Shown here one piece after another: positions 1 to 64,000 of a stretch of DNA of 64,000 nucleotides. The notes below the pieces were generated by a model that ran no database searches, had not been told where the DNA came from, and worked only from the letters and a program-made list of their open reading frames with translations. Each line of letters opens with the position of its first letter. Positions within the stretch are counted from its first letter, which is position 1. The position numbers and the translations under genes were made by a program. Source of the DNA: Geodermatophilus pulveris (lineage in GTDB: Bacteria > Actinomycetota > Actinomycetes > Mycobacteriales > Geodermatophilaceae); the NCBI RefSeq assembly GCF_900188375.1, contig NZ_FZOO01000001.1, positions 1-64,000 of the forward strand, read 5' to 3'.

Positions 1-323
1 GACCCCTGGCCGGAGCCCAGGCCGTAGTAGCGGTAGAGCTCCTCCTCCTCCTGCGGGGAGAGGTGCCCGTCGGTGTCGACCTTCGGGGCGTCCTTGATCT
101 TCGCCTTGTCGTACGGGAAGCGGAGCTGGTCGCCGGAGAGGTCGGCCTGCGCCAGCGGGACGAACGTCTCCTTGGTGCCGAACAGGCCGGTGTTCACCGT
201 CGCCCACTCGGGGCGGCCGGTCTCGTCGTCGAGGTAGACCTCGGCGACCTTGCCCACCTTGTCGCCGTCGGCGTCGTAGGCGGTGGTGCCGATGACCTGG
301 CTGATCTGCTGGTCGGTGATCAC
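1..323 (-). CDS. PRC-barrel domain protein (3' end cut by window edge)
   Basis: The visible 107 residues begin at a GTG with AGGAG about seven bases upstream. They read as a PRC-barrel: an opening ITDQQISQVIGTTAYD strand, a VGKVAEVYLDDETG turn, then WATVNTGLFGTKETFVPL, followed by an acidic linker (SPQEEEELYRYYGLG). PRC-barrel proteins of this actinobacterial type are small soluble stress-associated proteins of unknown mechanism. The rest of the gene lies outside the window, so a C-terminal DUF2382-like domain, common in the family, can be neither seen nor excluded. A GTTT/AAAC-type palindrome lies between this gene and the divergent TetR gene. Confidence 0.8.
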   Translation of the reverse strand, partial: MITDQQISQVIGTTAYDADGDKVGKVAEVYLDDETGRPEWATVNTGLFGTKETFVPLAQADLSGDQLRFPYDKAKIKDAPKVDTDGHLSPQEEEELYRYYGLGSGQG

Positions 324-408
324 TCGTGCTCCTGTCGTGAGGTGGACGGGTGCGCGCTCCCGGCGGGCTGCTCGGCCGGGCGCCTGTACCCCTCTTCGGT
401 GCCCGCCT

Positions 409-423
409 GCTTACGGGGTAAAC
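409..423. promoter_or_regulatory. Near-palindromic operator candidate GCTTAC-GGG-GTAAAC
   Basis: This 15-bp inverted repeat with one mismatch lies between the divergent PRC-barrel and TetR genes, roughly 90 to 100 bp from each start. A perfect version (GTTTAC-AGG-GTAAAC) occurs upstream of the STAS gene at 1723-1737. The size and symmetry suit a TetR-family site, so autoregulation by the adjacent TetR protein is a reasonable inference. The GGGTAA half also resembles the -10 of SigB-type promoters, but no matching -35 is seen at the right distance. Confidence 0.4.
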
Positions 424-517
424 GCCCCCCGGCCGGGTCGGCCCGGTGGACGGCGGGGGCATCGCAACGGTCCGGCGGGGGTACAACAGGGGCCGGCGAC
501 CAGCGGGAGGCGTGCAC

Positions 518-1300
518 GTGGCGGAGGACACCGGGCCCGGCGCCGACGGCCCGACGCAGCCCATCTGCGCCGGGGCCGTCCGCGCCTCGCTGACCCGGAC
601 GGTCCGGACCCCGCTCGACCGGCGTCGGGTGCTCACCGCGGCCATCGGCTACATCGACGAGCACGGGCTGGACGCGCTGACGATGCGCCGCCTGGGCGCC
701 CACCTGGGCGTCGAGGGGATGGCGCTGTACCGCCACGTGACCGGCCGGGAGGACCTCCTCGACGGCGTCGTGGAGCTCGTCATCGACGCCCTGTACGGCG
801 ACCCGGACGTGTACCTGACGCCCGAGTACGGCTGGCAGGACTACCTCCAGCGGCTGGCGCACGGGGTGCGCCGGATGGCCATCGCCCACCCGGAGGTCTT
901 CCCGCTGGTCGCCACCCGGCCACCGGCCGCGCCGTGGGTGCGGCCACCGCTGCGCAGCCTGCGCTGGCTGGACTCCTTCCTCGACGCCCTCACCAGCCAC
1001 GGGTTCAGCGACGAGGCCGCGGTGGCCGCCTACCGGGCGTACACGAGCTTCCTGCTCGGCCACCTGCTGCTGGAGGTCTCCCAGCGCGGGGTGCCGATCA
1101 GCCCGCTGGACGACGCCGACGCCGACGCCTCGCCGCCCGCCGACGGCCGCTCGCTCGCCGAGTTCCCGCACGTCCGCCGGCTGGCCCACCTGCTGGCCGA
1201 GGACGAGTCGGCCACGGAGTTCGAGGAGTCGCTGGAGAACCTGCTCGAGCGCCTGGCGCGGATGCTGCGCGAGTCCGAGCGTCCCGGCTCGCCGGTCTGA
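518..1300 (+). CDS. TetR/AcrR family transcriptional regulator with TetR_C domain
   Basis: A 260-residue protein. The HTH is near residues 25-65 (TAAIGYIDEHGLDALTMRRL, then GVEGMALYRHVTGREDL), followed by a helical ligand-binding half of the TetR_C type (HGVRRMAIAHPEVFPLVATRP). The GTG at 518 is preferred because GGGAGG sits seven bases upstream; an in-frame GTG at 512 would be only one base from that site. It is divergent from the PRC-barrel gene and followed by the convergent STAS gene. No effector can be read from the sequence. The shared palindromes at 409 and 1723 suggest it controls itself and its flanking genes. Confidence 0.85.
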   Translation: MAEDTGPGADGPTQPICAGAVRASLTRTVRTPLDRRRVLTAAIGYIDEHGLDALTMRRLGAHLGVEGMALYRHVTGREDLLDGVVELVIDALYGDPDVYLTPEYGWQDYLQRLAHGVRRMAIAHPEVFPLVATRPPAAPWVRPPLRSLRWLDSFLDALTSHGFSDEAAVAAYRAYTSFLLGHLLLEVSQRGVPISPLDDADADASPPADGRSLAEFPHVRRLAHLLAEDESATEFEESLENLLERLARMLRESERPGSPV

Positions 1301-1327
1301 GCGACCCCGCGCCGGTGGGTGGGACGG

Positions 1328-1672
1328 TCAGTCGGCCACGACGTCGAACAGGCCGGCCACCCCGGTCAGGCGCAGCACCTGCAGCACCGCCCGCGACGGG
1401 TTGCGCAGCTCGGGGCGGCCGCCGGCCCGGCGGTGCGACTCCGTCTCGCGCACCAGCAACGCCACCCCGGCGGAGTTGAGGAAGGCGGCGGCCGAGGCAT
1501 CCACCGCGACGACGGCGCCCTGCGGCCGGCCGTCGACCCCGGGGCGGTCGCGGTCCCACCGGGCCACGGTCGCGGAGTCGACCTCGCCCGCCAGGTGCAG
1601 GACCAGGCCGCCGGTCCCGGGTTCCAGCCGGACGGCACCCGGGGGGTGGGGCGGCACGGAGCTGGGGATCAC
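1328..1672 (-). CDS. STAS domain protein (anti-sigma-factor antagonist-like)
   Basis: A 114-residue single STAS domain: LVLHLAGEVDSATVARWD, then GAVVAVDASAAAFLNSAGVALLV, where S in FLNSAG is the residue normally phosphorylated by an RsbW-like kinase in this family. The start is the GTG preceded by GGAGGT with four bases between. The arrangement is that of RsbV/SpoIIAA proteins, which bind anti-sigma kinases in partner-switching. No partner kinase lies next to it; the nearest candidate is the RsbW-like ATPase at 19132. A perfect 15-bp palindrome sits about 50 bp upstream of the start. Confidence 0.8.
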   Translation of the reverse strand: MIPSSVPPHPPGAVRLEPGTGGLVLHLAGEVDSATVARWDRDRPGVDGRPQGAVVAVDASAAAFLNSAGVALLVRETESHRRAGGRPELRNPSRAVLQVLRLTGVAGLFDVVAD

Positions 1673-1722
1673 GGGACCTCCGGTCAGGTGGGCGCACGGC
1701 GGCCGGTGCTGGGCCAGGCGTC

Positions 1723-1737
1723 GTTTACAGGGTAAAC
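1723..1737. promoter_or_regulatory. Perfect palindrome GTTTAC-AGG-GTAAAC
   Basis: A perfect 6-bp inverted repeat with a 3-bp centre, about 50 bp upstream of the STAS start and just downstream of the Asp23 operon end. It matches the imperfect site at 409-423 beside the TetR gene, which argues for a shared DNA-binding protein. Confidence 0.45.
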
Positions 1738-1799
1738 GCACGCCGGGCCACCGTGGTGGGCCGGTTCCTCCGGGGCTGGGCGGCCCGTCGTCCCGCTCC

Positions 1800-2363
1800 T
1801 CAGCGCAGGCCGCGGCTCCCCGCGCGGCGGCCCGGCCGCAGCTCGACGTCCACCGGCAGGTCGGGGTCGTCGACCGCCTGCCGGGCGTGCGCGACGACCC
1901 GGTCCTCCAGCACCCGGCGGACCTCGGCGACGTCGGCGTGGTCGGCGAGCTCGACGGCGACCCGCAGGGTGCGGACGCGGTCCTCGACGAGGCGCGCCGA
2001 GGCGCCGAGCACCCCGCGCAGCGACCGGGCCTCGGCCTCGACGGCGTCGGTGAGGGCGCCGGCGTGCACGACGGTGCGCCCGTCGCGGTCGTCGCGGGTC
2101 AGGTCCAGCCGGCTCACCCGCGTGGTGTGCAGCTGGGCCAGCAGCCAGCGCAGCGCCAGCAGGGCGACCAGCAGGCAGCCGCCGGCGACGGCCCACCAGA
2201 ACCACGGCTCCCCCGCGAGGCCGCGCACCTGCTCGGGCAGCACCGGCGGCGGGTCGCCGAAGGCGCCGAAGCCGGCCGCCAGCCCGACGCCGCCACCGCC
2301 GAGCAGCAGCAGGCCGAGCAGGGCCAGGACGGTGCGGTTGGCGGTGTCCACGCGGCGGCTCAC
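1800..2363 (-). CDS. amaP: Alkaline-shock-response membrane anchor protein AmaP-like
   Basis: A 187-residue protein with two N-terminal membrane segments (about residues 9-33 and 55-75, LLGLLLLGGGGVGLAAG and WWAVAGGCLLVALLALRWLL). An Asp23-like cytosolic domain follows, in which alternating strands carry VAVELADHADVAEVRRVLEDRV. In Firmicutes, AmaP anchors Asp23 at the membrane. Here it is the last gene of a seven-gene Asp23 operon and its start overlaps the stop of the DUF6286 gene by four bases. The C-terminus is Arg-rich and presumably cytosolic. Confidence 0.75.
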   Translation of the reverse strand: MSRRVDTANRTVLALLGLLLLGGGGVGLAAGFGAFGDPPPVLPEQVRGLAGEPWFWWAVAGGCLLVALLALRWLLAQLHTTRVSRLDLTRDDRDGRTVVHAGALTDAVEAEARSLRGVLGASARLVEDRVRTLRVAVELADHADVAEVRRVLEDRVVAHARQAVDDPDLPVDVELRPGRRAGSRGLR

Positions 2364-2890
2364 CGGCCGGCCCCCGTCGAGACGGTGACGCGCGGCCGCA
2401 GGGTGCCGGACAGGCCGAGCTCCTCCAGCCGCTCGGTGACCGCCCCGGTCACCCTCGACTGCAGGTCCCCCGGGTCGCGCAGCGCGGTGGCCGCCCGCAC
2501 CCGCACGGTCCGGCGGCGGGCCCGCACCGTCGCGTCGCGGACGCCGTCCGGCCGGGTGGCCGCGGCACGCAGCGTGCGCTCGATGCCCTTCCGGGACGCC
2601 GTCGTGCGCACCGACGGCACCCGCGGGGGCAGCGGCAGGGCGCCGGGGCGGCCGCGGCGCAGCGCCGGGACCAGCAGCACCAGCCCGAGGACCACCGCGC
2701 CGGCGAGCGCCGCGCGGACGACCGCCGAGCGGAGGGTCCGACCGGCCAGCCAGGCGGTCCAGTCCGGGTGCGGCACCAGCCAGGGCTCCTGGCCGAGCGC
2801 GGCCAGGACGATCTCGGCGACGGCCAGCAGGCCGCCGAGCAGCAGGGCCAGGGCCAGCACGGTGGCCAGGAGCCGGTTCAGCACGGTCAT
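2360..2890 (-). CDS. DUF6286 membrane protein of the Asp23 operon
   Basis: A 176-residue protein. The first membrane helix is at about residues 8-33 (LATVLALALLLGGLLAVAEIVLAAL) and the second near 58-77 (VVRAALAGAVVLGLVLLVPAL). The C-terminal domain contains Arg-rich beta-strands (ATVRARRRTVRVRAATAL) and VTERLEELGLSG, like the Asp23 fold. DUF6286 proteins accompany Asp23 genes in actinobacteria and probably act as another membrane tether. The gene sits between an Asp23 gene and amaP. Confidence 0.7.
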   Translation of the reverse strand: MTVLNRLLATVLALALLLGGLLAVAEIVLAALGQEPWLVPHPDWTAWLAGRTLRSAVVRAALAGAVVLGLVLLVPALRRGRPGALPLPPRVPSVRTTASRKGIERTLRAAATRPDGVRDATVRARRRTVRVRAATALRDPGDLQSRVTGAVTERLEELGLSGTLRPRVTVSTGAGR

Positions 2891-2903
2891 CGCCGTCCTC
2901 CGC

Positions 2904-3299
2904 TCACCGGACGCGCCGCGCGGGCGCGCCGGCGGCCACGAAGTCGACGACGTCGACGTCGACGTGCGCCACCTCGACGCCGGTGACGCGGAGGACCTCG
3001 GCGCGGATGCCGGCGCGCAGCGCGTCGGTCACCTCGCGCACCGACCGCGGCCAGGCCACCGCGACGGTCGCCGCCACGGTGGCCACGGAGCCGTGGACGG
3101 TGGCCCGGACGGCGGCCTCGGCGTCCGGGCGGGACTCCCCGACGGGGATGCCCAGCAGCCGGCGCGGCGCGGCGGCCGCGCCGTCGACCCGGGTGGCGGC
3201 ATGGCCCGCGACCCGCTCGACCACGCGGTCGGCGACGGTCAGGCGGCCGCGCTCCTCCGGCGGCCGGGCGTGCGGGGCGTCGTCGGCCGGGCCGGTCAC
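2904..3299 (-). CDS. Asp23/Gls24 family envelope-stress protein
   Basis: A 131-residue Asp23 domain. It opens with RGRLTVADRVVERVAGHAAT, has a long middle strand SVATVAATVAVAWPRSVREV and ends with VTGVEVAHVDVDVVDFV, the alternating hydrophobic pattern of the family. Its start overlaps the stop of the upstream small membrane gene. This is one of three Asp23-type proteins in the operon. The family forms cell-envelope-associated assemblies under stress; the exact role in actinobacteria is unknown. Confidence 0.75.
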   Translation of the reverse strand: MTGPADDAPHARPPEERGRLTVADRVVERVAGHAATRVDGAAAAPRRLLGIPVGESRPDAEAAVRATVHGSVATVAATVAVAWPRSVREVTDALRAGIRAEVLRVTGVEVAHVDVDVVDFVAAGAPARRVR

Positions 3300-3478
3300 C
3301 GGCCCGGTCCCCGGCCGCCCAGGTAGGGCGTGAGGTCCAGCTGGCCTGTGACGACCCGGCCGACGAGGGCGCCGACCACGCCCAGGACGGCCGTGCCGAC
3401 GAAGGCGTCGAAGCCGCCGACGACCCAGGCGAGGCCGAGCAGCAGACCGGTGAACAGACCCACCACGGTGGGGGGCAT
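3296..3478 (-). CDS. Small DUF2273-like membrane protein
   Basis: A 60-residue protein that is nearly all membrane: VGLFTGLLLGLAWVVGGFDAF and then VLGVVGALVGRVVTG, ending with a short charged tail. The ATG is chosen because GGAGGT lies seven bases upstream; the frame extends further upstream but without a ribosome-binding site. DUF2273-type two-helix proteins are standard partners of Asp23 in Firmicutes operons, so position and topology support the call. Confidence 0.65.
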   Translation of the reverse strand: MPPTVVGLFTGLLLGLAWVVGGFDAFVGTAVLGVVGALVGRVVTGQLDLTPYLGGRGPGR

Positions 3479-3504
3479 GGCGGTACCTCCAGGGGATCGG
3501 GGGC

Positions 3505-3744
3505 TCACACGACGCGGCGTGGAGCGGGGGAGCGGCGCGCGCGCCACCAGGCGAGCACCCGGCGGGCGCCGCGGGGACGGTGCACGAAGCGGACCTCGGC
3601 GCCGGCCAGGGCCGACGCCGGCCGGGACTCCCAGGCCCGCAGCGTGCGCAGGAACTGCTCGGCGTCCCCGCCGAGGTCGGGGTGGTGCCGGCGCAGCTCC
3701 GCGCGCCAGCGTCGCCGCTCGTCGGGGGACGGGGACGACGTCAT
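3505..3744 (-). CDS. Small J-domain-like protein (HPD motif) in the Asp23 operon
   Basis: A 79-residue protein not clearly assigned to any family. Residues 11-38 (RRWRAELRRHHPDLGGDAEQ then FLRTLRAW) look like the end of helix II, the HPD loop and helix III of a DnaJ J-domain, in the KYHPDxGGDxxxF style. Helix I is missing, and the remaining half is Arg-rich (RGARRVLAWWRARRSPAPRR). If real, it could contact DnaK, or it may be an eroded J-domain. It lies between the small Asp23-like gene and the DUF2273-like gene. Confidence 0.55.
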   Translation of the reverse strand: MTSSPSPDERRRWRAELRRHHPDLGGDAEQFLRTLRAWESRPASALAGAEVRFVHRPRGARRVLAWWRARRSPAPRRVV

Positions 3745-3766
3745 GGCAGGGGTGCTCCTGGCGGGG

Positions 3767-4096
3767 TCAGGCCGACGGTCCGGGCGGCAGCGCCGGCGGC
3801 TCGTCCTCGGGCAACTGCAGGTCGGCGACGTGCACGTCGACCGGCCGGCCGCCGGCCAGCGGCTCCACCCGCGTCCGCACCTGCTCGGCGAGCACGGGGA
3901 CCGGGACGCCCCGGGCCACGACGACGCTCACGGTGACCCGCTCGTCGGTGAGCTGCACCCCGTCGACGCGGCGGCCCGGGAGCAGGGTCACCACCGGGCG
4001 CGGGCCGCCGGCGTGCAGCCCGGTCACCCCCGGCGCGGTGCGGACCGCGGCGGCGATGACCTCGGCGGCGTCGGTGGGGTCGGGGCCGGACGTCAC
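3767..4096 (-). CDS. Short Asp23-family protein
   Basis: A 109-residue protein. AAEVIAAAVRTAPGVTGLHAG, then VDGVQLTDERVTVSVVVARG, then VRTRVEPLAGGRPVDVHVADL, is the Asp23 core without the N-terminal extension. The GTG start overlaps the stop of the preceding Asp23 gene (GTGA), so the two are almost certainly translated as a pair. The tail is Pro-rich. It is probably a partner that co-assembles with the full-length Asp23 proteins. Confidence 0.7.
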   Translation of the reverse strand: MTSGPDPTDAAEVIAAAVRTAPGVTGLHAGGPRPVVTLLPGRRVDGVQLTDERVTVSVVVARGVPVPVLAEQVRTRVEPLAGGRPVDVHVADLQLPEDEPPALPPGPSA

Positions 4097-4566
4097 TGGA
4101 CCCGCACGAGCTCCTGCTGCTGACCCTGGTCGTCGGTCGGCAGGTGGATGTCGTTGACGGCGATGTTGACCTCGGTCACCTGCAGGCCGGTCATCCCCTC
4201 GACGGCGTTGACCACGTTGCGCCGCACGGAGCGGGCGATCTCGGCGATGGGGGCGCCGTACTCGGTGACGATGTCCAGGTCGACGGCGGCCTGCTTCTCG
4301 CCGACCTCGACCGACACGCCCTGGCCGATCGCCTGGGTGCCGCCGGGGATGCGCTCCTTGAGCGCACCGAAGGCCCGCGCGGCGCCACCGCCCAGGGCGT
4401 ACACGCCGGACACCTCCCGGGCGGCCAGCCCGGCGATCTTCTGCACGACGCCGTCGGCGATCGTGGTGTTGCCCTGGCTGGTCTGCAGCGCCGACGGGGA
4501 GGCGGTCTGACTGAGGGCGGTCGAGGTGGTCGTGCTGCCCGTGGTGGTGCCCGTGGACTGGGTCAT
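4093..4566 (-). CDS. Asp23/Gls24 family envelope-stress protein, first gene of operon
   Basis: A 157-residue protein. A Ser/Thr-rich disordered N-terminus (residues 1-30, TTTGSTTTSTALSQTASPS) precedes the Asp23 domain: TTIADGVVQKIAGLAAREVSGV, an AARAFGALKERIPGGTQ helix, VSVEVGEKQAAVDLDIVTEYG and VTEVNIAVNDIHLP. The ATG leads an operon of seven minus-strand genes ending at 1800. A GTTT-N16-GGGGAC sequence about 40 bp upstream resembles a SigB-type promoter, which would fit a stress role. Confidence 0.85.
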   Translation of the reverse strand: MTQSTGTTTGSTTTSTALSQTASPSALQTSQGNTTIADGVVQKIAGLAAREVSGVYALGGGAARAFGALKERIPGGTQAIGQGVSVEVGEKQAAVDLDIVTEYGAPIAEIARSVRRNVVNAVEGMTGLQVTEVNIAVNDIHLPTDDQGQQQELVRVQ

Positions 4567-4605
4567 GGCGTGCCTTCCTGTCGCGGGTCGGGGGACCCTC
4601 GACTC

Positions 4606-4631
4606 GTCCCCACCGCGTTTCGGACGCAAAC
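4606..4631 (-). promoter_or_regulatory. Possible SigB-like promoter of the Asp23 operon
   Basis: Reading the minus strand, GTTT is followed after 16 bases by GGGGAC, about 40 bp ahead of the first Asp23 gene. Actinobacterial SigB/SigF promoters have GTTT and GGGTA(T/C) at this spacing. The match at the -10 is imperfect. The same segment (4617-4631) is also a GTTT-N7-AAAC partial palindrome. Confidence 0.35.
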
Positions 4632-4743
4632 CACTGGATGGCGCGCCATGGGATTTGCTGCGGGTGCGGGCCGGGCCGGTGCATGGCCCGGGTGACCGGT
4701 GGGCACCGGAGGGGGCCCCATCCGCACCCGGGAGGTGCCCACG

Positions 4744-5451
4744 GTGACCCGTTCCATCGCCGACCAGTCCCTGTCCGAGCTCGGCGGCCCGGGCAGCGTC
4801 CTGGCCCGCCAGCGCGCGGACCACGTCCGGCTGGACCGGCTGCTGCACGAGCTGGACGGCACGACCGGCCGCGCGCAGGAGGAGGTGCTCACCCGCATCG
4901 ACCGGCTGGTGTTCAGCCACGCCTTCGCCGAGGAGACCGTGCTGTGGCCGGTCATGCGCCGGGTCCTGCCGGACGGCGACGAGCTCACCCGGCGCGTGGA
5001 GGAGGAGCACCAGGAGGTCAACGAGCTGGTCACCGAGCTGGAGACGCTGGCGCACGACGACCCGCGGCGCGCGCAGCGGCTGGCCCGGCTGGTGGAGGTG
5101 CTGCAGGAGGACGTCCGCGACGAGGAGGACCTGCTGCTCCCGCGCCTGCAGGAGCGGCTGGACGCCGGCGAGCTGCGGGCGCTGGGCCGGCGGTGGGAGT
5201 TGGTGCGCCGGATCTCCCCGACCCGGCCGCACCCGACGGTCTCCCGCCGCCCGCCGGGCAACGTGCTGTCGGCCCTGCCCCTGTCCGCGCTGGACCGCAC
5301 CCGCGACGCCGTCGACGCCGTCGCCCGCCGGGTGCCGGCGCCGGTGGCGCCCGCCGGTGAGCTGGTCAGCCGCGGGCTGGCCGGGCTCGCCGGCCTGGTC
5401 GAGCGGACCCGCCCGGCCCGCCGCGGCGACGGCCCGCCGACCGCGCGCTGA
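4744..5451 (+). CDS. Hemerythrin HHE domain protein
   Basis: A 235-residue protein. Residues about 15-150 are a four-helix HHE cation-binding domain with His and Glu ligands in order: RADHVRLDRLLHELD, FSHAFAEETVLWPVMRRV, VEEEHQEVNELVTELE and EDVRDEEDLLLPRL. These bind a di-iron centre in the family. The C-terminal 80 residues are Pro/Arg-rich with one amphipathic stretch and match no domain I know. The GTG at 4744 has GGAGG eight bases upstream. Roles suggested for the family are oxygen, iron or NO handling. Confidence 0.85.
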   Translation: MTRSIADQSLSELGGPGSVLARQRADHVRLDRLLHELDGTTGRAQEEVLTRIDRLVFSHAFAEETVLWPVMRRVLPDGDELTRRVEEEHQEVNELVTELETLAHDDPRRAQRLARLVEVLQEDVRDEEDLLLPRLQERLDAGELRALGRRWELVRRISPTRPHPTVSRRPPGNVLSALPLSALDRTRDAVDAVARRVPAPVAPAGELVSRGLAGLAGLVERTRPARRGDGPPTAR

Positions 5452-5462
5452 CCCCACGCACG

Positions 5463-5498
5463 CCGGTGGCCCCCTCCCGTTCGGGAGGGGGCCACCGG
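5463..5498. terminator. Bidirectional stem-loop terminator
   Basis: A perfect 16-bp stem (CCGGTGGCCCCCTCCC and its complement) with a GTTC loop lies between the convergent hemerythrin and YihY genes. It has no T-tract, as is usual in such genomes. Confidence 0.75.
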
Positions 5499-5508
5499 GC
5501 GGCCGTCC

Positions 5509-6552
5509 TCAATGCGTGTTGCGGTCCTTCGGCTCGGCGCGGGCGTCGAGCTGGATCTCCTTCTCGGCCAGCGGGACGCCCTCCTTGAGCTCCTTGGTGC
5601 GCTCGATCTCGGCGTCGAGCTCGATGCCGAACAGCAGCGCCAGGTTGGTCAGCCAGAACCACACCAGGAAGACGATGACGCCGGCCAGGGTGCCGTACGT
5701 GGCGTTGTAGTTGCTGAAGTTGGCCACGTAGAAGGCGAACAACGCCGAGGCGCCGGCCCAGACCAGCAGCGCGACGGCCGCGCCCGGGCTGGTGAAGCGG
5801 AAGCCGCGCAGCTTCACGTTGGGCGCGAAGTAGTACAGCGTGGCGATCATCAACGCGACCAGCACGACGACGACCGGCCACTTGGCCCAGCTCCAGACGG
5901 TCACCACCGCGGACGGCAGGCCGATGGCGCCGGCGACGGCGTCGACGACCGGGCCGCTGAGCACCAGCATGGCCACGATCAGCGCGGCGAACAGCACGCC
6001 GATCAGGGTGACCAGCAGCTGCAGCGGCTTGAGCTTCCAGACCTTGCGGCCCTCGGGCGTCTCGTAGACCACGTTGGCCGCCCGGGAGAACGCGCCCACG
6101 TAGCCCGACGCCGACCAGATGGCGGCGGCCAGACCGAGGAGCAGGCCGAGACCGGCGGTGCCGGTGTTCCCGGCGATCTGCTGGATGACCGGGTTCAGGG
6201 TGTCCGCGGCCTGCGCCGGGACCACCGCGGTGAGCGCGTCGGTGAGCTGCTGCGGGTCGGTCAGCAGGCCGACGATGGACAGCAACGCGATCAGCGCCGG
6301 GAACAGCGCCAGGGTGCCGTAGTAGGTGAGCGCGGCCGCCCAGTCGGTGAGGTTGTCCTCGCTGAACTCCGTCAGCGTCCGCTTCAGCGTGCCGCCGGTC
6401 GTCGGCTTGCCCTCGGCGCCCTGCGGGGCGCTGTCCAGGCGGGTGTCGTTGACCTTGGGGTCGTCGGGGGCGGGGTCCCCGGCACGGTTGCCGGAGAACC
6501 GAGTGTCCTGGGCCGCGGTACTGCTGCCGCGGGGGCCGGTGGAGCGGGCCAT
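5509..6552 (-). CDS. YihY/virulence factor BrkB family membrane protein
   Basis: A 347-residue protein. A disordered N-terminus of about 55 residues precedes the BrkB domain: LTEFSEDNLTDWAAALTYYGT, LALFPALIALLSIVGLL, SASGYVGAFSRAANVVYE, and six membrane segments overall. The last is VFLVWFWLTNLALLFGIELDAEIER, the family signature. A charged tail follows. The family was once called RNase BN in error; its function is unknown. The start is the ATG at 6552. The hairpin at 5463 ends the transcript. Confidence 0.9.
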   Translation of the reverse strand: MARSTGPRGSSTAAQDTRFSGNRAGDPAPDDPKVNDTRLDSAPQGAEGKPTTGGTLKRTLTEFSEDNLTDWAAALTYYGTLALFPALIALLSIVGLLTDPQQLTDALTAVVPAQAADTLNPVIQQIAGNTGTAGLGLLLGLAAAIWSASGYVGAFSRAANVVYETPEGRKVWKLKPLQLLVTLIGVLFAALIVAMLVLSGPVVDAVAGAIGLPSAVVTVWSWAKWPVVVVLVALMIATLYYFAPNVKLRGFRFTSPGAAVALLVWAGASALFAFYVANFSNYNATYGTLAGVIVFLVWFWLTNLALLFGIELDAEIERTKELKEGVPLAEKEIQLDARAEPKDRNTH

Positions 6553-6647
6553 CGTCAGTCCTCCGGTCGGTGGGTGGAGACCCTCGTGGTGCCCAGCATG
6601 ATCGCGGTCCATGCGGACCGTCGGTGTGTCGCCACCCGTTCGTGACG

Positions 6648-8072
6648 TCAGGGCGCCGCCCGCGCGCCCGGCACCGGCACCCGCCGTCCGACCAGGGTGA
6701 CCGCGACGACGGCGGCCGCGCTGCCCGCACCGAGCAGGGCGACCGCGGTGAAGGCGCCGGGGGAGGGCGAGCCGGTCGCGCCCGTCCCGGCGGCGAGGAC
6801 CGCGACGGTGACCGTGCTGCCGACGGCCTGGCCCACCGACCGGGCGATCGAGTTCACCGCGTTGGCCACCCCCGTCTCCTCCGGGCGGACCGCGGCCACC
6901 ACCAGCGCCGGCAGCGCGGCGTACGCCACGGTCACCCACAGCTGGGTGAGCAGGCCCGCGGCCACCACCTGGGCCGGGCTGTCGCGCAGCACCGCGAACA
7001 GGCCGAACCCGGCCACCCCGCACACGGCACCGGCGCGCAGCGTGGTCAGCGCCCCGGCCCGCGCCACGACGCGCCCGGCGACCGGGCCGAGCAGGACGCC
7101 GGCCAGCCCGCCGGGCAGCAGGTAGACGAGGGCGGCCTCCAGCACCGAGGCGCCGAACCCGTAGCCGGCCGTCCCCGGCGGTGTCTGCACGTACTGCAGG
7201 ACGGCGAGGAAGGAGGTGAACAGGCCCACCCCGGTCACCAGCCCGGCCAGGTTGGGGACCACGACCCGCGGGTCGGCCAGCAGGGCCGGGCGGACCAGCG
7301 GCTCGGCCCGCCGCCGCTGCAACAGCACCCAGCCGGGCAGGACGAGCGCGGCCGCGGCCAGGCAGCCCAGCGTCCCCGGCGATGCCCACCCCCACGCGTT
7401 GCCCTGCGACACCGGCAGCAGCAGGAGCACCAGCCCGGCGGCCAGCACGGCGGCGCCGGTCCAGTCGACCCGCCCCGACCCGGTGGCCGGGCGGCGGGGC
7501 AGCAGCACGGCGGTCAGCACCAGGGTGACCACGCAGACGACCAGGCCGATCCAGAAGGGGCGGTGGTAGTCCGCGCCGTCCCGGGTGAGCACCCCGGCGG
7601 CCACCAGCCCGACGACGCCGCCCACCGCCAGCGTGCTGCTGACCACCGACATCGCCACGCCCAGCCGGGCCGCGGGCAGCTCCCGGCGCAGCACGCTGAT
7701 CGCCAGGGGGAACACGCCGTAGGAGGCGCCCTGGAGCACCCGGGCCACGAGCAGCAGCGGCAGCGAGGCGGTGACCAGGGCCAGCAGCGTGCCGACGGTC
7801 ATGACGGCGAGCACGCCGAGCAGCACCGGCCGCTCGCCCCAGGTGTCGCCGAGGCGGCCCAGCACCGGCGTCGCGACGGCGGCGGCCAGCAGGTTGGCCG
7901 TCAGCACCCAGCCGGCGGCGTTGGCCGAGACCCCGAGCTGCGCGGCGATCGCCGGCAGCAGCGGGACCACGAGGCTCTGCAGCAGCGACAGCGCCGTCGT
8001 CCCGAGCGCCAGGACGGCGACCAGCGCGCCCGGCCGCGGCGCCGGCCGCCCCGGGTCGGCGGCGCGGGACAC
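6648..8072 (-). CDS. MFS transporter, DHA2-type (14 TMS) drug exporter
   Basis: A 474-residue protein with about 14 hydrophobic helices. Motif A is GRLGDTWGERPVLL after the second helix, and the motif C region is VVSSTLAVGGVVGLVAAGVL in helix 5. The first helix LLQSLVVPLLPAIAAQLGVS is typical of the DHA2 proton-driven multidrug family. The GTG start gives no N-terminal extension. No dedicated regulator lies next to it; the divergent gene encodes a small membrane protein. The substrate cannot be told. Confidence 0.85.
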   Translation of the reverse strand: MSRAADPGRPAPRPGALVAVLALGTTALSLLQSLVVPLLPAIAAQLGVSANAAGWVLTANLLAAAVATPVLGRLGDTWGERPVLLGVLAVMTVGTLLALVTASLPLLLVARVLQGASYGVFPLAISVLRRELPAARLGVAMSVVSSTLAVGGVVGLVAAGVLTRDGADYHRPFWIGLVVCVVTLVLTAVLLPRRPATGSGRVDWTGAAVLAAGLVLLLLPVSQGNAWGWASPGTLGCLAAAALVLPGWVLLQRRRAEPLVRPALLADPRVVVPNLAGLVTGVGLFTSFLAVLQYVQTPPGTAGYGFGASVLEAALVYLLPGGLAGVLLGPVAGRVVARAGALTTLRAGAVCGVAGFGLFAVLRDSPAQVVAAGLLTQLWVTVAYAALPALVVAAVRPEETGVANAVNSIARSVGQAVGSTVTVAVLAAGTGATGSPSPGAFTAVALLGAGSAAAVVAVTLVGRRVPVPGARAAP

Positions 8073-8259
8073 CCGGCGATCAGACCACGGGCACCGACAC
8101 GCGGGTGCGGCCGCCCGTCGCCGTGGGTTCGCTCACACGCCACCCGGTGGACGCCCGGGGGGACGGTTGAGCAGCCACGCTGGTGGGCAGACCCGCTCCG
8201 ACGACGACGTGCCGCCAGGGCCCCGCCCGGTGGCGACATCCAGCACGGAGGAATGACTG

Positions 8260-8442
8260 ATGGTGCTGTGGCCGACCGTGACCCTCATCGGGTTCGTGGT
8301 CCTGACCGCACTCGTGATCGTGATGGGGACCTCCTCCACGGCACGCTACGAACGGGAGCAGCGCGCGGCGAAGGCCGTCCCGGCCTCCCCGGGCACCACC
8401 CGGACCACGACCGCCGAACCGGTGGGCGCCCGCGCCGCGTAG
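8260..8442 (+). CDS. Small single-span membrane protein, unknown
   Basis: A 60-residue protein with one N-terminal membrane helix (LWPTVTLIGFVVLTALVIVMG) and a charged, Ala/Thr-rich tail. GGAGG eight bases before the ATG and a strong hairpin just after the stop mark it as a genuine monocistronic gene. I do not recognise a family. Confidence 0.6.
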   Translation: MVLWPTVTLIGFVVLTALVIVMGTSSTARYEREQRAAKAVPASPGTTRTTTAEPVGARAA

Positions 8443-8460
8443 CGGGGGCCGATCCACGAC

Positions 8461-8499
8461 CCGCGCCCCGCGTCTCCCGTCCGGAGCCGCGGGGCGCGG
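8461..8499. terminator. Bidirectional stem-loop terminator
   Basis: A 12-bp perfect stem (CCGCGCCCCGCG with its complement) sits between the convergent small membrane gene and the acyl-CoA dehydrogenase gene. Confidence 0.7.
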
Positions 8500-8514
8500 T
8501 GCGTCCTGGGGTCG

Positions 8515-10323
8515 CTACAGCCAGGCCTGGTCGGTGTCCAGGACGGTGCGGTCCAGCGACTCCAGCAGGTCGAACTGGACGCGGGTGCGCGGCAGCTCCC
8601 ACCGCCAGAAGTAGCGGGCCGCGGCGCGCTTGCCCTCGGCGAAGGCGTCGGTGGAGCCCTCGCAGGCCAGCGCCTGCTCCAGCCACAGCCAGGCGACCAC
8701 GAGGTGGCCGGCGGCCTCCAGGTAGACGCTGGCGTTGGCCAGCGCGAGGTCCGGGTCGCCGGGACCCCACAGTGTCGCGGTCACCGAGCCCAGCCGGGCC
8801 ACCGCGGCGTCCAGGTCCGCGGCGAAGGACGCCCAGGGCGTGCCGGCGGCGCGCGCCGTCGTCGCGGTGATCGTCTCCCCGAGCAGCCGGAGCCCGGCGC
8901 CGCCCTGGGCGACCACCTTGCGGCCGAGCAGGTCCAGGGCCTGGATGCCGTTGGTGCCCTCGTGGATCGGGTTGAGCCGGTTGTCCCGGTAGAACTGCTC
9001 GACCGGGTAGTCGCGGGTGTACCCGTAGCCGCCGTGCACCTGGATCGCCAGGTCGTCGGCGACCGGGCCCCACTGGGACGGCCACGCCTTGGCGATCGGG
9101 GTGAGCGTGTCCAGCAGGAGGTGGGCGCGGGTGCGGTCGTCGGCGGTCTCCGCGGTCTGCTCCTCGTCGACCAGCCGCGCGCAGTACAGGCCCAGGGCCA
9201 GCCCGCCTTCCGCGTAGGACTTCGCCGCCAGCAGCATCCGCCGCACGTCGGGGTGCTCGACGATCGGCGTCGCCGGGGAGGCGGCGTCCGTGGGCGCCAT
9301 GGCCTTGGCGCCGGCCCGCCGCCCCTGGGTGCGGGTGCGGGCGTAGTCGAGGGCGTGCAGGTAGCCGGTGTAGCCGAGCACGGTCGCGCCCATGCCGACG
9401 CCGATCCGCGCCTCGTTCATCATGTGGAACATGTAGGACAGCCCGCGGTGCGGCTCGCCCACGAGGTACCCGACCGCGCCCGGCCGCCCGCCCGGGGTGT
9501 GCACGCCCTCGCCGAAGTTGAGCAGCGTGTTGGTCGTCCCCCGGTAGCCCATCTTGTGGTTCAGGCCGGCCAGCACGACGTCGTTGCGCTCGCCGAGCGA
9601 GCCGTCGGCGTCGACCAGGACCTTGGGCACGATGAACAGCGAGATGCCCTTCACCCCGGGCGGCCCGCCGGGGATCTTGGCCAGCACCAGGTGGACGATG
9701 TTCTCGGTCAGCTCGTGGTCGCCGCCGGAGATCCACATCTTGTTGCCGAACAGCCGGTACGTGCCGTCGTCCTGCGGGACGGCCTTCGTCGTGATGTCGG
9801 CCAGCGAGGAGCCGGCCTGCGGCTCCGACAGCGCCATCGTGCCGAACCAGCGGCCCTCGATCTCCGGGCGCACGTAGGTGTCGATCTGCTCCCGGCTGCC
9901 GTGGGCGAGCAGCAGCCGGGCATTGCCCATGGTGAGGAACGGGTAGGCCGACGTGCCGACGTTGGCCGCCTTGAACCAGGCGAACACCGCCTGCCCGACG
10001 ACGTGCGGCAGCTGCAGCCCGCCGTACTCCTCGTCGAACTCCCCGGCCATCAGCCCGGCCTCGACGAACACGTCGAGGGCCCGCTTCACCTCGGGCACCA
10101 TCACGACGCGGCCGTCGACCATGCGCGGCTCGTTCTCGTCGGCGGTGCGGTTGTGCGGGGCGAAGTGCTCGGTGGCGATCTGCTCGGCGAGGTCGAGCAC
10201 CGCGTCGAAGGTCTCCCGGGAGTGCTCGGCGTACCGCGGCCGCTTGACCAGCGACTCCACGTCCAGCCACTCGTGCAGCAGGAAGTCCAGGTCGCGGCGG
10301 GACAGGATCAGCGACGAGCGCAC
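8515..10323 (-). CDS. Acyl-CoA dehydrogenase, long FadE type (about 600 aa)
   Basis: A 602-residue flavoprotein that would catalyse the first oxidation of fatty acyl-CoA. The N-terminal extension precedes the middle domain, with FAD/substrate signatures (MALSEPQAGSSLADI, NKMWISGGDHELTEN). The C-terminal helical domain contains QVHGGYGYTRDYPVEQFYRD and NPIHEGTNGIQALDLLGRK, where the Glu of HEGTNG is the expected catalytic base in FadE5-like enzymes. A further 130 residues form the acyl-CoA dehydrogenase C-terminal extension of this long subfamily. The GTG start has GGAGG seven bases upstream. It is divergent from the SRPBCC gene. Confidence 0.92.
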   Translation of the reverse strand: MRSSLILSRRDLDFLLHEWLDVESLVKRPRYAEHSRETFDAVLDLAEQIATEHFAPHNRTADENEPRMVDGRVVMVPEVKRALDVFVEAGLMAGEFDEEYGGLQLPHVVGQAVFAWFKAANVGTSAYPFLTMGNARLLLAHGSREQIDTYVRPEIEGRWFGTMALSEPQAGSSLADITTKAVPQDDGTYRLFGNKMWISGGDHELTENIVHLVLAKIPGGPPGVKGISLFIVPKVLVDADGSLGERNDVVLAGLNHKMGYRGTTNTLLNFGEGVHTPGGRPGAVGYLVGEPHRGLSYMFHMMNEARIGVGMGATVLGYTGYLHALDYARTRTQGRRAGAKAMAPTDAASPATPIVEHPDVRRMLLAAKSYAEGGLALGLYCARLVDEEQTAETADDRTRAHLLLDTLTPIAKAWPSQWGPVADDLAIQVHGGYGYTRDYPVEQFYRDNRLNPIHEGTNGIQALDLLGRKVVAQGGAGLRLLGETITATTARAAGTPWASFAADLDAAVARLGSVTATLWGPGDPDLALANASVYLEAAGHLVVAWLWLEQALACEGSTDAFAEGKRAAARYFWRWELPRTRVQFDLLESLDRTVLDTDQAWL

Positions 10324-10431
10324 GACGGGCCTCCGGGGACGGCGGTGGGCGGGCGACCCGGCCACAGTAGGCCGGTTGCGGGCGGGGACGGCCGGGGTAG
10401 GGGCGGACGACTGACCCCTGGAGGACCCTCG

Positions 10432-10884
10432 ATGGCGAACTCGCTGCTCTCCCGCGCCGCCGACGCCGGCGGCGCCCTGCTCGGCCGGTTGCAGAGCGTG
10501 CGGCTGCCCGGCGTCGGCACCGCGTCGGCCAAGGACGACCCGGCCACCGCCGCCCGGCGGTGGCGCGCGGTCACGGTGCTCGCCGACCCCGGCCGGCTCA
10601 CCGAGCTGCCGGCCCCGCTGGCCGCGCTCGGCGACCGGGTGGAGACCCGGGTGATCCCCGCGCCCGGCGACAAGGGCACCGAGCTGGCCGCCCGGTACCG
10701 CGGGCCGGCCACCGACGAGGACATCGGCCGGCTGCGGCAGGCGCTGCGCGAGGCCAAGCAGCTGGTCGAGGTGGGCGAGGTGCTGCGGATGGACCCCCGC
10801 CCGCACGGCGAGCGGGCGCAGACCCCCGGCGGCCGGCTGCTGGACGGCGCGGTGGCGGCCTCGCGACGGGAGGGTGTGCTGTGA
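10432..10884 (+). CDS. SRPBCC-like protein coupled to an alcohol dehydrogenase
   Basis: A 150-residue protein. RRWRAVTVLADPGRLTELPAPL followed by GDRVETRVIPAPGDKGTELAARY, and the ending LRQALREAKQLVEVGEVLRMDP, match the shape of the cyclase/dehydrase SRPBCC family, though the fold is abbreviated. Its stop overlaps the GTG of the zinc-dependent dehydrogenase (GTGA), so the two are made together. GGAGG precedes the ATG. It may bind a hydrophobic ligand; the ligand is unknown. Confidence 0.65.
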   Translation: MANSLLSRAADAGGALLGRLQSVRLPGVGTASAKDDPATAARRWRAVTVLADPGRLTELPAPLAALGDRVETRVIPAPGDKGTELAARYRGPATDEDIGRLRQALREAKQLVEVGEVLRMDPRPHGERAQTPGGRLLDGAVAASRREGVL

Positions 10885-12056
10885 GGGCGGTGACCTGGAC
10901 CGGGATCAACCAGCTGTCCGTGGAGGACGTGCCCGAGCCGCAGCTGCTCAACGACCACGACGTCATCCTCAAGGTCACCCGCACCACCACGTGCGGGTCG
11001 GACCTGCACCTGCTGTCCGGCTACATCCCGTTCATGCGGGCCGGCGACGTCATCGGCCACGAGTTCATGGGCGAGGTCGTCGAGGTCGGCAAGGGCGTCC
11101 GCGACCGCAGGGTCGGCGACCGGGTCGTCGTCGCCTCGTTCGTGTCCTGCGGCGCCTGCTGGTACTGCCACCACGAGCTGTACTCGCTGTGCGACAACAG
11201 CAACCCCAACCCCGGGATCACCGAGGGCCTGTGGGGCCAGGCGATCGGCGGCTGCCTGGGCTACTCGCACGCCGTGGGCGGCTACGCCGGCAGCCACGCG
11301 GAGTACATGCGGGTGCCCTTCGCCGACGTCGGCAGCTTCGTCGTCCCCGACGGCGTCCCCGACGACCGCGCGCTGTTCGCCTCCGACGCCGCCTCCACCG
11401 CCTTCACCGGCGTCGACCTCGCCGGCGTGCAGCCCGGGGACACGGTGGCCGTCTGGGGCGCCGGCGCGGTCGGGCAGATGGCCGCCCGGCTGTCGTCGAT
11501 CGTGGGCGCCGAGCGGGTGTTCGTCGTCGACCGCTTCCCCGAGCGGCTGGCCCAGGCCCGGACCCACGCGGGCGCGGAGACCATCGACTACACCACCACC
11601 GACGTCGCCGCGGAGCTGCGCGAGCACACCGGCGGCCGCGGGCCGGACGTGTGCATCGAGGCCGTCGGGATGGAGGCGCACAGCCCCGGCCCGCAGGGCG
11701 CCTACGACGCGGTCAAGCAGCAGCTGCGACTGCAGACCGACCGGCCGTCGGCCGTCCGCGAGGCGATCATGGCCTGCCGCAAGGGGGGCAGTGTGTTCAC
11801 CCTCGGCGTCTTCGCCGCGATGGTGGACAAGTTCCCGCTCGGCGCGGTGATGAACAAGGGGCTGACCCTGCGCGGGGCCCAGGTGCACGGGCCGCGCTAC
11901 ATCCCGCGGCTGCTCGAGCTGATGGACCGCGGCGAGCTGGTCACCGAGCACCTGGCCACGCACGTGCTCCCGCTGGAGGAGGCCCCGCGCGGTTACGAGC
12001 TGTTCAAGGAGAAGGCCGACGGCTGCGTGCGGGCGGTGTTCACGCCGCACGGCTGA
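10881..12056 (+). CDS. Zinc-dependent alcohol dehydrogenase (MDR superfamily)
   Basis: A 391-residue MDR enzyme related to glutathione-dependent formaldehyde dehydrogenases. The catalytic zinc Cys is in TTTCGSDLHLLSGY and the GHEFMGEVVEVG motif carries the His-Glu pair. The structural-zinc cysteines lie in SCGACWYCHHELYSLCDN and the Rossmann GAGAVGQMAARL binds NAD(P). The long insert between sheets (EAHSPGPQGAYDAVKQQL) is typical of this subgroup. The start overlaps the SRPBCC gene. The substrate is unknown; aldehyde or secondary alcohol are possible. Confidence 0.9.
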   Translation: MRAVTWTGINQLSVEDVPEPQLLNDHDVILKVTRTTTCGSDLHLLSGYIPFMRAGDVIGHEFMGEVVEVGKGVRDRRVGDRVVVASFVSCGACWYCHHELYSLCDNSNPNPGITEGLWGQAIGGCLGYSHAVGGYAGSHAEYMRVPFADVGSFVVPDGVPDDRALFASDAASTAFTGVDLAGVQPGDTVAVWGAGAVGQMAARLSSIVGAERVFVVDRFPERLAQARTHAGAETIDYTTTDVAAELREHTGGRGPDVCIEAVGMEAHSPGPQGAYDAVKQQLRLQTDRPSAVREAIMACRKGGSVFTLGVFAAMVDKFPLGAVMNKGLTLRGAQVHGPRYIPRLLELMDRGELVTEHLATHVLPLEEAPRGYELFKEKADGCVRAVFTPHG

Positions 12057-12065
12057 CCGGGCGGG

Positions 12066-13835
12066 TCAGCGGGTCGCGGCGTCCCCGGGACGGCCGGCCG
12101 GGGGAGCGGTGGACGTCGGGGCGGCGGCGCCGACCGCCTGGCGCACCTGCTCGTCGGCGTCCTCGGCGTCCGGGGCGCCGGCGGTCTGCTCGGCGGCCTC
12201 CCGCGCCGCCTGGATGCCGGACTTGTCCGACAGCTCCAGCTGCGGCAGGAACAGGAACACGAGGAACCCGACCGCCGCCGCGGCCGCCGCGATGAGGAAC
12301 ACCAGGTCCAACGAGTCAGAGAACCCGACCTTGAACGGCAGGGCGAGGTACCCCGGGAGCTCCTGGATGAACGAGGTGTCCGACAGGGCCTCCCCGACCG
12401 GCAGCTGACCGCTCTGCGCGGCCTGGGCCACCCGCGGGTCACCGGCCGCCGCCGCCGCGACCGACTCCTCGATCTCCACCGGCAGCCGGCTGAACAGCAC
12501 CGAGAGCAGCGCGGCGGTGCCGACCGTGGCACCCATCTGGCGGAAGAAGGTCACCGAGGAGGTGGCCACGCCCAGCTGGCTCGGCGGCACGGCGTTCTGC
12601 ACCGCGAGGACGGCCGGCTGGAAGTTGAACCCGAGCCCCACCCCGAGCGCGACCATGAACGGCACGAGCACCCAGACCGAGGTCTCGGCGCCGACGACGA
12701 AGGACAGCGACAGCAGGGCCGCGGTCATCAGCGCGGTGCCGAGCAGCGGGAACACCCGGTACCGGCCGGTCCGCGAGATCCTGAGGCCCGAGCTCATCGC
12801 GCCGATCATGATGCCGAGCACCAGCGGGATCATCTGCAGCCCGGCGACGGTGGCGCTGGAGCCCTGCACGATCTGCAGGTACTGGGGGAGCAGCAGCAGG
12901 CCGCCGAACATGGCGGCGCCGACGACCACGCTGCCGAGGGTGGCGACGGTGAAGCTGCGGTTGCGGAACAGCCCCAGCGGCAGCAGCGCCTCCTCGCGGT
13001 AGGCCCGCTCGATCGCGACGAACAGCGCGAAGCCGAGGGCGCCGACGGCGTAGCAGAGCAGCGCGCGACCCGACGTCCAGCCCCACAGCCGGCCCTGCTC
13101 GGCGATGACCAGCAGCGGCACGACGAAGGTGACCAGCGCCAGCGCGCCCGGCCAGTCGACGCGGTGCTCGCGGCGCACGTGCGGCAGGTGCAGCACGCGG
13201 TAGACGGCGGCGAACGCCAGCGCGCCCAGCGGCACGTTGACGAGGAAGATCCAGCGCCAGCCGTCCAGCCCGAACAGCGAGCCCTGGCCGGCGAAGAACC
13301 CGCCGATGACCGGGCCCAGCACGCTGGACATGCCGAAGACGGCCATGAAGTAGCCCTGGTACCGGGAGCGCTGCCGCGGCGGCACGATGTCGCCGATGAT
13401 CGCCAGGGCCAGCGACATCAGCCCGCCGGCGCCGGCGCCCTGGACCGCCCGGTAGGCGGCCAGCTGGTACATCGAGTCGGCCAGGCCGCACAGCACCGAG
13501 CCGACGACGAACAGGGCGATCGCGAAGAGGTAGAACGGCCGGCGGCCGTAGATGTCCGACAGCTTCCCGTACAGCGGCGTGGAGATCGTCGAGGTGATGA
13601 GGAAGGCCGTGGTCGCCCAGACCTGCAGGTCGTAGCCCTGCAGGTCGTCGGCGATGGTGCGGATCGCCGTGGAGACGATGGTCTGGTCCAGGGCCGCGAG
13701 GAACATCGCGACCATCAGCCCGGCGACGATGGTGAGGATCTGCCGGTGGCTGAAGACGCCGTGCTCGTCGGGCTCCCGGGCCGCCGCGGCGGCGGCCCCG
13801 CGGTCGACCGCGGGCGTGCTGGTGCTGTGGCTCAT
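12066..13835 (-). CDS. MFS transporter, DHA2/EmrB-QacA family multidrug exporter
   Basis: A 589-residue, 14-helix exporter. Signatures are LAALDQTIVSTAIRTIADDL (helix 1, with the family Asp), GKLSDIYGRRPFYL (motif A) and FGMSSVLGPVIGGFF (motif C). The cytosolic C-terminal tail of about 60 residues is Ala/Asp-rich. Its ATG overlaps the stop of the MarR gene upstream (ATGA), so repressor and pump form one operon, with paired palindromes ahead of the MarR gene. Confidence 0.92.
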   Translation of the reverse strand: MSHSTSTPAVDRGAAAAAAREPDEHGVFSHRQILTIVAGLMVAMFLAALDQTIVSTAIRTIADDLQGYDLQVWATTAFLITSTISTPLYGKLSDIYGRRPFYLFAIALFVVGSVLCGLADSMYQLAAYRAVQGAGAGGLMSLALAIIGDIVPPRQRSRYQGYFMAVFGMSSVLGPVIGGFFAGQGSLFGLDGWRWIFLVNVPLGALAFAAVYRVLHLPHVRREHRVDWPGALALVTFVVPLLVIAEQGRLWGWTSGRALLCYAVGALGFALFVAIERAYREEALLPLGLFRNRSFTVATLGSVVVGAAMFGGLLLLPQYLQIVQGSSATVAGLQMIPLVLGIMIGAMSSGLRISRTGRYRVFPLLGTALMTAALLSLSFVVGAETSVWVLVPFMVALGVGLGFNFQPAVLAVQNAVPPSQLGVATSSVTFFRQMGATVGTAALLSVLFSRLPVEIEESVAAAAAGDPRVAQAAQSGQLPVGEALSDTSFIQELPGYLALPFKVGFSDSLDLVFLIAAAAAAVGFLVFLFLPQLELSDKSGIQAAREAAEQTAGAPDAEDADEQVRQAVGAAAPTSTAPPAGRPGDAATR

Positions 13836-14359
13836 GACTTCTCTCTGGGGGACGCGTCGACCGGCACGGTGTGCGGCTCGGCGGGGAGGGAGGCGGAGAG
13901 GTCGTCGAGGAGGCGACCGAAGAGGCGGGCCAGGGTGCCCAGGTCCGCGGCCGTCCACCCGGCGGTGGCCCGGGCCAGGTGCGCCTCCCGCTCGGCGCGG
14001 ACCTGCGCCATGGCCCGGCGGCCGGCGTCGGTGACGACCAGCCGGCTGGCCCGGCCGTCGGTCTCGTCGGCGACCCGGCGGACCAGGCCCTGCTCGATGA
14101 GTGCTGCGACGTGCCGGCTGACCGTCGACGGGTCGGCGTGCACGAGCTCGGCGAGCGCGCTCTGGCGCAGCGGCCCGACCCGCTCCAGGGGGAACAGCAG
14201 GGTCAGCGCCGCGCGGTCCCGCCCCTCGGCGGACGGGGAGCTCTTGAGCGCGTGCACCAGCCGGATGAAGCGCGGCAGCTGCTCGCCGAGGGTGCGCAGG
14301 TCGGTGAGGCGGTCGTCCCCGGGTGCCGCGGGGCCGGGCACGGGCGGGGGCGGCGGCAC
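13832..14359 (-). CDS. MarR family regulator of the downstream exporter
   Basis: A 175-residue winged-helix protein. A Pro-rich N-terminus leads into LRTLGEQLPRFIRLVHALKS and the wHTH: GPLRQSALAELVHADPSTVS, RHVAALIEQGLVRRVADETDGRASRL. The GTG at 14359 is preferred (GGAG five bases upstream). A TTG at 14425 in the same frame would put the start inside the twin palindromes, which are more likely promoter DNA. It probably represses its own operon with the DHA2 pump and responds to a toxic ligand. Confidence 0.8.
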   Translation of the reverse strand: MPPPPPVPGPAAPGDDRLTDLRTLGEQLPRFIRLVHALKSSPSAEGRDRAALTLLFPLERVGPLRQSALAELVHADPSTVSRHVAALIEQGLVRRVADETDGRASRLVVTDAGRRAMAQVRAEREAHLARATAGWTAADLGTLARLFGRLLDDLSASLPAEPHTVPVDASPREKS

Positions 14360-14400
14360 GGGCACTCCGGGGGGACGGCGGGACGGAACACGTGCAGCGT

Positions 14401-14433
14401 ACAACCGGTTGTGATGATCAAGCAACTAGTTGC
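14401..14433. promoter_or_regulatory. Twin operator palindromes upstream of the MarR-exporter operon
   Basis: Two perfect 12-bp palindromes, ACAACCGGTTGT (14401-14412) and GCAACTAGTTGC (14422-14433), have centres 21 bp apart, two helical turns. They share CAAC-NN-GTTG. This is the expected layout for two MarR dimers binding the same face of the promoter DNA. The hrpA gene starts about 110 bp away on the other strand. Confidence 0.65.
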
Positions 14434-14541
14434 ACGGCGCACGCAAGTGGCCCGGCACACGTCCGACGGCCGGCCGCCGGTGCGATCCTGGAGCGGCACC
14501 CGCACCCGCCGCCGCTTCGGCGCCCCGACCCGGGAGGACCC

Positions 14542-17500
14542 GTGACCACCCCGCCGGACGACCTGCGCGCGCGGCTGGCCGGGCTCACCCTCGAGGACGC
14601 CCACCGGCTGGGCCGGCGGCTGGACGGCACCCGCAGGACCCGGGACGCCGAGGCGCGCGCGCGGCAGCGGGAGCGGGTCGCCGCCGACGTCGCGGCCGCC
14701 GAGGAGCGCCTCGCCCGCCGCCGCGCCGTCGTCCCCGCGGTCACCTACCCCGCCGAGCTGCCGGTCAGTGCCCGCCGCGACGACATCGCCGCCGCGCTGC
14801 GCGACGCCCAGGTGGTCGTGGTCGCCGGCGAGACCGGGTCGGGCAAGACCACCCAGCTGCCCAAGATCGCCCTGGAGCTCGGCCGCGGGGTGCGCGGCCG
14901 GATCGGGCACACCCAGCCACGGCGGATCGCCGCGCGCACCGTCGCCGAGCGGATCGCCGAGGAGCTGGACACGCCGCTGGGCGACGTCGTCGGCTGGAAG
15001 GTGCGCTTCACCGACCAGGTCTCCGACACCACCCTGGTGAAGGTCATGACCGACGGCGTGCTGCTCGCCGAGATCGGCCGCGACCGGCTGCTGCGCCAGT
15101 ACGACACCCTGATCATCGACGAGGCGCACGAGCGCAGCCTCAACATCGACTTCCTGCTCGGCTACCTGGCCCAGGTGCTGCCCCGGCGTCCCGACCTCAA
15201 GGTGGTCATCACCTCGGCCACGATCGACGTGGAGCGGGTGGCCAAGCACTTCGGCGACGCCCCGGTCGTCGAGGTCAGCGGCCGCACCTACCCGGTCGAG
15301 GTCCGCTACCGGCCGGTGGTCGACCCCGACGACCCGGACTCCGACCCGGACCGCGACCAGGTCACCGCCATCGCCGACGCCGTCGACGAGCTGGCCGCCG
15401 AGGGGCCGGGCGACGTCCTGGTGTTCCTCGCCGGCGAGCGGGAGATCCGCGACACCGCCGACGTCCTGACCGAGCGCCTCCCCGGCGTCGAGGTGCTGCC
15501 GCTCTACTCCCGCCTGTCGGCCGCCGACCAGCACCGGGTGTTCCAGCGGCACACCGGGCGGCGCGTGGTGCTGGCCACCAACGTGGCCGAGACCTCGCTG
15601 ACCGTGCCCGGCATCCGCTACGTCGTCGACCCGGGCACCGCGCGCATCTCCCGGTACAGCGCGCGGCTGAAGGTGCAGCGGCTGCCGATCGAGCCGGTGA
15701 GCCAGGCCTCGGCCCGGCAGCGCTCCGGCCGCTGCGGGCGCACCTCCGACGGCATCGCGATCCGCCTCTACACGCAGGAGGACTTCGACGCCCGGCCGGA
15801 GTACACCGACCCGGAGATCCTGCGCACCAACCTGGCCTCGGTGCTGCTGCAGATGGCCGCCCTCGACCTCGGCGACGTCGCGGACTTCCCGTTCATCGAC
15901 CCGCCGGACCGCCGGGCGGTGGCCGACGGCGTGGCCCTGCTCGAGGAGCTCGGCGCCCTGGACGGAGCCGGTGCGCTGACCCCCACCGGCCGCGCGCTGG
16001 CCGCGCTGCCGCTGGACCCGCGCATGGCCCGGATGGTGGTCGAGGCCGACCGGCGCGGCGTGCTGGAGGAGGTGCTGGTCATCGCCGCCGGGCTGACCAT
16101 CCAGGACCCCCGCGAGCGCCCCACCGAGCACCAGCAGGCCGCCGACGAGCTGCACGCCCGCTTCGCCCACGAGCACTCCGACTTCCTCGCCCTGCTCGAC
16201 CTGTGGCGGTACGTGACCGAGCAGCAGGAGGCGCTCAGCGGCAGCCAGTTCCGCCGCACGCTCAAGCGCGAGTTCCTGCACTACCTGCGCATCCGCGAGT
16301 GGCAGGACCTGCACGGCCAGCTGCGCAGCACCGCCCGCCGGCTGGGCATGACCACCGGCGGGCCCGCCGCCGAGCCCGACGAGCGCGGCATCCACACCGC
16401 CCTGCTGGCCGGGCTGCTGTCCCACGTCGGCCTGCAGGTCGAGGACAGCCACCCGCGCGCGAGAGGTCGTGGGGGCCGCGAGTACCTCGGCGCCCGCAAC
16501 GCCCGCTTCGTCATCGCCCCCGGCACCCCGCTGGCGCGCAGGCCGCCGCGCTGGGTGGTCGCCGCCGAGCTGGTCGAGACCAGCCGGCTGTTCGCGCGCA
16601 CCGTGGCCCGCATCGACCCGGAGACCGTCGAGCGGCTGGCCGGCCACCTGGTCCACCGGCAGTACTCCGAGCCGCGCTGGGACGCCAGGCGGGGGTCCGT
16701 CGTCGCCACCGAGCGGGTCACCCTCTACGGCATCCCGCTGGTCGTCGACCGGCGCGTGCAGTACGGCTCGATCGACCCGGTCGTGTCCCGGGAGCTGTTC
16801 ATCCGGCACGCCCTGGTGCAGGGGGAGTGGACGACGCACCACCGCTTCTGGCACGACAACGCCGCGGCCCTGCGCCGCGTCGCCGAGCTGGAGGAGCGGG
16901 CCCGCCGCCGCGACATCCGGGTGGACGACGAGACGCTGGTCGAGCTCTACGACGCCCGCATCCCCGCCGACGTCGTCTCCACCCGGCACTTCGACCGGTG
17001 GTGGAAGTCCGCCCGCCGGGAGACCCCCGACCTGCTGACGTTCACCCCGGAGATGCTCACCGACGCCGCCGCGGCCGGGCAGGTGCGGGTCGAGGACTTC
17101 CCCGACGAGGTGCCGCTCACGCAGGGGCTGACCCTCCCGCTGTCCTACGCGTTCGCCCCGGGCACCCCGCAGGACGGCGTCACCGTCGACGTCCCGCTCG
17201 CGGTGCTGGACGCCGTCGCCGAGCAGACCTCCGGGGAGTCGCTGGCCCTCACCGTCCTCGGTCTCCGGGAGGAGCTGGTCACCGCGCTGCTGCGCACGCT
17301 GCCCAAGCAGCTGCGCCGCGCCCTGGTGCCGATCCCCGACCGGGTGCGCGAGGTGCTGCCGCGGATCCCGCCGGCCGAGCCGCTGCTGCCGGCGCTGGAG
17401 CGCGAGCTGCGCCGCGCCGCCGGGGTCGTCGTCCCGCCGGACGCCTGGGCGCCGGACCAGGTGCCCGACCACCTGCGGGCCACCTTCCGGGTCCTCGACG

Positions 17501-18471
17501 ACGCCGGCCGGGAGCTGGCGAGGGGCAAGGAGCCGCACGCGCTGCGCCGCCGGGTGGCCCCGCAGGCCCGCGCCAGCCTGGCCGCGGCCGCCTCCGACCT
17601 GGAGAGCACCGGGCAGACCGCCTGGACGTTCGGCACGCTGCCGCGCACCGTCGAGGTCCGCCGCGGCGGCCACCTGGTGACCGCGTACCCGGCGCTGGTC
17701 GACGAGGGGACGACGGTCGGCGTCCGCGTGGTCGCCAGCGAGGCCGAGGCGACCCGGCTCACCTGGCGCGGGGCCCGCAGGCTGCTCGTGCTCGCCGCCG
17801 GCTCACCGACCCGGCAGGTGGTCAAGGGGCTCTCGCCGCGCACCCGGCTGGCGGTGCAGTTCAACCCCGACGGGGAGATCCCCGCGCTGGTCGACGACTG
17901 CGTGGACGCCGCCGCCGACGAGCTCCTCGCGGCCGCCGGCGGGCCGCCGCGGGACGAGGCCGGGTTCGCCGCGGTGGTGCGGACCGCGAAGGCCCAGCTG
18001 CTGCCGCTGACCACCGACACGGTGCGGCGGGTCGAGGCGGTGCTCACCCAGGCCCGCGAGGTCGCGGTCGCGATCGGCGCCGCACCGGGCCGGCGGGTGC
18101 CCGAGGCGGCGGTCGCGGACCTGCGCCGGCAGATGGGCGGGCTGCTGCACCGGGGCTTCGTCGCCACGGCCGGGCGGCGGCGGCTGCCGGACCTGGTGCG
18201 CTACCTCCGGGGGATGGCCCACCGGCTGGAGAAGCTGCCGGCCACCGCGGCGCGCGACGCGCTGTGGATGCAGCAGGTCGCCGCGGTGACCGCCGAGTAC
18301 GAGCAGCTGCGCGCCCGGGTGCCGTCGACCGGGGCCCCCGACGACCCCGTCGCCCGGGTGCGGTGGATGGTCGAGGAGCTGCGGGTCAGCCTGTTCGCGC
18401 AGCCCGTCGGCACCCCCCGGCCGGTGTCGGAGCAGCGGGTCTACAAGGCGATCGACGCGCTGTCGGGCTGA
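14542..18471 (+). CDS. hrpA: ATP-dependent RNA helicase HrpA
   Basis: A 1309-residue DEAH-box helicase of full length. Walker A is GETGSGKT at residues 96-103, DEAH is at 193-196, SAT is in ITSATIDVERV, and QRSGRCGR is motif VI. Next come the helicase-associated and OB-fold regions and the C-terminal DUF3418 typical of HrpA. It unwinds RNA and is linked to mRNA processing and rescue of stalled ribosomes in other bacteria. The start is the GTG with GGAGG four bases upstream. It appears monocistronic. Confidence 0.95.
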   Translation: MTTPPDDLRARLAGLTLEDAHRLGRRLDGTRRTRDAEARARQRERVAADVAAAEERLARRRAVVPAVTYPAELPVSARRDDIAAALRDAQVVVVAGETGSGKTTQLPKIALELGRGVRGRIGHTQPRRIAARTVAERIAEELDTPLGDVVGWKVRFTDQVSDTTLVKVMTDGVLLAEIGRDRLLRQYDTLIIDEAHERSLNIDFLLGYLAQVLPRRPDLKVVITSATIDVERVAKHFGDAPVVEVSGRTYPVEVRYRPVVDPDDPDSDPDRDQVTAIADAVDELAAEGPGDVLVFLAGEREIRDTADVLTERLPGVEVLPLYSRLSAADQHRVFQRHTGRRVVLATNVAETSLTVPGIRYVVDPGTARISRYSARLKVQRLPIEPVSQASARQRSGRCGRTSDGIAIRLYTQEDFDARPEYTDPEILRTNLASVLLQMAALDLGDVADFPFIDPPDRRAVADGVALLEELGALDGAGALTPTGRALAALPLDPRMARMVVEADRRGVLEEVLVIAAGLTIQDPRERPTEHQQAADELHARFAHEHSDFLALLDLWRYVTEQQEALSGSQFRRTLKREFLHYLRIREWQDLHGQLRSTARRLGMTTGGPAAEPDERGIHTALLAGLLSHVGLQVEDSHPRARGRGGREYLGARNARFVIAPGTPLARRPPRWVVAAELVETSRLFARTVARIDPETVERLAGHLVHRQYSEPRWDARRGSVVATERVTLYGIPLVVDRRVQYGSIDPVVSRELFIRHALVQGEWTTHHRFWHDNAAALRRVAELEERARRRDIRVDDETLVELYDARIPADVVSTRHFDRWWKSARRETPDLLTFTPEMLTDAAAAGQVRVEDFPDEVPLTQGLTLPLSYAFAPGTPQDGVTVDVPLAVLDAVAEQTSGESLALTVLGLREELVTALLRTLPKQLRRALVPIPDRVREVLPRIPPAEPLLPALERELRRAAGVVVPPDAWAPDQVPDHLRATFRVLDDAGRELARGKEPHALRRRVAPQARASLAAAASDLESTGQTAWTFGTLPRTVEVRRGGHLVTAYPALVDEGTTVGVRVVASEAEATRLTWRGARRLLVLAAGSPTRQVVKGLSPRTRLAVQFNPDGEIPALVDDCVDAAADELLAAAGGPPRDEAGFAAVVRTAKAQLLPLTTDTVRRVEAVLTQAREVAVAIGAAPGRRVPEAAVADLRRQMGGLLHRGFVATAGRRRLPDLVRYLRGMAHRLEKLPATAARDALWMQQVAAVTAEYEQLRARVPSTGAPDDPVARVRWMVEELRVSLFAQPVGTPRPVSEQRVYKAIDALSG

Positions 18472-18553
18472 GGGTGGGGCACAGGGAGCAGTGCATGCGT
18501 CTCGCGCACCAGGTGTAGGCAGTGATCCCCGTGCCTGATCGGTGCGGGGCCGC

Positions 18554-18916
18554 TCACGTGCGGGCGCGGGCCCGCTCGCGGAGCAGGGCGGAGATGCGCT
18601 GGCGGGTGACGCCGAACATCGCGGCGATCCGGTTGATGCTGACCTGCTCCGCGGCCAGGGCGTGCGCCTGCTCGCGCCGCCACGCGCCGCCGGCGCTGGC
18701 CAGGGCGGCCATCACCGAGCTGATCTGCTCGACCACCAGCGGGCGGGACTCCGCCGTCACGATGTCCAGCCAGGTGCGGCCGGCCTGCCGTTCCTCCAGG
18801 AGCTTCTCGGCGCGGGCCCGGGCGCCACCGAGCTCGGTCAGGCAGGTGTCGAGCACGGCCATGAGCTCGCGGAGCGCCCGGACGGCCGGGTCCTGCTCGC
18901 CGGTGTCGATCGCCAC
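18554..18916 (-). CDS. Small helix-turn-helix protein
   Basis: A 120-residue protein. The first half is helical (VRALRELMAVLDTCLTELGG, ARARAEKLLEERQAGRTW). The last 30 residues are a clear HTH, VSINRIAAMFGVTRQRISAL, followed by basic residues. The GTG with GGAGG four bases upstream is preferred over a TTG 33 bases earlier. It is divergent from the RsbW-like gene. Three GTTGC-N-CACKA copies in the intergenic DNA are candidate binding sites. I cannot name its family. Confidence 0.6.
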   Translation of the reverse strand: MAIDTGEQDPAVRALRELMAVLDTCLTELGGARARAEKLLEERQAGRTWLDIVTAESRPLVVEQISSVMAALASAGGAWRREQAHALAAEQVSINRIAAMFGVTRQRISALLRERARART

Positions 18917-18953
18917 GGGCCCTCCGTCTCGCAGAATGGATGGAGCCAACAGA

Positions 18954-19067
18954 GTTGCCCACTATCCATACTGCCGGCGCGGTGCGCAAGGCCCGTGACA
19001 TGCAATGCCCCGCGCGTGCAACAGGTGTTGCTCACGACCATCGGCGCGTATATGTTGCGCACGACCA
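18954..19067. promoter_or_regulatory. Three GTTGCnCAC(G/T)A repeats and a GCAACA-GG-TGTTGC palindrome
   Basis: GTTGCCCACTA (18954), GTTGCTCACGA (19027) and GTTGCGCACGA (19054) lie on the plus strand between the divergent HTH and RsbW-like genes. The last two extend to TGTTGC-K-CACGACCA and are 27 bp apart. The middle copy forms the right arm of a perfect GCAACA-GG-TGTTGC palindrome at 19018-19031. The layout suggests operators for the adjacent HTH protein. Confidence 0.45.
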
Positions 19068-19131
19068 GATGGCGTGACGCACAGTGAGTGCCCAACTGCA
19101 CCGCGGCTCGCACGCCCAGGGAGGGGGATCG

Positions 19132-19578
19132 ATGTCCACGCTCGTGGCCTCCGTCGACCTGCACCCGGTGCCCCCCAGCGTCCCCGTGGCCCGGCACCTG
19201 GTGCGGGACCTGCTGCACGCCTGGGGCGCCCCGCACGATGCCGAGGACGCCGCCCTGCTCGTGACCGAGCTGGTGGCCAACGTCGTCGACCACGTGGCCG
19301 GTGAGGCCTCCTTCACCCTGCACGTCACGCTGGCGGAGCGGTGGCTGCGCATCTCCGTGGCCGACGGCTCCGCGCTGCGCCCCGTCGTCCGGGACCTGCA
19401 GGTCTCCGCCCAGCGCGGCCGGGGCATGCGGTTGGTCGAGGCCATCGCCGACCGCTGGGGCATCGAGGAGCGCGGCGACGGCAAGTGCGTGTGGTTCGAG
19501 CTGGCGCCCCCGGGGTTTGCCGACGACGGCCCGCGGGGACCGGCGGAGGAGCGACCCACCGAGGAGGGAACGGCATGA
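19132..19578 (+). CDS. RsbW-like ATP-binding (HATPase_c) anti-sigma-type kinase
   Basis: A 148-residue GHKL ATPase domain. The N-box is in DAALLVTELVANVVDHVAGE, ISVADGSALRP takes the place of the DxGxG motif, and RGRGMRLVEAIADRWGIEER forms the G2 region. This is the actinobacterial single-domain RsbW/SpoIIAB class, which phosphorylates STAS proteins or holds sigma factors. No sigma factor is adjacent. GGGAGGGGG precedes the ATG. The stop overlaps the next small gene (ATGA). Confidence 0.8.
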   Translation: MSTLVASVDLHPVPPSVPVARHLVRDLLHAWGAPHDAEDAALLVTELVANVVDHVAGEASFTLHVTLAERWLRISVADGSALRPVVRDLQVSAQRGRGMRLVEAIADRWGIEERGDGKCVWFELAPPGFADDGPRGPAEERPTEEGTA

Positions 19579-19751
19579 GCGAGCCGGACGGCACGACGTA
19601 CAGCGCGGGCGAGGACCTCTCCGACGAGGAGATGGTGCAGACCGTCGCCGGGCAGACCGACAGCATCTCCGAGCACGCCGACGAGGCGGGCAAGGACTGG
19701 AACGGCGACGCCAGCCAGGCCCCCGACCCCACCGCTGACACCACGGGCTGA
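19575..19751 (+). CDS. Small acidic conserved protein coupled to the RsbW-like gene
   Basis: A 58-residue highly acidic protein (GEDLSDEEMVQTVAGQTDSI, SEHADEAGKDWNGDAS) with no predicted fold; it is probably disordered. The ATG overlaps the stop of the HATPase gene, so it is translationally coupled. It could be a partner or antagonist of the kinase by context alone. No known domain is recognised. Confidence 0.55.
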   Translation: MSEPDGTTYSAGEDLSDEEMVQTVAGQTDSISEHADEAGKDWNGDASQAPDPTADTTG

Positions 19752-19806
19752 GCCCGTCCCTCCCGCGCCGGTGGGAGCGGCTGGCGGACCGGCGCTCCGT
19801 GCGGCA

Positions 19807-19824
19807 GGGTGACCGAGGTCACCC
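19807..19824. promoter_or_regulatory. Perfect inverted repeat GGGTGACC-GA-GGTCACCC ahead of the Mo-hydroxylase operon
   Basis: A perfect 8-bp inverted repeat with a 2-bp centre lies 20 bp upstream of the coxL-like ATG and overlaps where the transcript start would be. It is either an operator or an mRNA hairpin next to the GGAAGG ribosome-binding site. Confidence 0.5.
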
Positions 19825-19843
19825 ACCCACGGAAGGTGAGCAC

Positions 19844-22120
19844 ATGAGCATCCTCGGTACGCGGGTGGTCCGCACCGAAGACCCGCTGTTCCTCACACGT
19901 GGTGCCACCTACACCGACGACGTGACCGACGACCGGCTGACCGGGGCGCTGCACGCGACCTTCGTGCGGTCCCCCGTCGCGCACGGGCGGCTGGAGGCCG
20001 TGGACGCCTCCGCCGCCCTGGAGGCGCCGGGCGTGGTCGCCGTGGTCACGGCGCAGGACCTCGCCGGCCTGGCCCCGATCCCGCCGCCGTTCCCGTTCGT
20101 GAACCGGGCGATGACCCGCCCGTGGCTGGCGTCGGACCGCGTCCGCTTCGTCGGCGACCCGGTGGCCGTCGTCCTCACCGAGGAGGCCTACCAGGGCGAG
20201 GACGCCGCCGAGCTGGTCGTCGTCGACATCGACCCCCTGCCCGCGGTGGTCGGCACGGCCGCGGCGGCCACCGACGAGGTGCTGCTGTTCCCGGAGGCGG
20301 GCACCAACGTCATGGCCTCGTTCGGCGGCCCCGCGCCGGAGGACCTGTTCGCCGGCTGCGAGGTCGTCGTCACCCAGGCGATGGTCAACCAGCGGGTGGC
20401 GCCGGTGCCGCTGGAGGGCCGGGCAGCCGCCGCGGCCTGGGGGGAGGACGGCCGGGTCACCGTCTGGTGCACCAACCAGGGCGCCCAGCAGGCGAGGGGA
20501 CAGTTCGGCGACTGGCTGGACATGGACCCCGACCTGATCCACCTGATCACCCCCGACGTCGGCGGCGGCTTCGGGGCCAAGATCGGCGCCGACCCGGAGT
20601 ACGCCCTCGTGGCCTGGCTGGCCCGGCACGTCGACCGGCCGGTCCGCTGGGCGGAGAGCCGCTCGGAGAACCTGGTCGGCATGCTGCACGGCCGGGCCCA
20701 GGACCAGGTGGTCACCATCGGGGGCCGCCGGGACGGCACCATCGAGGCCTACAGCCTGGTGGCCGACCAGGACTGCGGCGCCTACCCCCGGATCGGCACC
20801 GTGCTGCCCACCCTGACCATGCTGATGGCGCCCGGGGTCTACGCGTTCCCGCGGGTGCACGCGCAGGCGCGCGCACTGGCCACCACGACGACCCCCATCG
20901 GTGCCTACCGGGGCGCCGGCCGGCCGGAGGCGACGGCGGCGCTGGAGCGGGCCGTCGACCTGTTCGCCGCGGAGATCGGCATGGACCCCGCCGAGGTGCG
21001 CCGGAAGAACCTGGTGCCGCCGTTCAGCGAGCCGCACACCACGCCCACGGGGGCGACCTACGACACCGGTGACTACACCGCCGCGCTGGACGCGGCGCTG
21101 GCGGCCGCCGGCTACGCCGACCTGCGCGCCGAGCAGGCCCGCCGCCGGGAGGCCGGGGAGCCCCGGCAGCTGGGCATCGGCATGTCGGTGTACGTGGAGA
21201 TCACCGGGGCGGACAACGGCGCCGGCACCGGGGAGGCCGCCTCGCTGGAGGTGCACCCCGACGGCACCGCGACGGTGCTCACCGGCACCTCGCCGCACGG
21301 CCAGGGGCACGCGACCGCGTGGGCGATGATCGCCAGCGACCAGCTCGGCATCCCGGTGGAGCGGATCAGCGTGCTGCACGGCGACACCGACCTGGTCGCC
21401 CAGGGCGGCGGCACGATGGGCTCGCGCAGCCTCCAGCAGGGCGGCGCGGCGGTGCACCAGGCGGCCGGCGAGCTGGTCGAGCTGGCCCGGCAGCGGGCCG
21501 CACAGCGGCTGGAGGTCGACCCCGCGGACCTCGTCGTGGACCTGGCGGGCGCCGGGCTCGCCGTCCGCGGGACGCCGGGGACGGGGCTCACCTTCGCCGA
21601 GCTGGCCGCCGACGAGCAGCTGCTGGTCCGGACCCGGTTCGACGCCGCCGCCCCGACGTTCCCCTTCGGCGCCCACGTCGTCGTCGTCGAGGTGGACGTG
21701 GAGTCCGGGAAGGCGGAGGTGGTGCGGCTGGTCGCCGTCGACGACGCCGGGACCGTCCTCAACCCGCTGCTCGCCGAGGGGCAGCGGCACGGCGGCTACG
21801 CGCAGGGCGTCGCGCAGGCGCTGCTGGAGGAGGTGCTGTACGACGAGGACGGCAACCCGACGACCTCCACGCTGGCGGACTACCCGTTCGTCTCCGCCAC
21901 CGAGCTGCCGAGCTTCGAGCTGGTGGACATGGCCACCCCGACCCCGATGAACCCGCTGGGTGCCAAGGGCATCGGGGAGGCCGGCACGATCGGCTCCACC
22001 CCGGCGGTGCAGAACGCCGTCGTCGACGCCGTCGCACACCTCGGCGTCCGGCACATCGACATGCCCACCACCCCGATGCGGGTGTTCCGGGCCGTCCAGC
22101 AGGCCCAGGGAGGCAGCTGA
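19844..22120 (+). CDS. Molybdopterin-binding large subunit, form-II CoxL-like
   Basis: A 758-residue large subunit of the xanthine dehydrogenase/CO dehydrogenase family. The active-site loop is AYRGAGR at residues 354-360, the form-II signature, not the AYxCSFR of true CO dehydrogenase. Other motifs are [27 protein letters not shown] and, near the C-terminus, [11 protein letters not shown] with the catalytic Glu. It binds Mo-MCD and would hydroxylate an aldehyde, purine or similar substrate. GGAAGG lies seven bases upstream. The gene order large-small-medium and the overlaps show one complex. Confidence 0.9.
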
Positions 22121-22623
22121 TGCAGGTCTCGATCACCGTCAACGGCCAGCAGCGCACCGACGAGGTGGAACCGCGGCTGCTGCTGGCGCACTACCTGCGG
22201 GACGTCCGGGGGCTCCGGGCCACGAACGTCGGCTGCGACACGACGTCCTGTGGGGCGTGCACGGTCATCGTCGACGGGCTGACGGTGAAGAGCTGCACCG
22301 TGCTCGCGGCGCAGGCCGACGGCGGCCAGGTCACCACCCTCGAGGGGCTGACCGGGCCGGACGGCGAGCTGCACCCGGTGCAGGCGGCCTTCCGCGCCGA
22401 GCACGGGCTGCAGTGCGGGTTCTGCACCCCCGGCATGGTCATGGCGGCGATCGGCGTGCTGGCCGACAACCCCGACCCCAGCGACCGCGAGGTGCGCGAG
22501 GGCCTGGAGGGCAATCTCTGCCGGTGCACCGGCTACCACAACATCGTGCGGGCGGTCCTGGCCGCCGCGAGGTCCGGCCCGGCCGCCGGCCGGGTGCCCC
22601 AGACGCAGGAGGTCGAAGCATGA
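22120..22623 (+). CDS. 2Fe-2S small subunit of the Mo-hydroxylase (CoxS-like)
   Basis: A 167-residue protein with both [2Fe-2S] domains. The plant-type ferredoxin domain has Cys39, Cys44, Cys47 and Cys59 ([13 protein letters not shown]). The helical domain has Cys99, Cys102, Cys134 and Cys136 (CGFCTPG and [13 protein letters not shown]). It relays electrons from the Mo site to FAD. The ATG overlaps the preceding stop as TGATG. Confidence 0.93.
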
Positions 22624-23432
22624 TCCCCGCCCCGTTCGAGTACGTGCGGGTGCGCTCGGTCGACGAGGCCGTGGCCGCGCTGACCGAGCACGGCGAGGAG
22701 GCCAAGCTGCTCGCCGGTGGGCACTCGCTGCTGCCGATCATGAAGCTGCGGCTGGCGGTCCCGTCCGTGCTGGTCGACATCAGCGGCATCCGGGAGCTGT
22801 CCTACGTCCGCGTCGAGGGCGACGAGGTGGCCGTCGGCGCCGGCACCCGGCACTCCGAGCTGGAGCGGTCGGAGGTCGCGCGCACCGAGGTGCCCCTGCT
22901 GCCGCACACCGCCGGGCGCGTGGGCGACCCCCAGGTGCGCCACCGCGGCACGCTGGGCGGCACCGTGGCGCACAGCGACCCGGCGTCGGACCTGCCCACC
23001 GCGCTGCTCGCGCTCGGCGGCACCGTCGTCGTCCAGGGCCCCGGAGGGCGGCGGGAGGTGCCGGTCACCGGCTTCTGGACCGGGTTCTTCGAGACGGCGC
23101 TGGCGCCCGACGAGGTGGTCGTCGAGGTGCGGGTGCCGCGCACCGGCGGCGCCGGCTGGGGCTACGAGAAGTTCACCCGCCGGGAGAACGACTGGCCGAT
23201 CGTGGCCGCCGCGGCGGTGCAGGGCAGGGTCGCGCTGGCCAACATGGGCGGCTCGGTGGTGCGGGCGACGGCGACGGAGGAGGCGCTGGCCCGGGGCGCG
23301 TCCATCGCCGAGGCCGCGGCGCTCGCCGACGAGGGCACGTCGCCGACCGCGGACATGCACGCCGACCAGGAGTACCGGCGCCACCTCGCCCGGCTGCTCA
23401 CCCGCCGCGCCCTGGAGAAGGCCGCCGCCTGA
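22620..23432 (+). CDS. FAD-binding medium subunit of the Mo-hydroxylase (CoxM-like)
   Basis: A 270-residue protein. [20 protein letters not shown] is the FAD pyrophosphate loop and [19 protein letters not shown] is the second flavin motif (TxGGTxAHxDPA). The C-terminal CO_deh_flav_C region follows. The start overlaps the small-subunit stop (ATGA). No maturation genes such as coxD, coxE, coxF or coxG follow, so cofactor insertion must depend on genes elsewhere. A hairpin closes the operon. Confidence 0.92.
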
Positions 23433-23439
23433 CGAAGGA

Positions 23440-23488
23440 CCCCCTCCTCCCCACCCCTCGCACGCTCGGGGCGGTGCCCGGGAGGGGG
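23440..23488. terminator. Stem-loop terminator between convergent operons
   Basis: CCCCCTCC (23440-23447) pairs with GGAGGGGG (23481-23488) across a GC-rich loop between the CoxM-like and cysN stops. Confidence 0.5.
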
Positions 23489-23492
23489 CCGC

Positions 23493-24797
23493 TCAGCCGG
23501 CGGGGGTGAGCATCCCCGCGCCCACGGTGGCGTTGGTGGCCTCGTCGACCAGGATGAACCGCCCGGTGGCCCGGTTGCGGGTGTAGTCGTCGACGAACAG
23601 CGGCTGGGTCGCCCGCAGCCGCACCCGGCCGATGTCGTTGAGGCCCAGCTCGGTCGCCTCCCGGTCCCGGTGCAGGGTGTTCACGTCCAGCCGGTAGGCC
23701 AGCTCCTTCACCACGGCACGCACCGACCGGGTGGTGTGCTTGACGGCGATCCGCTGCCGCGGCCGCAGCGGCTCGTCGGTCATCCAGCAGACCAGCGCGT
23801 CGAGGTCCTGGGTGGCCGTCGGGACGTTCTCCGGCTTGCCGATGAGGTCCCCGCGGGAGACGTCGAGGTCGTCGTCCAGCCGCAGCGTCACCGACATCGG
23901 CGCGAACGCCTCCTCGACCGGGCCGCGGGGGCCGTCGATGCCGGCGATCGTCGTCGTCAGCCCGCTGGGCAGCACCTGGACCTCGTCGCCGACCCGGAAC
24001 ACCCCGCTGGCCACCGTGCCGGCGTAGCCCCGGTAGTCGTGGTGCTCGTCGGTCTGCGGCCGGATCACGTACTGCACCGGGAAGCGGGCGTCGGTGAGGT
24101 TGCGGTCGCTGGCCACGTGCACGTGCTCGAGGTGGTGCAGCAGCGTCGGCCCCTCGTACCAGGGGGTGTTCGGCGAGTGCCGCACCACGTTGTCGCCGTG
24201 CAGCGCCGAGATGGGGACGACGGTGAGGTCGGGCACGCTGAGCTTGGCGGCGAAGGCGTCGAACTCGTCGGCGATCCGGTCGAAGACCTCCTCCGACCAG
24301 CCGACCAGGTCCATCTTGTTGACCGCCACGACCAGGTGCGGGACCCGCAGCAGCGAGGCGAGGAAGGCGTGCCGGCGGCTCTGCTCGACCATGCCCCTGC
24401 GCGCGTCGACCAGCACGATGGCGAGGTCCGCGGTGGAGGCGCCGGTGACCATGTTGCGGGTGTACTGCACGTGCCCGGGGGTGTCGGCGAGGACGAACGT
24501 CCGCCGCGGGGTGGTGAAGTAGCGGTAGGCGACGTCGATGGTGATGCCCTGCTCGCGCTCGGCGCGCAGGCCGTCGGTGAGCAGCGCGAGGTCGACGTGG
24601 TCGCCCTTGCTGGCCCGGGCGACCGCCTCGTACTGGTCCTCGAAGATCGCCTTGCTGTCGTAGAGCAGCCGGCCGATGAGCGTGCTCTTGCCGTCGTCCA
24701 CCGAGCCGGCGGTGGCGATCCGGACGATGTCCTTGCGGGCGCGGGCCAGCTCCGCGGCGTGCTCGGCGACGGGGGAGTGCACGTCGACGGGACCCAT
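23493..24797 (-). CDS. cysN: Sulfate adenylyltransferase subunit 1 (GTPase)
   Basis: A 434-residue GTPase that drives ATP sulfurylase in sulfate assimilation. G1 is AGSVDDGKST (residues 30-39), G3 is ADTPGHVQYTRNM, G4 is VNKMDLVGW, and two EF-Tu-like beta-barrel domains follow. It is shorter than mycobacterial CysNC because the APS-kinase (CysC) domain is absent; after the barrels it ends with NATVGAGMLTPAG. The ATG overlaps the cysD stop as TGATG. Confidence 0.95.
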   Translation of the reverse strand: MGPVDVHSPVAEHAAELARARKDIVRIATAGSVDDGKSTLIGRLLYDSKAIFEDQYEAVARASKGDHVDLALLTDGLRAEREQGITIDVAYRYFTTPRRTFVLADTPGHVQYTRNMVTGASTADLAIVLVDARRGMVEQSRRHAFLASLLRVPHLVVAVNKMDLVGWSEEVFDRIADEFDAFAAKLSVPDLTVVPISALHGDNVVRHSPNTPWYEGPTLLHHLEHVHVASDRNLTDARFPVQYVIRPQTDEHHDYRGYAGTVASGVFRVGDEVQVLPSGLTTTIAGIDGPRGPVEEAFAPMSVTLRLDDDLDVSRGDLIGKPENVPTATQDLDALVCWMTDEPLRPRQRIAVKHTTRSVRAVVKELAYRLDVNTLHRDREATELGLNDIGRVRLRATQPLFVDDYTRNRATGRFILVDEATNATVGAGMLTPAG

Positions 24798-25705
24798 CAG
24801 AAGTAGCCCTCCTTCTTGCGGTCCTCCATGGCGGCGTCACTGACCTTGTCGTCGCCGCGGGTGGCGCCGCGCTCGGTCATCCGGGTCACCGCGATCTCCG
24901 CGATGACGTCGGCCACCGTGGTGGCCTCCGACCGGACGGCGGCGGTCAGGTTGGCGTCGCCCACGGTCCGGTAGCGGACCAGGGCCCGGAACGGCCGCTC
25001 GCCGTCCCGGGGGCGGACGAACTCGTTGACCGCGTAGAGCATCCCCTGCCGCTCGACGACCTCGCGCTCCTCGGCGAGGTACAGCGGCGGGATGGCGATC
25101 TCCTCGCGGGCGATGTACTGCCAGACGTCCAGCTCGGTCCAGTTCGACAGCGGGAACACCCGCAGCGACTCGCCGAGGTGGATCCGGCCGTTGTAGAGGT
25201 CCCACAGCTCGGGGCGCTGGCTCTTCGGGTCCCACTGGCCGAACTCGTCGCGGAAGGAGAACATCCGCTCCTTGGCCCGCGCCTTGTCCTCGTCACGCCG
25301 GGCGCCGCCGAACAGCGCGGTGAAGCCGTGCTCCTCGACCGCGTCGAGCAGCACCGGGGTCTGGATGCGGTTGCGGGAGCCGTTGGGTTCCTCCCGCACC
25401 ACCCCGCGGGCCATCGCGTCAGGCACCGAGGCCACGATCAGCTCCACGCCCAGCTCGGCCACCCGCTTGTCGCGGAACTCCAGCACATCGGGGAAGTTCA
25501 GCCCGGTGTCGACGTGCATGACCGGGAAGGGGATGCGGGCCGGCGCGAACGCCTTGCGGGCCAGCTCCAGCATCACGATGGAGTCCTTGCCGCCGGAGAA
25601 CAGCAGCACCGGGCGCTCGAGCTCCGCGGCCACCTCGCGGATGACGTGGATGGACTCGGCCTCCAGCGTCTCCAGCTGGGACAGCCGGTAGTCAGGGGTC
25701 CTCAC
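24797..25705 (-). CDS. cysD: Sulfate adenylyltransferase subunit 2
   Basis: A 302-residue PP-loop ATP sulfurylase subunit. The PP-loop SGGKDS is at residues 37-42, with HVDTGLNFPDVLEFRD, GGARRDEDKARAKER and the C-terminal end DRKKEGYF, which is characteristic of CysD. It makes APS from sulfate and ATP with CysN. The start is the GTG with GGAGG five bases upstream and gives the normal family length. The GTG overlaps the stop of a short leader frame. Confidence 0.96.
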   Translation of the reverse strand: MRTPDYRLSQLETLEAESIHVIREVAAELERPVLLFSGGKDSIVMLELARKAFAPARIPFPVMHVDTGLNFPDVLEFRDKRVAELGVELIVASVPDAMARGVVREEPNGSRNRIQTPVLLDAVEEHGFTALFGGARRDEDKARAKERMFSFRDEFGQWDPKSQRPELWDLYNGRIHLGESLRVFPLSNWTELDVWQYIAREEIAIPPLYLAEEREVVERQGMLYAVNEFVRPRDGERPFRALVRYRTVGDANLTAAVRSEATTVADVIAEIAVTRMTERGATRGDDKVSDAAMEDRKKEGYF

Positions 25706-25758
25706 GCGACCTCCTCGCTGGCGCTCGTCGGTCGCGTGCCGAGTCGTGCTCCGCTCAT
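25702..25758 (-). CDS. Possible 18-codon leader ORF overlapping cysD
   Basis: A short reading frame (MSGARLGTRPTSASEEVA) whose TGA overlaps the GTG of cysD. The frame extends upstream to a GTG (VNQLASPP...), itself overlapping a further 19-codon frame that ends with Cys-Pro-stop. It lacks the Cys-rich run of known cysteine attenuators. It may be translated and coupled to cysD, or it may be a copy of a dispersed intergenic repeat that happens to be open. Confidence 0.3.
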   Translation of the reverse strand: MSGARLGTRPTSASEEVA

Positions 25759-25880
25759 GGGCGGACTCGCGAGCTGGTTCACGGACAGGACTCCGGTGGG
25801 TGTCGGGGGCGGGGGGCCTGAACCAGCACCAACCGCACCGGTCCAGGGGGGATTCCCGGGCACCAGTCTCCGGCACGCCC

Positions 25881-26630
25881 TCAGGGCGGCGGCGGGGACC
25901 CTCCCCGCACGGCCGCGAGCAGCCGGCCGGCCAGCTCCGGGCGGCACACCAGCAGGTCCGGCAGGGACGGGTCGGGCAGGTTGTAGACCAGCGGCGAGCC
26001 GTCCAGCCGCAGCGCGGTGAGCCCTGCGGCGCGGGCCACGGCCACCGGCGCCGCGGAGTCCCACTGGTACATGCCGCCGGCGTGCACGTAGGCGTCGGCC
26101 TCCCCGCGGACGACGGCGGTGACCTTCCACCCGGCCGACCCCATCGGCACCAGCTCGGCGTCCAGCTCGCGCGCCGCGGCCGCGGCCACCGCGGGCGGCC
26201 GGGTGCGGCTCACCGCGATCCGCGGCCTGCCCCTGCCCGGGGGCGGCACCGCCGGCGCGGGGTCGGTGACCAGGAGCTCGCCCAGCGCGGGCAGGGCCAC
26301 CGCGGCGGACGCCAGCTCCCCGGTGGCCCACAGCGCGACGTGCACCGCCCAGTCCGGGCGGCCGGGCTCGGCGTACTCCCGGGTGCCGTCGAGCGGGTCG
26401 ACCACCCACACCCGCTCGGCGGCCAGCCGGCGGGTGTCGTCGGCCGCCTCCTCGCTGAAGACCAGGTCCCGGGGACGGCGGGCGGCCAGCACCGCGGCGA
26501 TCGCGGCCTGTGCGGCGGCGTCCCCGGCGTCCCCCAGCTCCCGGCCGGTGAGCCGGCCGTCGGCGCGCAGCGCGGTCAGGACCTCCGCGGCCGCGCGGGC
26601 CGCCTCGGCGGCGACGTCGACGTCGGTCAC
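25881..26630 (-). CDS. cysQ: CysQ-like 3'(2'),5'-bisphosphate nucleotidase / inositol phosphatase family
   Basis: A 249-residue IMPase-superfamily phosphatase. Metal-binding motifs are LVFSEEAADD, VVDPLDGTREY (DPxDGT) and YQWDSAAPVAVARAAG (WDxxA). GSAGWKVTAVVRGEADAYVH is typical of CysQ. Its probable role is clearing PAP or PAPS during sulfate assimilation, supported by the downstream cysDN. The GTG start overlaps the thioesterase stop (GTGA). Inositol monophosphatase activity cannot be excluded from sequence. Confidence 0.85.
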   Translation of the reverse strand: MTDVDVAAEAARAAAEVLTALRADGRLTGRELGDAGDAAAQAAIAAVLAARRPRDLVFSEEAADDTRRLAAERVWVVDPLDGTREYAEPGRPDWAVHVALWATGELASAAVALPALGELLVTDPAPAVPPPGRGRPRIAVSRTRPPAVAAAAARELDAELVPMGSAGWKVTAVVRGEADAYVHAGGMYQWDSAAPVAVARAAGLTALRLDGSPLVYNLPDPSLPDLLVCRPELAGRLLAAVRGGSPPPP

Positions 26631-27310
26631 CGCCGTCCCGGCGGGGCGTACTGGCCCGAGACGTCGGTGATGGCCGCGAAGTAGTCGGTCACCGACTCCG
26701 GGCGCGGGGTGACCCACTCGCCGCGGGCGTCCACCAGCGGGCGCTCCGGGTCGGTGGCGAGGGCGATGCTGCCGGCCGCGCTGGTGCGCCGGCCCCTGCT
26801 GCCGACGACGCGGGCGCGCAGGACCAGCGGCGTCACGAGGGGCACCGGCCGGTGGTACCCCAGCTCCAGCTGGGCGGTCATGCCCCACAACCCGGCGGCG
26901 AGCACCGCCGAGCCGAGCAGCTGGTCCATCAGCAGGCTGCTCACCCCGCCGTGCACGTAGCCGGGCGGGCCCTCGTAGGCCGGGCCCAGGGTGGCCTCGG
27001 CGACCAGCCCGCCGTCCTCCCGCCGGATGTCCAGCGGCGGGGCGAGCGCGCTGCCCACGCCGGTCACCGGGTTGTGCACCCGGCGGAAGACGGCCGGGTC
27101 GTCGAGCTCGGGCAGCTGCGTCACCGGGCGCTGCGCCGCGGCCAGCCGGGCGGTGACCGTGCGGGCGTCGGCGGCCGCGGCGCGCAGCTCGGCGGCCGGC
27201 ACCGTGCTGCGGACGGAGGCGTCCACCAGCTCCCGCAGGGCCGAGCCCAGCTCGGTCACCGCGGCCATCAGGTCGGCGTCGTGGGGCTGCCCGCCCGCGT
27301 CGGAGTGCAC
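26627..27310 (-). CDS. PaaI-type hotdog thioesterase
   Basis: A 227-residue protein. The N-terminal half is helical and Ala-rich. The C-terminal hotdog domain contains GPPGYVHGGVSSLLMDQLLG, with the HGG motif and the Asp/Glu-equivalent active-site region, then TAQLELGYHRPVPLVTPLVL. It would hydrolyse acyl- or aryl-CoA thioesters. It is coupled to the cysQ-like gene, although no direct metabolic link is obvious. Confidence 0.8.
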   Translation of the reverse strand: MHSDAGGQPHDADLMAAVTELGSALRELVDASVRSTVPAAELRAAAADARTVTARLAAAQRPVTQLPELDDPAVFRRVHNPVTGVGSALAPPLDIRREDGGLVAEATLGPAYEGPPGYVHGGVSSLLMDQLLGSAVLAAGLWGMTAQLELGYHRPVPLVTPLVLRARVVGSRGRRTSAAGSIALATDPERPLVDARGEWVTPRPESVTDYFAAITDVSGQYAPPGRR

Positions 27311-27340
27311 CAGCGGACGGTAGCCGGACGGCTCGCCGGC

Positions 27341-28999
27341 TCAGGCCGCCGGGCCGTCCGGCACCGGGGGGACCGTCGTGCCCGGGCCGGAGCGGGGCAG
27401 CCGGACGGTGAAGGTCGCGCCCCGGCCGGGCGCGGTGTCCAGGTGCACCGTCCCGCCGTGGGCGGCCACCAGGGCGCTGACGATGGCCAGCCCCAGCCCG
27501 GTGCCGCCCGCCGTCCGGGCCCGGGAGGGGTCGGCGCGGTAGAAGCGCTCGAACACCCGCGCGGCGTCCTCGGGGGCCATGCCCGGCCCCTCGTCGGCGA
27601 CCTGCAGCACGACCACGCCGCCGTCGTCGCCGTCCGCCGCCGGGTCCCCGGCCGCGGGCTCGTCGGAGACGCGCACCGTGACCGCCGCCGTCGGCGGGGT
27701 GTGCACGAGGGCATTGGTCACCAGGTTGCCGACGACCTGGCGCAGCCGCGCCTCGTCGCCCAGCACCACCGGCACCTCGTTGAGCGACTCGTCCAGGTGC
27801 AGCGCGATCGGCCGGTCGGGCTGCACCGCCTGCGCGTCGTGGACGGCGTCGCCGGCGACCTCCGCCAGGTCGACCGGGGTGATGATGAGCGGGCGCTGCT
27901 GGTCGAGCCGGGCCAGCTGCAGCAGGTCCTCGACCAGCACGCCCATCCGGGAGCCCTCGGACTCGATCCGCTGCATCAGCCGGGCGGTCTCCTCCGGGCT
28001 GCCGACGGCGCCCTGCCGGTAGAGCTCGGCGAACCCGCGGATCGAGGTCAGCGGCGTGCGCAGCTCGTGGCTGGCGTCGGCGACGAACCGGCGCATCCGG
28101 GCCTCCGAGGCCCGCGCCTGCTCCTCGGAGGCCTGCTGGGCACGGAAGGACCGCTCGATGCGGGCCAGCATCCCGTTGAGCGCCAGCGACAGCCGGCCGA
28201 CCTCGGTGCGCTCGTCACCGGCCGGCACGCGCTGGGACAGGTCGCCGGCGGCGATCGCGCGCGCCGTCCGCTCCACCTCGGTGAGCGGCCGCAGGCTGTT
28301 GCGGACCAGCACGTAGGCCGCGCTGCCCAGCAGGACCAGGATGACCAGGCCGACCACCACCTGCAGGGCGACCAGTCGGGTCAGCACCGCGTCGTCGCTG
28401 TCGAGGTCGACGCCGGCGATGGCGACCACGCCGCCGCCGAGGTCCTCGCTCTCCAGGAGCCAGTCGGTGCCGTCCGGCGCCTCGGCGAAGACCGGCCGGT
28501 CGGTGCCCTCGGCGATGCGGCGGGCGGCGGCGGCGTTGATCACCGGGAGGCTGTCCACGGGACGCGGGGGCCCGGAGATCGTGAGCGGCGGGGCCCCGGG
28601 CGACAGGCAGGCCACGTAGATCGTCCCGATGGAGGGCTCGTTCTGCCCCCAGGGAGGACCCGAGCACCCGTCCCGGAACCACGGCCGGTCGGCGTAGCTG
28701 GCCAGCGCGGCTTCCATCTGGGCGTCCCGCTGGTCGCGGACGTACCGCTCCAGCAGCGCGCTGGTGAGCACCCCGGTCAGGGTCAGGGCGATGGTGACCA
28801 GGCCCAGCAGCACCGCCACGAGCGTGACACGCAGCGGCAGTCGCGGCAGCGACCAGGGCCGGCCCGGCGCCCCGGCACCCCGCGGAGCCGTTCCCGGGCG
28901 CACCCCCGCGACCTCGGCCACCGTGCCCTCCTCACCGGCGCGCGCCGGGCCCGTGCCCGACGCTGCCGCCCCCGTGCGCGCCCCCGTGGACGTGGTCAC
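27341..28999 (-). CDS. Two-component sensor histidine kinase
   Basis: A 552-residue membrane kinase. The first TM is at about residues 50-70 ([21 protein letters not shown]), followed by an extracytoplasmic sensor domain with two cysteines ([18 protein letters not shown]). The second TM is [20 protein letters not shown], then HAMP, HisKA with [19 protein letters not shown], and HATPase with [11 protein letters not shown] and [14 protein letters not shown]. The GTG overlaps the stop of the response regulator (GTGA). The overall design resembles mycobacterial TcrY; the signal is unknown. Confidence 0.93.
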
Positions 29000-29718
29000 G
29001 AGCCTCGCGGCAACCGAAGCGTGTACCCCACGCCGCGGATCGTGTGCAGCAGTCGCGGCTCGGTCGTGTCGATCTTCCGGCGCAGGTAGGAGATGTAGGA
29101 CTCGACGACGTTGGCGTCGCCGTTGAAGTCGTAGTTCCACACGTGGTCGAGGATCTGCGCCTTGGACAGCACCCGGCCCGCGTTGGCCATGAGGTACCGC
29201 AGCAGCTTGAACTCCGTCGGCGAGAGGCTGACCACCTCGCCGGCCTTGACCACCTCGTGCGACTCCTCGTCGAGCTCGATGTCGGCGAAGGACAGCCGCG
29301 GGGACTCCACCGCCCGCTGCGGGCCGGTGCTGCGGCGCAGCACGGCCCGGATCCGGGCGAGCACCTCGTCGAGGCTGAACGGCTTGGTGACGTAGTCGTC
29401 GCCGCCCAGGGTCAGCCCGGACACCTTGTCCTCGGCGGCGTCGCGGGCGGTGAGGAACAGCACCGGCGTGTGCCGGCCGCTCTCCCGCAGCCGGCGGACG
29501 ACGCCGAAGCCGTCCAGGCCCGGCATCATCACGTCGAGCACCAGCAGGTCGGGCCGGAAGGACGCCGCCATCGCCAGCGCCTGCTGGCCGTCCGCGGCGG
29601 TGGCCACCTCGAACCCGGCGTAGCGGAGGCTGGCCGACAGCAGCTCGCGGATGTTCGGCTCGTCGTCCACCACGAGCAGGCGGGCCTCCGCTGTGGTGCC
29701 CCTGCCCGTGCTGCTCAC
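28996..29718 (-). CDS. OmpR-family response regulator
   Basis: A 240-residue regulator. The receiver domain has LLVVDDEPNIRELL, phospho-acceptor Asp in LLVLDVMMPGLDGF, and the conserved Thr/Lys in FLTARDAAEDKV and DDYVTKPFSLDEV. The winged helix has SLSPTEFKLLRYLMANAGRV, ILDHVWNYDFNGDANVVESY and IRGVGYTLRLP. The GTG at 29718 has GGGAGG four bases upstream and is preferred to the ATG 33 bases earlier. It is paired with the kinase. Confidence 0.93.
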   Translation of the reverse strand: MSSTGRGTTAEARLLVVDDEPNIRELLSASLRYAGFEVATAADGQQALAMAASFRPDLLVLDVMMPGLDGFGVVRRLRESGRHTPVLFLTARDAAEDKVSGLTLGGDDYVTKPFSLDEVLARIRAVLRRSTGPQRAVESPRLSFADIELDEESHEVVKAGEVVSLSPTEFKLLRYLMANAGRVLSKAQILDHVWNYDFNGDANVVESYISYLRRKIDTTEPRLLHTIRGVGYTLRLPRGS

Positions 29719-29828
29719 GGCACCTCCCGGTGAACGTGCTGCCGTGGTCATGCGCCCAGGATGAGGCCGGGGGCTGGACCGGCACTGGACGTTCCCTGTG
29801 AGGAGTCTGGACGCCGGCCGCCCGACCC

Positions 29829-30617
29829 TCAGCCGGCGGGTGCCATCGCCCGGCCGCGGCGCCAGTACCCGATGGCGTGGTGCTGGGCCCGGCCCAGTCC
29901 CCAGCGGCCGCGCAGGTCGGCGCGGATCGCGCGGACGGCGGCGGACTCGGCGGCCACCCAGGCGAAGAGGTCCTCCCCGTCCGGCCGGTCCAGCGCCGCG
30001 ACGGCGTCGGCCAGCAGGGCGCCCTCCCCGGGAGGCGTGCCGTCGCGGTGCAGCCAGCGGACCCCGACCCCCGCCGGCGCCACCAGCGGCTGCTCCTCGG
30101 CGGCGTCGGCGACCTCCACCAGCGCCACCCCCCGGGTGGACGGCGGCGCCGCGGCCAGGATGCGCGCGATCGCGGGCAGTGCGGTCTCGTCGCCGGCCAG
30201 CAGCAGCCAGCCGGCCGGCCGGTCGCCCAGCGGCCCGCCTCCGGCGACGGCCAGCGTGGCCCCCGGGACGGCGGCGCCCGCCCACGCCGCGGCCGGGCCG
30301 TCGCCGTGCAGGACGAAGTCGATCTCCACCTCGCCGAGGTCGGCGTCCTGCCGGCGGGCGGTGTAGCTGCGCAGGCTCACGCCGTGCGCGCCGGCCGGCC
30401 AGACGACCCGACCGTCGCGCTGCACCGAGGGCCACTGCGGCGCCGGGTCGCCGACGCGGGGTACCAGCAGCGAGACGGTCGGCCCGGCCGCCGCGGCCGC
30501 CGCCGGGGTGCCGGAGAGCAGCACGCGGCGCACCGACGGGGTCACGTCCCGGACCGACGCGACGGTGAGGACGTCGACGGGGCGGGTGGGGCTGGCAGGC
30601 ATGGCGCTGGCAGGCAT
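29829..30617 (-). CDS. Siderophore-interacting protein (FAD-dependent ferric reductase family)
   Basis: A 262-residue protein. The FAD-binding domain has SLRSYTARR (RxYT flavin motif) and VEIDFVLHGDGPAAAWA. The SIP domain has LLLAGDETALPAIARIL and ends FAWVAAESAAVRAIRADLRG with RWGLGRAQHHAIGYWRRG, both family hallmarks. It would release iron from imported ferric siderophores. The start is uncertain: ATGs at 30617 and 30602 are both possible, and a TAGGCT -10 lies ten bases before the first. No transporter gene is adjacent. Confidence 0.88.
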   Translation of the reverse strand: MPASAMPASPTRPVDVLTVASVRDVTPSVRRVLLSGTPAAAAAAGPTVSLLVPRVGDPAPQWPSVQRDGRVVWPAGAHGVSLRSYTARRQDADLGEVEIDFVLHGDGPAAAWAGAAVPGATLAVAGGGPLGDRPAGWLLLAGDETALPAIARILAAAPPSTRGVALVEVADAAEEQPLVAPAGVGVRWLHRDGTPPGEGALLADAVAALDRPDGEDLFAWVAAESAAVRAIRADLRGRWGLGRAQHHAIGYWRRGRAMAPAG

Positions 30618-30897
30618 GGCGCGCACCAGCCTAGAGCGGGCCGACCCGACCGCCCCCGGGGGAATGGGGTCGGCCGGGCCGGCGATCGCGGACGGCCCCA
30701 TCACTCTCCGTGTCCGACTCCATCGGTCTGAGCAGCGAGAACGGTGGGACGGGGCGCGTCGGTCCGGACGCTACGTGACGAGAGCGCCGACGTCAGTGCC
30801 CGCACGGGTGACGGGACCCCACGGGCGGGTGATGTGTGTCCGTGGCCTACTCCGGGCAGCAGAGGGGACCACGCAGAGCTACCCCTGGGAGGCACCG

Positions 30898-31107
30898 ATG
30901 GCCGACGACCTGGAGAAGGGCGACCACGTCAGCTGGAAGAGCCACGGCAGTGAGGTCGAGGGCACCGTCAAGCGGGAGATCACCTCGGAGACGGAGGCCG
31001 CCGGCCGCACGGTCAAGGCCAGCAAGGAGGAGCCGCAGTACGAGGTCGAGAGCGACGGGAGCGGCAGGACCGCCGTGCACAAGCCCGGTGCGCTGCACCA
31101 GAAGTGA
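30898..31107 (+). CDS. DUF2945 (HVA1/TUDOR-like) small protein
   Basis: A 69-residue single domain: LEKGDHVSWKSHGSEVEGTV, an internal linker, then QYEVESDGSGRTAVHKPGALH. This is the DUF2945 (hypervirulence-associated, TUDOR-like) pattern. Such small proteins are often found with stress genes in actinobacteria, but the function is unknown. The ATG has GGGAGG eight bases upstream. The next gene follows after about 40 bp on the same strand. Confidence 0.8.
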   Translation: MADDLEKGDHVSWKSHGSEVEGTVKREITSETEAAGRTVKASKEEPQYEVESDGSGRTAVHKPGALHQK

Positions 31108-31147
31108 GCGGCGCACCCGTGACCACACCAGTGGCAGGAGGACGATC

Positions 31148-31579
31148 GTGAGCGAGACCGGAGACCAGTTCGCCGGGACGGCGGCCCGCAGCACCAAGCA
31201 CAGCCCCCGGGTGGACGAGGAGCTCGAGCACGAGATCCAGGGCATGCTCAAGGGCCGGCACGCCACCCGCGCCGAGGAGTGGCGCGAGGCGGAGCCCCAG
31301 GCCGAGGGCGACCCGGACGTCGACAGCGACCCGGAGGGCACCCTCGTCGGCGGCACCCCGGTGGGCATGGACCGCGACGCGGTCGTGCACCGGGCCGAGC
31401 TGGCCCGCTGGCTGGTCCGGGCGGACTTCCCCAGCGACGGGCCGGCCCTGGTCGAGGCGGCGCTGGACCACCGGGCTCCGGACGCCGTCGTCGAGGAGCT
31501 GCGCGGGCTGCCCGAGGGGGAGACCTACGAGCGGATCGGTGACGTGGTGCGCGCGCTGGGCTACCCCACCGAGTCCTGA
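31148..31579 (+). CDS. DUF2795-containing protein
   Basis: A 143-residue protein. An acidic disordered N-terminal half (VDEELEHEIQGMLKGRHATR) precedes a C-terminal DUF2795-like helical fold: RAELARWLVRADFPSDGPAL, VEELRGLPEGETYERIGDVVRAL. The GTG has AGGAGG six bases upstream. Function is unknown. Pairing with the DUF2945 gene suggests a small general-stress operon. Confidence 0.75.
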   Translation: MSETGDQFAGTAARSTKHSPRVDEELEHEIQGMLKGRHATRAEEWREAEPQAEGDPDVDSDPEGTLVGGTPVGMDRDAVVHRAELARWLVRADFPSDGPALVEAALDHRAPDAVVEELRGLPEGETYERIGDVVRALGYPTES

Positions 31580-31619
31580 GCCGCGGCGGCGGGGGACCGG
31601 GACACCCCGGCCTCCGCCG

Positions 31620-32756
31620 TCAGGCCCCGGCCGCCTCGCGCCCCTCGTCCTCGGCGATCTCCTCCGCGCCCCGGCGGCGGAACATCCGGGAGCCGGGGAA
31701 GCCCTTCACCACGTGCCGCAGGTCCTGCATGGTGTCGAGCAGGTCGTGCACGTCGGTGCCCACGGTGCCCAGCGAGGACAGCACCGGCAGGACGTCCTCG
31801 TCCAGGTGCGTCATCAGCTGCGGCAGCCGGTCGATGAAGCGGACCACCGCGTCGACCTCGGCGGGCTCGACGCTGGCGGCCAGCCGGCGCACCGCGGGGG
31901 CCAGGGCCAGCAGCGGCTCCCGGAAGACCTCGACCAGCGGGTCCACCCGGTCCAGCAGCTCGCCCGCCCGGGACACCGTGCCGTCGGCACCGGCGATCGA
32001 CGCCCCGACCGCGGTGATGGCCTCGTCCGAGCGTGTGATGGTCCGCCCGGCGGCGGCGATGGCCTCGTCGGACCGGGCCACGGTGCCACCCACGGCGGTG
32101 ATGGCCTCGTCGGAGCGGGCGATGGTCGCGCCGACCGCGGTGATCGTCTCGTCCGAGCGCGCGATGGTGGCGCCCACGGCGGTGATGGCCTCGTCGGAGC
32201 GGGCGATGGTCCGGCCCGCGGCGGCGATGGTCTCGTCGGAGCGGGTGACGGTCCGGCCCGCGGCGGCGATGGTCTCGTCGGAGCGGGTGATGGTGGCGCC
32301 GACCGCGGTGATCGTCTCGTCCGAGCGGGCGATGGTCTGCCCGACGGCGGTGATGGCCTCGTCGGCCTTCTGCTGGGTGGCGCCGACGGCCGTGATCGCG
32401 TCGTCGGCCTTCTGCTGGGTGGCGCCGACCGCGGTGATGGCGTCGTCGGCCTTCTGCTGCGTCGTCCCGACCGCGGTCACCGCGTCGTCGGCCCGCCGGC
32501 GGGTGGCGTGGACCGCGGCGATGGCCTCGTCCGCCCGGGCCCGGGTGGCGTCGACCGCGGTGATCGCCGTGTCGGCCCGCTGCACCAGCCCCTCGAGCCG
32601 GTCGACGGCCGTGGTGACCCGGTCGAGCAGCCGCTCGGCACCTCCGATGACGGCCGCCAGCCGGGGGACCAGAGCCAGCGCCTCGGTCACACCACCGCGC
32701 AGACCCCCGACCGCGGAGATGACGTCGGACGGGCCGGGGACGAAGGGCAGCCTCAC
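31620..32756 (-). CDS. Coiled protein with fourteen tandem 14-residue repeats
   Basis: A 378-residue protein with no family I recognise. Residues 61-256 are fourteen contiguous 14-residue units of the form (A/S)DEAITAVGATIAR, with a degenerate fifteenth. Hydrophobic or small residues at positions 1, 5, 8 and 12 give a heptad pattern, so the region should form a long coiled or LEA-like helix. The N-terminus (VISAVGGLRGGVTEALALVP) is amphipathic; the C-terminus is globular-looking and ends in a charged tail. The start is the second of two adjacent GTGs, seven bases after a TAGCGT -10. It is convergent with the DUF2795 gene. Confidence 0.75.
   Translation of the reverse strand: MRLPFVPGPSDVISAVGGLRGGVTEALALVPRLAAVIGGAERLLDRVTTAVDRLEGLVQRADTAITAVDATRARADEAIAAVHATRRRADDAVTAVGTTQQKADDAITAVGATQQKADDAITAVGATQQKADEAITAVGQTIARSDETITAVGATITRSDETIAAAGRTVTRSDETIAAAGRTIARSDEAITAVGATIARSDETITAVGATIARSDEAITAVGGTVARSDEAIAAAGRTITRSDEAITAVGASIAGADGTVSRAGELLDRVDPLVEVFREPLLALAPAVRRLAASVEPAEVDAVVRFIDRLPQLMTHLDEDVLPVLSSLGTVGTDVHDLLDTMQDLRHVVKGFPGSRMFRRRGAEEIAEDEGREAAGA
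31947..32576 (-). repeat. 42-bp in-frame tandem repeat array (15 units)
   Basis: Each 42-bp unit encodes 14 residues. Units 1-6 use the A-D start and often QQK ends; units 7-14 use the S-D-E start and R ends. Neighbouring units are near-identical in DNA, suggesting growth by slippage or recombination. Unit 15 (31947-31988) is eroded. Confidence 0.85.
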
Positions 32757-32769
32757 CACGGGGACGCTA
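32757..32769 (-). promoter_or_regulatory. -10 element TAGCGT for leaderless repeat-protein gene
   Basis: TAGCGT on the minus strand ends seven bases before the second GTG, the leaderless spacing seen repeatedly in this window. No ribosome-binding site is visible. Confidence 0.45.
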
Positions 32770-32939
32770 ACGGACCGCAGGTGACCCGGCCCTCGCTCCC
32801 GCGCGTCCGACCCGGGACGCCCGCCCCGCGCCCGTATCGTGGGTGACCGCCCGACTGCGCAGTGGTACGCCCGCGCGCGAGCCGGGAAGTGACGGCGCCC
32901 GCGGGGCGGCAGTTCGAGGACGGGAAGTCGGCACGGGTG

Positions 32940-35012
32940 GGGAACGAGCGCACGCGCGACGACGCGGGGGACCCCCGTGGCGCCGGGCGTCCCCGCGGCC
33001 GACGTCGGGCGGCCACGCCGTCCCCCGGTGACGGGGCCTCGGCGCCCGGACCGGTCACCGTCGAGCAGCTGATCGCCCGCCAGGGTGGCGACGTGGGCCG
33101 CCGCCGCGCCGCACGCACCGGCGAGGTCCCGCTGCCGCTCGCCGTCCCCGCGCAGACCGCCGGGCCCCGCCGCGGCCTGCCGCCCGTGCCCGCGGAGGCG
33201 CCCCCCGCGGACCACCCGCGCCCCTCCGGACGGCGCGCCTCCGACGGCCGGCCTGCGGCCGGCGACCCCCCGGCGGCCACGCGGCGCGGTCTGCCGCCGG
33301 TCCCCGGGGGTGCGCCCGCGGGCGCCTCGCCCCCGCCGCCCCCCGAGGCCGCCGCCACGCCGGGACCGGCGCGCACCGGCCTGCCTCCGGTGCCGCCGTC
33401 GGCCCGGCCCTCCGTGCCGCTGTTCCCGCCCTTCGACGAGCGTGGCGGCGCCCGCCCGTCCCGCCCGATCGCCCCGCTGCCGCCCATCCCCGGGCGCGAC
33501 GCGGCGCTGGCCGGGGCGACCCGGCTGGCGCCACCCTCGCCGCGGGAGCGCCGGGCCGCCCGGCGGGCCGCCCGCAGCCCGGGCCGGCGCCGGCTGGTCC
33601 GCGCCGCGACCGTCCTGGCGGTCCTCGTCGGCCTCGTCCTCACCTACCACGTCGGCCTCTACTTCACCGTCGACCAGCGCATCGAGGCGGTCGACGCGCT
33701 CACCCCCGACGGCCCCGAGGTGCTCGCCGCGGGGCTGCAGGAGGCGGCGAGCACCTACCTCGTCGTCGGCACCGGGCTGCCCGGGGCCGAGGGACCGGCC
33801 TCCGTGGCCACCCTGCTGGCGCACGTCGGCCCCGGCGGGGAGCGCGCGGTGCTGGTCAGCATCCCGCCGACCGCGCTGGTGGACACGCCCGCCTGCATCC
33901 GCCCCGACGGCCGGGTGCGCGAGCCGGCCACCGAGTCCTTCGCCGCCGCGCTGCTCGACGGCGGTCCGTCCTGCGCGGTGCGCGTGGTGCAGCAGGTGTC
34001 CGGCCTGCGGGTCGACCACTACCTCGGCGTGGACCTGGGCCGGCTGCCCGGCATGGTCGACGCGCTCGGCGGCGTGGCGGTCTGCCTGCCGTCGGCGACC
34101 CCGGCGGTCACCTCCTCGGCGCAGCCGCTGCCGACGGGCCCGAGCCGGCTGTCGGGGGAGGGCGCCACCGGCTACCTCGCCCCCGCCGACGCCGGCGCCG
34201 ACGTGACCGGCGACGCCGTCGCCGAGCGCGCCCAGCTGGTGCTCACCTCGACGCTGAGGACGGCCATGTCGGCCGGGACCCTCGGCAACCCGGTCACCCT
34301 CACCCGGTTCCTCGTCCGCGCCTCCGACGCGCTCACCCTCGACGAGTCGACCACCCTGGGCGACCTGCGCACCCTGGCCGGCACGCTCGGCGAGCTGTCC
34401 GGGGACGCGGTCCAGCGGACCGGCCTGCCGGTCGCGCAGGTCGGCCACGTGCCGGCCGGCAGCGAGCAGGCGCACGTCGTCCTCGACGCCGCCGCCACCC
34501 GCTCGCTGTTCGACGAGGTGATCAAGGAGGGCCGGCTCCCCGCGGAGCTGGTCGCACCCGAGGCCGCCGACCCGGCGGTGGCGGCTCCCGCGCCGGCCGC
34601 CGCCGAGCAGCCGGTGGCCGTGCCCGCGGAGCAGCCGCTGACCGCCGCACCGGCGGCGATCACCGTGGACGTGCTCAACGGCACCGCCACCAGCGGGCTG
34701 GCCACCACCGTGGCCGACCAGCTGCGCGCCCAGGGCTTCACCGTCGGCGAGGTGGGCAACGAGCCCGGCGGGGTGGACGCGACCGTCGTCCGCTCCGGTC
34801 CCGACGCCGGCGAGCAGGCCCGCACGGTGGCCGCCGCCGTGCCCGGTGCGGTGCTGGAGCCCGGCGCCGCGGCCGGCGGGGGCGTGCAGCTCGTCGTCGG
34901 GCCGGGCTTCCCCGGCGTCGTCCCGGTCGTGGTCCCCCCGCCGGCACCGGAGCCGCCCCCCGCACCGGCCCCGGTCGCCGAGCCGGTCGCCACCGCCCCC
35001 GCGGACTGCTGA
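32940..35012 (+). CDS. LCP (LytR-CpsA-Psr) family protein with LytR_C domain, catalytic residues lost
   Basis: About 690 residues. A Pro/Arg-rich cytosolic region holds VTVEQLIARQGG and four copies of a G/A-LPP-(V/I)-P motif, then one membrane helix near residues 220-242. An LCP domain follows (AVLVSIPPTALVDTP, GLRVDHYLGVDLGRLPGMVD, ALGGVAVCLP), then LytR_C (ITVDVLNGTATSGLATTVAD). The usual LCP catalytic Asp/Arg positions read GTGLPG, ASVAT and IPPT, and the late R-x-R and RQQ motifs are absent. It is therefore probably non-catalytic. The start is uncertain; GTG 32862 is an alternative. Confidence 0.75.
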   Translation, partial: GNERTRDDAGDPRGAGRPRGRRRAATPSPGDGASAPGPVTVEQLIARQGGDVGRRRAARTGEVPLPLAVPAQTAGPRRGLPPVPAEAPPADHPRPSGRRASDGRPAAGDPPAATRRGLPPVPGGAPAGASPPPPPEAAATPGPARTGLPPVPPSARPSVPLFPPFDERGGARPSRPIAPLPPIPGRDAALAGATRLAPPSPRERRAARRAARSPGRRRLVRAATVLAVLVGLVLTYHVGLYFTVDQRIEAVDALTPDGPEVLAAGLQEAASTYLVVGTGLPGAEGPASVATLLAHVGPGGERAVLVSIPPTALVDTPACIRPDGRVREPATESFAAALLDGGPSCAVRVVQQVSGLRVDHYLGVDLGRLPGMVDALGGVAVCLPSATPAVTSSAQPLPTGPSRLSGEGATGYLAPADAGADVTGDAVAERAQLVLTSTLRTAMSAGTLGNPVTLTRFLVRASDALTLDESTTLGDLRTLAGTLGELSGDAVQRTGLPVAQVGHVPAGSEQAHVVLDAAATRSLFDEVIKEGRLPAELVAPEAADPAVAAPAPAAAEQPVAVPAEQPLTAAPAAITVDVLNGTATSGLATTVADQLRAQGFTVGEVGNEPGGVDATVVRSGPDAGEQARTVAAAVPGAVLEPGAAAGGGVQLVVGPGFPGVVPVVVPPPAPEPPPAPAPVAEPVATAPADC

Positions 35013-35036
35013 GGCGACGCAGGGCCGGGGGCCTCC

Positions 35037-35816
35037 TCAGCCGAAGCGGCCGGAGATGTAGTCCTCGGTCGCCTTCTGGTCGGGGTTGCTGAAGATCTTC
35101 TCGGTCGGGTTGAACTCGATGAGCCGGCCGGGCTGGCCGATCCCGTTGAGGTTGAAGAAGCCGGTCGACTCGCTCACCCGGGCGGCCTGCTGCATGTTGT
35201 GCGTGACGATCACGATCGTGTAGCGCTCCTTGAGCTCGGCCATCAGGTCCTCGATGGCCAGCGTGGAGATCGGGTCCAGCGCCGAGCAGGGCTCGTCCAT
35301 CAGCAGCACGTCGGGCTCGATGGCGATCGCCCGGGCGATGCACAGCCGCTGCTGCTGGCCGCCGGAGAGGCTGGAGCCCGGGCGGTCGAGGCGGTCCTTG
35401 ACCTCCTCCCACAGGTTGGCGCCGCGCAGCGAGCTCTCGACCAGCTCGTCCATCTCGGCCTTCTTGGTCCGCGTGCCGTTGAGGCGCAGACCGGCCGCGA
35501 CGTTCTCGTAGATCGACATGGTCGGGAACGGGTTCGGCCGCTGGAACACCATGCCGACCTGGCGGCGCACCGTCACCGGGTCGGCGTCGGAGCCGTACAG
35601 GTCCTGGCCGTCCATGACGACCTTGCCCTCGACGCGGGCGCCGGGGATCACCTCGTGCATCCGGTTGAGCGTGCGGAGGAAGGTCGACTTCCCGCACCCG
35701 GAGGGCCCGATGAGGGCGGTGATGCTGCGGGGTTCGATCGAGATGGTGACGCCCTCCACGGCCAGGAAGTTGCCGTAGTAGATGTTGACGTCGGAGCAGT
35801 CGATGCGCTTGGCCAC
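35037..35816 (-). CDS. pstB: Phosphate ABC transporter ATP-binding protein
   Basis: A 259-residue ATPase. Walker A is GPSGCGKST, the Q-loop is [18 protein letters not shown], the signature is [17 protein letters not shown] and Walker B is [13 protein letters not shown]. The ending [19 protein letters not shown] and EDYISGRFG is PstB-specific. It powers high-affinity phosphate import with PstS, PstC and PstA. It is last in a minus-strand operon that starts at pstS. No phoU gene follows in the window. Confidence 0.96.
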
Positions 35817-35836
35817 GGGTCCTCCTGGGGTTCCGG

Positions 35837-36919
35837 TCAGCGACCGGTCTTGGGCGCGAAGAAGCGGCTGATGAGACGGGCGACGACGTTGAGGCCCATG
35901 ACCAGCGCGATGAGCAGCAGCGCGGCGGTCCACGCGCGGTCGATGGCGTTCTCCGGCGGCACGCCGGGCTGGGTGAGCTGGTAGTAGGCGTAGACCGGCA
36001 GCGTCGCCATCCGGCCGTCGAACGGGTCGACGTTGGTCGCGTTGGTGATCCCGACGGTGACCAGGAGGGGGGCGGTCTCCCCGACGACGCGGGCGATGGC
36101 CAGCGTGACCCCGGTGCCCAGGCCGGCGATCGCGGTGGGGATCACGACCTTGACGATCGTGCGCCACTTCGGCACGCCGAGCGCGTACGAGGCCTCCCGG
36201 AGCTCGTTGGGCACCAGCTTGAGCACCTCCTCGGCCGACCGGACGACCACCGGGATCATGAGCACCGAGAGGGCGACGGCACCCATGATGCCCAGCCGGA
36301 CGCCGGGACCGAAGAACAGCGCGAACAAGGCGTAGGCGAACAGGCCGGCGACGATCGACGGGATACCGGTCATGACGTCGACGAAGAAGGTGATCGACCG
36401 CTTCAGCCGGCCCCGCGCGTACTCGACGAGGTAGATGGCGGTCATCAGGCCGATCGGCACCGAGATCAGCGTGGTGAGCAGCGTGATGATCAGCGTGCCC
36501 ATGATCGCGTGGTAGGCGCCGCCCCCCTCGCCGATGATCCCCACGAGGGACGAGTTGAAGAACTCCCCGTCGAGCCGGCGGGCACCGCGGCTGACGACCT
36601 CCCAGACCAGCGACACGAGCGGGACCATCGCGATGGCGAAGGCACAGGTGACCACCGAGGTCACCAGCCGGTCGGTGGCCCGGCGCCTGCCCTCGACGGA
36701 GCGGGACAGCGCGTAGTTCGCGACGACGCCCAGGACGATCGTGTAGATGACGGCCAGGACGACGGTGAAGTCGGTGAGCGCCTCGATGCCGAAGGCGATG
36801 GCCGCCGCGGCGCCGAACACCGCCCAGGGCACCCATGTCGGCAGTCGGCGCTCGCTGCGCCCGTTCCCGTCCTCGGCCGCGCGGGCGCCCGCCGGGGGCC
36901 TGGTCAGCTGGGTGCTCAT
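35837..36919 (-). CDS. pstA: Phosphate ABC transporter permease PstA
   Basis: A 360-residue permease with an N-terminal pair of extra helices. The BPD_transp_1 core follows, with the EAA loop [23 protein letters not shown] and the PstA pattern [42 protein letters not shown] is the usual first core helix. The ATG overlaps the pstC stop (TGATG). It pairs with PstC to form the phosphate channel. Confidence 0.95.
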
Positions 36920-37869
36920 CAGTTGGCTCCGGAGAAGTCGGCGCGGCGGTTGACGATCCAGCGGGCGAGCATGTTGACCGCCAGGGTGATGACGAACAGC
37001 GCCAGGCCGCTCGCGATCAGGGTGTTGACCGCGATCCCGGTGGACTCGGGGAACTGCAGCGCGATGTTCGCCGCGATCGTCGCCGGGTTGCCGCTGCTGA
37101 TCAGGTTGAAGGTGATGCCGCCGGACACCGACAGCACCAGGGTGACCGCGAGGGTCTCGCCCAGGGCGCGGCCCAGGCCGAGCATCGACCCACCGATGAC
37201 GCCGCTCTTGCCGTAGGGGATGACGGCCATCCTGATCATCTCCCAGCGGGTGGCGCCGAGCGCGAGCGCCGCCTCCGTGTGCAGGGTCGGCACCTGGAGG
37301 AAGACCTCGCGGGAGATGGCGCTGACGATCGGCAGGATCATGATGGCCAGCACCAGACCGGCGGTCATCATGGTGCGGCCGGTGGCCGACGTGGGCCCGG
37401 CGAAGAGCGGGATGAAGCCGAGGTTGTCCTCGAGCCACCGGTAGAACGGCACCAGTCTGGGGGCCAGCCAGGTGATGCCCCAGAAGCCGTAGACGATGCT
37501 GGGGATGGCTGCCAGCAGGTCGACCACGTAGCCCAGCCCCTGGGCCAGCCGGCGCGGCGCGTAGTGGGTGATGAACAGGGCGATGGCGACGGCCAGCGGG
37601 GTGGCCACGATCAGGGCGATGATCGCGGCCAGCAGCGTCCCGAAGATCAGCGGCGCGATGTAGCCCACCAGGCCCCGGCCGCCGGGGACCTCCTCGGCGG
37701 GGGCGGTCAGCGCGGGGATGGCCTCGGCGACGAGGAAGGCGGCGACCCCGGCGAGGATGACGAGGATCGCGATGCCGGCGCCCCGGGCGGTGCCCGCGAA
37801 GACGCGGTCACCGAGGCGGCGGGGTGGCCGGCTGGTGCCGGGCTCGGACTGGGTCCTGGTGGCGGTCAC
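36919..37869 (-). CDS. pstC: Phosphate ABC transporter permease PstC
   Basis: A 316-residue permease. The core has [20 protein letters not shown], the EAA loop [23 protein letters not shown] and AREVFLQ-like residues before it ([15 protein letters not shown]). The GTG start with GGAG six bases upstream gives a normal length; the frame extends further upstream without support. It is separated from pstS by a strong hairpin that probably limits expression of the membrane genes. Confidence 0.94.
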
Positions 37870-37938
37870 CGTGGCTCCGTGGTGTCTGGGGCGATGCGTG
37901 CGGGGCTGCTGAGGACCTGCTGCCCGTTCCGGGCGGGC

Positions 37939-37976
37939 CAACGGCCCGGGACGCCGTGGGGCGTCCCGGGCCGTTG
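37939..37976 (-). terminator. Strong hairpin between pstS and pstC (attenuator or mRNA stabiliser)
   Basis: A perfect 17-bp stem (CAACGGCCCGGGACGCC and its complement) with a GTGG loop begins about 17 bp after the pstS stop and precedes pstC. Partial termination or 3'-end protection here would give more PstS than PstCAB. Confidence 0.7.
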
Positions 37977-37992
37977 CCGGTGCGACGGGGTG

Positions 37993-39114
37993 TCAGCCGG
38001 CGGAGATGGCGTCGATGGCACCCTGTGCCTGCTCCCGCAGCGTGTCCGAGACCGGCGCCGACCCGGCGGCCTCGGCCGCGGCCTGCTGGCCCTCCTCGCT
38101 GATCACGAAGCTCATGAAGTCGGCGACGAGATCGGCGGTCTCCTGCTCGGGGTAGGTGATGCACCCGACGTGGTAGCTCACCTGGACGATCGGGTAGTTC
38201 CCCGACTCCGTGGTGTCGCGCCGGATGTCGATCGCGTAGTCGTACTCCCCGCGGCCCTCGATCCGCTCGGAGTTCTCCACGACCGCCGAGGCGGCCTCGG
38301 GAGTCGGCTGGACGAACTCCTCGCCCACGCCGATCGAGGCGATGCCGAGGTCGCCGGCCTGGCTGGGGTCGGCGTAGCCGATGGTCCCGTTGCCGGCACC
38401 GACCGCCTGGACCACGCCCGACGTGCCCTGGGCGGACTCGCCGCCCTCCACCGGCCACACGCCGTCCGGCTCGAAGGTCCACACGTCCGGGGCGACCGCG
38501 GCCAGGTACTCGGCGAAGTTCTCGGTGGTGCCCGACTCGTCGGAGCGGTTCACCGGGGTGATCGACAGGTCCGGCAGCGTGGCGTCCGGGTTGGCCTCGA
38601 CGATGGCCGGGTCGTTCCAGTTGGTGATCTGCTGGGCGAAGATGCCGGCGACCACCTCCGGCGGCAGGTTGAGCTCGTCGACGCCCTCGAGGTTGTAGAC
38701 GACCGCGATCGGGGCGATGTAGTTGGGCAGCTCGAAGACCTCACCCTCGCCGGCGCAGCGCTCCTGGGCCCCGGCCAGCTCCTCCTCGTCGAGCGCGGCG
38801 TCGGTACCGGCGAAGTCCACGCCGCCGGCGACGAACTGCTCGCGGCCGCCGCCGGAGCCCACCGGGTCGTAGTTGACGGTCACGCCCGGCTGGACGGAGG
38901 AGTAGGCCGCGGTCCAGCCCTGCATGGCCGCCTGCTGGCTGCTGGCGCCGGCTCCGACGAGGGTGCCGCTGAGCTCCTCGGTGGCACCGGACGTCTCGCC
39001 GCCACCGCCGGCCGCGGCAGGCTCCTCGTTGGCGGCGCCGCACGCGGTGAGGGCGAGGGTGCCGGCGAGGGCCAGGGAGAGGGAGGCGCCGCGGGTTCTG
39101 GTGCCGAGCTTCAA
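37993..39114 (-). CDS. pstS: Phosphate-binding lipoprotein PstS
   Basis: A 373-residue lipoprotein. The signal peptide ends at a lipobox LTAC with Cys25. The mature protein has GAGASSQQAAMQGWTAAYSS, NYDPVGSGGGREQF, DFAGTDAAL and PVNRSDESGTTENFAEYL, the phosphate-binding loops of PstS. The start is a TTG, chosen because GGAAAGG lies seven bases upstream and no ATG or GTG gives a signal peptide. A PHO box and TAGCGT -10 lie upstream. Confidence 0.95.
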   Translation of the reverse strand: MKLGTRTRGASLSLALAGTLALTACGAANEEPAAAGGGGETSGATEELSGTLVGAGASSQQAAMQGWTAAYSSVQPGVTVNYDPVGSGGGREQFVAGGVDFAGTDAALDEEELAGAQERCAGEGEVFELPNYIAPIAVVYNLEGVDELNLPPEVVAGIFAQQITNWNDPAIVEANPDATLPDLSITPVNRSDESGTTENFAEYLAAVAPDVWTFEPDGVWPVEGGESAQGTSGVVQAVGAGNGTIGYADPSQAGDLGIASIGVGEEFVQPTPEAASAVVENSERIEGRGEYDYAIDIRRDTTESGNYPIVQVSYHVGCITYPEQETADLVADFMSFVISEEGQQAAAEAAGSAPVSDTLREQAQGAIDAISAG

Positions 39115-39178
39115 CTCAGTGCCTTTCCGGTGGGGTGCCCGGTCATCGATTCCGGGCAGCAGGGACCAACGGGGACTG

Positions 39179-39233
39179 ACGCTAGGGAGCGGAGGTGGAC
39201 GACTCCGGTTGGACGGGTGAACGAGCGATGAAC
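39179..39233 (-). promoter_or_regulatory. pstS promoter with PHO box
   Basis: Minus strand: two adjacent 11-bp direct repeats, GTTCATCGCTC (39233-39223) and GTTCACCCGTC (39222-39212), match the PhoP-binding unit known from streptomycetes. They lie 27 bp upstream of a TAGCGT -10 (39184-39179), in the place of a -35. A third copy, GTTCACCACTT, is at 39288-39278. The operon should be induced by phosphate limitation. Confidence 0.7.
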
Positions 39234-39359
39234 GCGCTCTGTGATCCCGCTGACCTGCACGGACACGGCGGGCGGACAAGTGGTGAACCATCGGCGCGCC
39301 GCATTCCGTGACGAATGGATCACGGGCATGATGAGGGGTCGTTGCCTGTGGCCGGCGGG

Positions 39360-40286
39360 TCAGGGCGCGCGTCGCCAGGACACGTCGACGGCGTGCCGCC
39401 GGAAGCCGCTCCGCCCGTAGAGGGCGACCGCCGCGGCGTTGTCCTCCTCGACGTAGAGCAGCACCTCCCGCAGGCCACGGGCGCGCAGGTGGGCCAGGCC
39501 GACGTCGGTCAGCGCGCGACCCACGCCCGTGCCCTGCGCGTCCGGGTCGACGCCCAGCACGTAGACCTCCCCGACCGGCTCGGGGCCCACGTCCCCCGGC
39601 GGGTGGACCTTGGTCCAGTGCGAGCCGAGCAGCCGGTCGCCGTCCCAGGCCAGGAAGAAGCCGTCGGGGTCGAACCACGGCTCGGCCTCGCGCAGCCGCA
39701 GGTCCTCCGCCGTCCAGCCGCCCTGCTCGGGGTGGTGGGCGAAGGCGCGGGCGTTGGCGCGCAGCCAGGCCTGCTCGTCCCGGCCCGGCCGGAAGGTGCG
39801 CACGGTGACGCCCTCGGCCAGCCGCGGCCGCGGCTGGGCGGCCACCCCGGCCAGCTCGCGGCGCATCTGCAGCAGCACCCGGGCCCGCGTGTACCCGCGG
39901 GAGCGCGCCAGCTCGGCCGACCCCGGCAGGTCGCCGTGCGCCCACACCCGCAGCGGGCGCCCCCCGGCGAGCTCCTCGAGCCGGGTCAGCAAGGCGCGGC
40001 CCACGCCGCGCCGCCGGGCGCCGGGGGCGACGACGAGCTCGGCCTCGGCGTCCGCGCCGCCGGTGGCGGCCTCGAAGCGGGCGTACCCGGCCAGCCCGCC
40101 GTCCGGCGCGGGAGCCAGCACGTCGCGGCCACCGGGCGGGCCGCCGTGCTGCAGCCGCAGCTCGGCCTCCTCCGACAGCGGGCGCACGCCGTCGGCGGCG
40201 GCCGCCGCGCGCAGCAGGTCCAGGACCGCCGGGACGTCGGCGGGGTCGAGCCGGCCGACGTCCCGGACGGGGGGAGCAGCGGACAG
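39360..40286 (-). CDS. mshD: Mycothiol synthase (acetyltransferase)
   Basis: A 308-residue tandem-GNAT protein that acetylates Cys-GlcN-Ins with acetyl-CoA in the last step of mycothiol synthesis. The N-terminal GNAT has ELVVAPGARRRGVGRALLTR. The C-terminal GNAT has GEVYVLGVDPDAQGTGVGRA and LYVEEDNAAAVALYGRSGFR. The first ATG/GTG-type start (GTG 40187) would lose 33 conserved N-terminal residues (RDVGRLDPADVPAVLDLLRA). A CTG at 40286, seven bases after the glnR stop with GAGG upstream, restores them and is proposed as the start. Confidence 0.85.
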   Translation of the reverse strand: MSAAPPVRDVGRLDPADVPAVLDLLRAAAAADGVRPLSEEAELRLQHGGPPGGRDVLAPAPDGGLAGYARFEAATGGADAEAELVVAPGARRRGVGRALLTRLEELAGGRPLRVWAHGDLPGSAELARSRGYTRARVLLQMRRELAGVAAQPRPRLAEGVTVRTFRPGRDEQAWLRANARAFAHHPEQGGWTAEDLRLREAEPWFDPDGFFLAWDGDRLLGSHWTKVHPPGDVGPEPVGEVYVLGVDPDAQGTGVGRALTDVGLAHLRARGLREVLLYVEEDNAAAVALYGRSGFRRHAVDVSWRRAP

Positions 40287-40293
40287 GGCGGCC

Positions 40294-41052
40294 TCAGACC
40301 CGCTCGGTGTCGGCCGCGGCCGGGCTGCCCGACGTCAGCGCCTCGGCGCGCGCGGCGGCCGCGGTCGCGTCGGCGACCTGCTGGTCGAGCTTGTAGCCGA
40401 CGTTGCGCACCGTGCCGATCAGGGCCTCGTGCTCGGTGCCGAGCTTGGCCCGCAGCCGGCGCACGTGGACGTCGACGGTGCGGGTGCCCCCGAAGTAGTC
40501 GTAGCCCCAGATCTCCTGCAGCAGCTGCGCGCGGGAGAAGACGCGGCCCGGGTGCTGGGCCAGGTACTTCAGCAGCTCGAACTCCTTGTAGGTGAGGTCG
40601 AGGGGGCGTCCGCGCAGCTTCGCGGAGTAGCTGTGCTCGTCGATGACCAGCTCGCCGGCCCGGGTGACCCCGCGGTCGGCGCCGTCGGCGGGGGAGACGG
40701 CAGCCAGCCGGCGGGCGGTGGCCCACTTCAGCCGGGCGTCGACCTCGGCGGGGCCGGCGGTGTCGAGCAGCACGTCGTCGACGCCCCAGTCGGCCGACAG
40801 GGCCACCAGGCCGCCCTCGGACAGGACCGCGACCAGGGCGGAGGCGACCCCGGTGGAGGACAGCAGCCCGCACAGCGCCCGGGCCTGGATGAGGTCGTGG
40901 CGGGCGTCGACGAGGACGACGTCCCCGGAGTCGCCGTCCAGGAGGCTGGACAGCTCGGGTGCCACCACGCGCACGTGGTGCCCCAGCAGGCCGAGGGCGG
41001 GCAGCACCTCGGTCGTCGCCTGTCGTGCGGCGGTCATGAGTACGAGTCGCAT
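40294..41052 (-). CDS. glnR: GlnR-type atypical response regulator
   Basis: A 252-residue OmpR-like regulator. The receiver-like domain has [20 protein letters not shown] but lacks the acidic pocket of a normal receiver, as in actinobacterial GlnR. The winged helix has [40 protein letters not shown] and [12 protein letters not shown]. The neighbours mshD and pst match the order around Rv0818 (glnR) in Mycobacterium tuberculosis. GlnR controls nitrogen genes. GAGGAG precedes the ATG. Confidence 0.85.
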
Positions 41053-41228
41053 GACGTCTCCTCGGGGGAGGCGGGGACGACGCAGCGCCGTCCGGGGCCC
41101 ACGACGGCGCTGTCGGTGAGAGGCGAGGATAACCGACCCGACGCCCCCGTCGCCGTCCGTGACCGGATCGCGACACGGAGCCCCCCGGCCGGGGGGAGCC
41201 GGCGCCGGGCGTCTGCGACGATCGGCGG

Positions 41229-42038
41229 GTGACAGCGACGCAGGTGCGGCCCGGGCCGCCCGCCCGCGCGGGGCACCTGCCCGCCGCCGGCGCGGCGGCG
41301 GTGGCGACCGCCCTGATCGTCGGCCTGCCGGCGGCGGCGGGAGACACCGGCCGGCTGGTGGCGGTCGCCGTCGTGCAGGTGGCGCTGGCCGTGGCGTGGG
41401 CGCCGGCCACCGGGCTCCCGGCCCGGGCCGGCGCGCCGGTGCTGGGCCTGGCCGCGGCGGCCGGCGCGGACCTGCTGGTCCTGGTGCCCGAGCGGCCGGA
41501 GGTCGGCTCGCTGCTGGCCGTGCCGGGGCTGGGCCTGCTCGCCGCGGTGCTGCACCAGATGCTGCGCCGCGCGCCGCGGCACGACGTCGTCGGCTCGCTG
41601 GCCGGCGTGCTGCTGCTGCTGTGCGGGGTGTGCGCGCTGGCGGTCCTCCTGCTGCTGCCCGCGGCCGGTGGCGCGGCGGCCGGTACCACCGCGCTGCTCG
41701 TGACCGGGACGGCGCTGGTGGCCGGCCCGCTGGTCGACCGGGTGCTGCCCCGGCCGCCGGTGGCCGCCGGCGTGCCGCACGGCGTCCCCGCCCTGGTCGT
41801 CGCCGCGCTGGCCGGGGCCGCCGTCGCGGCGCTGCGGCACGGCGGCGGCCCGGTCGCGGTCCTCGGGGCGTCGGCCGCCGGCCTGCTGCTGGGCGCGGTC
41901 GCCGCGCTCACCGGCCTGGCCGCGGCCTACGCGGTGCCCGGGGCCCGGGCGTGGGCGGCGCCGGTGGTGCGGGCCGCGCTGCCGGTCGCCGCGGCCGCGC
42001 CGGTGGCCCTCGCCCTCGTGCTGCAGAACGCGTTCTGA
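41229..42038 (+). CDS. Multi-pass membrane protein, unknown
   Basis: A 269-residue protein with about eight Ala/Leu/Val-rich helices ([54 protein letters not shown] and others). A short Arg-rich loop, RRAPRHD, sits in the middle. The GTG follows a GACGAT -10 by six bases, so the transcript may be leaderless. It is probably the conserved actinobacterial protein next to glnR; no function is known. A DUF2993 gene follows by 11 bases. Confidence 0.65.
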
Positions 42039-42049
42039 GCGGCCGGCCG

Positions 42050-42742
42050 GTGCGCGCACTGCTGGTGGTCCTGCTCCTCGTGGGCGGCCTGCTGCTGGTC
42101 GCCGACCGGGTCGGCGAGGAGGTCGCCGAGGACCAGGTGGCCCGGGTGATCGCCGAGCGGGGGGCCCTCGGCGGGGCACCGGACCTGGAGTTCGCGGGCT
42201 TCCCCTTCCTCACCCAGGCGGTCTCCGGCCGGTACGAGGAGCTGCGGGTGTCGCTGGACTCCGCCGACCTGGGTCAGCCCGCCGGCACCCGCGCCGACGT
42301 GTCGCTGCGCGGCGTCCGGGTGCCGCTGTCCGACGTGGTGTCCGGGTCGGTGCAGCAGGTACCCGTCGAGCGGGTCGACGGGACGGCGACCCTGGCCTAC
42401 GCGCTGCTCGGTGAGCAACTGGGCCCCGGTGCCACCGTGACCCCCGAGGGGGACGGGCTGCGGGTGGCGACCAGCGTGGACTTCGCCGGGCAGCGCGTGC
42501 CGCTCACCGCGACCGGCACGGTGGCGCTGGACGGCGGCGACCTGGTGGTCGACGTCGAGGACGCCACCACCGCGGGCGTGGACGCACCCGACGCCTTCGT
42601 CGAGCAGGTCAGCGACGCCCTCGACCTGCGGTACGGGATCCCGGCGCTGCCCTTCGGCCTGCAGGTCACCGGGGTCCGGACCGCCGAGGACGGCGTTCGG
42701 GTCACCGTCGAGGCGACCGACACGGTGCTCGGCGGCGTCTGA
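42050..42742 (+). CDS. DUF2993 (LmeA-like) secreted lipid-binding protein
   Basis: A 230-residue protein. An N-terminal signal or anchor helix (LLVVLLLVGGLLLVADRV) precedes the DUF2993 domain: EEVAEDQVARVIAERGAL, PDLEFAGFPFLTQAVSGRYE, then strands with VSLRGVRVPLSDVVSG. DUF2993 includes mycobacterial LmeA, a periplasmic lipid-binding protein required for lipomannan synthesis. It follows the membrane gene with an 11-base gap. A hairpin ends the transcript. Confidence 0.8.
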   Translation: MRALLVVLLLVGGLLLVADRVGEEVAEDQVARVIAERGALGGAPDLEFAGFPFLTQAVSGRYEELRVSLDSADLGQPAGTRADVSLRGVRVPLSDVVSGSVQQVPVERVDGTATLAYALLGEQLGPGATVTPEGDGLRVATSVDFAGQRVPLTATGTVALDGGDLVVDVEDATTAGVDAPDAFVEQVSDALDLRYGIPALPFGLQVTGVRTAEDGVRVTVEATDTVLGGV

Positions 42743-42746
42743 AGGA

Positions 42747-42802
42747 GGCCCCTCCTGCCCCCCGCCACCCGCGGGCTCGCGGCGGGACCCTGCAGGAGGG
42801 CC
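42747..42802 (+). terminator. Stem-loop terminator
   Basis: GGCCCCTCCTGC pairs with GCAGGAGGGCC (one bulge) across a loop of about 33 bases just after the DUF2993 stop. The rest of the 42743-43177 gap holds this hairpin, a leaderless promoter, a cysteine-rich leader ORF and a C-rich untranslated stretch. Confidence 0.5.
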
Positions 42803-42925
42803 GCCGGCGCAGGGCGGAACAGCCGGGCCCGCGGCCCGGTTGGCACCTGCCGTGGACCGGACCGAGGCGCGCCGCCCGGGCCGCGGCCTCCCCGCCTCCC
42901 GGGCGGGCGGTCCCCGGTGATCGGT

Positions 42926-42938
42926 TACCCTCGCGGCC
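42926..42938 (+). promoter_or_regulatory. -10 element TACCCT of the leaderless leader-peptide transcript
   Basis: TACCCT is followed by seven bases and then the GTG of the leader peptide. The transcript would start at or next to the GTG. The same TACCCT-N7 arrangement precedes the DUF2516 gene at 62001. Confidence 0.6.
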
Positions 42939-43013
42939 GTGGGCCCGCTGCTGACCTCCCGCCGCACGGTCGACCTGTGCCGCGTCCGCAGCTGCCTGTG
43001 TCCGGCTCCCTGA
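42939..43013 (+). CDS. Cysteine-rich leader peptide of the cysA2-sseC operon
   Basis: A 24-codon frame, GPLLTSRRTVDLCRVRSCLC then PAP after the GTG, with three Cys codons near its end (14, 19, 21). The SRRxVDLCRV pattern matches the short leader peptides found upstream of sulfur genes across actinobacteria. In mycobacteria, leaderless polycysteine ORFs upstream of sulfurtransferase operons act as cysteine-responsive attenuators. Here the peptide lies about 165 bp before the sulfurtransferase gene. Confidence 0.75.
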   Translation: MGPLLTSRRTVDLCRVRSCLCPAP

Positions 43014-43177
43014 GGCCGGCCCGCCCGTCCCACGCCCCGGCCACCGTCCGGGAGCCCCCGCCGCCTCCGTGCCGCCGGCCGCGCCACCCCGCACGCCGCG
43101 CCGCACCCCGGTGCGCCGCACCCCCTGACCCGCACGCGCACGACCACCACCCCCACCGACCACGGGAGGAACACCCC

Positions 43178-44011
43178 ATGAGCCGCAACGACGTGCTCGT
43201 CTCCGCCGACTGGGCGCAGGAGCACCTCGGCGCCCCCGGCACCGTCTTCGTCGAGGTCGACGAGGACACCAGCGCCTACGACAAGGGCCACCTCGAGGGC
43301 GCCGTCAAGCTGGACTGGAAGACCGACCTGCAGGACCCGCTGCGCCGCGACTTCGTCGACCGCGAGCAGTTCGAGCAGCTGATGAGCGCCAAGGGCATCG
43401 CCAACGACGACACCGTCGTCCTCTACGGCGGCAACAACAACTGGTTCGCCGCCTACGCGTACTGGTACTTCAAGCTCTACGGCCACGCCGCCGTCAAGCT
43501 GCTCGACGGCGGCCGCAAGAAGTGGGAGCTGGACAGCCGCCCGCTGTCCACCGACGTCGTCGAGCGGCCCGGGACGCAGTACCGCGCGGCCGAGCCCGAC
43601 ACCTCCATCCGCGCCTTCCGCGACGAGGTCGTCGCCGCGATCGGCCAGCAGAACCTGGTCGACGTCCGCTCGCCCGACGAGTTCGCCGGCAAGCTGGTCG
43701 CCCCCGCCCACCTGCCGCAGGAGGGCGCGCAGCGCCCCGGCCACATCCCCAGCGCGGTCAACGTCCCGTGGAGCAAGGCGGCCAACGAGGACGGCACCTT
43801 CAAGAGCGACGACGAGCTGCGCACGCTGTACGAGGACGCCGGCCTGGACACCGGCAAGGACACCATCGCCTACTGCCGGATCGGCGAGCGCTCCAGCCAC
43901 ACCTGGTTCGTGCTGCGCGAGCTGCTCGGCCACCCCAACGTGAAGAACTACGACGGCTCGTGGACCGAGTACGGCTCGCTGGTCGGCGTCCCGATCGAGA
44001 AGGGGGCCTGA
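43178..44011 (+). CDS. cysA2: Thiosulfate sulfurtransferase (rhodanese)
   Basis: A 277-residue protein of two rhodanese domains. The C-terminal domain carries the active-site loop AYCRIGERSSHTWF with Cys233. The N-terminal domain is inactive (LYGGNNNWFAAYAYWYF). Length and motif match mycobacterial CysA2/CysA3. It transfers sulfane sulfur from thiosulfate or a persulfide to acceptors. GGGAGGA precedes the ATG. Expression is probably set by the cysteine-rich leader peptide upstream. It is followed by sseC after two bases. Confidence 0.95.
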   Translation: MSRNDVLVSADWAQEHLGAPGTVFVEVDEDTSAYDKGHLEGAVKLDWKTDLQDPLRRDFVDREQFEQLMSAKGIANDDTVVLYGGNNNWFAAYAYWYFKLYGHAAVKLLDGGRKKWELDSRPLSTDVVERPGTQYRAAEPDTSIRAFRDEVVAAIGQQNLVDVRSPDEFAGKLVAPAHLPQEGAQRPGHIPSAVNVPWSKAANEDGTFKSDDELRTLYEDAGLDTGKDTIAYCRIGERSSHTWFVLRELLGHPNVKNYDGSWTEYGSLVGVPIEKGA

Positions 44012-44013
44012 CC

Positions 44014-44307
44014 GTGTGCGGCGCCCCGAAGCAGGGCGGCGCGCTCAAGGGCGTCGACCTGGACACCCAGACGGTGATCCAGGGGCAGGTCTGGCACGAC
44101 GGTGCCCCGGTCGCCGGGGCCTACGTGCGCCTGCTCGACGGCACCGACGAGTTCACCGCCGAGGTGGTCACCAGCCCGGAGGGCGAGTTCCGCTTCTTCG
44201 CCGCCCCGGGCACCTGGAAGATCCGTTCGCTGGCCCCGGTCGGCCGCGGTGAGCGGGTCCTCGGCGCCGACGTCGGCCTGAACGAGACGACCGTCGTCAT
44301 CCCCTGA
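44014..44307 (+). CDS. sseC: SseC family protein (DUF1416)
   Basis: A 97-residue protein: VCGAPKQGGALKGVDLDTQT, VIQGQVWHDGAPVAGAYVRL and TSPEGEFRFFAAPGTWKIRS form a small beta-sandwich of the DUF1416 type. It is always found next to cysA-type sulfurtransferases in actinobacteria; its function is unknown. The GTG starts two bases after the cysA2 stop. A hairpin follows. Confidence 0.92.
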   Translation: MCGAPKQGGALKGVDLDTQTVIQGQVWHDGAPVAGAYVRLLDGTDEFTAEVVTSPEGEFRFFAAPGTWKIRSLAPVGRGERVLGADVGLNETTVVIP

Positions 44308-44327
44308 GGCCCCGTCCTCACTCGGTG

Positions 44328-44363
44328 CAGCGCCCGCCCTCGCAGCCGCCGGGGCGGGCGCTG
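44328..44363. terminator. Bidirectional stem-loop terminator
   Basis: A perfect 12-bp stem, CAGCGCCCGCCC with GGGCGGGCGCTG, lies between the convergent sseC and TetR genes. Confidence 0.7.
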
Positions 44364-44388
44364 TCGCGTCCGCACCCCGGACCGCAGG

Positions 44389-45072
44389 TCAGAGCCCGAC
44401 GAGCGTGGCCAGCTCGCCCATCGCCCGGTCGAACCAGCGGTCGGTGGCCTGCACCGAGCCGACGAACTGGCCGAACAGCTCGAAGCTGACCGCCCCGAAG
44501 ACCGAGCTCCAGGCCAGCAGGGCGCGCACCCGGACGGCGTCGTCCAGGGCAGGGTGCTCCCCGCCGAGGACCTCCGCCGTGGCGTCGCTGACCAGCTCGG
44601 GGTCCCGCCGGCCCCCCGCCGCCGCCGGGAGCACGCCGCTGCGGGCAGCGTCACCCAGGATGCGGCCGAGCACGACGCCGACCCGCGCGGCGGCGGGCAC
44701 CGTGTCCCGCGGGGCCGCGTAGCCGGGCACCGGTGAGCCGTACAGCAGCGCGTACTCGTGCGGGTGCGCCAGGGCCCAGGCGCGGACCGCGCGGCAGACG
44801 GCCACCCAGCGCTCCCGCGGCGGGGCGGCGGGGTCGTCGGCGTCCTCCGCGGCGGCGCCCACGGCGTCGTACCCGTCGATGATCAGGCGGGTGAGCAGCT
44901 CGTCGCGGCTGGCGAAGTAGCGGTAGACGGCGGAGGAGGCCAGGCCCACCTCCCGCGCGACGGCGCGCAGCGACAGCCCCGCCGCGCCCACCTCGGCCAG
45001 CTGCCGGCGCGCCGCCGCGGTGATCTCCGCGGTCAGCTCGGCGCGGACGCGGTCGCGGACGGTGGTCGGCAC
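44389..45072 (-). CDS. TetR family regulator, divergent from an epimerase
   Basis: A 227-residue protein. The HTH is at residues about 10-55: VRAELTAEITAAARRQLAEV, LSLRAVAREVGLASSAVYRY, FASRDELLTRLI. The C-terminal half resembles the TetR/WHG domain (CRAVRAWALAHPHEYALLYG). The GTG at 45072 is chosen because the HTH needs about this N-terminus; the ribosome-binding site is weak. Two strong palindromes lie between it and the divergent epimerase gene, so it almost certainly represses that gene. Confidence 0.87.
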   Translation of the reverse strand: MPTTVRDRVRAELTAEITAAARRQLAEVGAAGLSLRAVAREVGLASSAVYRYFASRDELLTRLIIDGYDAVGAAAEDADDPAAPPRERWVAVCRAVRAWALAHPHEYALLYGSPVPGYAAPRDTVPAAARVGVVLGRILGDAARSGVLPAAAGGRRDPELVSDATAEVLGGEHPALDDAVRVRALLAWSSVFGAVSFELFGQFVGSVQATDRWFDRAMGELATLVGL

Positions 45073-45111
45073 CTGCCCGATGGTGCCCGACGTGAGCGGT
45101 GCACACAAGAG

Positions 45112-45180
45112 AGAGCACTGCTCTTGACACCACCGACTTCCCCTGCGAGCGTCGTTCACCACCGAGAGCACTGCTCTCGG
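45112..45180. promoter_or_regulatory. Paired AGAGCA-C-TGCTCT operators flanking a promoter
   Basis: AGAGCACTGCTCT occurs at 45112-45124 and again inside a perfect 19-bp palindrome, CCGAGAGCA-C-TGCTCTCGG, at 45162-45180. Between them lies a plus-strand TTGACA (45124-45129) with GAGCGT 17 bp later. The first site touches the -35 and the second sits just after the expected start point, the classic layout of a repressed TetR-type promoter. Confidence 0.75.
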
Positions 45181-45200
45181 CCCGACGTCCAGGAGGAGAC

Positions 45201-46130
45201 ATGGCACTGCACGTGATCGTCGGCAAGGGCCCGGTCGGGACGGCGACCGCCGACCTGCTCGCGCACCGGGGGCACCACGTGCGGGTGCTGTCGCGCAGCG
45301 GCGGGACGTCGACCGACGCGGTCGAGCACCGGCAGGTGGACGCCGCCGACGCGGACGCCCTGGCCGCCGCGGCCGGTGGCGCCGACGTCGTCTACAACGC
45401 GGTCAACCCGCCCTACCACCGCTGGGCGACCGACTGGCCGCCGGTCGCCGCCGCGCTGCTCACCGCCGCCGAGCGGACCGGTGCGGTGCTGGTCACCATG
45501 GGCAACCTGTACGGCTACGGGGCGCCGGCCGGCCCGATGGGCCCGGAGACGCCGCTGGCCGCGACCGACGTCAAGGGGCGGGTCCGCGCCGCGATGTGGC
45601 GCGACGCGCTGGCCGCCCACGAGGCCGGCCGGGTGCGGGTGACCGAGGCCCGGGCCGCGGACTTCGTCGGCCCCCAGGTGCCGGCCGCGCAGTCGCACCT
45701 GGTCCGCCAGCTGGACACGCTGCACCGCGGCCGGCGGGCGTGGGTGGTGGGCGACCCGGACGTCCCCCGCAGCTGGGCCTACCTGCCCGACGTCGCGGCC
45801 ACGCTGGTCACCCTGGGGGCCGACGAGCGCGCCCTCGGCCGCGCCTGGCACGTGCCCAGCGCACCCCCGCGCTCCCAGCGCCGGGCCCTCACCGACCTCG
45901 CCGCGGCCCTCGGCGCGCCCCCGCCGCGGGTCCGCGGCATCCCGTGGCCGGTGCTGCGCGGGCTCGGGCTCGCCGCCCCGCGGATGCGCGAGATCGTCGA
46001 CGTCCGGCACCAGTTCGACCGGCCCTACGTCACCGACGCGTCGGCCACGACGGCCATCTTCGGGCTGCGCGCCACCCCCTGGGACGAGGTGGTGGCCGCC
46101 ACCGCGCGGGCGGTGCCGGCGGCCGCCTGA
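45201..46130 (+). CDS. NAD-dependent epimerase/dehydratase-like protein
   Basis: A 309-residue extended-SDR protein. The Rossmann motif is IVGKGPVGTATADLLAHRGH, and VYNAVNPPYHRWATDWP and MGNLYGYGAPAGP supply the catalytic region. The YxxxK pair is not intact: the usual Tyr/Lys is replaced in the TDVKGRVRAAMWRD region, so it may be an atypical SDR that reduces or binds without epimerisation. AGGAGG precedes the ATG. It is regulated by the divergent TetR protein through paired palindromes. Confidence 0.82.
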   Translation: MALHVIVGKGPVGTATADLLAHRGHHVRVLSRSGGTSTDAVEHRQVDAADADALAAAAGGADVVYNAVNPPYHRWATDWPPVAAALLTAAERTGAVLVTMGNLYGYGAPAGPMGPETPLAATDVKGRVRAAMWRDALAAHEAGRVRVTEARAADFVGPQVPAAQSHLVRQLDTLHRGRRAWVVGDPDVPRSWAYLPDVAATLVTLGADERALGRAWHVPSAPPRSQRRALTDLAAALGAPPPRVRGIPWPVLRGLGLAAPRMREIVDVRHQFDRPYVTDASATTAIFGLRATPWDEVVAATARAVPAAA

Positions 46131-46312
46131 GGGAGGACCTCGCTCCCCGGCGGGACCTGGGGCACGCGCGGCCGGCCTCGGCCCTGCCTCGTCACCGGGG
46201 CCGGGCGCCGGGGTGGGAGCTGCCGGCGTTCCCGGGCCTCGTCGGCGAGCTGTCGCGCGGCGACGACCGTGGCGGGCTCCTCGTCGGCCGGGGCGGGCCG
46301 GGTGTCGGTCAC
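46025..46312 (-). CDS. Possible small ORF coupled to the ABC permease gene
   Basis: This 95-codon frame starts with a GTG overlapping the permease stop (GTGA), the same coupling used elsewhere in this operon. It begins VTDTRPAPADEEPATVVAAR and keeps high third-position GC. Its last third runs antisense into the epimerase gene. It has no recognisable domain. It may be a genuine small protein or a chance open frame. Confidence 0.25.
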   Translation of the reverse strand: MTDTRPAPADEEPATVVAARQLADEARERRQLPPRRPAPVTRQGRGRPRVPQVPPGSEVLPQAAAGTARAVAATTSSQGVARSPKMAVVADASVT

Positions 46313-47646
46313 GCGACCCGGAGCGAGGACGGGTCGGCGGCGAGCCTCGTCCTCGGCCGCAGCGCCCGGACCACCCCGCGGCAGGCCGCCCACACCAGCA
46401 GCACCGCCACTCCCAGCACCCCGAGGGTGGCCAGGACGAGCGGGCCGGGCCCTTCCAGCGATGCTGGGTAGACGGCGGTGCCCAGCAGCACACCGGCGGC
46501 CACCGGCGTCACGGTGACCACCTGGAGGCGGCGCCGTTGCACCTGCTCGAGCACGGCCGGGGGCGCTCCGAGCGCGGCGGTCGAGGCCAGCGCTCGACGC
46601 GTGGTCGCCAGGTCGTCGGCCGCGGCGAGGGTCATCGCCGCGATCGCCACGAGCACGGCGAGCACCGCGGCGGTGGCGGCGAGGGCCACGCCCGGGACGT
46701 AGACGGTGGCGTCCCCGTACGCGTCGCCCAGCAGGGCGGTGGCGAACTGCGTCGCGATGCCCAGCGCGATCCCGGCGACGAACACCGAGCCCGCGGTCCG
46801 TCCGCCCGCCCCGCTCAGCCCGCGCAACCCGGCAGCGGTCAGGACGTCCACCGCCCGGCCGCTGCGCGCCAGCCGCCAGGCCCGCCAGCGGACCCACGCG
46901 GAGCCGGCGGTCAGCACGGCGACCAGGAAGAGGAGCAGTCCACCCCCGAGCAGGGCGACCGAGGTGGCGCGTCCGACCTCCCGGGTCTGCAGCGCGGCCG
47001 CGATCGCGACGACCGCGAGCACCAGCCCGGCCAGCCGCCACCACAGGCGGACGCGGCGCCGGCGCCGCGCGCGGGTCGACAGCGCACCGGCAGCGGCCGC
47101 GACCAGCCCGGCGAGCACCGCGACGACCGGCCAGCTCACCACGTCGCGCGGATCCAGGGGAGGCAGCAGCCGGGCGGACGGCGGGACGGCCGCACCCAGC
47201 ACGAGCCACAGCGCGACGTAGAGCGGACCGGCGAGCAGTCCGCCGACGAGCCCCAGGACGCCGGCATCCGCCGCGGCGAGCCGGCGCAGGTCGGCCGGCG
47301 TGGCGCCGACCAGGCGCAGGGCGTGCAGCACCGTCGTCCGTCGCGCGCTGCCGGTCGTGAGGGCCTGCCAGGCCAGCGCCAGGGCCGGCACCACGAGCAA
47401 CCCCAGCCCGGTGAGCACGCCGGGTTGCAGCCCGGCCTCGGTCACCAGTGGCGAGAGACGGAGGTCCGGGGCCACGGGGCGCGCGTCGGGCCCCGTGGCC
47501 CACGACACCGTGGGGACGCGCAGGACGGCGAGCCCGGCGAGGGTCAGTGCGCCCGCGACGGCGGTGCCGGCGGCGACCAGCCGGCCGCGCGTGCGCGAGG
47601 CGGCCGACCGCGGCCGGGCGAGCAGCCAGACGGTCGCCGTCCTCAC
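46309..47646 (-). CDS. FtsX-like ABC transporter permease
   Basis: A 445-residue membrane protein with ten or so helices in two halves. GLGLLVVPALALAWQALTTG and the later VFVAGIALGIATQFATALLG carry the FtsX-like pattern, and HALRLVGATPADLRRLAAAD is the coupling-helix motif (RxxGAT). The GTG overlaps the ATPase stop (GTGA). With the ATPase it would form a MacB-type exporter under PadR control. The substrate is unknown. Confidence 0.82.
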   Translation of the reverse strand: MRTATVWLLARPRSAASRTRGRLVAAGTAVAGALTLAGLAVLRVPTVSWATGPDARPVAPDLRLSPLVTEAGLQPGVLTGLGLLVVPALALAWQALTTGSARRTTVLHALRLVGATPADLRRLAAADAGVLGLVGGLLAGPLYVALWLVLGAAVPPSARLLPPLDPRDVVSWPVVAVLAGLVAAAAGALSTRARRRRRVRLWWRLAGLVLAVVAIAAALQTREVGRATSVALLGGGLLLFLVAVLTAGSAWVRWRAWRLARSGRAVDVLTAAGLRGLSGAGGRTAGSVFVAGIALGIATQFATALLGDAYGDATVYVPGVALAATAAVLAVLVAIAAMTLAAADDLATTRRALASTAALGAPPAVLEQVQRRRLQVVTVTPVAAGVLLGTAVYPASLEGPGPLVLATLGVLGVAVLLVWAACRGVVRALRPRTRLAADPSSLRVA

Positions 47647-48317
47647 GAGAGCGCCACCTCGTGCACGACGGACCCCGCGCGCAGCCGGACCTCGCGATCG
47701 GCCCGCGCGGCGACCGCGTTGTCGTGGCTGACCAGCACGACGGAGCCGCCGGCCGCCGTCGTGCTGGTGACCAGGAGGTCCAGCAGCTGCCGGCCGGTCG
47801 CGGTGTCCAGGCTCGCGGTGGGCTCGTCGGCGAGCACGAGGAGCGGGCCGGTCACCAGCGCCCGGGCGGCGGCGGCCAGCTGCGCCTGCCCGCCGGACAG
47901 CTCGCTGGGCAGCGTCGTGGGCGGCACGTCCAGGCCGACCCGGTCGAGCCACCCGGCGGCGGCGGCCCGGGCCTCGCGGGGCGCGTGACCCTCCAGCAGC
48001 AGGGGGAGCGCGACGTTGTCCAGCACCGGGAGGTCGGGCACGAGCTGACCGAACTGCAGGACGATGCCCACCGAGCGCCGGCGGATCCTCGCCCGTGCCG
48101 CCTCGTCGGCGCCGGCGAGGTCGGTGCCGGTCAGCACGACCCGGCCGCTCTGCGCGCGCAGCACCCCGGCGGCGAGCAGGAGCAGGGTGGACTTCCCGCA
48201 CCCGCTGGGGCCGGTCACCGCGACGACCTCGCCGGGCGCGACGGTCAGCGAGACGTCCCGCAGCGCCTGGGTCCGCCCGTAGGCGTGGCTGACCCCGGAC
48301 AGCTCGACCGTGCTCAT
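47643..48317 (-). CDS. ABC transporter ATP-binding protein, MacB/LolD-like
   Basis: A 224-residue ATPase. Walker A is GPSGCGKST, the Q-loop is VLQFGQLVPDLPVLDNVALP, and Walker B is LLVLADEPTASLD with the H-loop VLVSHD. The signature reads LSGGQAQLAAAARAL rather than LSGGQ-QRVAIARAL. The ATG overlaps the PadR stop (ATGA). It works with the FtsX-like permease downstream. Confidence 0.92.
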   Translation of the reverse strand: MSTVELSGVSHAYGRTQALRDVSLTVAPGEVVAVTGPSGCGKSTLLLLAAGVLRAQSGRVVLTGTDLAGADEAARARIRRRSVGIVLQFGQLVPDLPVLDNVALPLLLEGHAPREARAAAAGWLDRVGLDVPPTTLPSELSGGQAQLAAAARALVTGPLLVLADEPTASLDTATGRQLLDLLVTSTTAAGGSVVLVSHDNAVAARADREVRLRAGSVVHEVALS

Positions 48318-48865
48318 GGGTTGTTCCTCTCGGTGGCGGTGCGGAGGGGCTGCTGCTGGCCGGACGACGGCAGCAGCTCGGTGGCCAGCTCGAGCCAGCG
48401 CAGGTCGGCGTCGAGGTGGGCGATGACGTGTTCCCGGACGAGCTGCTCGGCAGCACCCGCACCCGGCGGGTTCCGCTGCAGCTCACGCATGCGGCGCAGG
48501 TGGCTGGCCCGCTGGCGGCTGACGAAGCCCCGGACGTCGATGCCCGTGTGCAGCGCGGCGATGGTCTTGCGCACGATCTCGTCGGCGCCGGACCCGGCGG
48601 CGGCAGCCGGCTCGGCCAGCCACGCCCGCAGGCGCCGCTCACCCTCCTCGGTCAGCGCGTAGACCGTCCGCTCGGGACCGCCGTCGGTGCGGGTCTCCAC
48701 CACCTGGGCCAGGCCGTCGCGCTGCAGCCGGGCCAGCGTCGCGTACACCTGGCCGAACGCCAGCGGACGGCTGTCGGGGAACCACGCGTCGTGCTCGTGC
48801 TTGATGTCGTAGCCGTGTCTCGGCGCACCGGCGAGCAGCGCCAGGTGGAGCTCGGTCATCGACAC
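48314..48865 (-). CDS. PadR family repressor of the ABC operon
   Basis: A 183-residue protein. The PadR winged helix is LHLALLAGAPRHGYDIKHEH, PLAFGQVYATLARLQRDGLA and RTVYALTEEGERRLRAWLAE, followed by a helical C-terminal dimerisation domain (PadR_C). It leads the operon with the ABC ATPase and permease and probably represses it until an exported drug or peptide binds. A TGTCTAC-N7-GTACACA inverted repeat lies just upstream. Confidence 0.88.
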   Translation of the reverse strand: MSMTELHLALLAGAPRHGYDIKHEHDAWFPDSRPLAFGQVYATLARLQRDGLAQVVETRTDGGPERTVYALTEEGERRLRAWLAEPAAAAGSGADEIVRKTIAALHTGIDVRGFVSRQRASHLRRMRELQRNPPGAGAAEQLVREHVIAHLDADLRWLELATELLPSSGQQQPLRTATERNNP

Positions 48866-48871
48866 GGGAGC

Positions 48872-48892
48872 TGTCTACACCATGAGTACACA
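48872..48892. promoter_or_regulatory. Inverted repeat TGTCTAC-N7-GTACACA, PadR operator candidate
   Basis: Seven-base arms with one mismatch flank a 7-bp centre, about seven bases before the PadR start. PadR sites typically have ATGT-like arms separated by about eight bases, so this fits autorepression. Confidence 0.5.
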
Positions 48893-48958
48893 TGAAGTGA
48901 ATAGTCGGCGGCGCGACCCGCCGGACAGGGCCGTTCCCGCACCTCGTGTGGCGGTGCC

Positions 48959-48970
48959 TACGGTGGGGGC
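48959..48970 (+). promoter_or_regulatory. -10 element TACGGT, leaderless spacing
   Basis: TACGGT is followed by six G-rich bases and the ATG of a 34-codon ORF; there is no separate ribosome-binding site. Confidence 0.4.
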
Positions 48971-49075
48971 ATGGTCTCCGCCTGGGTCCTCGTCGTCCTG
49001 ACCTCGCTCGGGGCGCTCGGCTGCGGGTACGGCGCCGTCCGGCTCGCGCGCCGTCCGCGGGACACCCGCCGGTGA
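48971..49075 (+). CDS. 34-residue single-span membrane peptide
   Basis: A short frame: MVSAWVLVVLTSLGALGCGY then GAVRLARRPRDTRR, that is one hydrophobic helix and a positively charged tail. Its TGA overlaps the GTG of the nitrobindin-like gene (GTGA). A TACGGT -10 six bases upstream suggests a leaderless transcript beginning at this ORF. It may be a small membrane protein or a device to couple translation of the next gene. Confidence 0.45.
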   Translation: MVSAWVLVVLTSLGALGCGYGAVRLARRPRDTRR

Positions 49076-49617
49076 CCGGCGACACCGAGCTGCCGGTCCC
49101 CGACACCGTCGACGTCCGCTCCGGCCCGGAGGTCTCCGAGGAGTTGCTCGCCGTCCTCCCGCTGCTCGGCGAGTGGCACGGTGAGGGCGTCATGACCAGC
49201 GCGGTCGCCGGGTCCGCCGGAGACGTCCGCTTCGGGCAGTGGACCCGCTTCAGCCACGACGGCCGCGGCTTCCTGGCCTACGAGTCGCGCACCTGGCGGC
49301 TCACCGAGGACGGCCGGCCGGCCGGGCCCGCGGTCCGGGAGAGCGGATTCTGGCGGCCCCGTGGCGGGGACGACGTCGAGCTGCTGGTGACCAGCCCCGA
49401 CGGGCTCGTCGAGCTCTACGTCGGCCGGGCCCGGACGACGACCAGCTGGGAGCTGACCAGCGACGTCCTCGCCCGCACGCCGGACGCCCCGGAGGTGTCC
49501 CGCGCCGTGCGGCTCTACGGCATCGTCGAGGGTGCGCTCATGTACGCCATCGACCGCGCCGACGCCGACGGGCCGCTGCGGCCCACGATGTCCGCCCGCC
49601 TGGAGAGGATCCGATGA
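49072..49617 (+). CDS. Nitrobindin/FABP-like beta-barrel protein, heme His not conserved
   Basis: A 181-residue beta-barrel. LPLLGEWHGEG holds the GxWxGxG motif, followed by FGQWTRFSHDGRGFLAYESR, RESGFWRPRGGDDVELLVTS and EGALMYAIDRADADG. The last strand reads LRPTMSARLERI where relatives have PHLSARL, so the His that ligates heme in nitrobindins is Thr/Met. It may bind a fatty acid or another ligand instead. The start is the GTG overlapping the small upstream ORF. Confidence 0.75.
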   Translation: MTGDTELPVPDTVDVRSGPEVSEELLAVLPLLGEWHGEGVMTSAVAGSAGDVRFGQWTRFSHDGRGFLAYESRTWRLTEDGRPAGPAVRESGFWRPRGGDDVELLVTSPDGLVELYVGRARTTTSWELTSDVLARTPDAPEVSRAVRLYGIVEGALMYAIDRADADGPLRPTMSARLERIR

Positions 49618-51302
49618 GCACCCCGAGACAGGTCGCCGACCGGTACGTCGACGCCGTCTGCGACCTCGACCCGATCGTGGCCACCTCGCTGGGCACCCGC
49701 CCCGGCGACGACCGGCTGCCCGACCTCGGCCCGGCCGGGCTGGAGGCCGAGGCGCAGCTGGCCCGCGACACCCTCGCCGAGCTCGACCGCACCCTGGCCG
49801 CCGACCCGGCGCTGGACGGCGACCCCGTGGAGCGGCGCTGCGCCCGGCTGCTGCGCGAGCGCCTGGGCGCCGAGCTGGCCGCCCACGACGCCGGGGAGGG
49901 GCTGCGGGCGGTGTCCAACCTGGCCAGCCCGGTGCACTCGGTCCGCCAGGTCTTCCTGCTCATGCCGACGGCCTCGGACGACGACTGGGCGGTGGTGGCC
50001 CGCCGGATGGCGCGGGTGCCCGAGTCATACCGCGGGTTCACCGCGTCGCTGGCCGAGGGCGCCCGGCGCGGGCTGTTCGCCGCGCCGCGGCAGGTCGTCA
50101 CCGTGGTGGGACAGCTGGACGAGTGGCTGGCCGGGCCGTACTTCGCCGGGCTCGCCGCCGTCGGCCCGGACGCCCTGCGCGGCGAGCTGGACGCCGCCGC
50201 GCGCGCCGCCGATGCCGCGGTCGCCGAGGTCCGCGACTTCCTGCGCGACGTCTACCTGCCGCAGGCCGACGGGACGCCGGACGCCGTCGGCCGCGACCGG
50301 TACGCGGTGGCCGCCCGCCGCTGGACCGGGTCGGACCTGGGCGCCGGGGACGGGCTGGAGGAGGCCTACGCCTGGGGCTGGGCCGAGCACCGGCGGATCC
50401 TGGCCGAGCAGCGGGCCGAGGCCGGGCGCGTGCTCGCGGGCGCGACGCCGATGGAGGCGATGCGCTGGCTGGACGTGCACGGTCCCGCCGTCGAGGGCGT
50501 CGAGGCCGTGCGCGAGCGGCTGCAGACGATGATGGACGACGCGATCGCCGCGCTGGACGGCACGCACTTCGACCTCGCCGAGCCGGTGCGCCGGGTCGAG
50601 GCGAGGATCGCCCCGCCGGGCAGCGCGGCCGCGCCGTACTACACCCGGCCCGCCCAGGACTTCTCCCGCCCGGGCCGCACCTGGCTGCCCACGCTCGGCC
50701 GCACCCGCTTCCCGCTGTGGGACCTCACCTCGACCTGGTACCACGAGGGCGTCCCGGGCCACCACCTGCAGCTGGCCCAGTGGGCGTACGTCTCCGGGCA
50801 GCTGTCGACCTACCAGACCTCGCTGGGCTCGGTCGGCGCGAACGTCGAGGGCTGGGCGCTGTACGCCGAGCGGCTCATGGACGAGCTGGGCTTCCTCACC
50901 GACCCCGGCGACCGGCTCGGGTACCTCGACGCCCAGCAGATGCGCGCGGTGCGGGTGGTCGTCGACATCGGCATGCACCTGCGGCTGCCCGTCCCGGACG
51001 ACGCCGACGGCGCGCTGGCCGGGCACCGCGGGGAGCCCTGGACGCCGGAGCTGGCGCGCGCCTTCTTCGGGGAGAACTGCGGCCGCGACGCCGCCTTCCT
51101 GGACAGCGAGCTGGTGCGCTACCTGGGCTGGCCGGGGCAGGCGATCAGCTACAAGCTCGGCGAGCGGGCGTGGCTCGCCGGCCGGGACGCCGCGCGCCGG
51201 GCCCGGGGGGACGCCTTCGACGCCAAGGCGTGGCACATGGCGGCGCTGTCGCAGGGCTCGCTGGGCCTCGACGACCTCGCCGCGGAGCTCGCCGTCCTCT
51301 AG
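49614..51302 (+). CDS. DUF885 family protein (predicted metallopeptidase)
   Basis: A 562-residue DUF885 protein with the motif WYHEGVPGHHLQLAQ, an HExxxGHH-type zinc site, and downstream ANVEGWALYAERLMDELG carrying the Glu ligand region. The C-terminus has GWPGQAISYKLGERAWL, common to the family. These cytosolic enzymes are thought to be carboxypeptidase-like zinc hydrolases. The ATG overlaps the upstream stop. It is convergent with the next gene, with only three bases between. Confidence 0.88.
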   Translation: MSTPRQVADRYVDAVCDLDPIVATSLGTRPGDDRLPDLGPAGLEAEAQLARDTLAELDRTLAADPALDGDPVERRCARLLRERLGAELAAHDAGEGLRAVSNLASPVHSVRQVFLLMPTASDDDWAVVARRMARVPESYRGFTASLAEGARRGLFAAPRQVVTVVGQLDEWLAGPYFAGLAAVGPDALRGELDAAARAADAAVAEVRDFLRDVYLPQADGTPDAVGRDRYAVAARRWTGSDLGAGDGLEEAYAWGWAEHRRILAEQRAEAGRVLAGATPMEAMRWLDVHGPAVEGVEAVRERLQTMMDDAIAALDGTHFDLAEPVRRVEARIAPPGSAAAPYYTRPAQDFSRPGRTWLPTLGRTRFPLWDLTSTWYHEGVPGHHLQLAQWAYVSGQLSTYQTSLGSVGANVEGWALYAERLMDELGFLTDPGDRLGYLDAQQMRAVRVVVDIGMHLRLPVPDDADGALAGHRGEPWTPELARAFFGENCGRDAAFLDSELVRYLGWPGQAISYKLGERAWLAGRDAARRARGDAFDAKAWHMAALSQGSLGLDDLAAELAVL

Positions 51303-51305
51303 CCG

Positions 51306-51989
51306 TCAGAAGCGGGTCGGTTCGGGGTTGACCCGGTCGGCGTCGAAGCCGACCGGGTCGTCGGGGGCGGCCGGGTGCGCCTCCAGCGGCGAGGCGAGGA
51401 CGGCGTCGACGGCACCGGCCGGCCCGCCCACGTAGCTGCTCATCAGCCGCGGGTCGGTGGCGACGAACCAGGCGCGGTCGGCCGGCCACCACACCGCCGC
51501 GCTCTGCTCCCGCGGCTCGGGGGCGAAGTTGGCCGCGGCCAGCGTGACCGGGCCGCGGCGCAGCAGCAGGTCGCAGCCGGGCAGGCGCAGGTGCGGGCGG
51601 CCGCCTGGCGCGTCCTCGCACCAGCCGAACCAGCACTCGTGCGGCGTGGTCGTCCACCCGGCGAGCAGCGCGGCCAGCGCGGCCGCGACGTGCGCGGCGA
51701 GGTGGCCCTCGGCGGGGCTGTCGTTCCACACGCCGGGCTGGTCCTCCTCGGCGACGTGCTCCCACGAACCGGTCAGCGCCGGCCACTGCACCAGCGGGTG
51801 GGCGGCGGTGCCGTTGTGGGCCGCGACCTCGTCCCACCGGACGTCGACGTCGTCGTCCCCGGCGTAGCGCACGGCGGGGTGCAGCACCCGCGCGTAGGCG
51901 GCGAACACCGGCGGGACGAGGGAGGCGACGGTGCGGTCCCGCCGGAGGGCGGCCGCGACCCAGGCGCCGGGGGCCTCGCCGGTGGACAC
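51306..51989 (-). CDS. Conserved hypothetical protein
   Basis: A 227-residue soluble protein without a domain I can name. It is Trp- and His-rich: SLVPPVFAAYARVLHPAVRY, DVRWDEVAAHNGTAAHPLVQ, ECWFGWCEDAPGG and EQSAAVWWPADRAWFVATDP. The sequence resembles actinobacterial proteins of unknown function that are found singly. The start is the GTG giving STGEAPGAWVAAAL. The DNA upstream up to nhaA (320 bp) contains a promoter, a hairpin and possibly a small RNA. Confidence 0.7.
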   Translation of the reverse strand: MSTGEAPGAWVAAALRRDRTVASLVPPVFAAYARVLHPAVRYAGDDDVDVRWDEVAAHNGTAAHPLVQWPALTGSWEHVAEEDQPGVWNDSPAEGHLAAHVAAALAALLAGWTTTPHECWFGWCEDAPGGRPHLRLPGCDLLLRRGPVTLAAANFAPEPREQSAAVWWPADRAWFVATDPRLMSSYVGGPAGAVDAVLASPLEAHPAAPDDPVGFDADRVNPEPTRF

Positions 51990-52156
51990 CGCGGGCCTCC
52001 CCGGGGAACGGACAACCCCCGGGCTGTTCCACGGCGACCGGCCTGGCGGGGCCAGGGGCTGCGCGTGGGCCGACTGGACAAGTGTCGGCGGCCCGGGGGT
52101 CGGGTGACTGTCCGGTTCTCGCTCGCCGCCGTGCGACGGACGGGCGGTCGAGCCGA

Positions 52157-52178
52157 CGTCCGGATTCCACTCCGGACG
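52157..52178 (-). terminator. Hairpin CGTCCGGA-GTGGAA-TCCGGACG
   Basis: A perfect 8-bp stem with a 6-base loop on the minus strand, about 95-110 bases after the promoter at 52272-52300. It could terminate a short RNA, though there is no T-tract. Confidence 0.35.
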
Positions 52179-52265
52179 GGCGGCCCATCTGGACGGCGGC
52201 TAGCGGACAGCCACCTCACGAGTCCGATGAGAATTCAATTGTTCGGACCACCTCCTCTCTCGTGT
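52164..52265 (-). ncRNA. Candidate short transcript or leader (about 100 nt) downstream of nhaA
   Basis: A TTGCCG-N17-TACCGT promoter should start RNA near 52265. The RNA would contain a consensus GGAGG (52255-52251), a TTG-started 12-codon frame (NSHRTREVAVR, 52238-52200) and the hairpin at 52157-52178. This may be a small RNA, a tiny-peptide mRNA, or a long 5' leader of the hypothetical gene at 51989. Nothing else is recognisable in the 52000-52309 gap. Confidence 0.3.
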
Positions 52266-52271
52266 GCCCCG

Positions 52272-52300
52272 ACGGTACGTCGCCTCGGAGGGGTCGGCAA
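52272..52300 (-). promoter_or_regulatory. Housekeeping-type promoter TTGCCG-N17-TACCGT
   Basis: The -35 TTGCCG (52300-52295) and -10 TACCGT (52277-52272) lie at the ideal 17-bp spacing on the minus strand, immediately after the nhaA stop. They would drive transcription toward 51989. Confidence 0.5.
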
Positions 52301-52309
52301 CGCCGTTGT

Positions 52310-53695
52310 TCAGCTCTCGGCGGAAGGGCCGGCGGTGCGCCCGGGAGGGGGTGCGCCCTCCCAGCCGGGCCGGTGCTCGGCACGGTCGTCGACCGTCTCG
52401 CGCTGGTAGACGTCCGGGATGCCGTCGTGGTCGAAGTCGGCCCGCTCGTCGGCGTAGATCCGCTTGTACCGGCGGTTGCGCAGCCGCAGCACCACGGTGG
52501 CCAGCAGCGCGGCGAGCAGGGTGCCGGTCAGGATGCCGACCTTGGCGTGCTCGTAGGTCTCGGTGCCCATGCCGAAGGCCAGCTCGGTGATCAGCAGCGA
52601 GACGGTGAACCCGATGCCGCCGAGCAGTGACAGGCCGAGCACGTCCGGCCAGCCGAGCTCGCTGTCCAGCTCGGCGCGGGTGAACCGGGACACCAGCCAG
52701 GTGGCCCCGGTGATGCCGACGGCCTTGCCCAGCACCAGCCCGGCGGTGATGCCGACGGCGACGCTGTCGGTGACCGACTCGACCAGGCCCGACACGCCCC
52801 CCACCGCGACGCCGGCGGAGAAGAACGCGAACACCGGCACCGCGACGCCGGCCGAGAGGGGTCGGATGCGGTGCTCGAAGTGCTCGGCCAGGCCCGGGCC
52901 GGCGTCCGGGCCGCCGGCCGCCTCGCTGCGCACCACCGGCACGGTGAAGGCCAGCAGCACGCCGGCGACGGTGGCGTGCACCCCGGACTCGTGCACGAGC
53001 ACCCAGGTGGCCGCGGCCAGGGGCAGCAGCAGCCACCAGGAGCGGATGCGCTTCTGCACCAGCAGCCCGAACAGCGCCAGCGGGACGAGCGCCAGCAGCA
53101 GCGGGCCGACGGCCAGCTCGGCGGTGTAGAAGACCGCGATCACCATGATCGCCAGCAGGTCGTCGACCACGGCGAGGGTGAGCAGGAAGGTGCGCAGCGC
53201 GGCCGGCAGGTGCGTGCTGATCACGGCCAGGACGGCGAGGGCGAAGGCGATGTCGGTGGCGGCGGGGATGGCCCAGCCGCGCAGCGCGCCGTCGTCCCGG
53301 CCCAGGTTGAACAGGACGAACAGCAGCGCGGGCACGGCCATCCCGCCGACGGCCGCGGCGATCGGCAGCGCCGCCCGGCGGGGGTCGCGCAGGTCGCCGG
53401 CGACGAACTCGCGCTTGAGCTCCAGCCCGGCGACGAAGAAGAAGACGGCCAGCAGCCCGTCGGCCGCCCAGGTGCCGAGGCTGAGGTCCAGGTGCAGGGA
53501 GGCCGGACCCACCACGGTGTCCCGCAGGCCCTCGTAGGCCCCGCCCCACGGGGAGTTCGCCCACACCAGCGCGACGGTCGCCGCGACCAGCAGCAGCGCG
53601 CCGCCGACGGTCTCCCGGCGCAGGACGTCGGTGACGCGCCTGGTCTCTGCCCAGGAGCCCCGGCTGAAGAGCCGGGTGGTGGAGGTGGACGGCAT
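52310..53695 (-). CDS. nhaA: Na+/H+ antiporter NhaA with EF-hand-like C-terminal tail
   Basis: A 461-residue antiporter. The twelve-helix core includes [20 protein letters not shown] and [18 protein letters not shown], whose two adjacent Asp residues are the ion-binding pair, and [20 protein letters not shown] near the N-terminus. After the last helix, a cytosolic tail at residues 420-431 reads [12 protein letters not shown], a DxDxDGxxD calcium-loop pattern not usual for NhaA. It exchanges Na+ for protons. A Pro-rich end follows. Confidence 0.93.
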
Positions 53696-53812
53696 GGGGG
53701 CGGCTCCGGAGGTGGGGTCGGTGGATCGACTGCCGACCAGACTTCCCGGCGCACCTGAGCGTGACCCTACCGGCGACGGGCCGCACGCGCCGTCCGGTGG
53801 CCCCCCGCTCCG

Positions 53813-53825
53813 TAGAGTGGGCGCC
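53813..53825 (+). promoter_or_regulatory. -10 element TAGAGT ahead of the murD2 mini-ORF
   Basis: TAGAGT is followed by seven bases and then the GTG of a 13-codon ORF, the leaderless arrangement. No -35 consensus is obvious. Confidence 0.5.
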
Positions 53826-53867
53826 GTGACCCCCCGTTGCGCGCGGCCGCGCCGACCCCGCCGGTGA
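53826..53867 (+). CDS. Leaderless 13-codon mini-ORF overlapping murD2
   Basis: The frame [13 protein letters not shown] ends in a TGA that overlaps the murD2 GTG (GTGA). It begins exactly where a leaderless transcript from the TAGAGT promoter would start. The peptide is Arg/Pro-rich with one Cys. It probably loads ribosomes for murD2 by termination-reinitiation; a regulatory role through rare stalling is possible. An alternative is that murD2 starts at the in-frame TTG at 53837. Confidence 0.4.
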
Positions 53868-55192
53868 GGCTCGCCGAGCTGGCCGGGCGCCGGGTCGGCG
53901 TCTGGGGTCACGGGCGGGAGGGCCGAGCCGCCGTGCGCGCGGCGCTGACCGCCGGGGCGGCCGGGGTCGTCGTCGTCGACGCCGTCCCGCCCACGGACCT
54001 GCCGATCGGCGTGCGGGCCGGCACGGACGTCGCCGGGCTGGCCGGCTGCGACGTGGTGGTGCGCTCGCCGGGCATCAGCCCCTACCGGGAGGACGCCCGG
54101 GCCCTGGCCGCCCGGACCACCCTGACCTCCGGCACGGGCATCGCCCTGGCCGAGTTCGCCGCGCGGGGCGTGCCCACGCTGTGCGTCACCGGCACCAAGG
54201 GCAAGAGCACGACCAGCGCGCTGGCCGCCGTCGTGCTGCGCGCGGCCGGCCGCCCGGCGGTGCACGCGGGCAACATCGGCACCCCGCTGCTCGACGTCCT
54301 CCTCGACGACGCCGTGGCGGGAGGGACGTCGCTCGTCGTCGAGGTGTCCAGCTACCAGGCCGCCGCGGTCGAGGGCTGGTCCGGGTGGGGGGCGATCACC
54401 TCGCTGTCCCCCGAGCACCTGGACTGGCACGGCGACGTGGCCACCTACTACCGCGACAAGCTGCACGTGTTCGCCGGCTGCGGCCCCGGGTCGGTGGTCG
54501 TCTCCCCGCAGGCCCGCCCGGTCGCGGAGACCCACCTGGACCCGGCGGTGCTGGCCGACCCGGCCGACGTCGTCCGCCCGGAGCAGGCCGCCGGCTTCCG
54601 GCCCGAGGGGCTCGCGGGCGTGCACAACGTCGCCAACGTGCACGTCGCGCTGGCCGCCTGCGTGCGCATGGGCGTGGACCTCGACCGGCACGCCGACGCC
54701 GTCCGCGCCGCGGTCGCCGGCTTCCGGGCGCTGCCGCACCGGCTGTGCCCGGTGGCCACCCGGGACGGCGTCACCTTCGTCGACGACACGCTGAGCACCA
54801 CCCCGGTGTCGGTGCGCGCGGCCATCGACGCCTTCGCCGGGCAGCAGGTGACCCTGATCGCCGGCGGGCAGGACCGCGGGCTGGACCACGCCGAGCTGGC
54901 CGGCGCGGTCGTCGCCCGCGCCGGCACCGTCCGGGTGCTCACCGTCCCGGACACCGGCGCCCGGTTCGCCGCCGACCTCCGCGCCGCCGCGGCCGCCGCC
55001 GGCGTGGACCCCCCGGTCACCGAGACCGGCTCCCTGGCCGAGGCCGTCGCCGAGGCGCTGCGGACGGCCCGCCCGGGCGGCCTGGTGCTGCTCTCGCCGG
55101 GCGCGCCCAGCTACAACCGCTTCCGCAACTACGAGGAGTTGGCACGGACCTATGAGCAGATCCTCCTCGACGCCGGGGCGACCCGTGTCTGA
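53864..55192 (+). CDS. murD2: UDP-N-acetylmuramoyl-L-alanine--L-glutamate ligase MurD2
   Basis: A 442-residue Mur ligase. The N-terminal Rossmann has [16 protein letters not shown]. The central ATPase has the P-loop GTKGKST at residues 110-116, [23 protein letters not shown] and [19 protein letters not shown]. The C-terminal domain has [20 protein letters not shown] and [19 protein letters not shown]. Pairing with murL identifies it as MurD2, which adds L-Glu rather than D-Glu to UDP-MurNAc-L-Ala. The GTG overlaps the mini-ORF stop. Confidence 0.88.
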
Positions 55193-56504
55193 CGCGTTCG
55201 TCGTCGCCGGCCGCTCCGTCGACCCCGCGACCGGCGAGGCGGCCTTCACCTTCCGGCTGGCCGGCGACGAGTTCACCGAGCGGCTCACCCTCGACCCGGC
55301 GCTGCTGGCCGGCGCCGACCCGGCCCGCCTGGACGCCGCCCTGGACCTCGTGCACCTGGTGATGGGCACCAGCTACTACAAGCTGCGGGCCCCGGGCCGG
55401 GTCGTCGTGCAGCGGCCGGTGAGCAAGGCGCAGGCCGCCGTCGCCGAGGCCGCCTACACGCACGGGCTCGGCGAGTTCGCCGCGGTGAACCGGTTGCCGG
55501 TGCCGCACGAGGTGGCCTTCGACGTCGAGCTGCGCGACGAGCTCCCCGCGGCCGGCGGGGTCGGGGACGGCGGCGCGCTGCTCCCGGTGGGTGGTGGCAA
55601 GGACTCCGCCCTGGCGCTGGTCGTGGTCACGCCGGCCACCGCGCTGGCGGTCAACCCGACCGACGCGCAGCGCGACGTCGCCCGCGCCGCCGGGGTGCCG
55701 CTGATCGGCGTCCGCCGCCGGCTGGACCCGCTGCTCGGCGAGCGCACCCGCGCCGGCGGGCTGAACGGGCACGTGCCGATCACCGCGATCAACTCCGCGA
55801 TCTCCACGCTGGTCGCCGTCCTCGGCGGCTTCGACCCGGTGGTCTTCGCCAACGAGCGGTCGGCCGACGAGGAGACGCTGACGATCAACGGGGCGCGGGT
55901 GAACCACCAGTACTCGAAGTCCCACGAGTTCGAGCGGGTGTTCGCCGCGGCCGCGGCCGAGGTGGGCGTGGGTTACTTCAGCCTGACCCGGCAGCTGTCG
56001 GAGCTGGCCACGGTGGCCGCGGTGGCGGCGCTGCCCGGCCTGCGCGGCGAGATCCTCAGCTGCAACCGGTCCTACACCCAGGCGCACATGGGCGGGGAGG
56101 CCACCCAGCGGTGGTGCCTGCGCTGCGACAAGTGCCTGTTCACCTTCCTCTGCTTCGCGGTCTTCCTGACCCCGGACGAGGCGGTCGGCATGTTCGGCGG
56201 CGACCCGCTGGCCGACCCCGCCCTCGCCGACGGCTTCCGCCGGCTGTGGGCCACCGAGAAGCCGTTCGACTGCGTGGGGGAGCGGGCCGAGAGCGCCGCG
56301 GCGATGGCCCACCTGGCGGGCAGCGCCGCGTGGGGCGGGCACGCCGTCGTCCGCGCGCTGGGGGCCGAGGCCGCCTCCAACGCCCGAGTCACCGGCGCCA
56401 CCGTCGAGGGCTTCCTGGCCCCGCGCGGGGAGCACTCGGTGCCCGACCGGTACCTCGCGGCGCTGCAGCGGGTGCTCGCGGAGGCGCGCCCGCCGGTGCG
56501 GTGA
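55185..56504 (+). CDS. murL: UDP-MurNAc-L-Ala-L-Glu epimerase MurL
   Basis: A 439-residue PP-loop enzyme that epimerises the terminal L-Glu of UDP-MurNAc-L-Ala-L-Glu to D-Glu using ATP. GGGKDS at residues 136-141 is the PP-loop, followed by [20 protein letters not shown] and [32 protein letters not shown] contributes the Cys cluster typical of MurL. It overlaps murD2 by eight bases (GTG chosen; ATG at 55152 is an alternative). The pair replaces free D-Glu in peptidoglycan precursor synthesis. Confidence 0.9.
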
Positions 56505-57388
56505 GCGGCCCGCTCGGGGCCCTCGAGCGGGCGCTGCTGCGCCGCGGCGCCCGCGACGTGACCGGGCTGGCGGCCGCCGTCCCGGGGCAGTTCGCCCGGC
56601 TGGCCGAGGAGCTGGCCGCTGCCGGGCGGGCCGGCACCCGGGTCGGCCTGGTGACCGGCGTGCACATCGCCTGGGCGCCGGCCCCGGCGGCCGAGACCGA
56701 CGGCCCGGTCGGCACCGCCGTGCTGGCCGCCGCGCTCGCCCGGGTCGGCGCGCAGCCGGTGGTGCTCACCGACGAGCCGTGCGCGCAGGTCACCGCCGCC
56801 TGCCTGGCGGCGCTCGGCGGCCGGCCGCCCGAGGTGCTGCCGGTGTCCGCCGGCGAGGAGGAGGTGGCCGCCCGCGTCGCGGCGCTGGGGCTGACGCACC
56901 TGGTGGCCGTCGAGCGGCTCGGCCCGAACGCCGCCGGGCGGGTGCTCACCATGCGCGGGTTCGACGTCACCGGCAGCACCGCGCCGCTGCACGCGGCCTT
57001 CACCCTGCCCGGCCTGGTGACCGGGGCGGTCGGCGACGGGGGCAACGAGATCGGCATGGGCAACGTGCCGGCCGGCGTGGTCGCCGCGTCGGTCGCGCAC
57101 GGCGACCGGATCGCCTGCCGGGTGCCGGTGGACGCCCTCGTGGTCGCCGGCACCTCCAACTGGGGCTGCGCCGGGCTGGTCGCCGCGCTCGCCCGGCTGG
57201 TCCCGGCGCGGCGGGACGCGCTCGCCGCGCTGCTGGACCCGGCGGTCGACGCGCGGGCGCTCGCCGCCGCCACCGCGGCCGGCGCGATCGACGGCGTCAC
57301 CGGGCGCCCGGGGCCCAGCGTGGACGGCGTCCCGGTGGCCGGGTACGCCGACCTGCTCGACGGACTCGCCGCGCTGGCCCGGGCATAG
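56501..57388 (+). CDS. D-glutamate cyclase-like protein (DUF4392)
   Basis: A 295-residue protein of the DUF4392 / D-glutamate cyclase C-terminal family. VGLVTGVHIAWAPAPAAETD, GTAVLAAALARVGAQPVVLT and AVERLGPNAAGRVLTMRGFD lead to TGAVGDGGNEIGMGNVPAGV (core at residues 178-187) and VVAGTSNWGCAGLVAAL. Animal homologues convert D-Glu to 5-oxo-D-proline. The GTG overlaps the murL stop (GTGA), so it is made with MurD2 and MurL. It probably clears or recycles free D-Glu; the direct activity is unproven. Confidence 0.85.
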   Translation: MSGPLGALERALLRRGARDVTGLAAAVPGQFARLAEELAAAGRAGTRVGLVTGVHIAWAPAPAAETDGPVGTAVLAAALARVGAQPVVLTDEPCAQVTAACLAALGGRPPEVLPVSAGEEEVAARVAALGLTHLVAVERLGPNAAGRVLTMRGFDVTGSTAPLHAAFTLPGLVTGAVGDGGNEIGMGNVPAGVVAASVAHGDRIACRVPVDALVVAGTSNWGCAGLVAALARLVPARRDALAALLDPAVDARALAAATAAGAIDGVTGRPGPSVDGVPVAGYADLLDGLAALARA

Positions 57389-57397
57389 GCTCGGCGG
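57386..57397 (+). promoter_or_regulatory. -10 element TAGGCT, leaderless spacing, for the fur-family gene
   Basis: TAGGCT overlaps the stop of the cyclase gene and is followed by six bases and the GTG of the Fur-family gene. Confidence 0.4.
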
Positions 57398-57862
57398 GTG
57401 CCCACCCCGCACCCGCCGCACGACGCCGCACCGCTGGCCGAGCGGCTGCGCGCCCAGGGGCTGCGGCTGACCAGCCAGCGGCAGCGGGTGCTGGCCGCCG
57501 TCGCCGGCCTCGAGCACGCCACCCCCGAGGCCATCGCCACCCGGCTGCGCGAGGAGGCCGGTCCCGACGGCGCCGCTCCGGACACCTCGACGGTCTACCG
57601 GACCCTGGAGCTGCTGGAGCGGCTCGGCCTGGTCTGGCACACCCACCTGGGCAAGGGCGCGCCGGTCTACCACGCCGCCGAGCACCCCCACCTGCACGTC
57701 GTCTGCGCCGGCTGCGGGGCGATCTCCTCGGTCGACCCGGCACTGCTCGACTCCGCCGCGGAACGTCTGGCGGCCGAGCTGGGTTTCTCCCTGGACGTGG
57801 GGCACGTCGCGCTGTCGGGCACGTGCCGCGCCTGCCGCGACCGAGTCGGAACGGAGCCCTGA
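57398..57862 (+). CDS. Fur family metalloregulator (Fur/Zur type)
   Basis: A 154-residue regulator. The winged helix is LRLTSQRQRVLAAVAGLEHA, PDTSTVYRTLELLERLGLVW, and the metal/dimer domain has HPHLHVVCAGCGAISSVDP and SGTCRACRDR, two CxxC pairs forming the structural zinc site. YHAAEHPHLHVVC supplies the regulatory His cluster. Zur or iron-sensing Fur cannot be separated by sequence alone. Its stop overlaps the ygfZ-like ATG (TGATG). Confidence 0.88.
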   Translation: MPTPHPPHDAAPLAERLRAQGLRLTSQRQRVLAAVAGLEHATPEAIATRLREEAGPDGAAPDTSTVYRTLELLERLGLVWHTHLGKGAPVYHAAEHPHLHVVCAGCGAISSVDPALLDSAAERLAAELGFSLDVGHVALSGTCRACRDRVGTEP

Positions 57863-58968
57863 TGTCCACCCCGAGCCCCCTGCTGTCGCGCCCCGGCGCC
57901 GTCGCCGTCGAGGGCGGCTCCGTCCCGGCGCACTACGGCAGCCCGCTGCGCGAGCAGCGCGAGCTCGCCGAGGGTGCCGCGCTGGTCGACCGCGGCGACC
58001 GCGACGTGCTCGCCGTCCCGGGTGCCGACCGGCTGACCTGGCTGCACAGCCTGCTCACCCAGCACCTGGAGCGGCTCGGCGACGGCACCGGGACGGAGGC
58101 CCTCGGGCTGTCGCCGAACGGGCACGTCGAGCACCACCTGGTCCTCGCCGAGCTGGCCGGCACCACGTGGGTCGACGTGGAGCCCGGCACCGGCGCCGTC
58201 CTGCACGGCTACCTGGAGCGGATGCGGTTCATGCTCCGCGTCGAGCCGGCGCTGGTCACCGGCTCCTGGGCGCTGCTCACCCTGGCCGGCCCCCGGGCGG
58301 ACGCCGTGCTGGCCGCCGCCGGCCTGCCGGTGCCCGCGGCGCCGTACGCCGTGCTGCCGCTGGACGGCGGCGGCTGGGTGCGCCGGATGCCGCCGATCGG
58401 CGACGGCGCCCCCGCCGTCGACCTGCTCGTGCCCCGCGCCGAGCTGGCCGACCGCACCGACGCGCTGGTCGCCGCCGGTGCGTCCCCCGCCGGGGCGGAC
58501 GCCTACGAGGCGCTGCGGGTCGAGGCCCGCCGCCCCCGCCTGGGCGTCGACACCGACCACCGCACCATCCCCAACGAGACGCCCTGGCTGACCGGCGCCG
58601 TGCACCTGGCCAAGGGCTGCTACCGGGGCCAGGAGACCGTCGCCCGCGTGCACAACCTCGGCCGCCCGCCCCGGCGGCTGGTGCTGCTGCACCTCGACGG
58701 GCTGGCCGAGCAGCTGCCCGAGGCCGGGACGCCGGTGCTGGCCGGCACCCGCACGGTGGGCCGGGTGGGCACCGTCGTCCGCCACCACGAGCTCGGCGTC
58801 GTGGCCCTCGCGCTGGTCAAGCAGTCCGTCCCGATGGACGCCGAGCTGACCGTGGCCGGTGCCCGCGCCGCGATCGACCCCGACGACGCCCCCGCCGCGC
58901 TGGACGACACCGTCGCCGCGGCGCGGGAACGGGTCCAGGCCGTGCGGTCTGGGACCATGCCCCGGTGA
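57862..58968 (+). CDS. ygfZ: Folate-binding YgfZ/GcvT-like protein
   Basis: A 368-residue protein. The GcvT-like fold has LTWLHSLLTQHLERLGDGTG, GLSPNGHVEHHLVLAELAG and the hallmark KGCYRGQETVARVHNLGRPP (K-G-C-Y-x-G-Q-E). Such proteins use tetrahydrofolate to help repair or assemble Fe-S clusters. It is coupled to the Fur-family regulator, so expression may follow metal status. Confidence 0.9.
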   Translation: MSTPSPLLSRPGAVAVEGGSVPAHYGSPLREQRELAEGAALVDRGDRDVLAVPGADRLTWLHSLLTQHLERLGDGTGTEALGLSPNGHVEHHLVLAELAGTTWVDVEPGTGAVLHGYLERMRFMLRVEPALVTGSWALLTLAGPRADAVLAAAGLPVPAAPYAVLPLDGGGWVRRMPPIGDGAPAVDLLVPRAELADRTDALVAAGASPAGADAYEALRVEARRPRLGVDTDHRTIPNETPWLTGAVHLAKGCYRGQETVARVHNLGRPPRRLVLLHLDGLAEQLPEAGTPVLAGTRTVGRVGTVVRHHELGVVALALVKQSVPMDAELTVAGARAAIDPDDAPAALDDTVAAARERVQAVRSGTMPR

Positions 58969-59543
58969 GCGCCCGCACCCCCGGAACGCCCGAACCGACC
59001 CGCGCCGGCGGCGCCGCCGTCGACGCGCTGCTCGACCCCGGCTTCCTCGAGGCCGCGGTGGCCCGGCCGATGGCCGACGTCCGGCGGCTGCGCCGCCAGG
59101 CCGAGCAGGAGGAGGTCAACCTCTCCTACACGCGGCGGCTGCTGCAGGGCCGGCTGGACATCGTCCGCCGCGAGCTGCAGCGCCGGGCCGAGCACGACGG
59201 CCGCTCGCTGGTCGACCTGCTGCCGGAGATCCTCGCCGAGAAGGGCCGCGGCCCCGCCCACGGCCTGGGCCGCCACCAGACGGTGCAGCCGGCCGCGCCC
59301 GAGGAGTACGAGACCTGGGTGACATCGCTGACCCGCGGCGTGGACCTCTCCGACGTGCCCGAGCTGTCCGACGCCGACCTGGAGCAGGCCGCCCGGGCGC
59401 TGGCCGCCGCCGAGGGGTCGCTGTCCGAGCGCCGCCGGGGCGTGCAGCAGGTGATGGACGGCCTGGCGGCCGAGCTGGGCCGCCGCTACCGCAACGGCGA
59501 GGCCGACGTCGCCGCCCTGCTCGCCGACGAGGGCCGACACTGA
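58965..59543 (+). CDS. rsiG: RsiG: c-di-GMP-dependent anti-sigma(WhiG) homologue
   Basis: A 192-residue helical protein. Residues 50-65 carry E50-x3-S54-x2-R57-x3-Q61-x3-D65, an exact copy of the c-di-GMP-binding motif of Streptomyces RsiG, inside a long coil (RLRRQAEQEEVNLSYTRRLL). A second helical pair near the C-terminus (LEQAARALAAAEGSLSERRR) would contact the sigma factor. RsiG holds sigma-WhiG when bound to c-di-GMP. No whiG lies in the window. The GTG overlaps the ygfZ stop. Confidence 0.87.
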   Translation: MSARTPGTPEPTRAGGAAVDALLDPGFLEAAVARPMADVRRLRRQAEQEEVNLSYTRRLLQGRLDIVRRELQRRAEHDGRSLVDLLPEILAEKGRGPAHGLGRHQTVQPAAPEEYETWVTSLTRGVDLSDVPELSDADLEQAARALAAAEGSLSERRRGVQQVMDGLAAELGRRYRNGEADVAALLADEGRH

Positions 59544-59557
59544 GCGAGGACCGCACC

Positions 59558-60523
59558 GTGCCGTGGCCGGAGACGCCGGTGCTCGTCGAGGTGAGGCGCT
59601 CGGGGTTCCTGGAGTCGGTGCACCGCGGGTCGCTGGCCGTCGTCGGCCCCGACGGCTCGGTGCTGCACGCCGTGGGCGACGTCGAGCGGCCGGTGCTCCC
59701 GCGGTCGGCGAACAAGCCGGTGCAGGCCACCGCGCTGCTGGCCGCCGGCTGGCGGCCGCGCTCCGGCGAGGAGCTGGCCATCGGCGCCGGCTCGCACAGC
59801 GGCGAGGACGGGCACCGCGAGCTGGTCGCCGGCATGCTCGCCGCGGCGGGGCTCTCGCCCGACGACCTCGGCTGCCCGCCGGCGCTGCCCTCCGACGAGC
59901 CCACCCGCGCCGCCTGGCTGGCCGCCGGCCGCACTCCCGAGCGGCTGGCCATGAACTGCTCGGGCAAGCACGCCGCGATGCTGTCGGCCTGCGTCGCCGC
60001 CGGCTGGCCGACGCGGGGCTACCTGGACCCCGCGCACCCGCTGCAGCAGGCCGTCGAGGCCCGGCTCGGCGAGGCGGCCGGCGCGCCGGTGGCCGCGGTC
60101 GTCGTCGACGGGTGCGGCGCCCCGCAGCACGGTCTGCCGCTGACCGGGCTGGCCCGCGGGGTCGCCTCCCTCGTGGAGGCCGCGGCCGGCACGCCGGCCC
60201 GGGCGGTGGCCGACGCCGTGCGCGCGCACCCCTGGTACGTGGCGGGCACCGGCCGCGACGACACCGAGCTGATGGGCGCCGTCGCCGGGCTGCTGGTCAA
60301 GGGCGGCGCCGACGGCGTGCACGTCGCCGCGCTGCCCGGCCGCGGCGCCGTCGCGCTCAAGCTGGACGACGGCGGCGACCGCGGGCGCACGCCCGCGCTG
60401 TGCGCCGGGCTGCAGCTCCTCGGGGTGCCGGCCGGGGCGCTGGCGCCCTGGTCGACCACCCCGGTCAGCGGCGGGGACGGCGTGGTCGGCGAGGTGCGCC
60501 CGGCCGCGGTCCTCGCCGGGTGA
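59558..60523 (+). CDS. Asparaginase (PF06089 type)
   Basis: A 321-residue protein of the bacterial asparaginase II family distinct from AnsA/AnsB. VLVEVRRSGFLESVHRGSLA, PRSANKPVQATALLAAGWRP, GAGSHSGEDGHRELVAGML, AMNCSGKHAAMLSACVAAGW and VVDGCGAPQHGLPLTGLARG are the conserved blocks. It would release ammonia and Asp from L-Asn. The GTG at 59558 has AGCGAGGA about eight bases upstream, within the end of rsiG. Confidence 0.85.
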   Translation: MPWPETPVLVEVRRSGFLESVHRGSLAVVGPDGSVLHAVGDVERPVLPRSANKPVQATALLAAGWRPRSGEELAIGAGSHSGEDGHRELVAGMLAAAGLSPDDLGCPPALPSDEPTRAAWLAAGRTPERLAMNCSGKHAAMLSACVAAGWPTRGYLDPAHPLQQAVEARLGEAAGAPVAAVVVDGCGAPQHGLPLTGLARGVASLVEAAAGTPARAVADAVRAHPWYVAGTGRDDTELMGAVAGLLVKGGADGVHVAALPGRGAVALKLDDGGDRGRTPALCAGLQLLGVPAGALAPWSTTPVSGGDGVVGEVRPAAVLAG

Positions 60524-60562
60524 GCCCCCGCCGGGTGTGAGGCGCTGCACACCCCGAGGCGC

Positions 60563-60598
60563 TTGCAACAGCTAGCACCCGCGCCTAGCGTCGGTAGC
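60563..60598 (+). promoter_or_regulatory. Leaderless promoter TTGCAA-N17-TAGCGT-N7-GTG
   Basis: A -35 TTGCAA (60563-60568) and -10 TAGCGT (60586-60591) at 17-bp spacing are followed by seven bases and the GTG of the XRE gene. It is the clearest complete promoter in the window. Confidence 0.7.
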
Positions 60599-61096
60599 GT
60601 GCACACGCCCGGGGAGTTCGTCCGCGGGCAGGTGACGACCGTCCGCGAGAAGGTCGACCAGCTCGCGGGCACGGTCGCCGAGACGGTGGCCGCCGAGCGC
60701 TCCAAGGTGTCGGCGACCGGGACGCAGGTCGGCGACTTCATCCGCGAGCAGCGCAGCGCCGCCCGGGTCTCCCTGCGCGAGCTCGCCCGGCTGGCCGGCG
60801 TCAGCAACCCCTACCTCTCGCAGGTCGAGCGGGGGCTGCGCAAGCCGTCGGCGGAGATCCTGTCCGCGATCGCCAAGGGCCTGGAGATCTCGGCCGAGAC
60901 GCTCTACGAGCAGGCCGGGATCCTCGACCGCCGCGACGGCCACCCGGACACCGTGGCCGCCATCCGCGCCGACCCCCTGCTGTCCGAGCGGCACCGCGCG
61001 GTGCTCCTCGAGCTGTACGAGACCTACGTCCGCGAGCACGCCGCTCGCCGCCCCACCGACCAGACCCCGTCGACCCCCACGGAGGGACCAGCATGA
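60599..61096 (+). CDS. XRE-family HTH regulator upstream of hbhA-like gene
   Basis: A 165-residue protein. A coiled N-terminus (VTTVREKVDQLAGTVAETVA) precedes a Cro/C1-type HTH: VSLRELARLAGVSNPYLSQV, ERGLRKPSAEILSAIAKGLE. It matches Rv0474, which lies upstream of hbhA in M. tuberculosis. The GTG is the expected leaderless start. Its stop overlaps the next ATG (ATGA). It probably regulates its own operon. Confidence 0.85.
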   Translation: MHTPGEFVRGQVTTVREKVDQLAGTVAETVAAERSKVSATGTQVGDFIREQRSAARVSLRELARLAGVSNPYLSQVERGLRKPSAEILSAIAKGLEISAETLYEQAGILDRRDGHPDTVAAIRADPLLSERHRAVLLELYETYVREHAARRPTDQTPSTPTEGPA

Positions 61097-61854
61097 AGAC
61101 CCCGTCCAAGGACGCGCTGAAGGGCTACGGCTCGACCGTCGCCGTCCAGAACAAGACCGTGCTCCTGGCCGCCGTCGGCGCCGGTGACCTGGCCGTCGAG
61201 CGCGCCCTCGCCGTGGCCGGCACGCTGCGCTCGCGCGCCGAGGCCCTGCCCGGCGAGGCCCAGGTGCAGCTCGACCTGGCCGCCAAGGAGGCCCGCACCC
61301 GCGCCGAGGAGGCCGCCGACCGCGCCCGCGACGCGGTCCGCACCGCCCGCACCTCCGCCCAGCAGGTCGCGACCGCCGTCCGTCCCGAGACGGTGGTCAG
61401 CACGGTGGCCGGCCTGGTGAGCACCGCCCGCACCCAGACGGTGGCCACCATCGAGACCCTCGCCGTCCGCGGTGCCGAGGTCGTCGAGGAGCTGCGCCGC
61501 CAGCCCGGCGTCCGCGCCGTCGTGGGCCGCGCCGAGCGCGCCGTCGACGCGGTCGAGGACGCCCTGGAGGACGTGCTCGAGGAGACCGCGGAGACCGTCG
61601 CGGAGACCTCCAGCGAGGTCACCTCGCTCGCCCAGAAGACCGCCGCCCGCGCGGAGAAGGCCATCGACCGGGCCGAGCAGGCCACCCACGAGGCCGCCGA
61701 GGAGGCGCGCTCGTCGATCGGCGAGGTCGCCCCGGAGCAGCCGGAGACCCCGGCGCGCAAGCGTGCGGCCGCGAAGAAGACCACCGCGGCCCGGACGTCG
61801 TCCGGCACCACGGCGCGGGTGACCCGTCCCCGCACCGCCAAGCGAACCGAGTAA
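61093..61854 (+). CDS. HbhA-like (heparin-binding hemagglutinin-type) coiled protein
   Basis: A 253-residue protein. An N-terminal hydrophobic segment (TVLLAAVGAGDLAVERALAV) leads to a long Ala/Glu-rich coil (residues about 60-220) and a Lys/Arg/Ala-rich C-terminus (PARKRAAAKKTTAARTSSGT). Mycobacterial HbhA has the same layout; its lysine-rich tail binds heparan sulfate. The gene order with the XRE and DUF2516 genes supports homology. Here the tail is shorter and Thr/Arg-rich, so adhesin function is uncertain. Confidence 0.75.
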   Translation: MKTPSKDALKGYGSTVAVQNKTVLLAAVGAGDLAVERALAVAGTLRSRAEALPGEAQVQLDLAAKEARTRAEEAADRARDAVRTARTSAQQVATAVRPETVVSTVAGLVSTARTQTVATIETLAVRGAEVVEELRRQPGVRAVVGRAERAVDAVEDALEDVLEETAETVAETSSEVTSLAQKTAARAEKAIDRAEQATHEAAEEARSSIGEVAPEQPETPARKRAAAKKTTAARTSSGTTARVTRPRTAKRTE

Positions 61855-61987
61855 GCACCCCCACCCCCAAGGTCCCAGGGCCCCGGAGCTGCGTGCAGCG
61901 CTCCGGGGCCCTGCCGCGTGCCACCCCGGTGCACCAGCACGCCCGGGGTGAGGGTCGGCGGGACACGGCTGCGGGCCGCCCGGCGGG

Positions 61988-62000
61988 TACCCTCCCGGGC
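61988..62000 (+). promoter_or_regulatory. -10 element TACCCT, leaderless spacing
   Basis: TACCCT then seven bases then ATG of the DUF2516 gene, with no ribosome-binding site; the same layout as the cysteine leader peptide at 42939. Confidence 0.55.
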
Positions 62001-62288
62001 ATGGTGTTCCAGGGTCTCGTGTACGCGGTGCTCTTCTACGCGACCCTGGCCCTCACCACCTGGGCGCTGGTCGACGCCCTCATCCGGCCGGCCGCCGGGT
62101 ACGTCGCGGCCGGCAAGCTGACCAAGCCCGGCTGGGCGGCGATCCTCGCCCTCGCGGTGCTGGTCATCTTCCTGACCCGGACGCCGCTGAGCCTCCTCGG
62201 CCTGCCGGCGGTCATCGCCGCGATCGTCTACCTCGTCGACGTCCGGCCCGCCGTCCGCGGGCTGAGCCGGGGCGGCAACAGCTGGTGA
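62001..62288 (+). CDS. DUF2516 family membrane protein
   Basis: A 95-residue protein with three membrane segments: FQGLVYAVLFYATLALTTWA, GWAAILALAVLVIFL and LGLPAVIAAIVYLVDVRPAV. It corresponds to Rv0476 downstream of hbhA in mycobacteria. It has its own leaderless promoter about 140 bp after hbhA. Function unknown. Confidence 0.85.
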   Translation: MVFQGLVYAVLFYATLALTTWALVDALIRPAAGYVAAGKLTKPGWAAILALAVLVIFLTRTPLSLLGLPAVIAAIVYLVDVRPAVRGLSRGGNSW

Positions 62289-62301
62289 GCCGACGGGGCG
62301 C

Positions 62302-62505
62302 TCAGCCCCGGGCGTCGCTGGGGATCACGACCCACAGCAGCAGGTAGGCGACGAACTGCGGGCCGGGCAGGATGCAGGAGACGACGAAGGCCAGGCGCAG
62401 GCCGGTCCGTGACAGGCCGTAGCGCCGGGCCAGCCCGGCGCACACGCCGGCCACCACCTTGTGGCGCGAGTCGCGGCGCAGGGGCATCCGGGCAGGTGAC
62501 GTCAT
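62302..62505 (-). CDS. PspC domain protein
   Basis: A 67-residue PspC domain: SRHKVVAGVCAGLARRYGLS, RTGLRLAFVVSCILPG and FVAYLLLWVVIPSDARG. PspC proteins sit in the membrane and sense envelope stress. A TAGTGT -10 precedes the ATG by seven bases on the minus strand, so it is probably leaderless. It is convergent with the DUF2516 gene. Confidence 0.88.
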   Translation of the reverse strand: MTSPARMPLRRDSRHKVVAGVCAGLARRYGLSRTGLRLAFVVSCILPGPQFVAYLLLWVVIPSDARG

Positions 62506-62518
62506 GGCTCCGACACTA
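62506..62518 (-). promoter_or_regulatory. -10 element TAGTGT, leaderless spacing, for pspC
   Basis: TAGTGT on the minus strand is followed by seven bases and the ATG of the PspC gene. Confidence 0.5.
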
Positions 62519-62547
62519 CGACCGCCGGCCGTCCCCTGTCCGGGTCC

Positions 62548-63411
62548 TCAGCGGCTGAAGACGCCCTCCGGCGGCTCGGGTGAGGCGACCGCGTCGGCGT
62601 CGCGCACCGGGCGCGCCCGGCCGGCGAAGCGGTCCAGCTCGGCGCCCTCGACCACCCGCCCGGGCATGGGATCGCCGGCGCAGCGGCGGACCAGCGCGGC
62701 GACCGGCAGCGCGGCGTCCGAGGCTACCGCCACCAGGTTGCCGAACCGGCGGCCGCGCATCGTCCCCGGCTCGGCCAGCAGGCACACCACGGCGAAGACG
62801 GCGCGCAGCGTGGCGACCTGCCCACGGGCGAAGCGCAGCGGCGGGCCGTCGGCGACGTTGACGGCGTAGGTGCCGCCCGGCCGCAGCACCCGGTGCACCT
62901 CGCGGGCGTACTCGATGCTGGTCAGGTGCGCGGGCGTGCGGGCGCCGGCGAAGACGTCGCCGACCACCACGTCGGCGGAGGCGGCCGGCAGCGCGGCCAG
63001 CCCGGCGCGGGCGTCCGCGGCGCGCACCCGGACGCGCGCGTCGCGCGGCAGCGGCAGGTGGCTGCGCACCAGCTCGGTCAGCCGCTCGTCGACCTCGACC
63101 ACCCGCTGCCGCGACCCCCGCCGGGTCGCCGCCACGTAGCGGGGGAGGGTCAGGGCCCCGCCGCCGAGGTGGACGACGTCCAGCGGCCGGCCCTCCTCGG
63201 CCGCGAGGTCGAGCACGTGGCCCATCCGGCGCACGTACTCGAACTCCAGGTGGGTCGGGTCGGTGAGGTCCACGTGGGACTGCGGTGTCCCGTCGACCAG
63301 GAGCACCCAGGAGCCGTCGCGGTCGGCGTCCCCGAGCAGCTCGGCGGTGCCGCCGGCGACCGCGGTGGGGCCGGGCGGCACGACCGGCGCCGCCGCCCGG
63401 CGCCGGTTCAT
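62548..63411 (-). CDS. Spermidine synthase-like methyltransferase-fold protein
   Basis: A 287-residue protein. SWVLLVDGTPQSHVDLTDPT and HLEFEYVRRMGHVLDLA resemble the N-terminal tetramerisation and substrate region of spermidine synthases. VVHLGGGALTLPRYVAATRR, VVEVDERLTEL and ADVVVGDVFAGARTP form the Rossmann core (GGG, acidic E, D). It may be an aminopropyltransferase or a related enzyme; some actinobacterial members lack polyamine activity. The ATG at 63411 gives the normal length. Confidence 0.8.
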   Translation of the reverse strand: MNRRRAAAPVVPPGPTAVAGGTAELLGDADRDGSWVLLVDGTPQSHVDLTDPTHLEFEYVRRMGHVLDLAAEEGRPLDVVHLGGGALTLPRYVAATRRGSRQRVVEVDERLTELVRSHLPLPRDARVRVRAADARAGLAALPAASADVVVGDVFAGARTPAHLTSIEYAREVHRVLRPGGTYAVNVADGPPLRFARGQVATLRAVFAVVCLLAEPGTMRGRRFGNLVAVASDAALPVAALVRRCAGDPMPGRVVEGAELDRFAGRARPVRDADAVASPEPPEGVFSR

Positions 63412-63456
63412 CGGGCCCCCGGGGTCGACCGCACCCGCGCCATCGTGCCGGGCCGG

Positions 63457-63511
63457 CGAGATCGCCGATCGCGCACGGTCCCGGGGCCGGGAGCGCACGA
63501 GATCGCCGATC
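63457..63511. promoter_or_regulatory. Two CGAGATCGCCGATC repeats, each an 11-bp palindrome
   Basis: CGAGATCGCCGATC occurs at 63457-63470 and 63498-63511, 41 bp apart, in the 118-bp gap between two minus-strand genes. The core GATCG-C-CGATC is a perfect odd palindrome, so both copies could be operator half-pairs for the spermidine-synthase-like gene. Confidence 0.4.
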
Positions 63512-63529
63512 CCGCCGCGGGCACGGACA

Positions 63530-64000
63530 TCAGACCGGGGCGACGGCCGACCAGCGCACGGTGACCTCCCCGTGCCGCCACCGCCGGCTGGACCCGACGA
63601 ACGGCCAGCCCTGCGCGGCGAGGGACTCCACCGCGGCGACCCAGCGCTGCCGGGGGCCGAAGGTCGACAACCCGGCGGCGCCGGCCCAGCCGGCGTCGAG
63701 CGCGCGCAGGAACTCGTGCACCGGCTGGCCGGGGACGTTGCGGTGGATCAGCGCCTTGGGCAGCCGCTCGGCGAGGTCGGAGGGCCGGTCGAGGTCCGGC
63801 ACCCGCGCCGACAGGGTCAGGGTCAGCGGGCCGTCGGCGTCCAGCGCCACCCAGGCCGAGCGCCGTCCCCACTCGTCGCAGGTGCCCTCCACCAGCAGCC
63901 CGCCGGGCCCGAGCGCGGCGCGCATCGTCTCCCAGGCCCGGGCCGCGGACTGCTCGTCGTACTGGCGCAGCACGTTGAACGCGCGCACCAGCACCGGGCG
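63530..64000 (-). CDS. Class I SAM-dependent methyltransferase-like protein (5' end beyond window)
   Basis: The visible 156 residues are the C-terminal part: VRAFNVLRQYDEQSAARAWE, TMRAALGPGGLLVEGTCDEW and, later, ARVPDLDRPSDLAERLPKAL. The NVLxxY and GPGGLLVEG blocks resemble the end of a Rossmann methyltransferase. The N-terminal SAM motif lies outside the window, so the call is tentative. Same strand as the spermidine-synthase-like gene. Confidence 0.6.
   Translation of the reverse strand, partial: RPVLVRAFNVLRQYDEQSAARAWETMRAALGPGGLLVEGTCDEWGRRSAWVALDADGPLTLTLSARVPDLDRPSDLAERLPKALIHRNVPGQPVHEFLRALDAGWAGAAGLSTFGPRQRWVAAVESLAAQGWPFVGSSRRWRHGEVTVRWSAVAPV

Follow-up and report, generated by a model that had tools for sequence, protein, structure and literature searches.

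Why should a gene of the DUF4392 family lie directly behind murL in Geodermatophilus pulveris? In the window, i.e., the whole stretch of 64,000 nucleotides analysed here, murD2 (53864-55192), murL (55185-56504) and a DUF4392/PF14336 gene (56501-57388) follow each other on the plus strand with successive overlaps. The sequence-only reading had described three overlapping genes for a Mur ligase, MurL and a DUF4392 protein with GDGGNEIGMG, and all of this is confirmed by the profile matches and the coordinates. The murD2/murL overlap is 55185-55192, and the DUF4392 start, GTG 56501, gives a 4-nt overlap with the murL stop. For MurD2, GTG 53826 is out of frame and reaches a stop after 13 codons; the reading frame is open from TTG 53837, and GTG 53864 seems a likelier start than this TTG. 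For MurL, the start candidates are GTG 55185 and ATG 55152. The same run continues on the plus strand with a Fur-family regulator (57398-57862; PF01475, E 5e-18) and a YgfZ/CAF17-like folate-binding protein (57862-58968, from ATG 57862; PF01571, E 3e-28), the last gene of the conserved block.

The first gene scores 242 bits against TIGR01087 (cut-off 212) and also matches Pfam Mur_ligase_M/C. Aligned to the MurD proteins of X. sacchari and E. coli, it shows E184, R338 and P415, the equivalents of E197, R358 and P433 of X. oryzae MurD2, of which E197 and R358 are positions that set the specificity for L-Glu (PMC8788868). Y417 stands where X. oryzae has F435, and E. coli has D, K, A and L at the four positions. 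The only model matched by the second gene is NF041275 MurL (308 bits, E 6e-92), below the cut-off of 700 bits; this model carries Xanthomonadales in its name, and none of 112 genomes of the family reaches its cut-off. A Pfam search of MurL gave no domain. Its GGGKDS motif, presumably what is meant by the label "PP-loop", covers residues 136-141, and G137, G138, D140 and S141 are invariant in 43 aligned MurL proteins. Overall, the overlapping genes and the key MurD2 residues are common to this operon and the known MurD2/MurL pathway (Xanthomonas oryzae XOO_1320/XOO_1319; Micromonospora, Salinispora), while the order is murD2-murL here and murL-murD in X. sacchari, and the DUF4392 gene is an addition to the known systems. 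Geodermatophilaceae are not named in the published list of actinobacteria with MurD2/MurL (PMC8788868).

Like the known cases, this genome, which is 99.99% complete, shows no match to MurI and no D-amino-acid transaminase. Its sole class-IV aminotransferase is IlvE (499 bits), which reaches 34 bits with the D-amino-acid model against a cut-off of 277. A second murD was not found either: there is a single MurD-type match above the cut-off. Six more fall below it, four of them in the dcw region, in which models identify murE, murF and murC, and the other two on contigs C8 and C15. In the dcw cluster, murE, murF, mraY, ftsW, murG and murC each exceed the cut-off of a model, and the interval between mraY and ftsW contains no murD. 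The alternative D-Glu sources searched for were MurI and D-amino-acid transaminase; for DapF, racemase activity has been reported in Chlamydia (available part of PMC5885031). The absence of murI and canonical murD, which had been proposed as a check, is what the searches of the genome show, and the earlier assignment of MurD2/MurL as the D-Glu route is supported. This gene content supports the view that MurD2/MurL stands in for MurI and MurD here. Among the 112 family genomes, MurL is found in 38 and MurI in 70, with neither in four incomplete ones, and no genome has both above the cut-off. It appears that the pathway to wall D-Glu was swapped wholesale inside one actinobacterial family, probably twice.

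To our knowledge, D-glutamate cyclase is a characterised gene in mammals only. The mouse enzyme, a fusion protein (DGLUCY, mouse 9030617O03Rik), converts D-Glu to 5-oxo-D-proline (PMC5339696, in part), and the two domains fused in vertebrates are DUF1445 and DUF4392 (PMC5132392, in part). The window protein has 295 amino acids and PF14336 only, i.e., the fusion is absent. Since the mammalian enzyme is a DUF1445+DUF4392 fusion, a DUF4392 protein on its own is not necessarily "the" cyclase. Both domains of DGLUCY are encoded in this genome as separate genes, putative halves of such an enzyme: the DUF4392 gene belongs to the wall operon, and the DUF1445 gene lies beside pxp on another contig. DUF1445 is a separate gene on contig C16 (460476-460904), in a locus with an Nramp transporter (pxpT-like), pxpA (PF03746), pxpB (PF02682), pxpC (PF02626) and a divergent GntR regulator. 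In the sequence-only reading the genes were correct and the mechanism was half right: the DUF1445 gene beside pxp was missed, as the window alone had been seen.

What has been observed is which genes are present, how they are linked, that the metal ligands are conserved and that MurL excludes MurI in the family. On this basis we consider it slightly better than an even chance that cells lacking MurI use a split D-glutamate cyclase to dispose of D-Glu from the wall in the form of 5-oxo-D-proline. MurD2 would add L-Glu to the precursor and MurL would then epimerise the bound residue, and wall D-Glu would arise only in the precursor-bound form. Because there is no MurI, free D-Glu from wall turnover or uptake would not be returned to L-Glu by that racemase, and MurD2 would be expected to use it poorly. 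The DUF4392 half from the murL operon and the DUF1445 half from beside pxpT, pxpA, pxpB and pxpC would jointly catalyse a Mn-dependent conversion of D-Glu to 5-oxo-D-proline. The cell would then export this product or pass it on, perhaps as far as L-Glu, the substrate of MurD2. We infer that the halves act jointly, on which substrate, with which metal and in which direction they do so, and what becomes of the product. Against this reading, 7 of the 38 MurL genomes, the present one not among them, have glutamate-racemase-family matches of 20-30 bits (cut-off 147), which we have taken for putative other racemases.

The new element is that every one of the 17 family genomes with DUF4392 also has DUF1445, never more than 7.4 kb from pxpA and in 16 of them no more than 5 kb from it. 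In the genus, DUF1445 occurs in 14/14 genomes with DUF4392 and in 1/12 without it. On the MurL tree both genes fall on one branch, inside which one genome (G058) has neither. The Fisher values for the pair (5e-10 and 1.6e-6) ignore relatedness and are of no use as probabilities. A tree-based test of co-gain is consistent in direction, with only two independent pairs, too few for the co-occurrence to become significant on the tree, and this counts against the split cyclase.

It is unlikely, in our estimate, that DUF4392 alone performs another reaction (hydrolysis, epimerisation or amide chemistry) on D-Glu or on a D-Glu-containing wall fragment, with DUF1445 being independently a part of pxp. 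Of the 44 family genomes with DUF1445, 27 are without DUF4392, so DUF1445 has some role without it; in 24 of these 27 it lies within 5 kb of pxpA (in G050, also without DUF4392, the distance is 17 kb), which favours such independence and counts against the split cyclase. In addition, on some plasmids the neighbours of DUF4392 are racemase-like genes and transporters, for amino acids or otherwise, with no DUF1445 in the stretch shown. On the other hand, this explanation has to face the presence of DUF1445 with DUF4392 in 17/17 family genomes, the fusion of the two in vertebrates (PMC5132392, in part), and the order of an Acetobacteraceae MAG (G112, an alphaproteobacterium), where DUF1445 is directly upstream of the window-type DUF4392 in 15 of 16 loci.

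As for the linkage itself, DUF4392 is found in 17 of the 112 family genomes and directly downstream of murL in all 17. The other 21 of the 38 MurL genomes of the family are without it, which counts against the split cyclase, and in the Actinomycetota sampled it is above the cut-off in 1 of 396, the present genome. Among 80 named MurL loci, the best 80 of at least 570 confirmed matches, DUF4392 is near murL in five (L049, L050, L051, L055 and L076) and missing near 75. A wider set of 50 MurL genomes, many of them MAGs, was drawn from the 80 loci minus L049-L055 and 23 others, among which are two further loci of the family, L101 and L107; DUF4392 was found anywhere in three, adjacent in G112 alone, and not found in 47, which likewise counts against the split cyclase. 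In G112 the arrangement is DUF1445-DUF4392-murL-murD2, a second case that speaks for the split cyclase. Judged within flanks of 1.5 kb, surveys of the order of this MAG (299 genomes, PF14336 in 27 at 30 places, all of them retrieved) and of its class (385 genomes, PF14336 in 10 at 12 places) each gave adjacency to MurL once, in this same MAG, with no further case. Of the plasmid records, 18 have DUF4392 and 4 have MurL, and none has both. The co-occurrence suggested as a check is real in 17/17 family genomes and, independently, once in an alphaproteobacterium, and it is narrow. The three-gene unit as a general one has been rejected, with DUF4392 not found in 21/38 family and 47/50 wider MurL genomes, nor near murL at 75/80 named loci. 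Of the two outcomes named beforehand as fatal to the sequence-only reading, murI plus canonical murD were not found in this genome, and linkage of murL with DUF4392 does recur elsewhere.

Another explanation, which we regard as rather improbable, is that a foreign DUF4392 gene landed behind murL by a transfer accident and has been kept by descent. A single gain essentially accounts for the 17 family cases, which also counts against the split cyclase; elsewhere in the phylum sample there is hardly any DUF4392; and in the loci compared it is a clean presence or absence between murL and fur, with fur directly behind murL where DUF4392 is absent and the fur/ygfZ synteny in 14/14 loci checked. An accident fits less well with the dN/dS of DUF4392, about 0.3-0.5, and with its retention: in the MurL tree, 17 of the 18 genomes in its clade have kept it. 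Likewise, murL and DUF4392 are adjacent in reverse order in the Acetobacteraceae MAG, and in a DUF4392 tree that includes four rows flagged as fragments (AcWT_L145, Alpha_L229, sub2_L132 and sub2_L221) the MAG protein (L076) groups with others of its order (SH-aLRT 89, not starred). The linkage seems to have arisen twice.

The DUF4392 protein (PF14336, "D-glutamate cyclase-like, C-terminal", E 2.6e-60) is related to TON_0340 of Thermococcus (4dwz, 5gkx, E 3e-21; also 5gl2-5gl4), the one crystallised DUF4392 protein and a member of the same family by sequence, whose host is an archaeon, so that a MurL context is not expected there. Its E65, D67, E138, D179, E183 and D275 (56693-57325, plus strand) match the TON_0340 metal ligands E59, D61, E115, D157, E161 and D246 (listed in the available part of PMC5132392), and these six acidic residues, a putative metal site, are invariant in 30/30 aligned DUF4392 proteins. 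According to the same part of that source, TON_0340 is probably a weak Mn-dependent phosphatase: among 20 compounds AMP was hydrolysed best (kcat/KM 1.9e2 per M per s, readily measured with Mn), two active-site mutants were inactive, and the authors called the activity over the panel "very low but detectable"; no D-Glu assay is reported there, which counts against the split cyclase. The main known rival is a role as Mn-dependent phosphatase in the removal of AMP or pyrophosphate from the MurL reaction, which consumes ATP and forms AMP (PMC8788868). This would suit the six conserved ligands, but with that weak activity, with DUF4392 missing from most MurL genomes and with the DUF1445/pxp pairing left unexplained, we consider it improbable.

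A further step beyond the split cyclase, that MurI-less MurD2/MurL bacteria regain L-Glu from wall D-Glu through the cyclase halves of the murL operon and the 5-oxoproline locus plus the 5-oxoproline pathway, completely replacing the missing racemase direction, is possible but doubtful; under it, the murL operon would serve to make the D-Glu residue and would also contribute to recycling it. The known Pxp enzyme acts on 5-oxo-L-proline, the D form being a proposed substrate here, and no enzyme that would turn 5-oxo-D-proline into the L form has been identified, which counts against the split cyclase. The gene set nonetheless suggests how bacteria without MurI deal with leftover wall D-Glu, and the operon is a cheap, concrete way into the fate of free D-Glu without glutamate racemase; it also offers a bacterial setting for D-glutamate cyclase in which the domains are in separate genes, so their roles can be told apart. 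Compared with the known 5-oxoproline loci (pxpTABC and ycsFG-kipIA), pxpT-like, pxpA, pxpB and pxpC genes are all matched in this genome, and its locus holds DUF1445 as well. In favour of the split cyclase, a Pseudoalteromonas plasmid carries DUF1445, PxpA and DUF4392 consecutively.

The run that the sequence-only reading had described as a Mur ligase, MurL and a DUF4392 protein is indeed present in the window as three overlapping genes on the + strand, each with its own profile match. The first, murD2, passes the murD model; its frame is open from TTG 53837, with a likely start at GTG 53864 and a stop at 55192, and the start formerly placed at 53826 proves to be out of frame. murL extends from GTG 55185 or ATG 55152 to 56504, and its product matches the MurL model only, clearly yet under a cut-off that was set for Xanthomonadales. 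The DUF4392 gene (295 aa, GTG 56501 to 57388) matches PF14336 with E 2.6e-60 and the crystallised Thermococcus protein TON_0340 with E 3e-21. The overlaps are 8 nt for murD2/murL (with start GTG 55185) and 4 nt for murL/DUF4392; 9 nt further on lies a fur-family gene, on whose last base a ygfZ-like gene opens.

In an alignment with MurD of E. coli and MurD2 of X. sacchari, the window's Mur ligase carries Glu, Arg and Pro at the E197, R358 and P433 positions (X. oryzae numbering) and Tyr in place of X. oryzae Phe435, whereas E. coli MurD has Asp, Lys, Ala and Leu. According to an excerpt of PMC8788868, X. oryzae MurD2 barely uses D-Glu, but becomes a D-Glu ligase once E197D and R358K are combined. 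In the window's own genome (26 contigs, 99.99% complete), a profile search gave no match for glutamate racemase (MurI); as a control, of 14 well-known genomes 10 gave a match, which exceeded the cut-off in 8. The only MurD-type match over the cut-off is the window's, and in the dcw cluster, where murE, murF, mraY, ftsW, murG and murC are each model-named over the cut-off, no murD stands between mraY and ftsW. That is, neither murI nor a canonical murD was found, as the reading of an L-Glu route had expected. The class-IV aminotransferases are represented by IlvE only.

Across 112 genomes of the family Geodermatophilaceae, MurL occurs in 38 (none over the model cut-off) and MurI over its cut-off in 69, or 70 if counting G017, whose MurI is in two pieces, the larger scoring 144.6 bits against 146.65. 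The two adjacent pieces (G017:C1:939554-940289) are out of frame with each other, and G017 has no MurL; an assembly error or a broken gene would explain them. No genome of the 112 has both MurL and MurI, and the four with neither are all less than 80% complete. Weak racemase-family matches of 20–30 bits, seen in 7 of the 38 MurL genomes (G024, G026, G042, G047, G058, G097 and G109) and likewise in many MurI genomes, were left out of the MurI count. Among 26 members of the genus Geodermatophilus, only G060 (contig 389) has MurI over the cut-off and no MurL; either this condition is ancestral or the genome is misplaced.

The family's MurL proteins fall into two far-apart groups, about 35–39% identical. 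The Geodermatophilus/Trujillonella group shows the order murD2-murL-(DUF4392)-fur-ygfZ in all 14 loci checked, and the second group shows murL-murD2 in both loci checked, where the stretch gave no match for fur or ygfZ. Since the groups are distant and differ in gene order and neighbours, the gene comparison suggests two separate acquisitions of MurL/MurD2. The second pair occurs in other genera at L215 (G024) and L216 (G104), with MurL about 36–38% identical to the window's (53864-56504 for the pair). In the L215 MurD2, the E197 position is occupied by Asp instead of Glu, while the remaining three carry Arg, Pro and Phe; L-Glu specificity may therefore follow a different rule there. Some records appear to be mistitled: L107 (contig SPQJ01000005.1) as 'Bacillus sp. 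AZ43', and two MAG contigs (L056/L057), whose MurL is 42% identical to the window's, as 'Bifidobacterium breve'.

PF14336 is found in 17 of the 112 family genomes, all with MurL, and in all 17 the gene is directly downstream of murL on the same strand; in the 11 Geodermatophilus loci without DUF4392 that were checked, fur directly follows murL. The proposed linkage of the two genes thus holds for the family's DUF4392 genomes, although most MurL genomes examined have no DUF4392. In an evenly drawn sample of 396 Actinomycetota, PF14336 exceeds its cut-off in the window's own genome only; G691 gives 20.8 bits against 27.9.

DUF1445, which is fused to DUF4392 in the D-glutamate cyclase of mammals (excerpts of PMC5339696 and PMC5132392), occurs in 44 of the family genomes, and none of the 17 with DUF4392 lacks it. 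Within the genus, 14/14 DUF4392 genomes carry it versus 1/12 others, and G058 lacks both. In the window's genome it is on a different contig from murL, where DUF1445 and a GntR regulator diverge from an Nramp transporter (pxpT-like), pxpA (PF03746), pxpB (PF02682) and pxpC (PF02626). In all 17 DUF4392 genomes, DUF1445 and pxpA are no more than 7.4 kb apart, and among the 27 DUF1445 genomes without DUF4392 the distance is 5 kb or less in 24; as pxpA is present in 111/112 genomes, its presence by itself is uninformative. An argininosuccinate-synthase-like gene adjoins DUF1445 and pxp in the window's genome, at L193 (G000:C16:454000-467000, 4915-6360), and likewise in G056 (L195). In Acetobacterales, DUF1445 is directly upstream of DUF4392 in 15/16 loci of the window-type subfamily versus 0/14 of the other, and in the wider alphaproteobacterial sample no DUF1445 lies within 1.5 kb at the best window-type places. 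A Pseudoalteromonas plasmid carries DUF1445, PxpA, DUF4392 and a class-IV aminotransferase consecutively.

All 30 aligned DUF4392 proteins, the window's among them, carry the six acidic ligands of TON_0340 unchanged. Mn is bound tightly by TON_0340, whose phosphatase activity is weak and highest on AMP (excerpt of PMC5132392); the mouse fusion protein converts D-Glu to 5-oxo-D-proline, and D-Glu accumulates in knock-out mice (excerpt of PMC5339696). The kind of transporter that adjoins pxp acts in B. subtilis as a Mn importer (excerpt of PMC10448178), and a C. glutamicum study took a relative of the pxp transporter as a 5-oxoproline carrier (excerpt of PMC13274462). Because of the conserved ligands, the Mn binding of TON_0340, the mouse cyclase and what is known of relatives of the transporter beside pxp, we favour, at slightly better than an even chance, a split, Mn-dependent D-glutamate cyclase that clears free D-Glu in cells without MurI. 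The DUF4392 and DUF1445 halves would together remove free D-Glu in a Mn-dependent manner; in a later paper, Mn is reported to stimulate D-Glu consumption by the mouse enzyme. One step further, 5-oxo-D-proline might be returned to L-Glu; PxpABC activity is known for the L form.

On the other hand, the absence of DUF4392 from most MurL genomes examined counts against the cyclase, as do the partial independence of DUF1445 from DUF4392 and the fact that the family's cases represent a single event. Less probably, DUF4392 could carry out a different D-Glu reaction, or could be a phosphatase for AMP or PPi, as the weak activity of TON_0340 would allow and the company of DUF1445 would not suggest. With a similarly low probability, it could stand next to murL by hitch-hiking. 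On the MurL tree its distribution takes two changes, read as a single gain, on a branch with good support, and a loss in G058. Its dN/dS of about 0.3–0.5 (5 pairs) versus about 0.2–0.4 for MurL (4 pairs) indicates a gene under constraint, weaker than that on MurL.

The component parts of this system are already known, and the combination is new. As the sequence-only reading had supposed of the three-gene unit, no description of murL with DUF4392 appears in titles or abstract starts among the open-licence PMC matches listed, subscription papers being outside this scope; among these matches, PMC7215955 has one mention of 'MurL' and one of 'D-glutamate cyclase'.

Among 80 named MurL loci (the best 80 of at least 570), DUF4392 is nearby in five, four of Geodermatophilaceae and L076 from an Acetobacteraceae MAG (G112), where DUF1445, DUF4392, murL and murD2 follow in this order on one strand. 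In the DUF4392 tree, the L076 protein clusters with others of its own order, apart from Geodermatophilus (SH-aLRT 89), so the murL-DUF4392 neighbourhood seems to have formed twice. A murL-adjacent DUF4392 is found in 1 of 27 DUF4392 genomes of that order and 1 of 10 of the class sample, the same genome. Another genome of the order has three tandem DUF4392 genes (L150, L158 and L160; G350:C4:361266-364082), and G1186 and G906 have two each. On Bradyrhizobium and Paraburkholderia plasmids (L219 and L220), DUF4392 is followed by a gene annotated as alanine racemase, near RidA and amino-acid ABC transporter or gamma-glutamyltransferase genes, which is, going by annotation, another D-amino-acid setting for the DUF4392 family.
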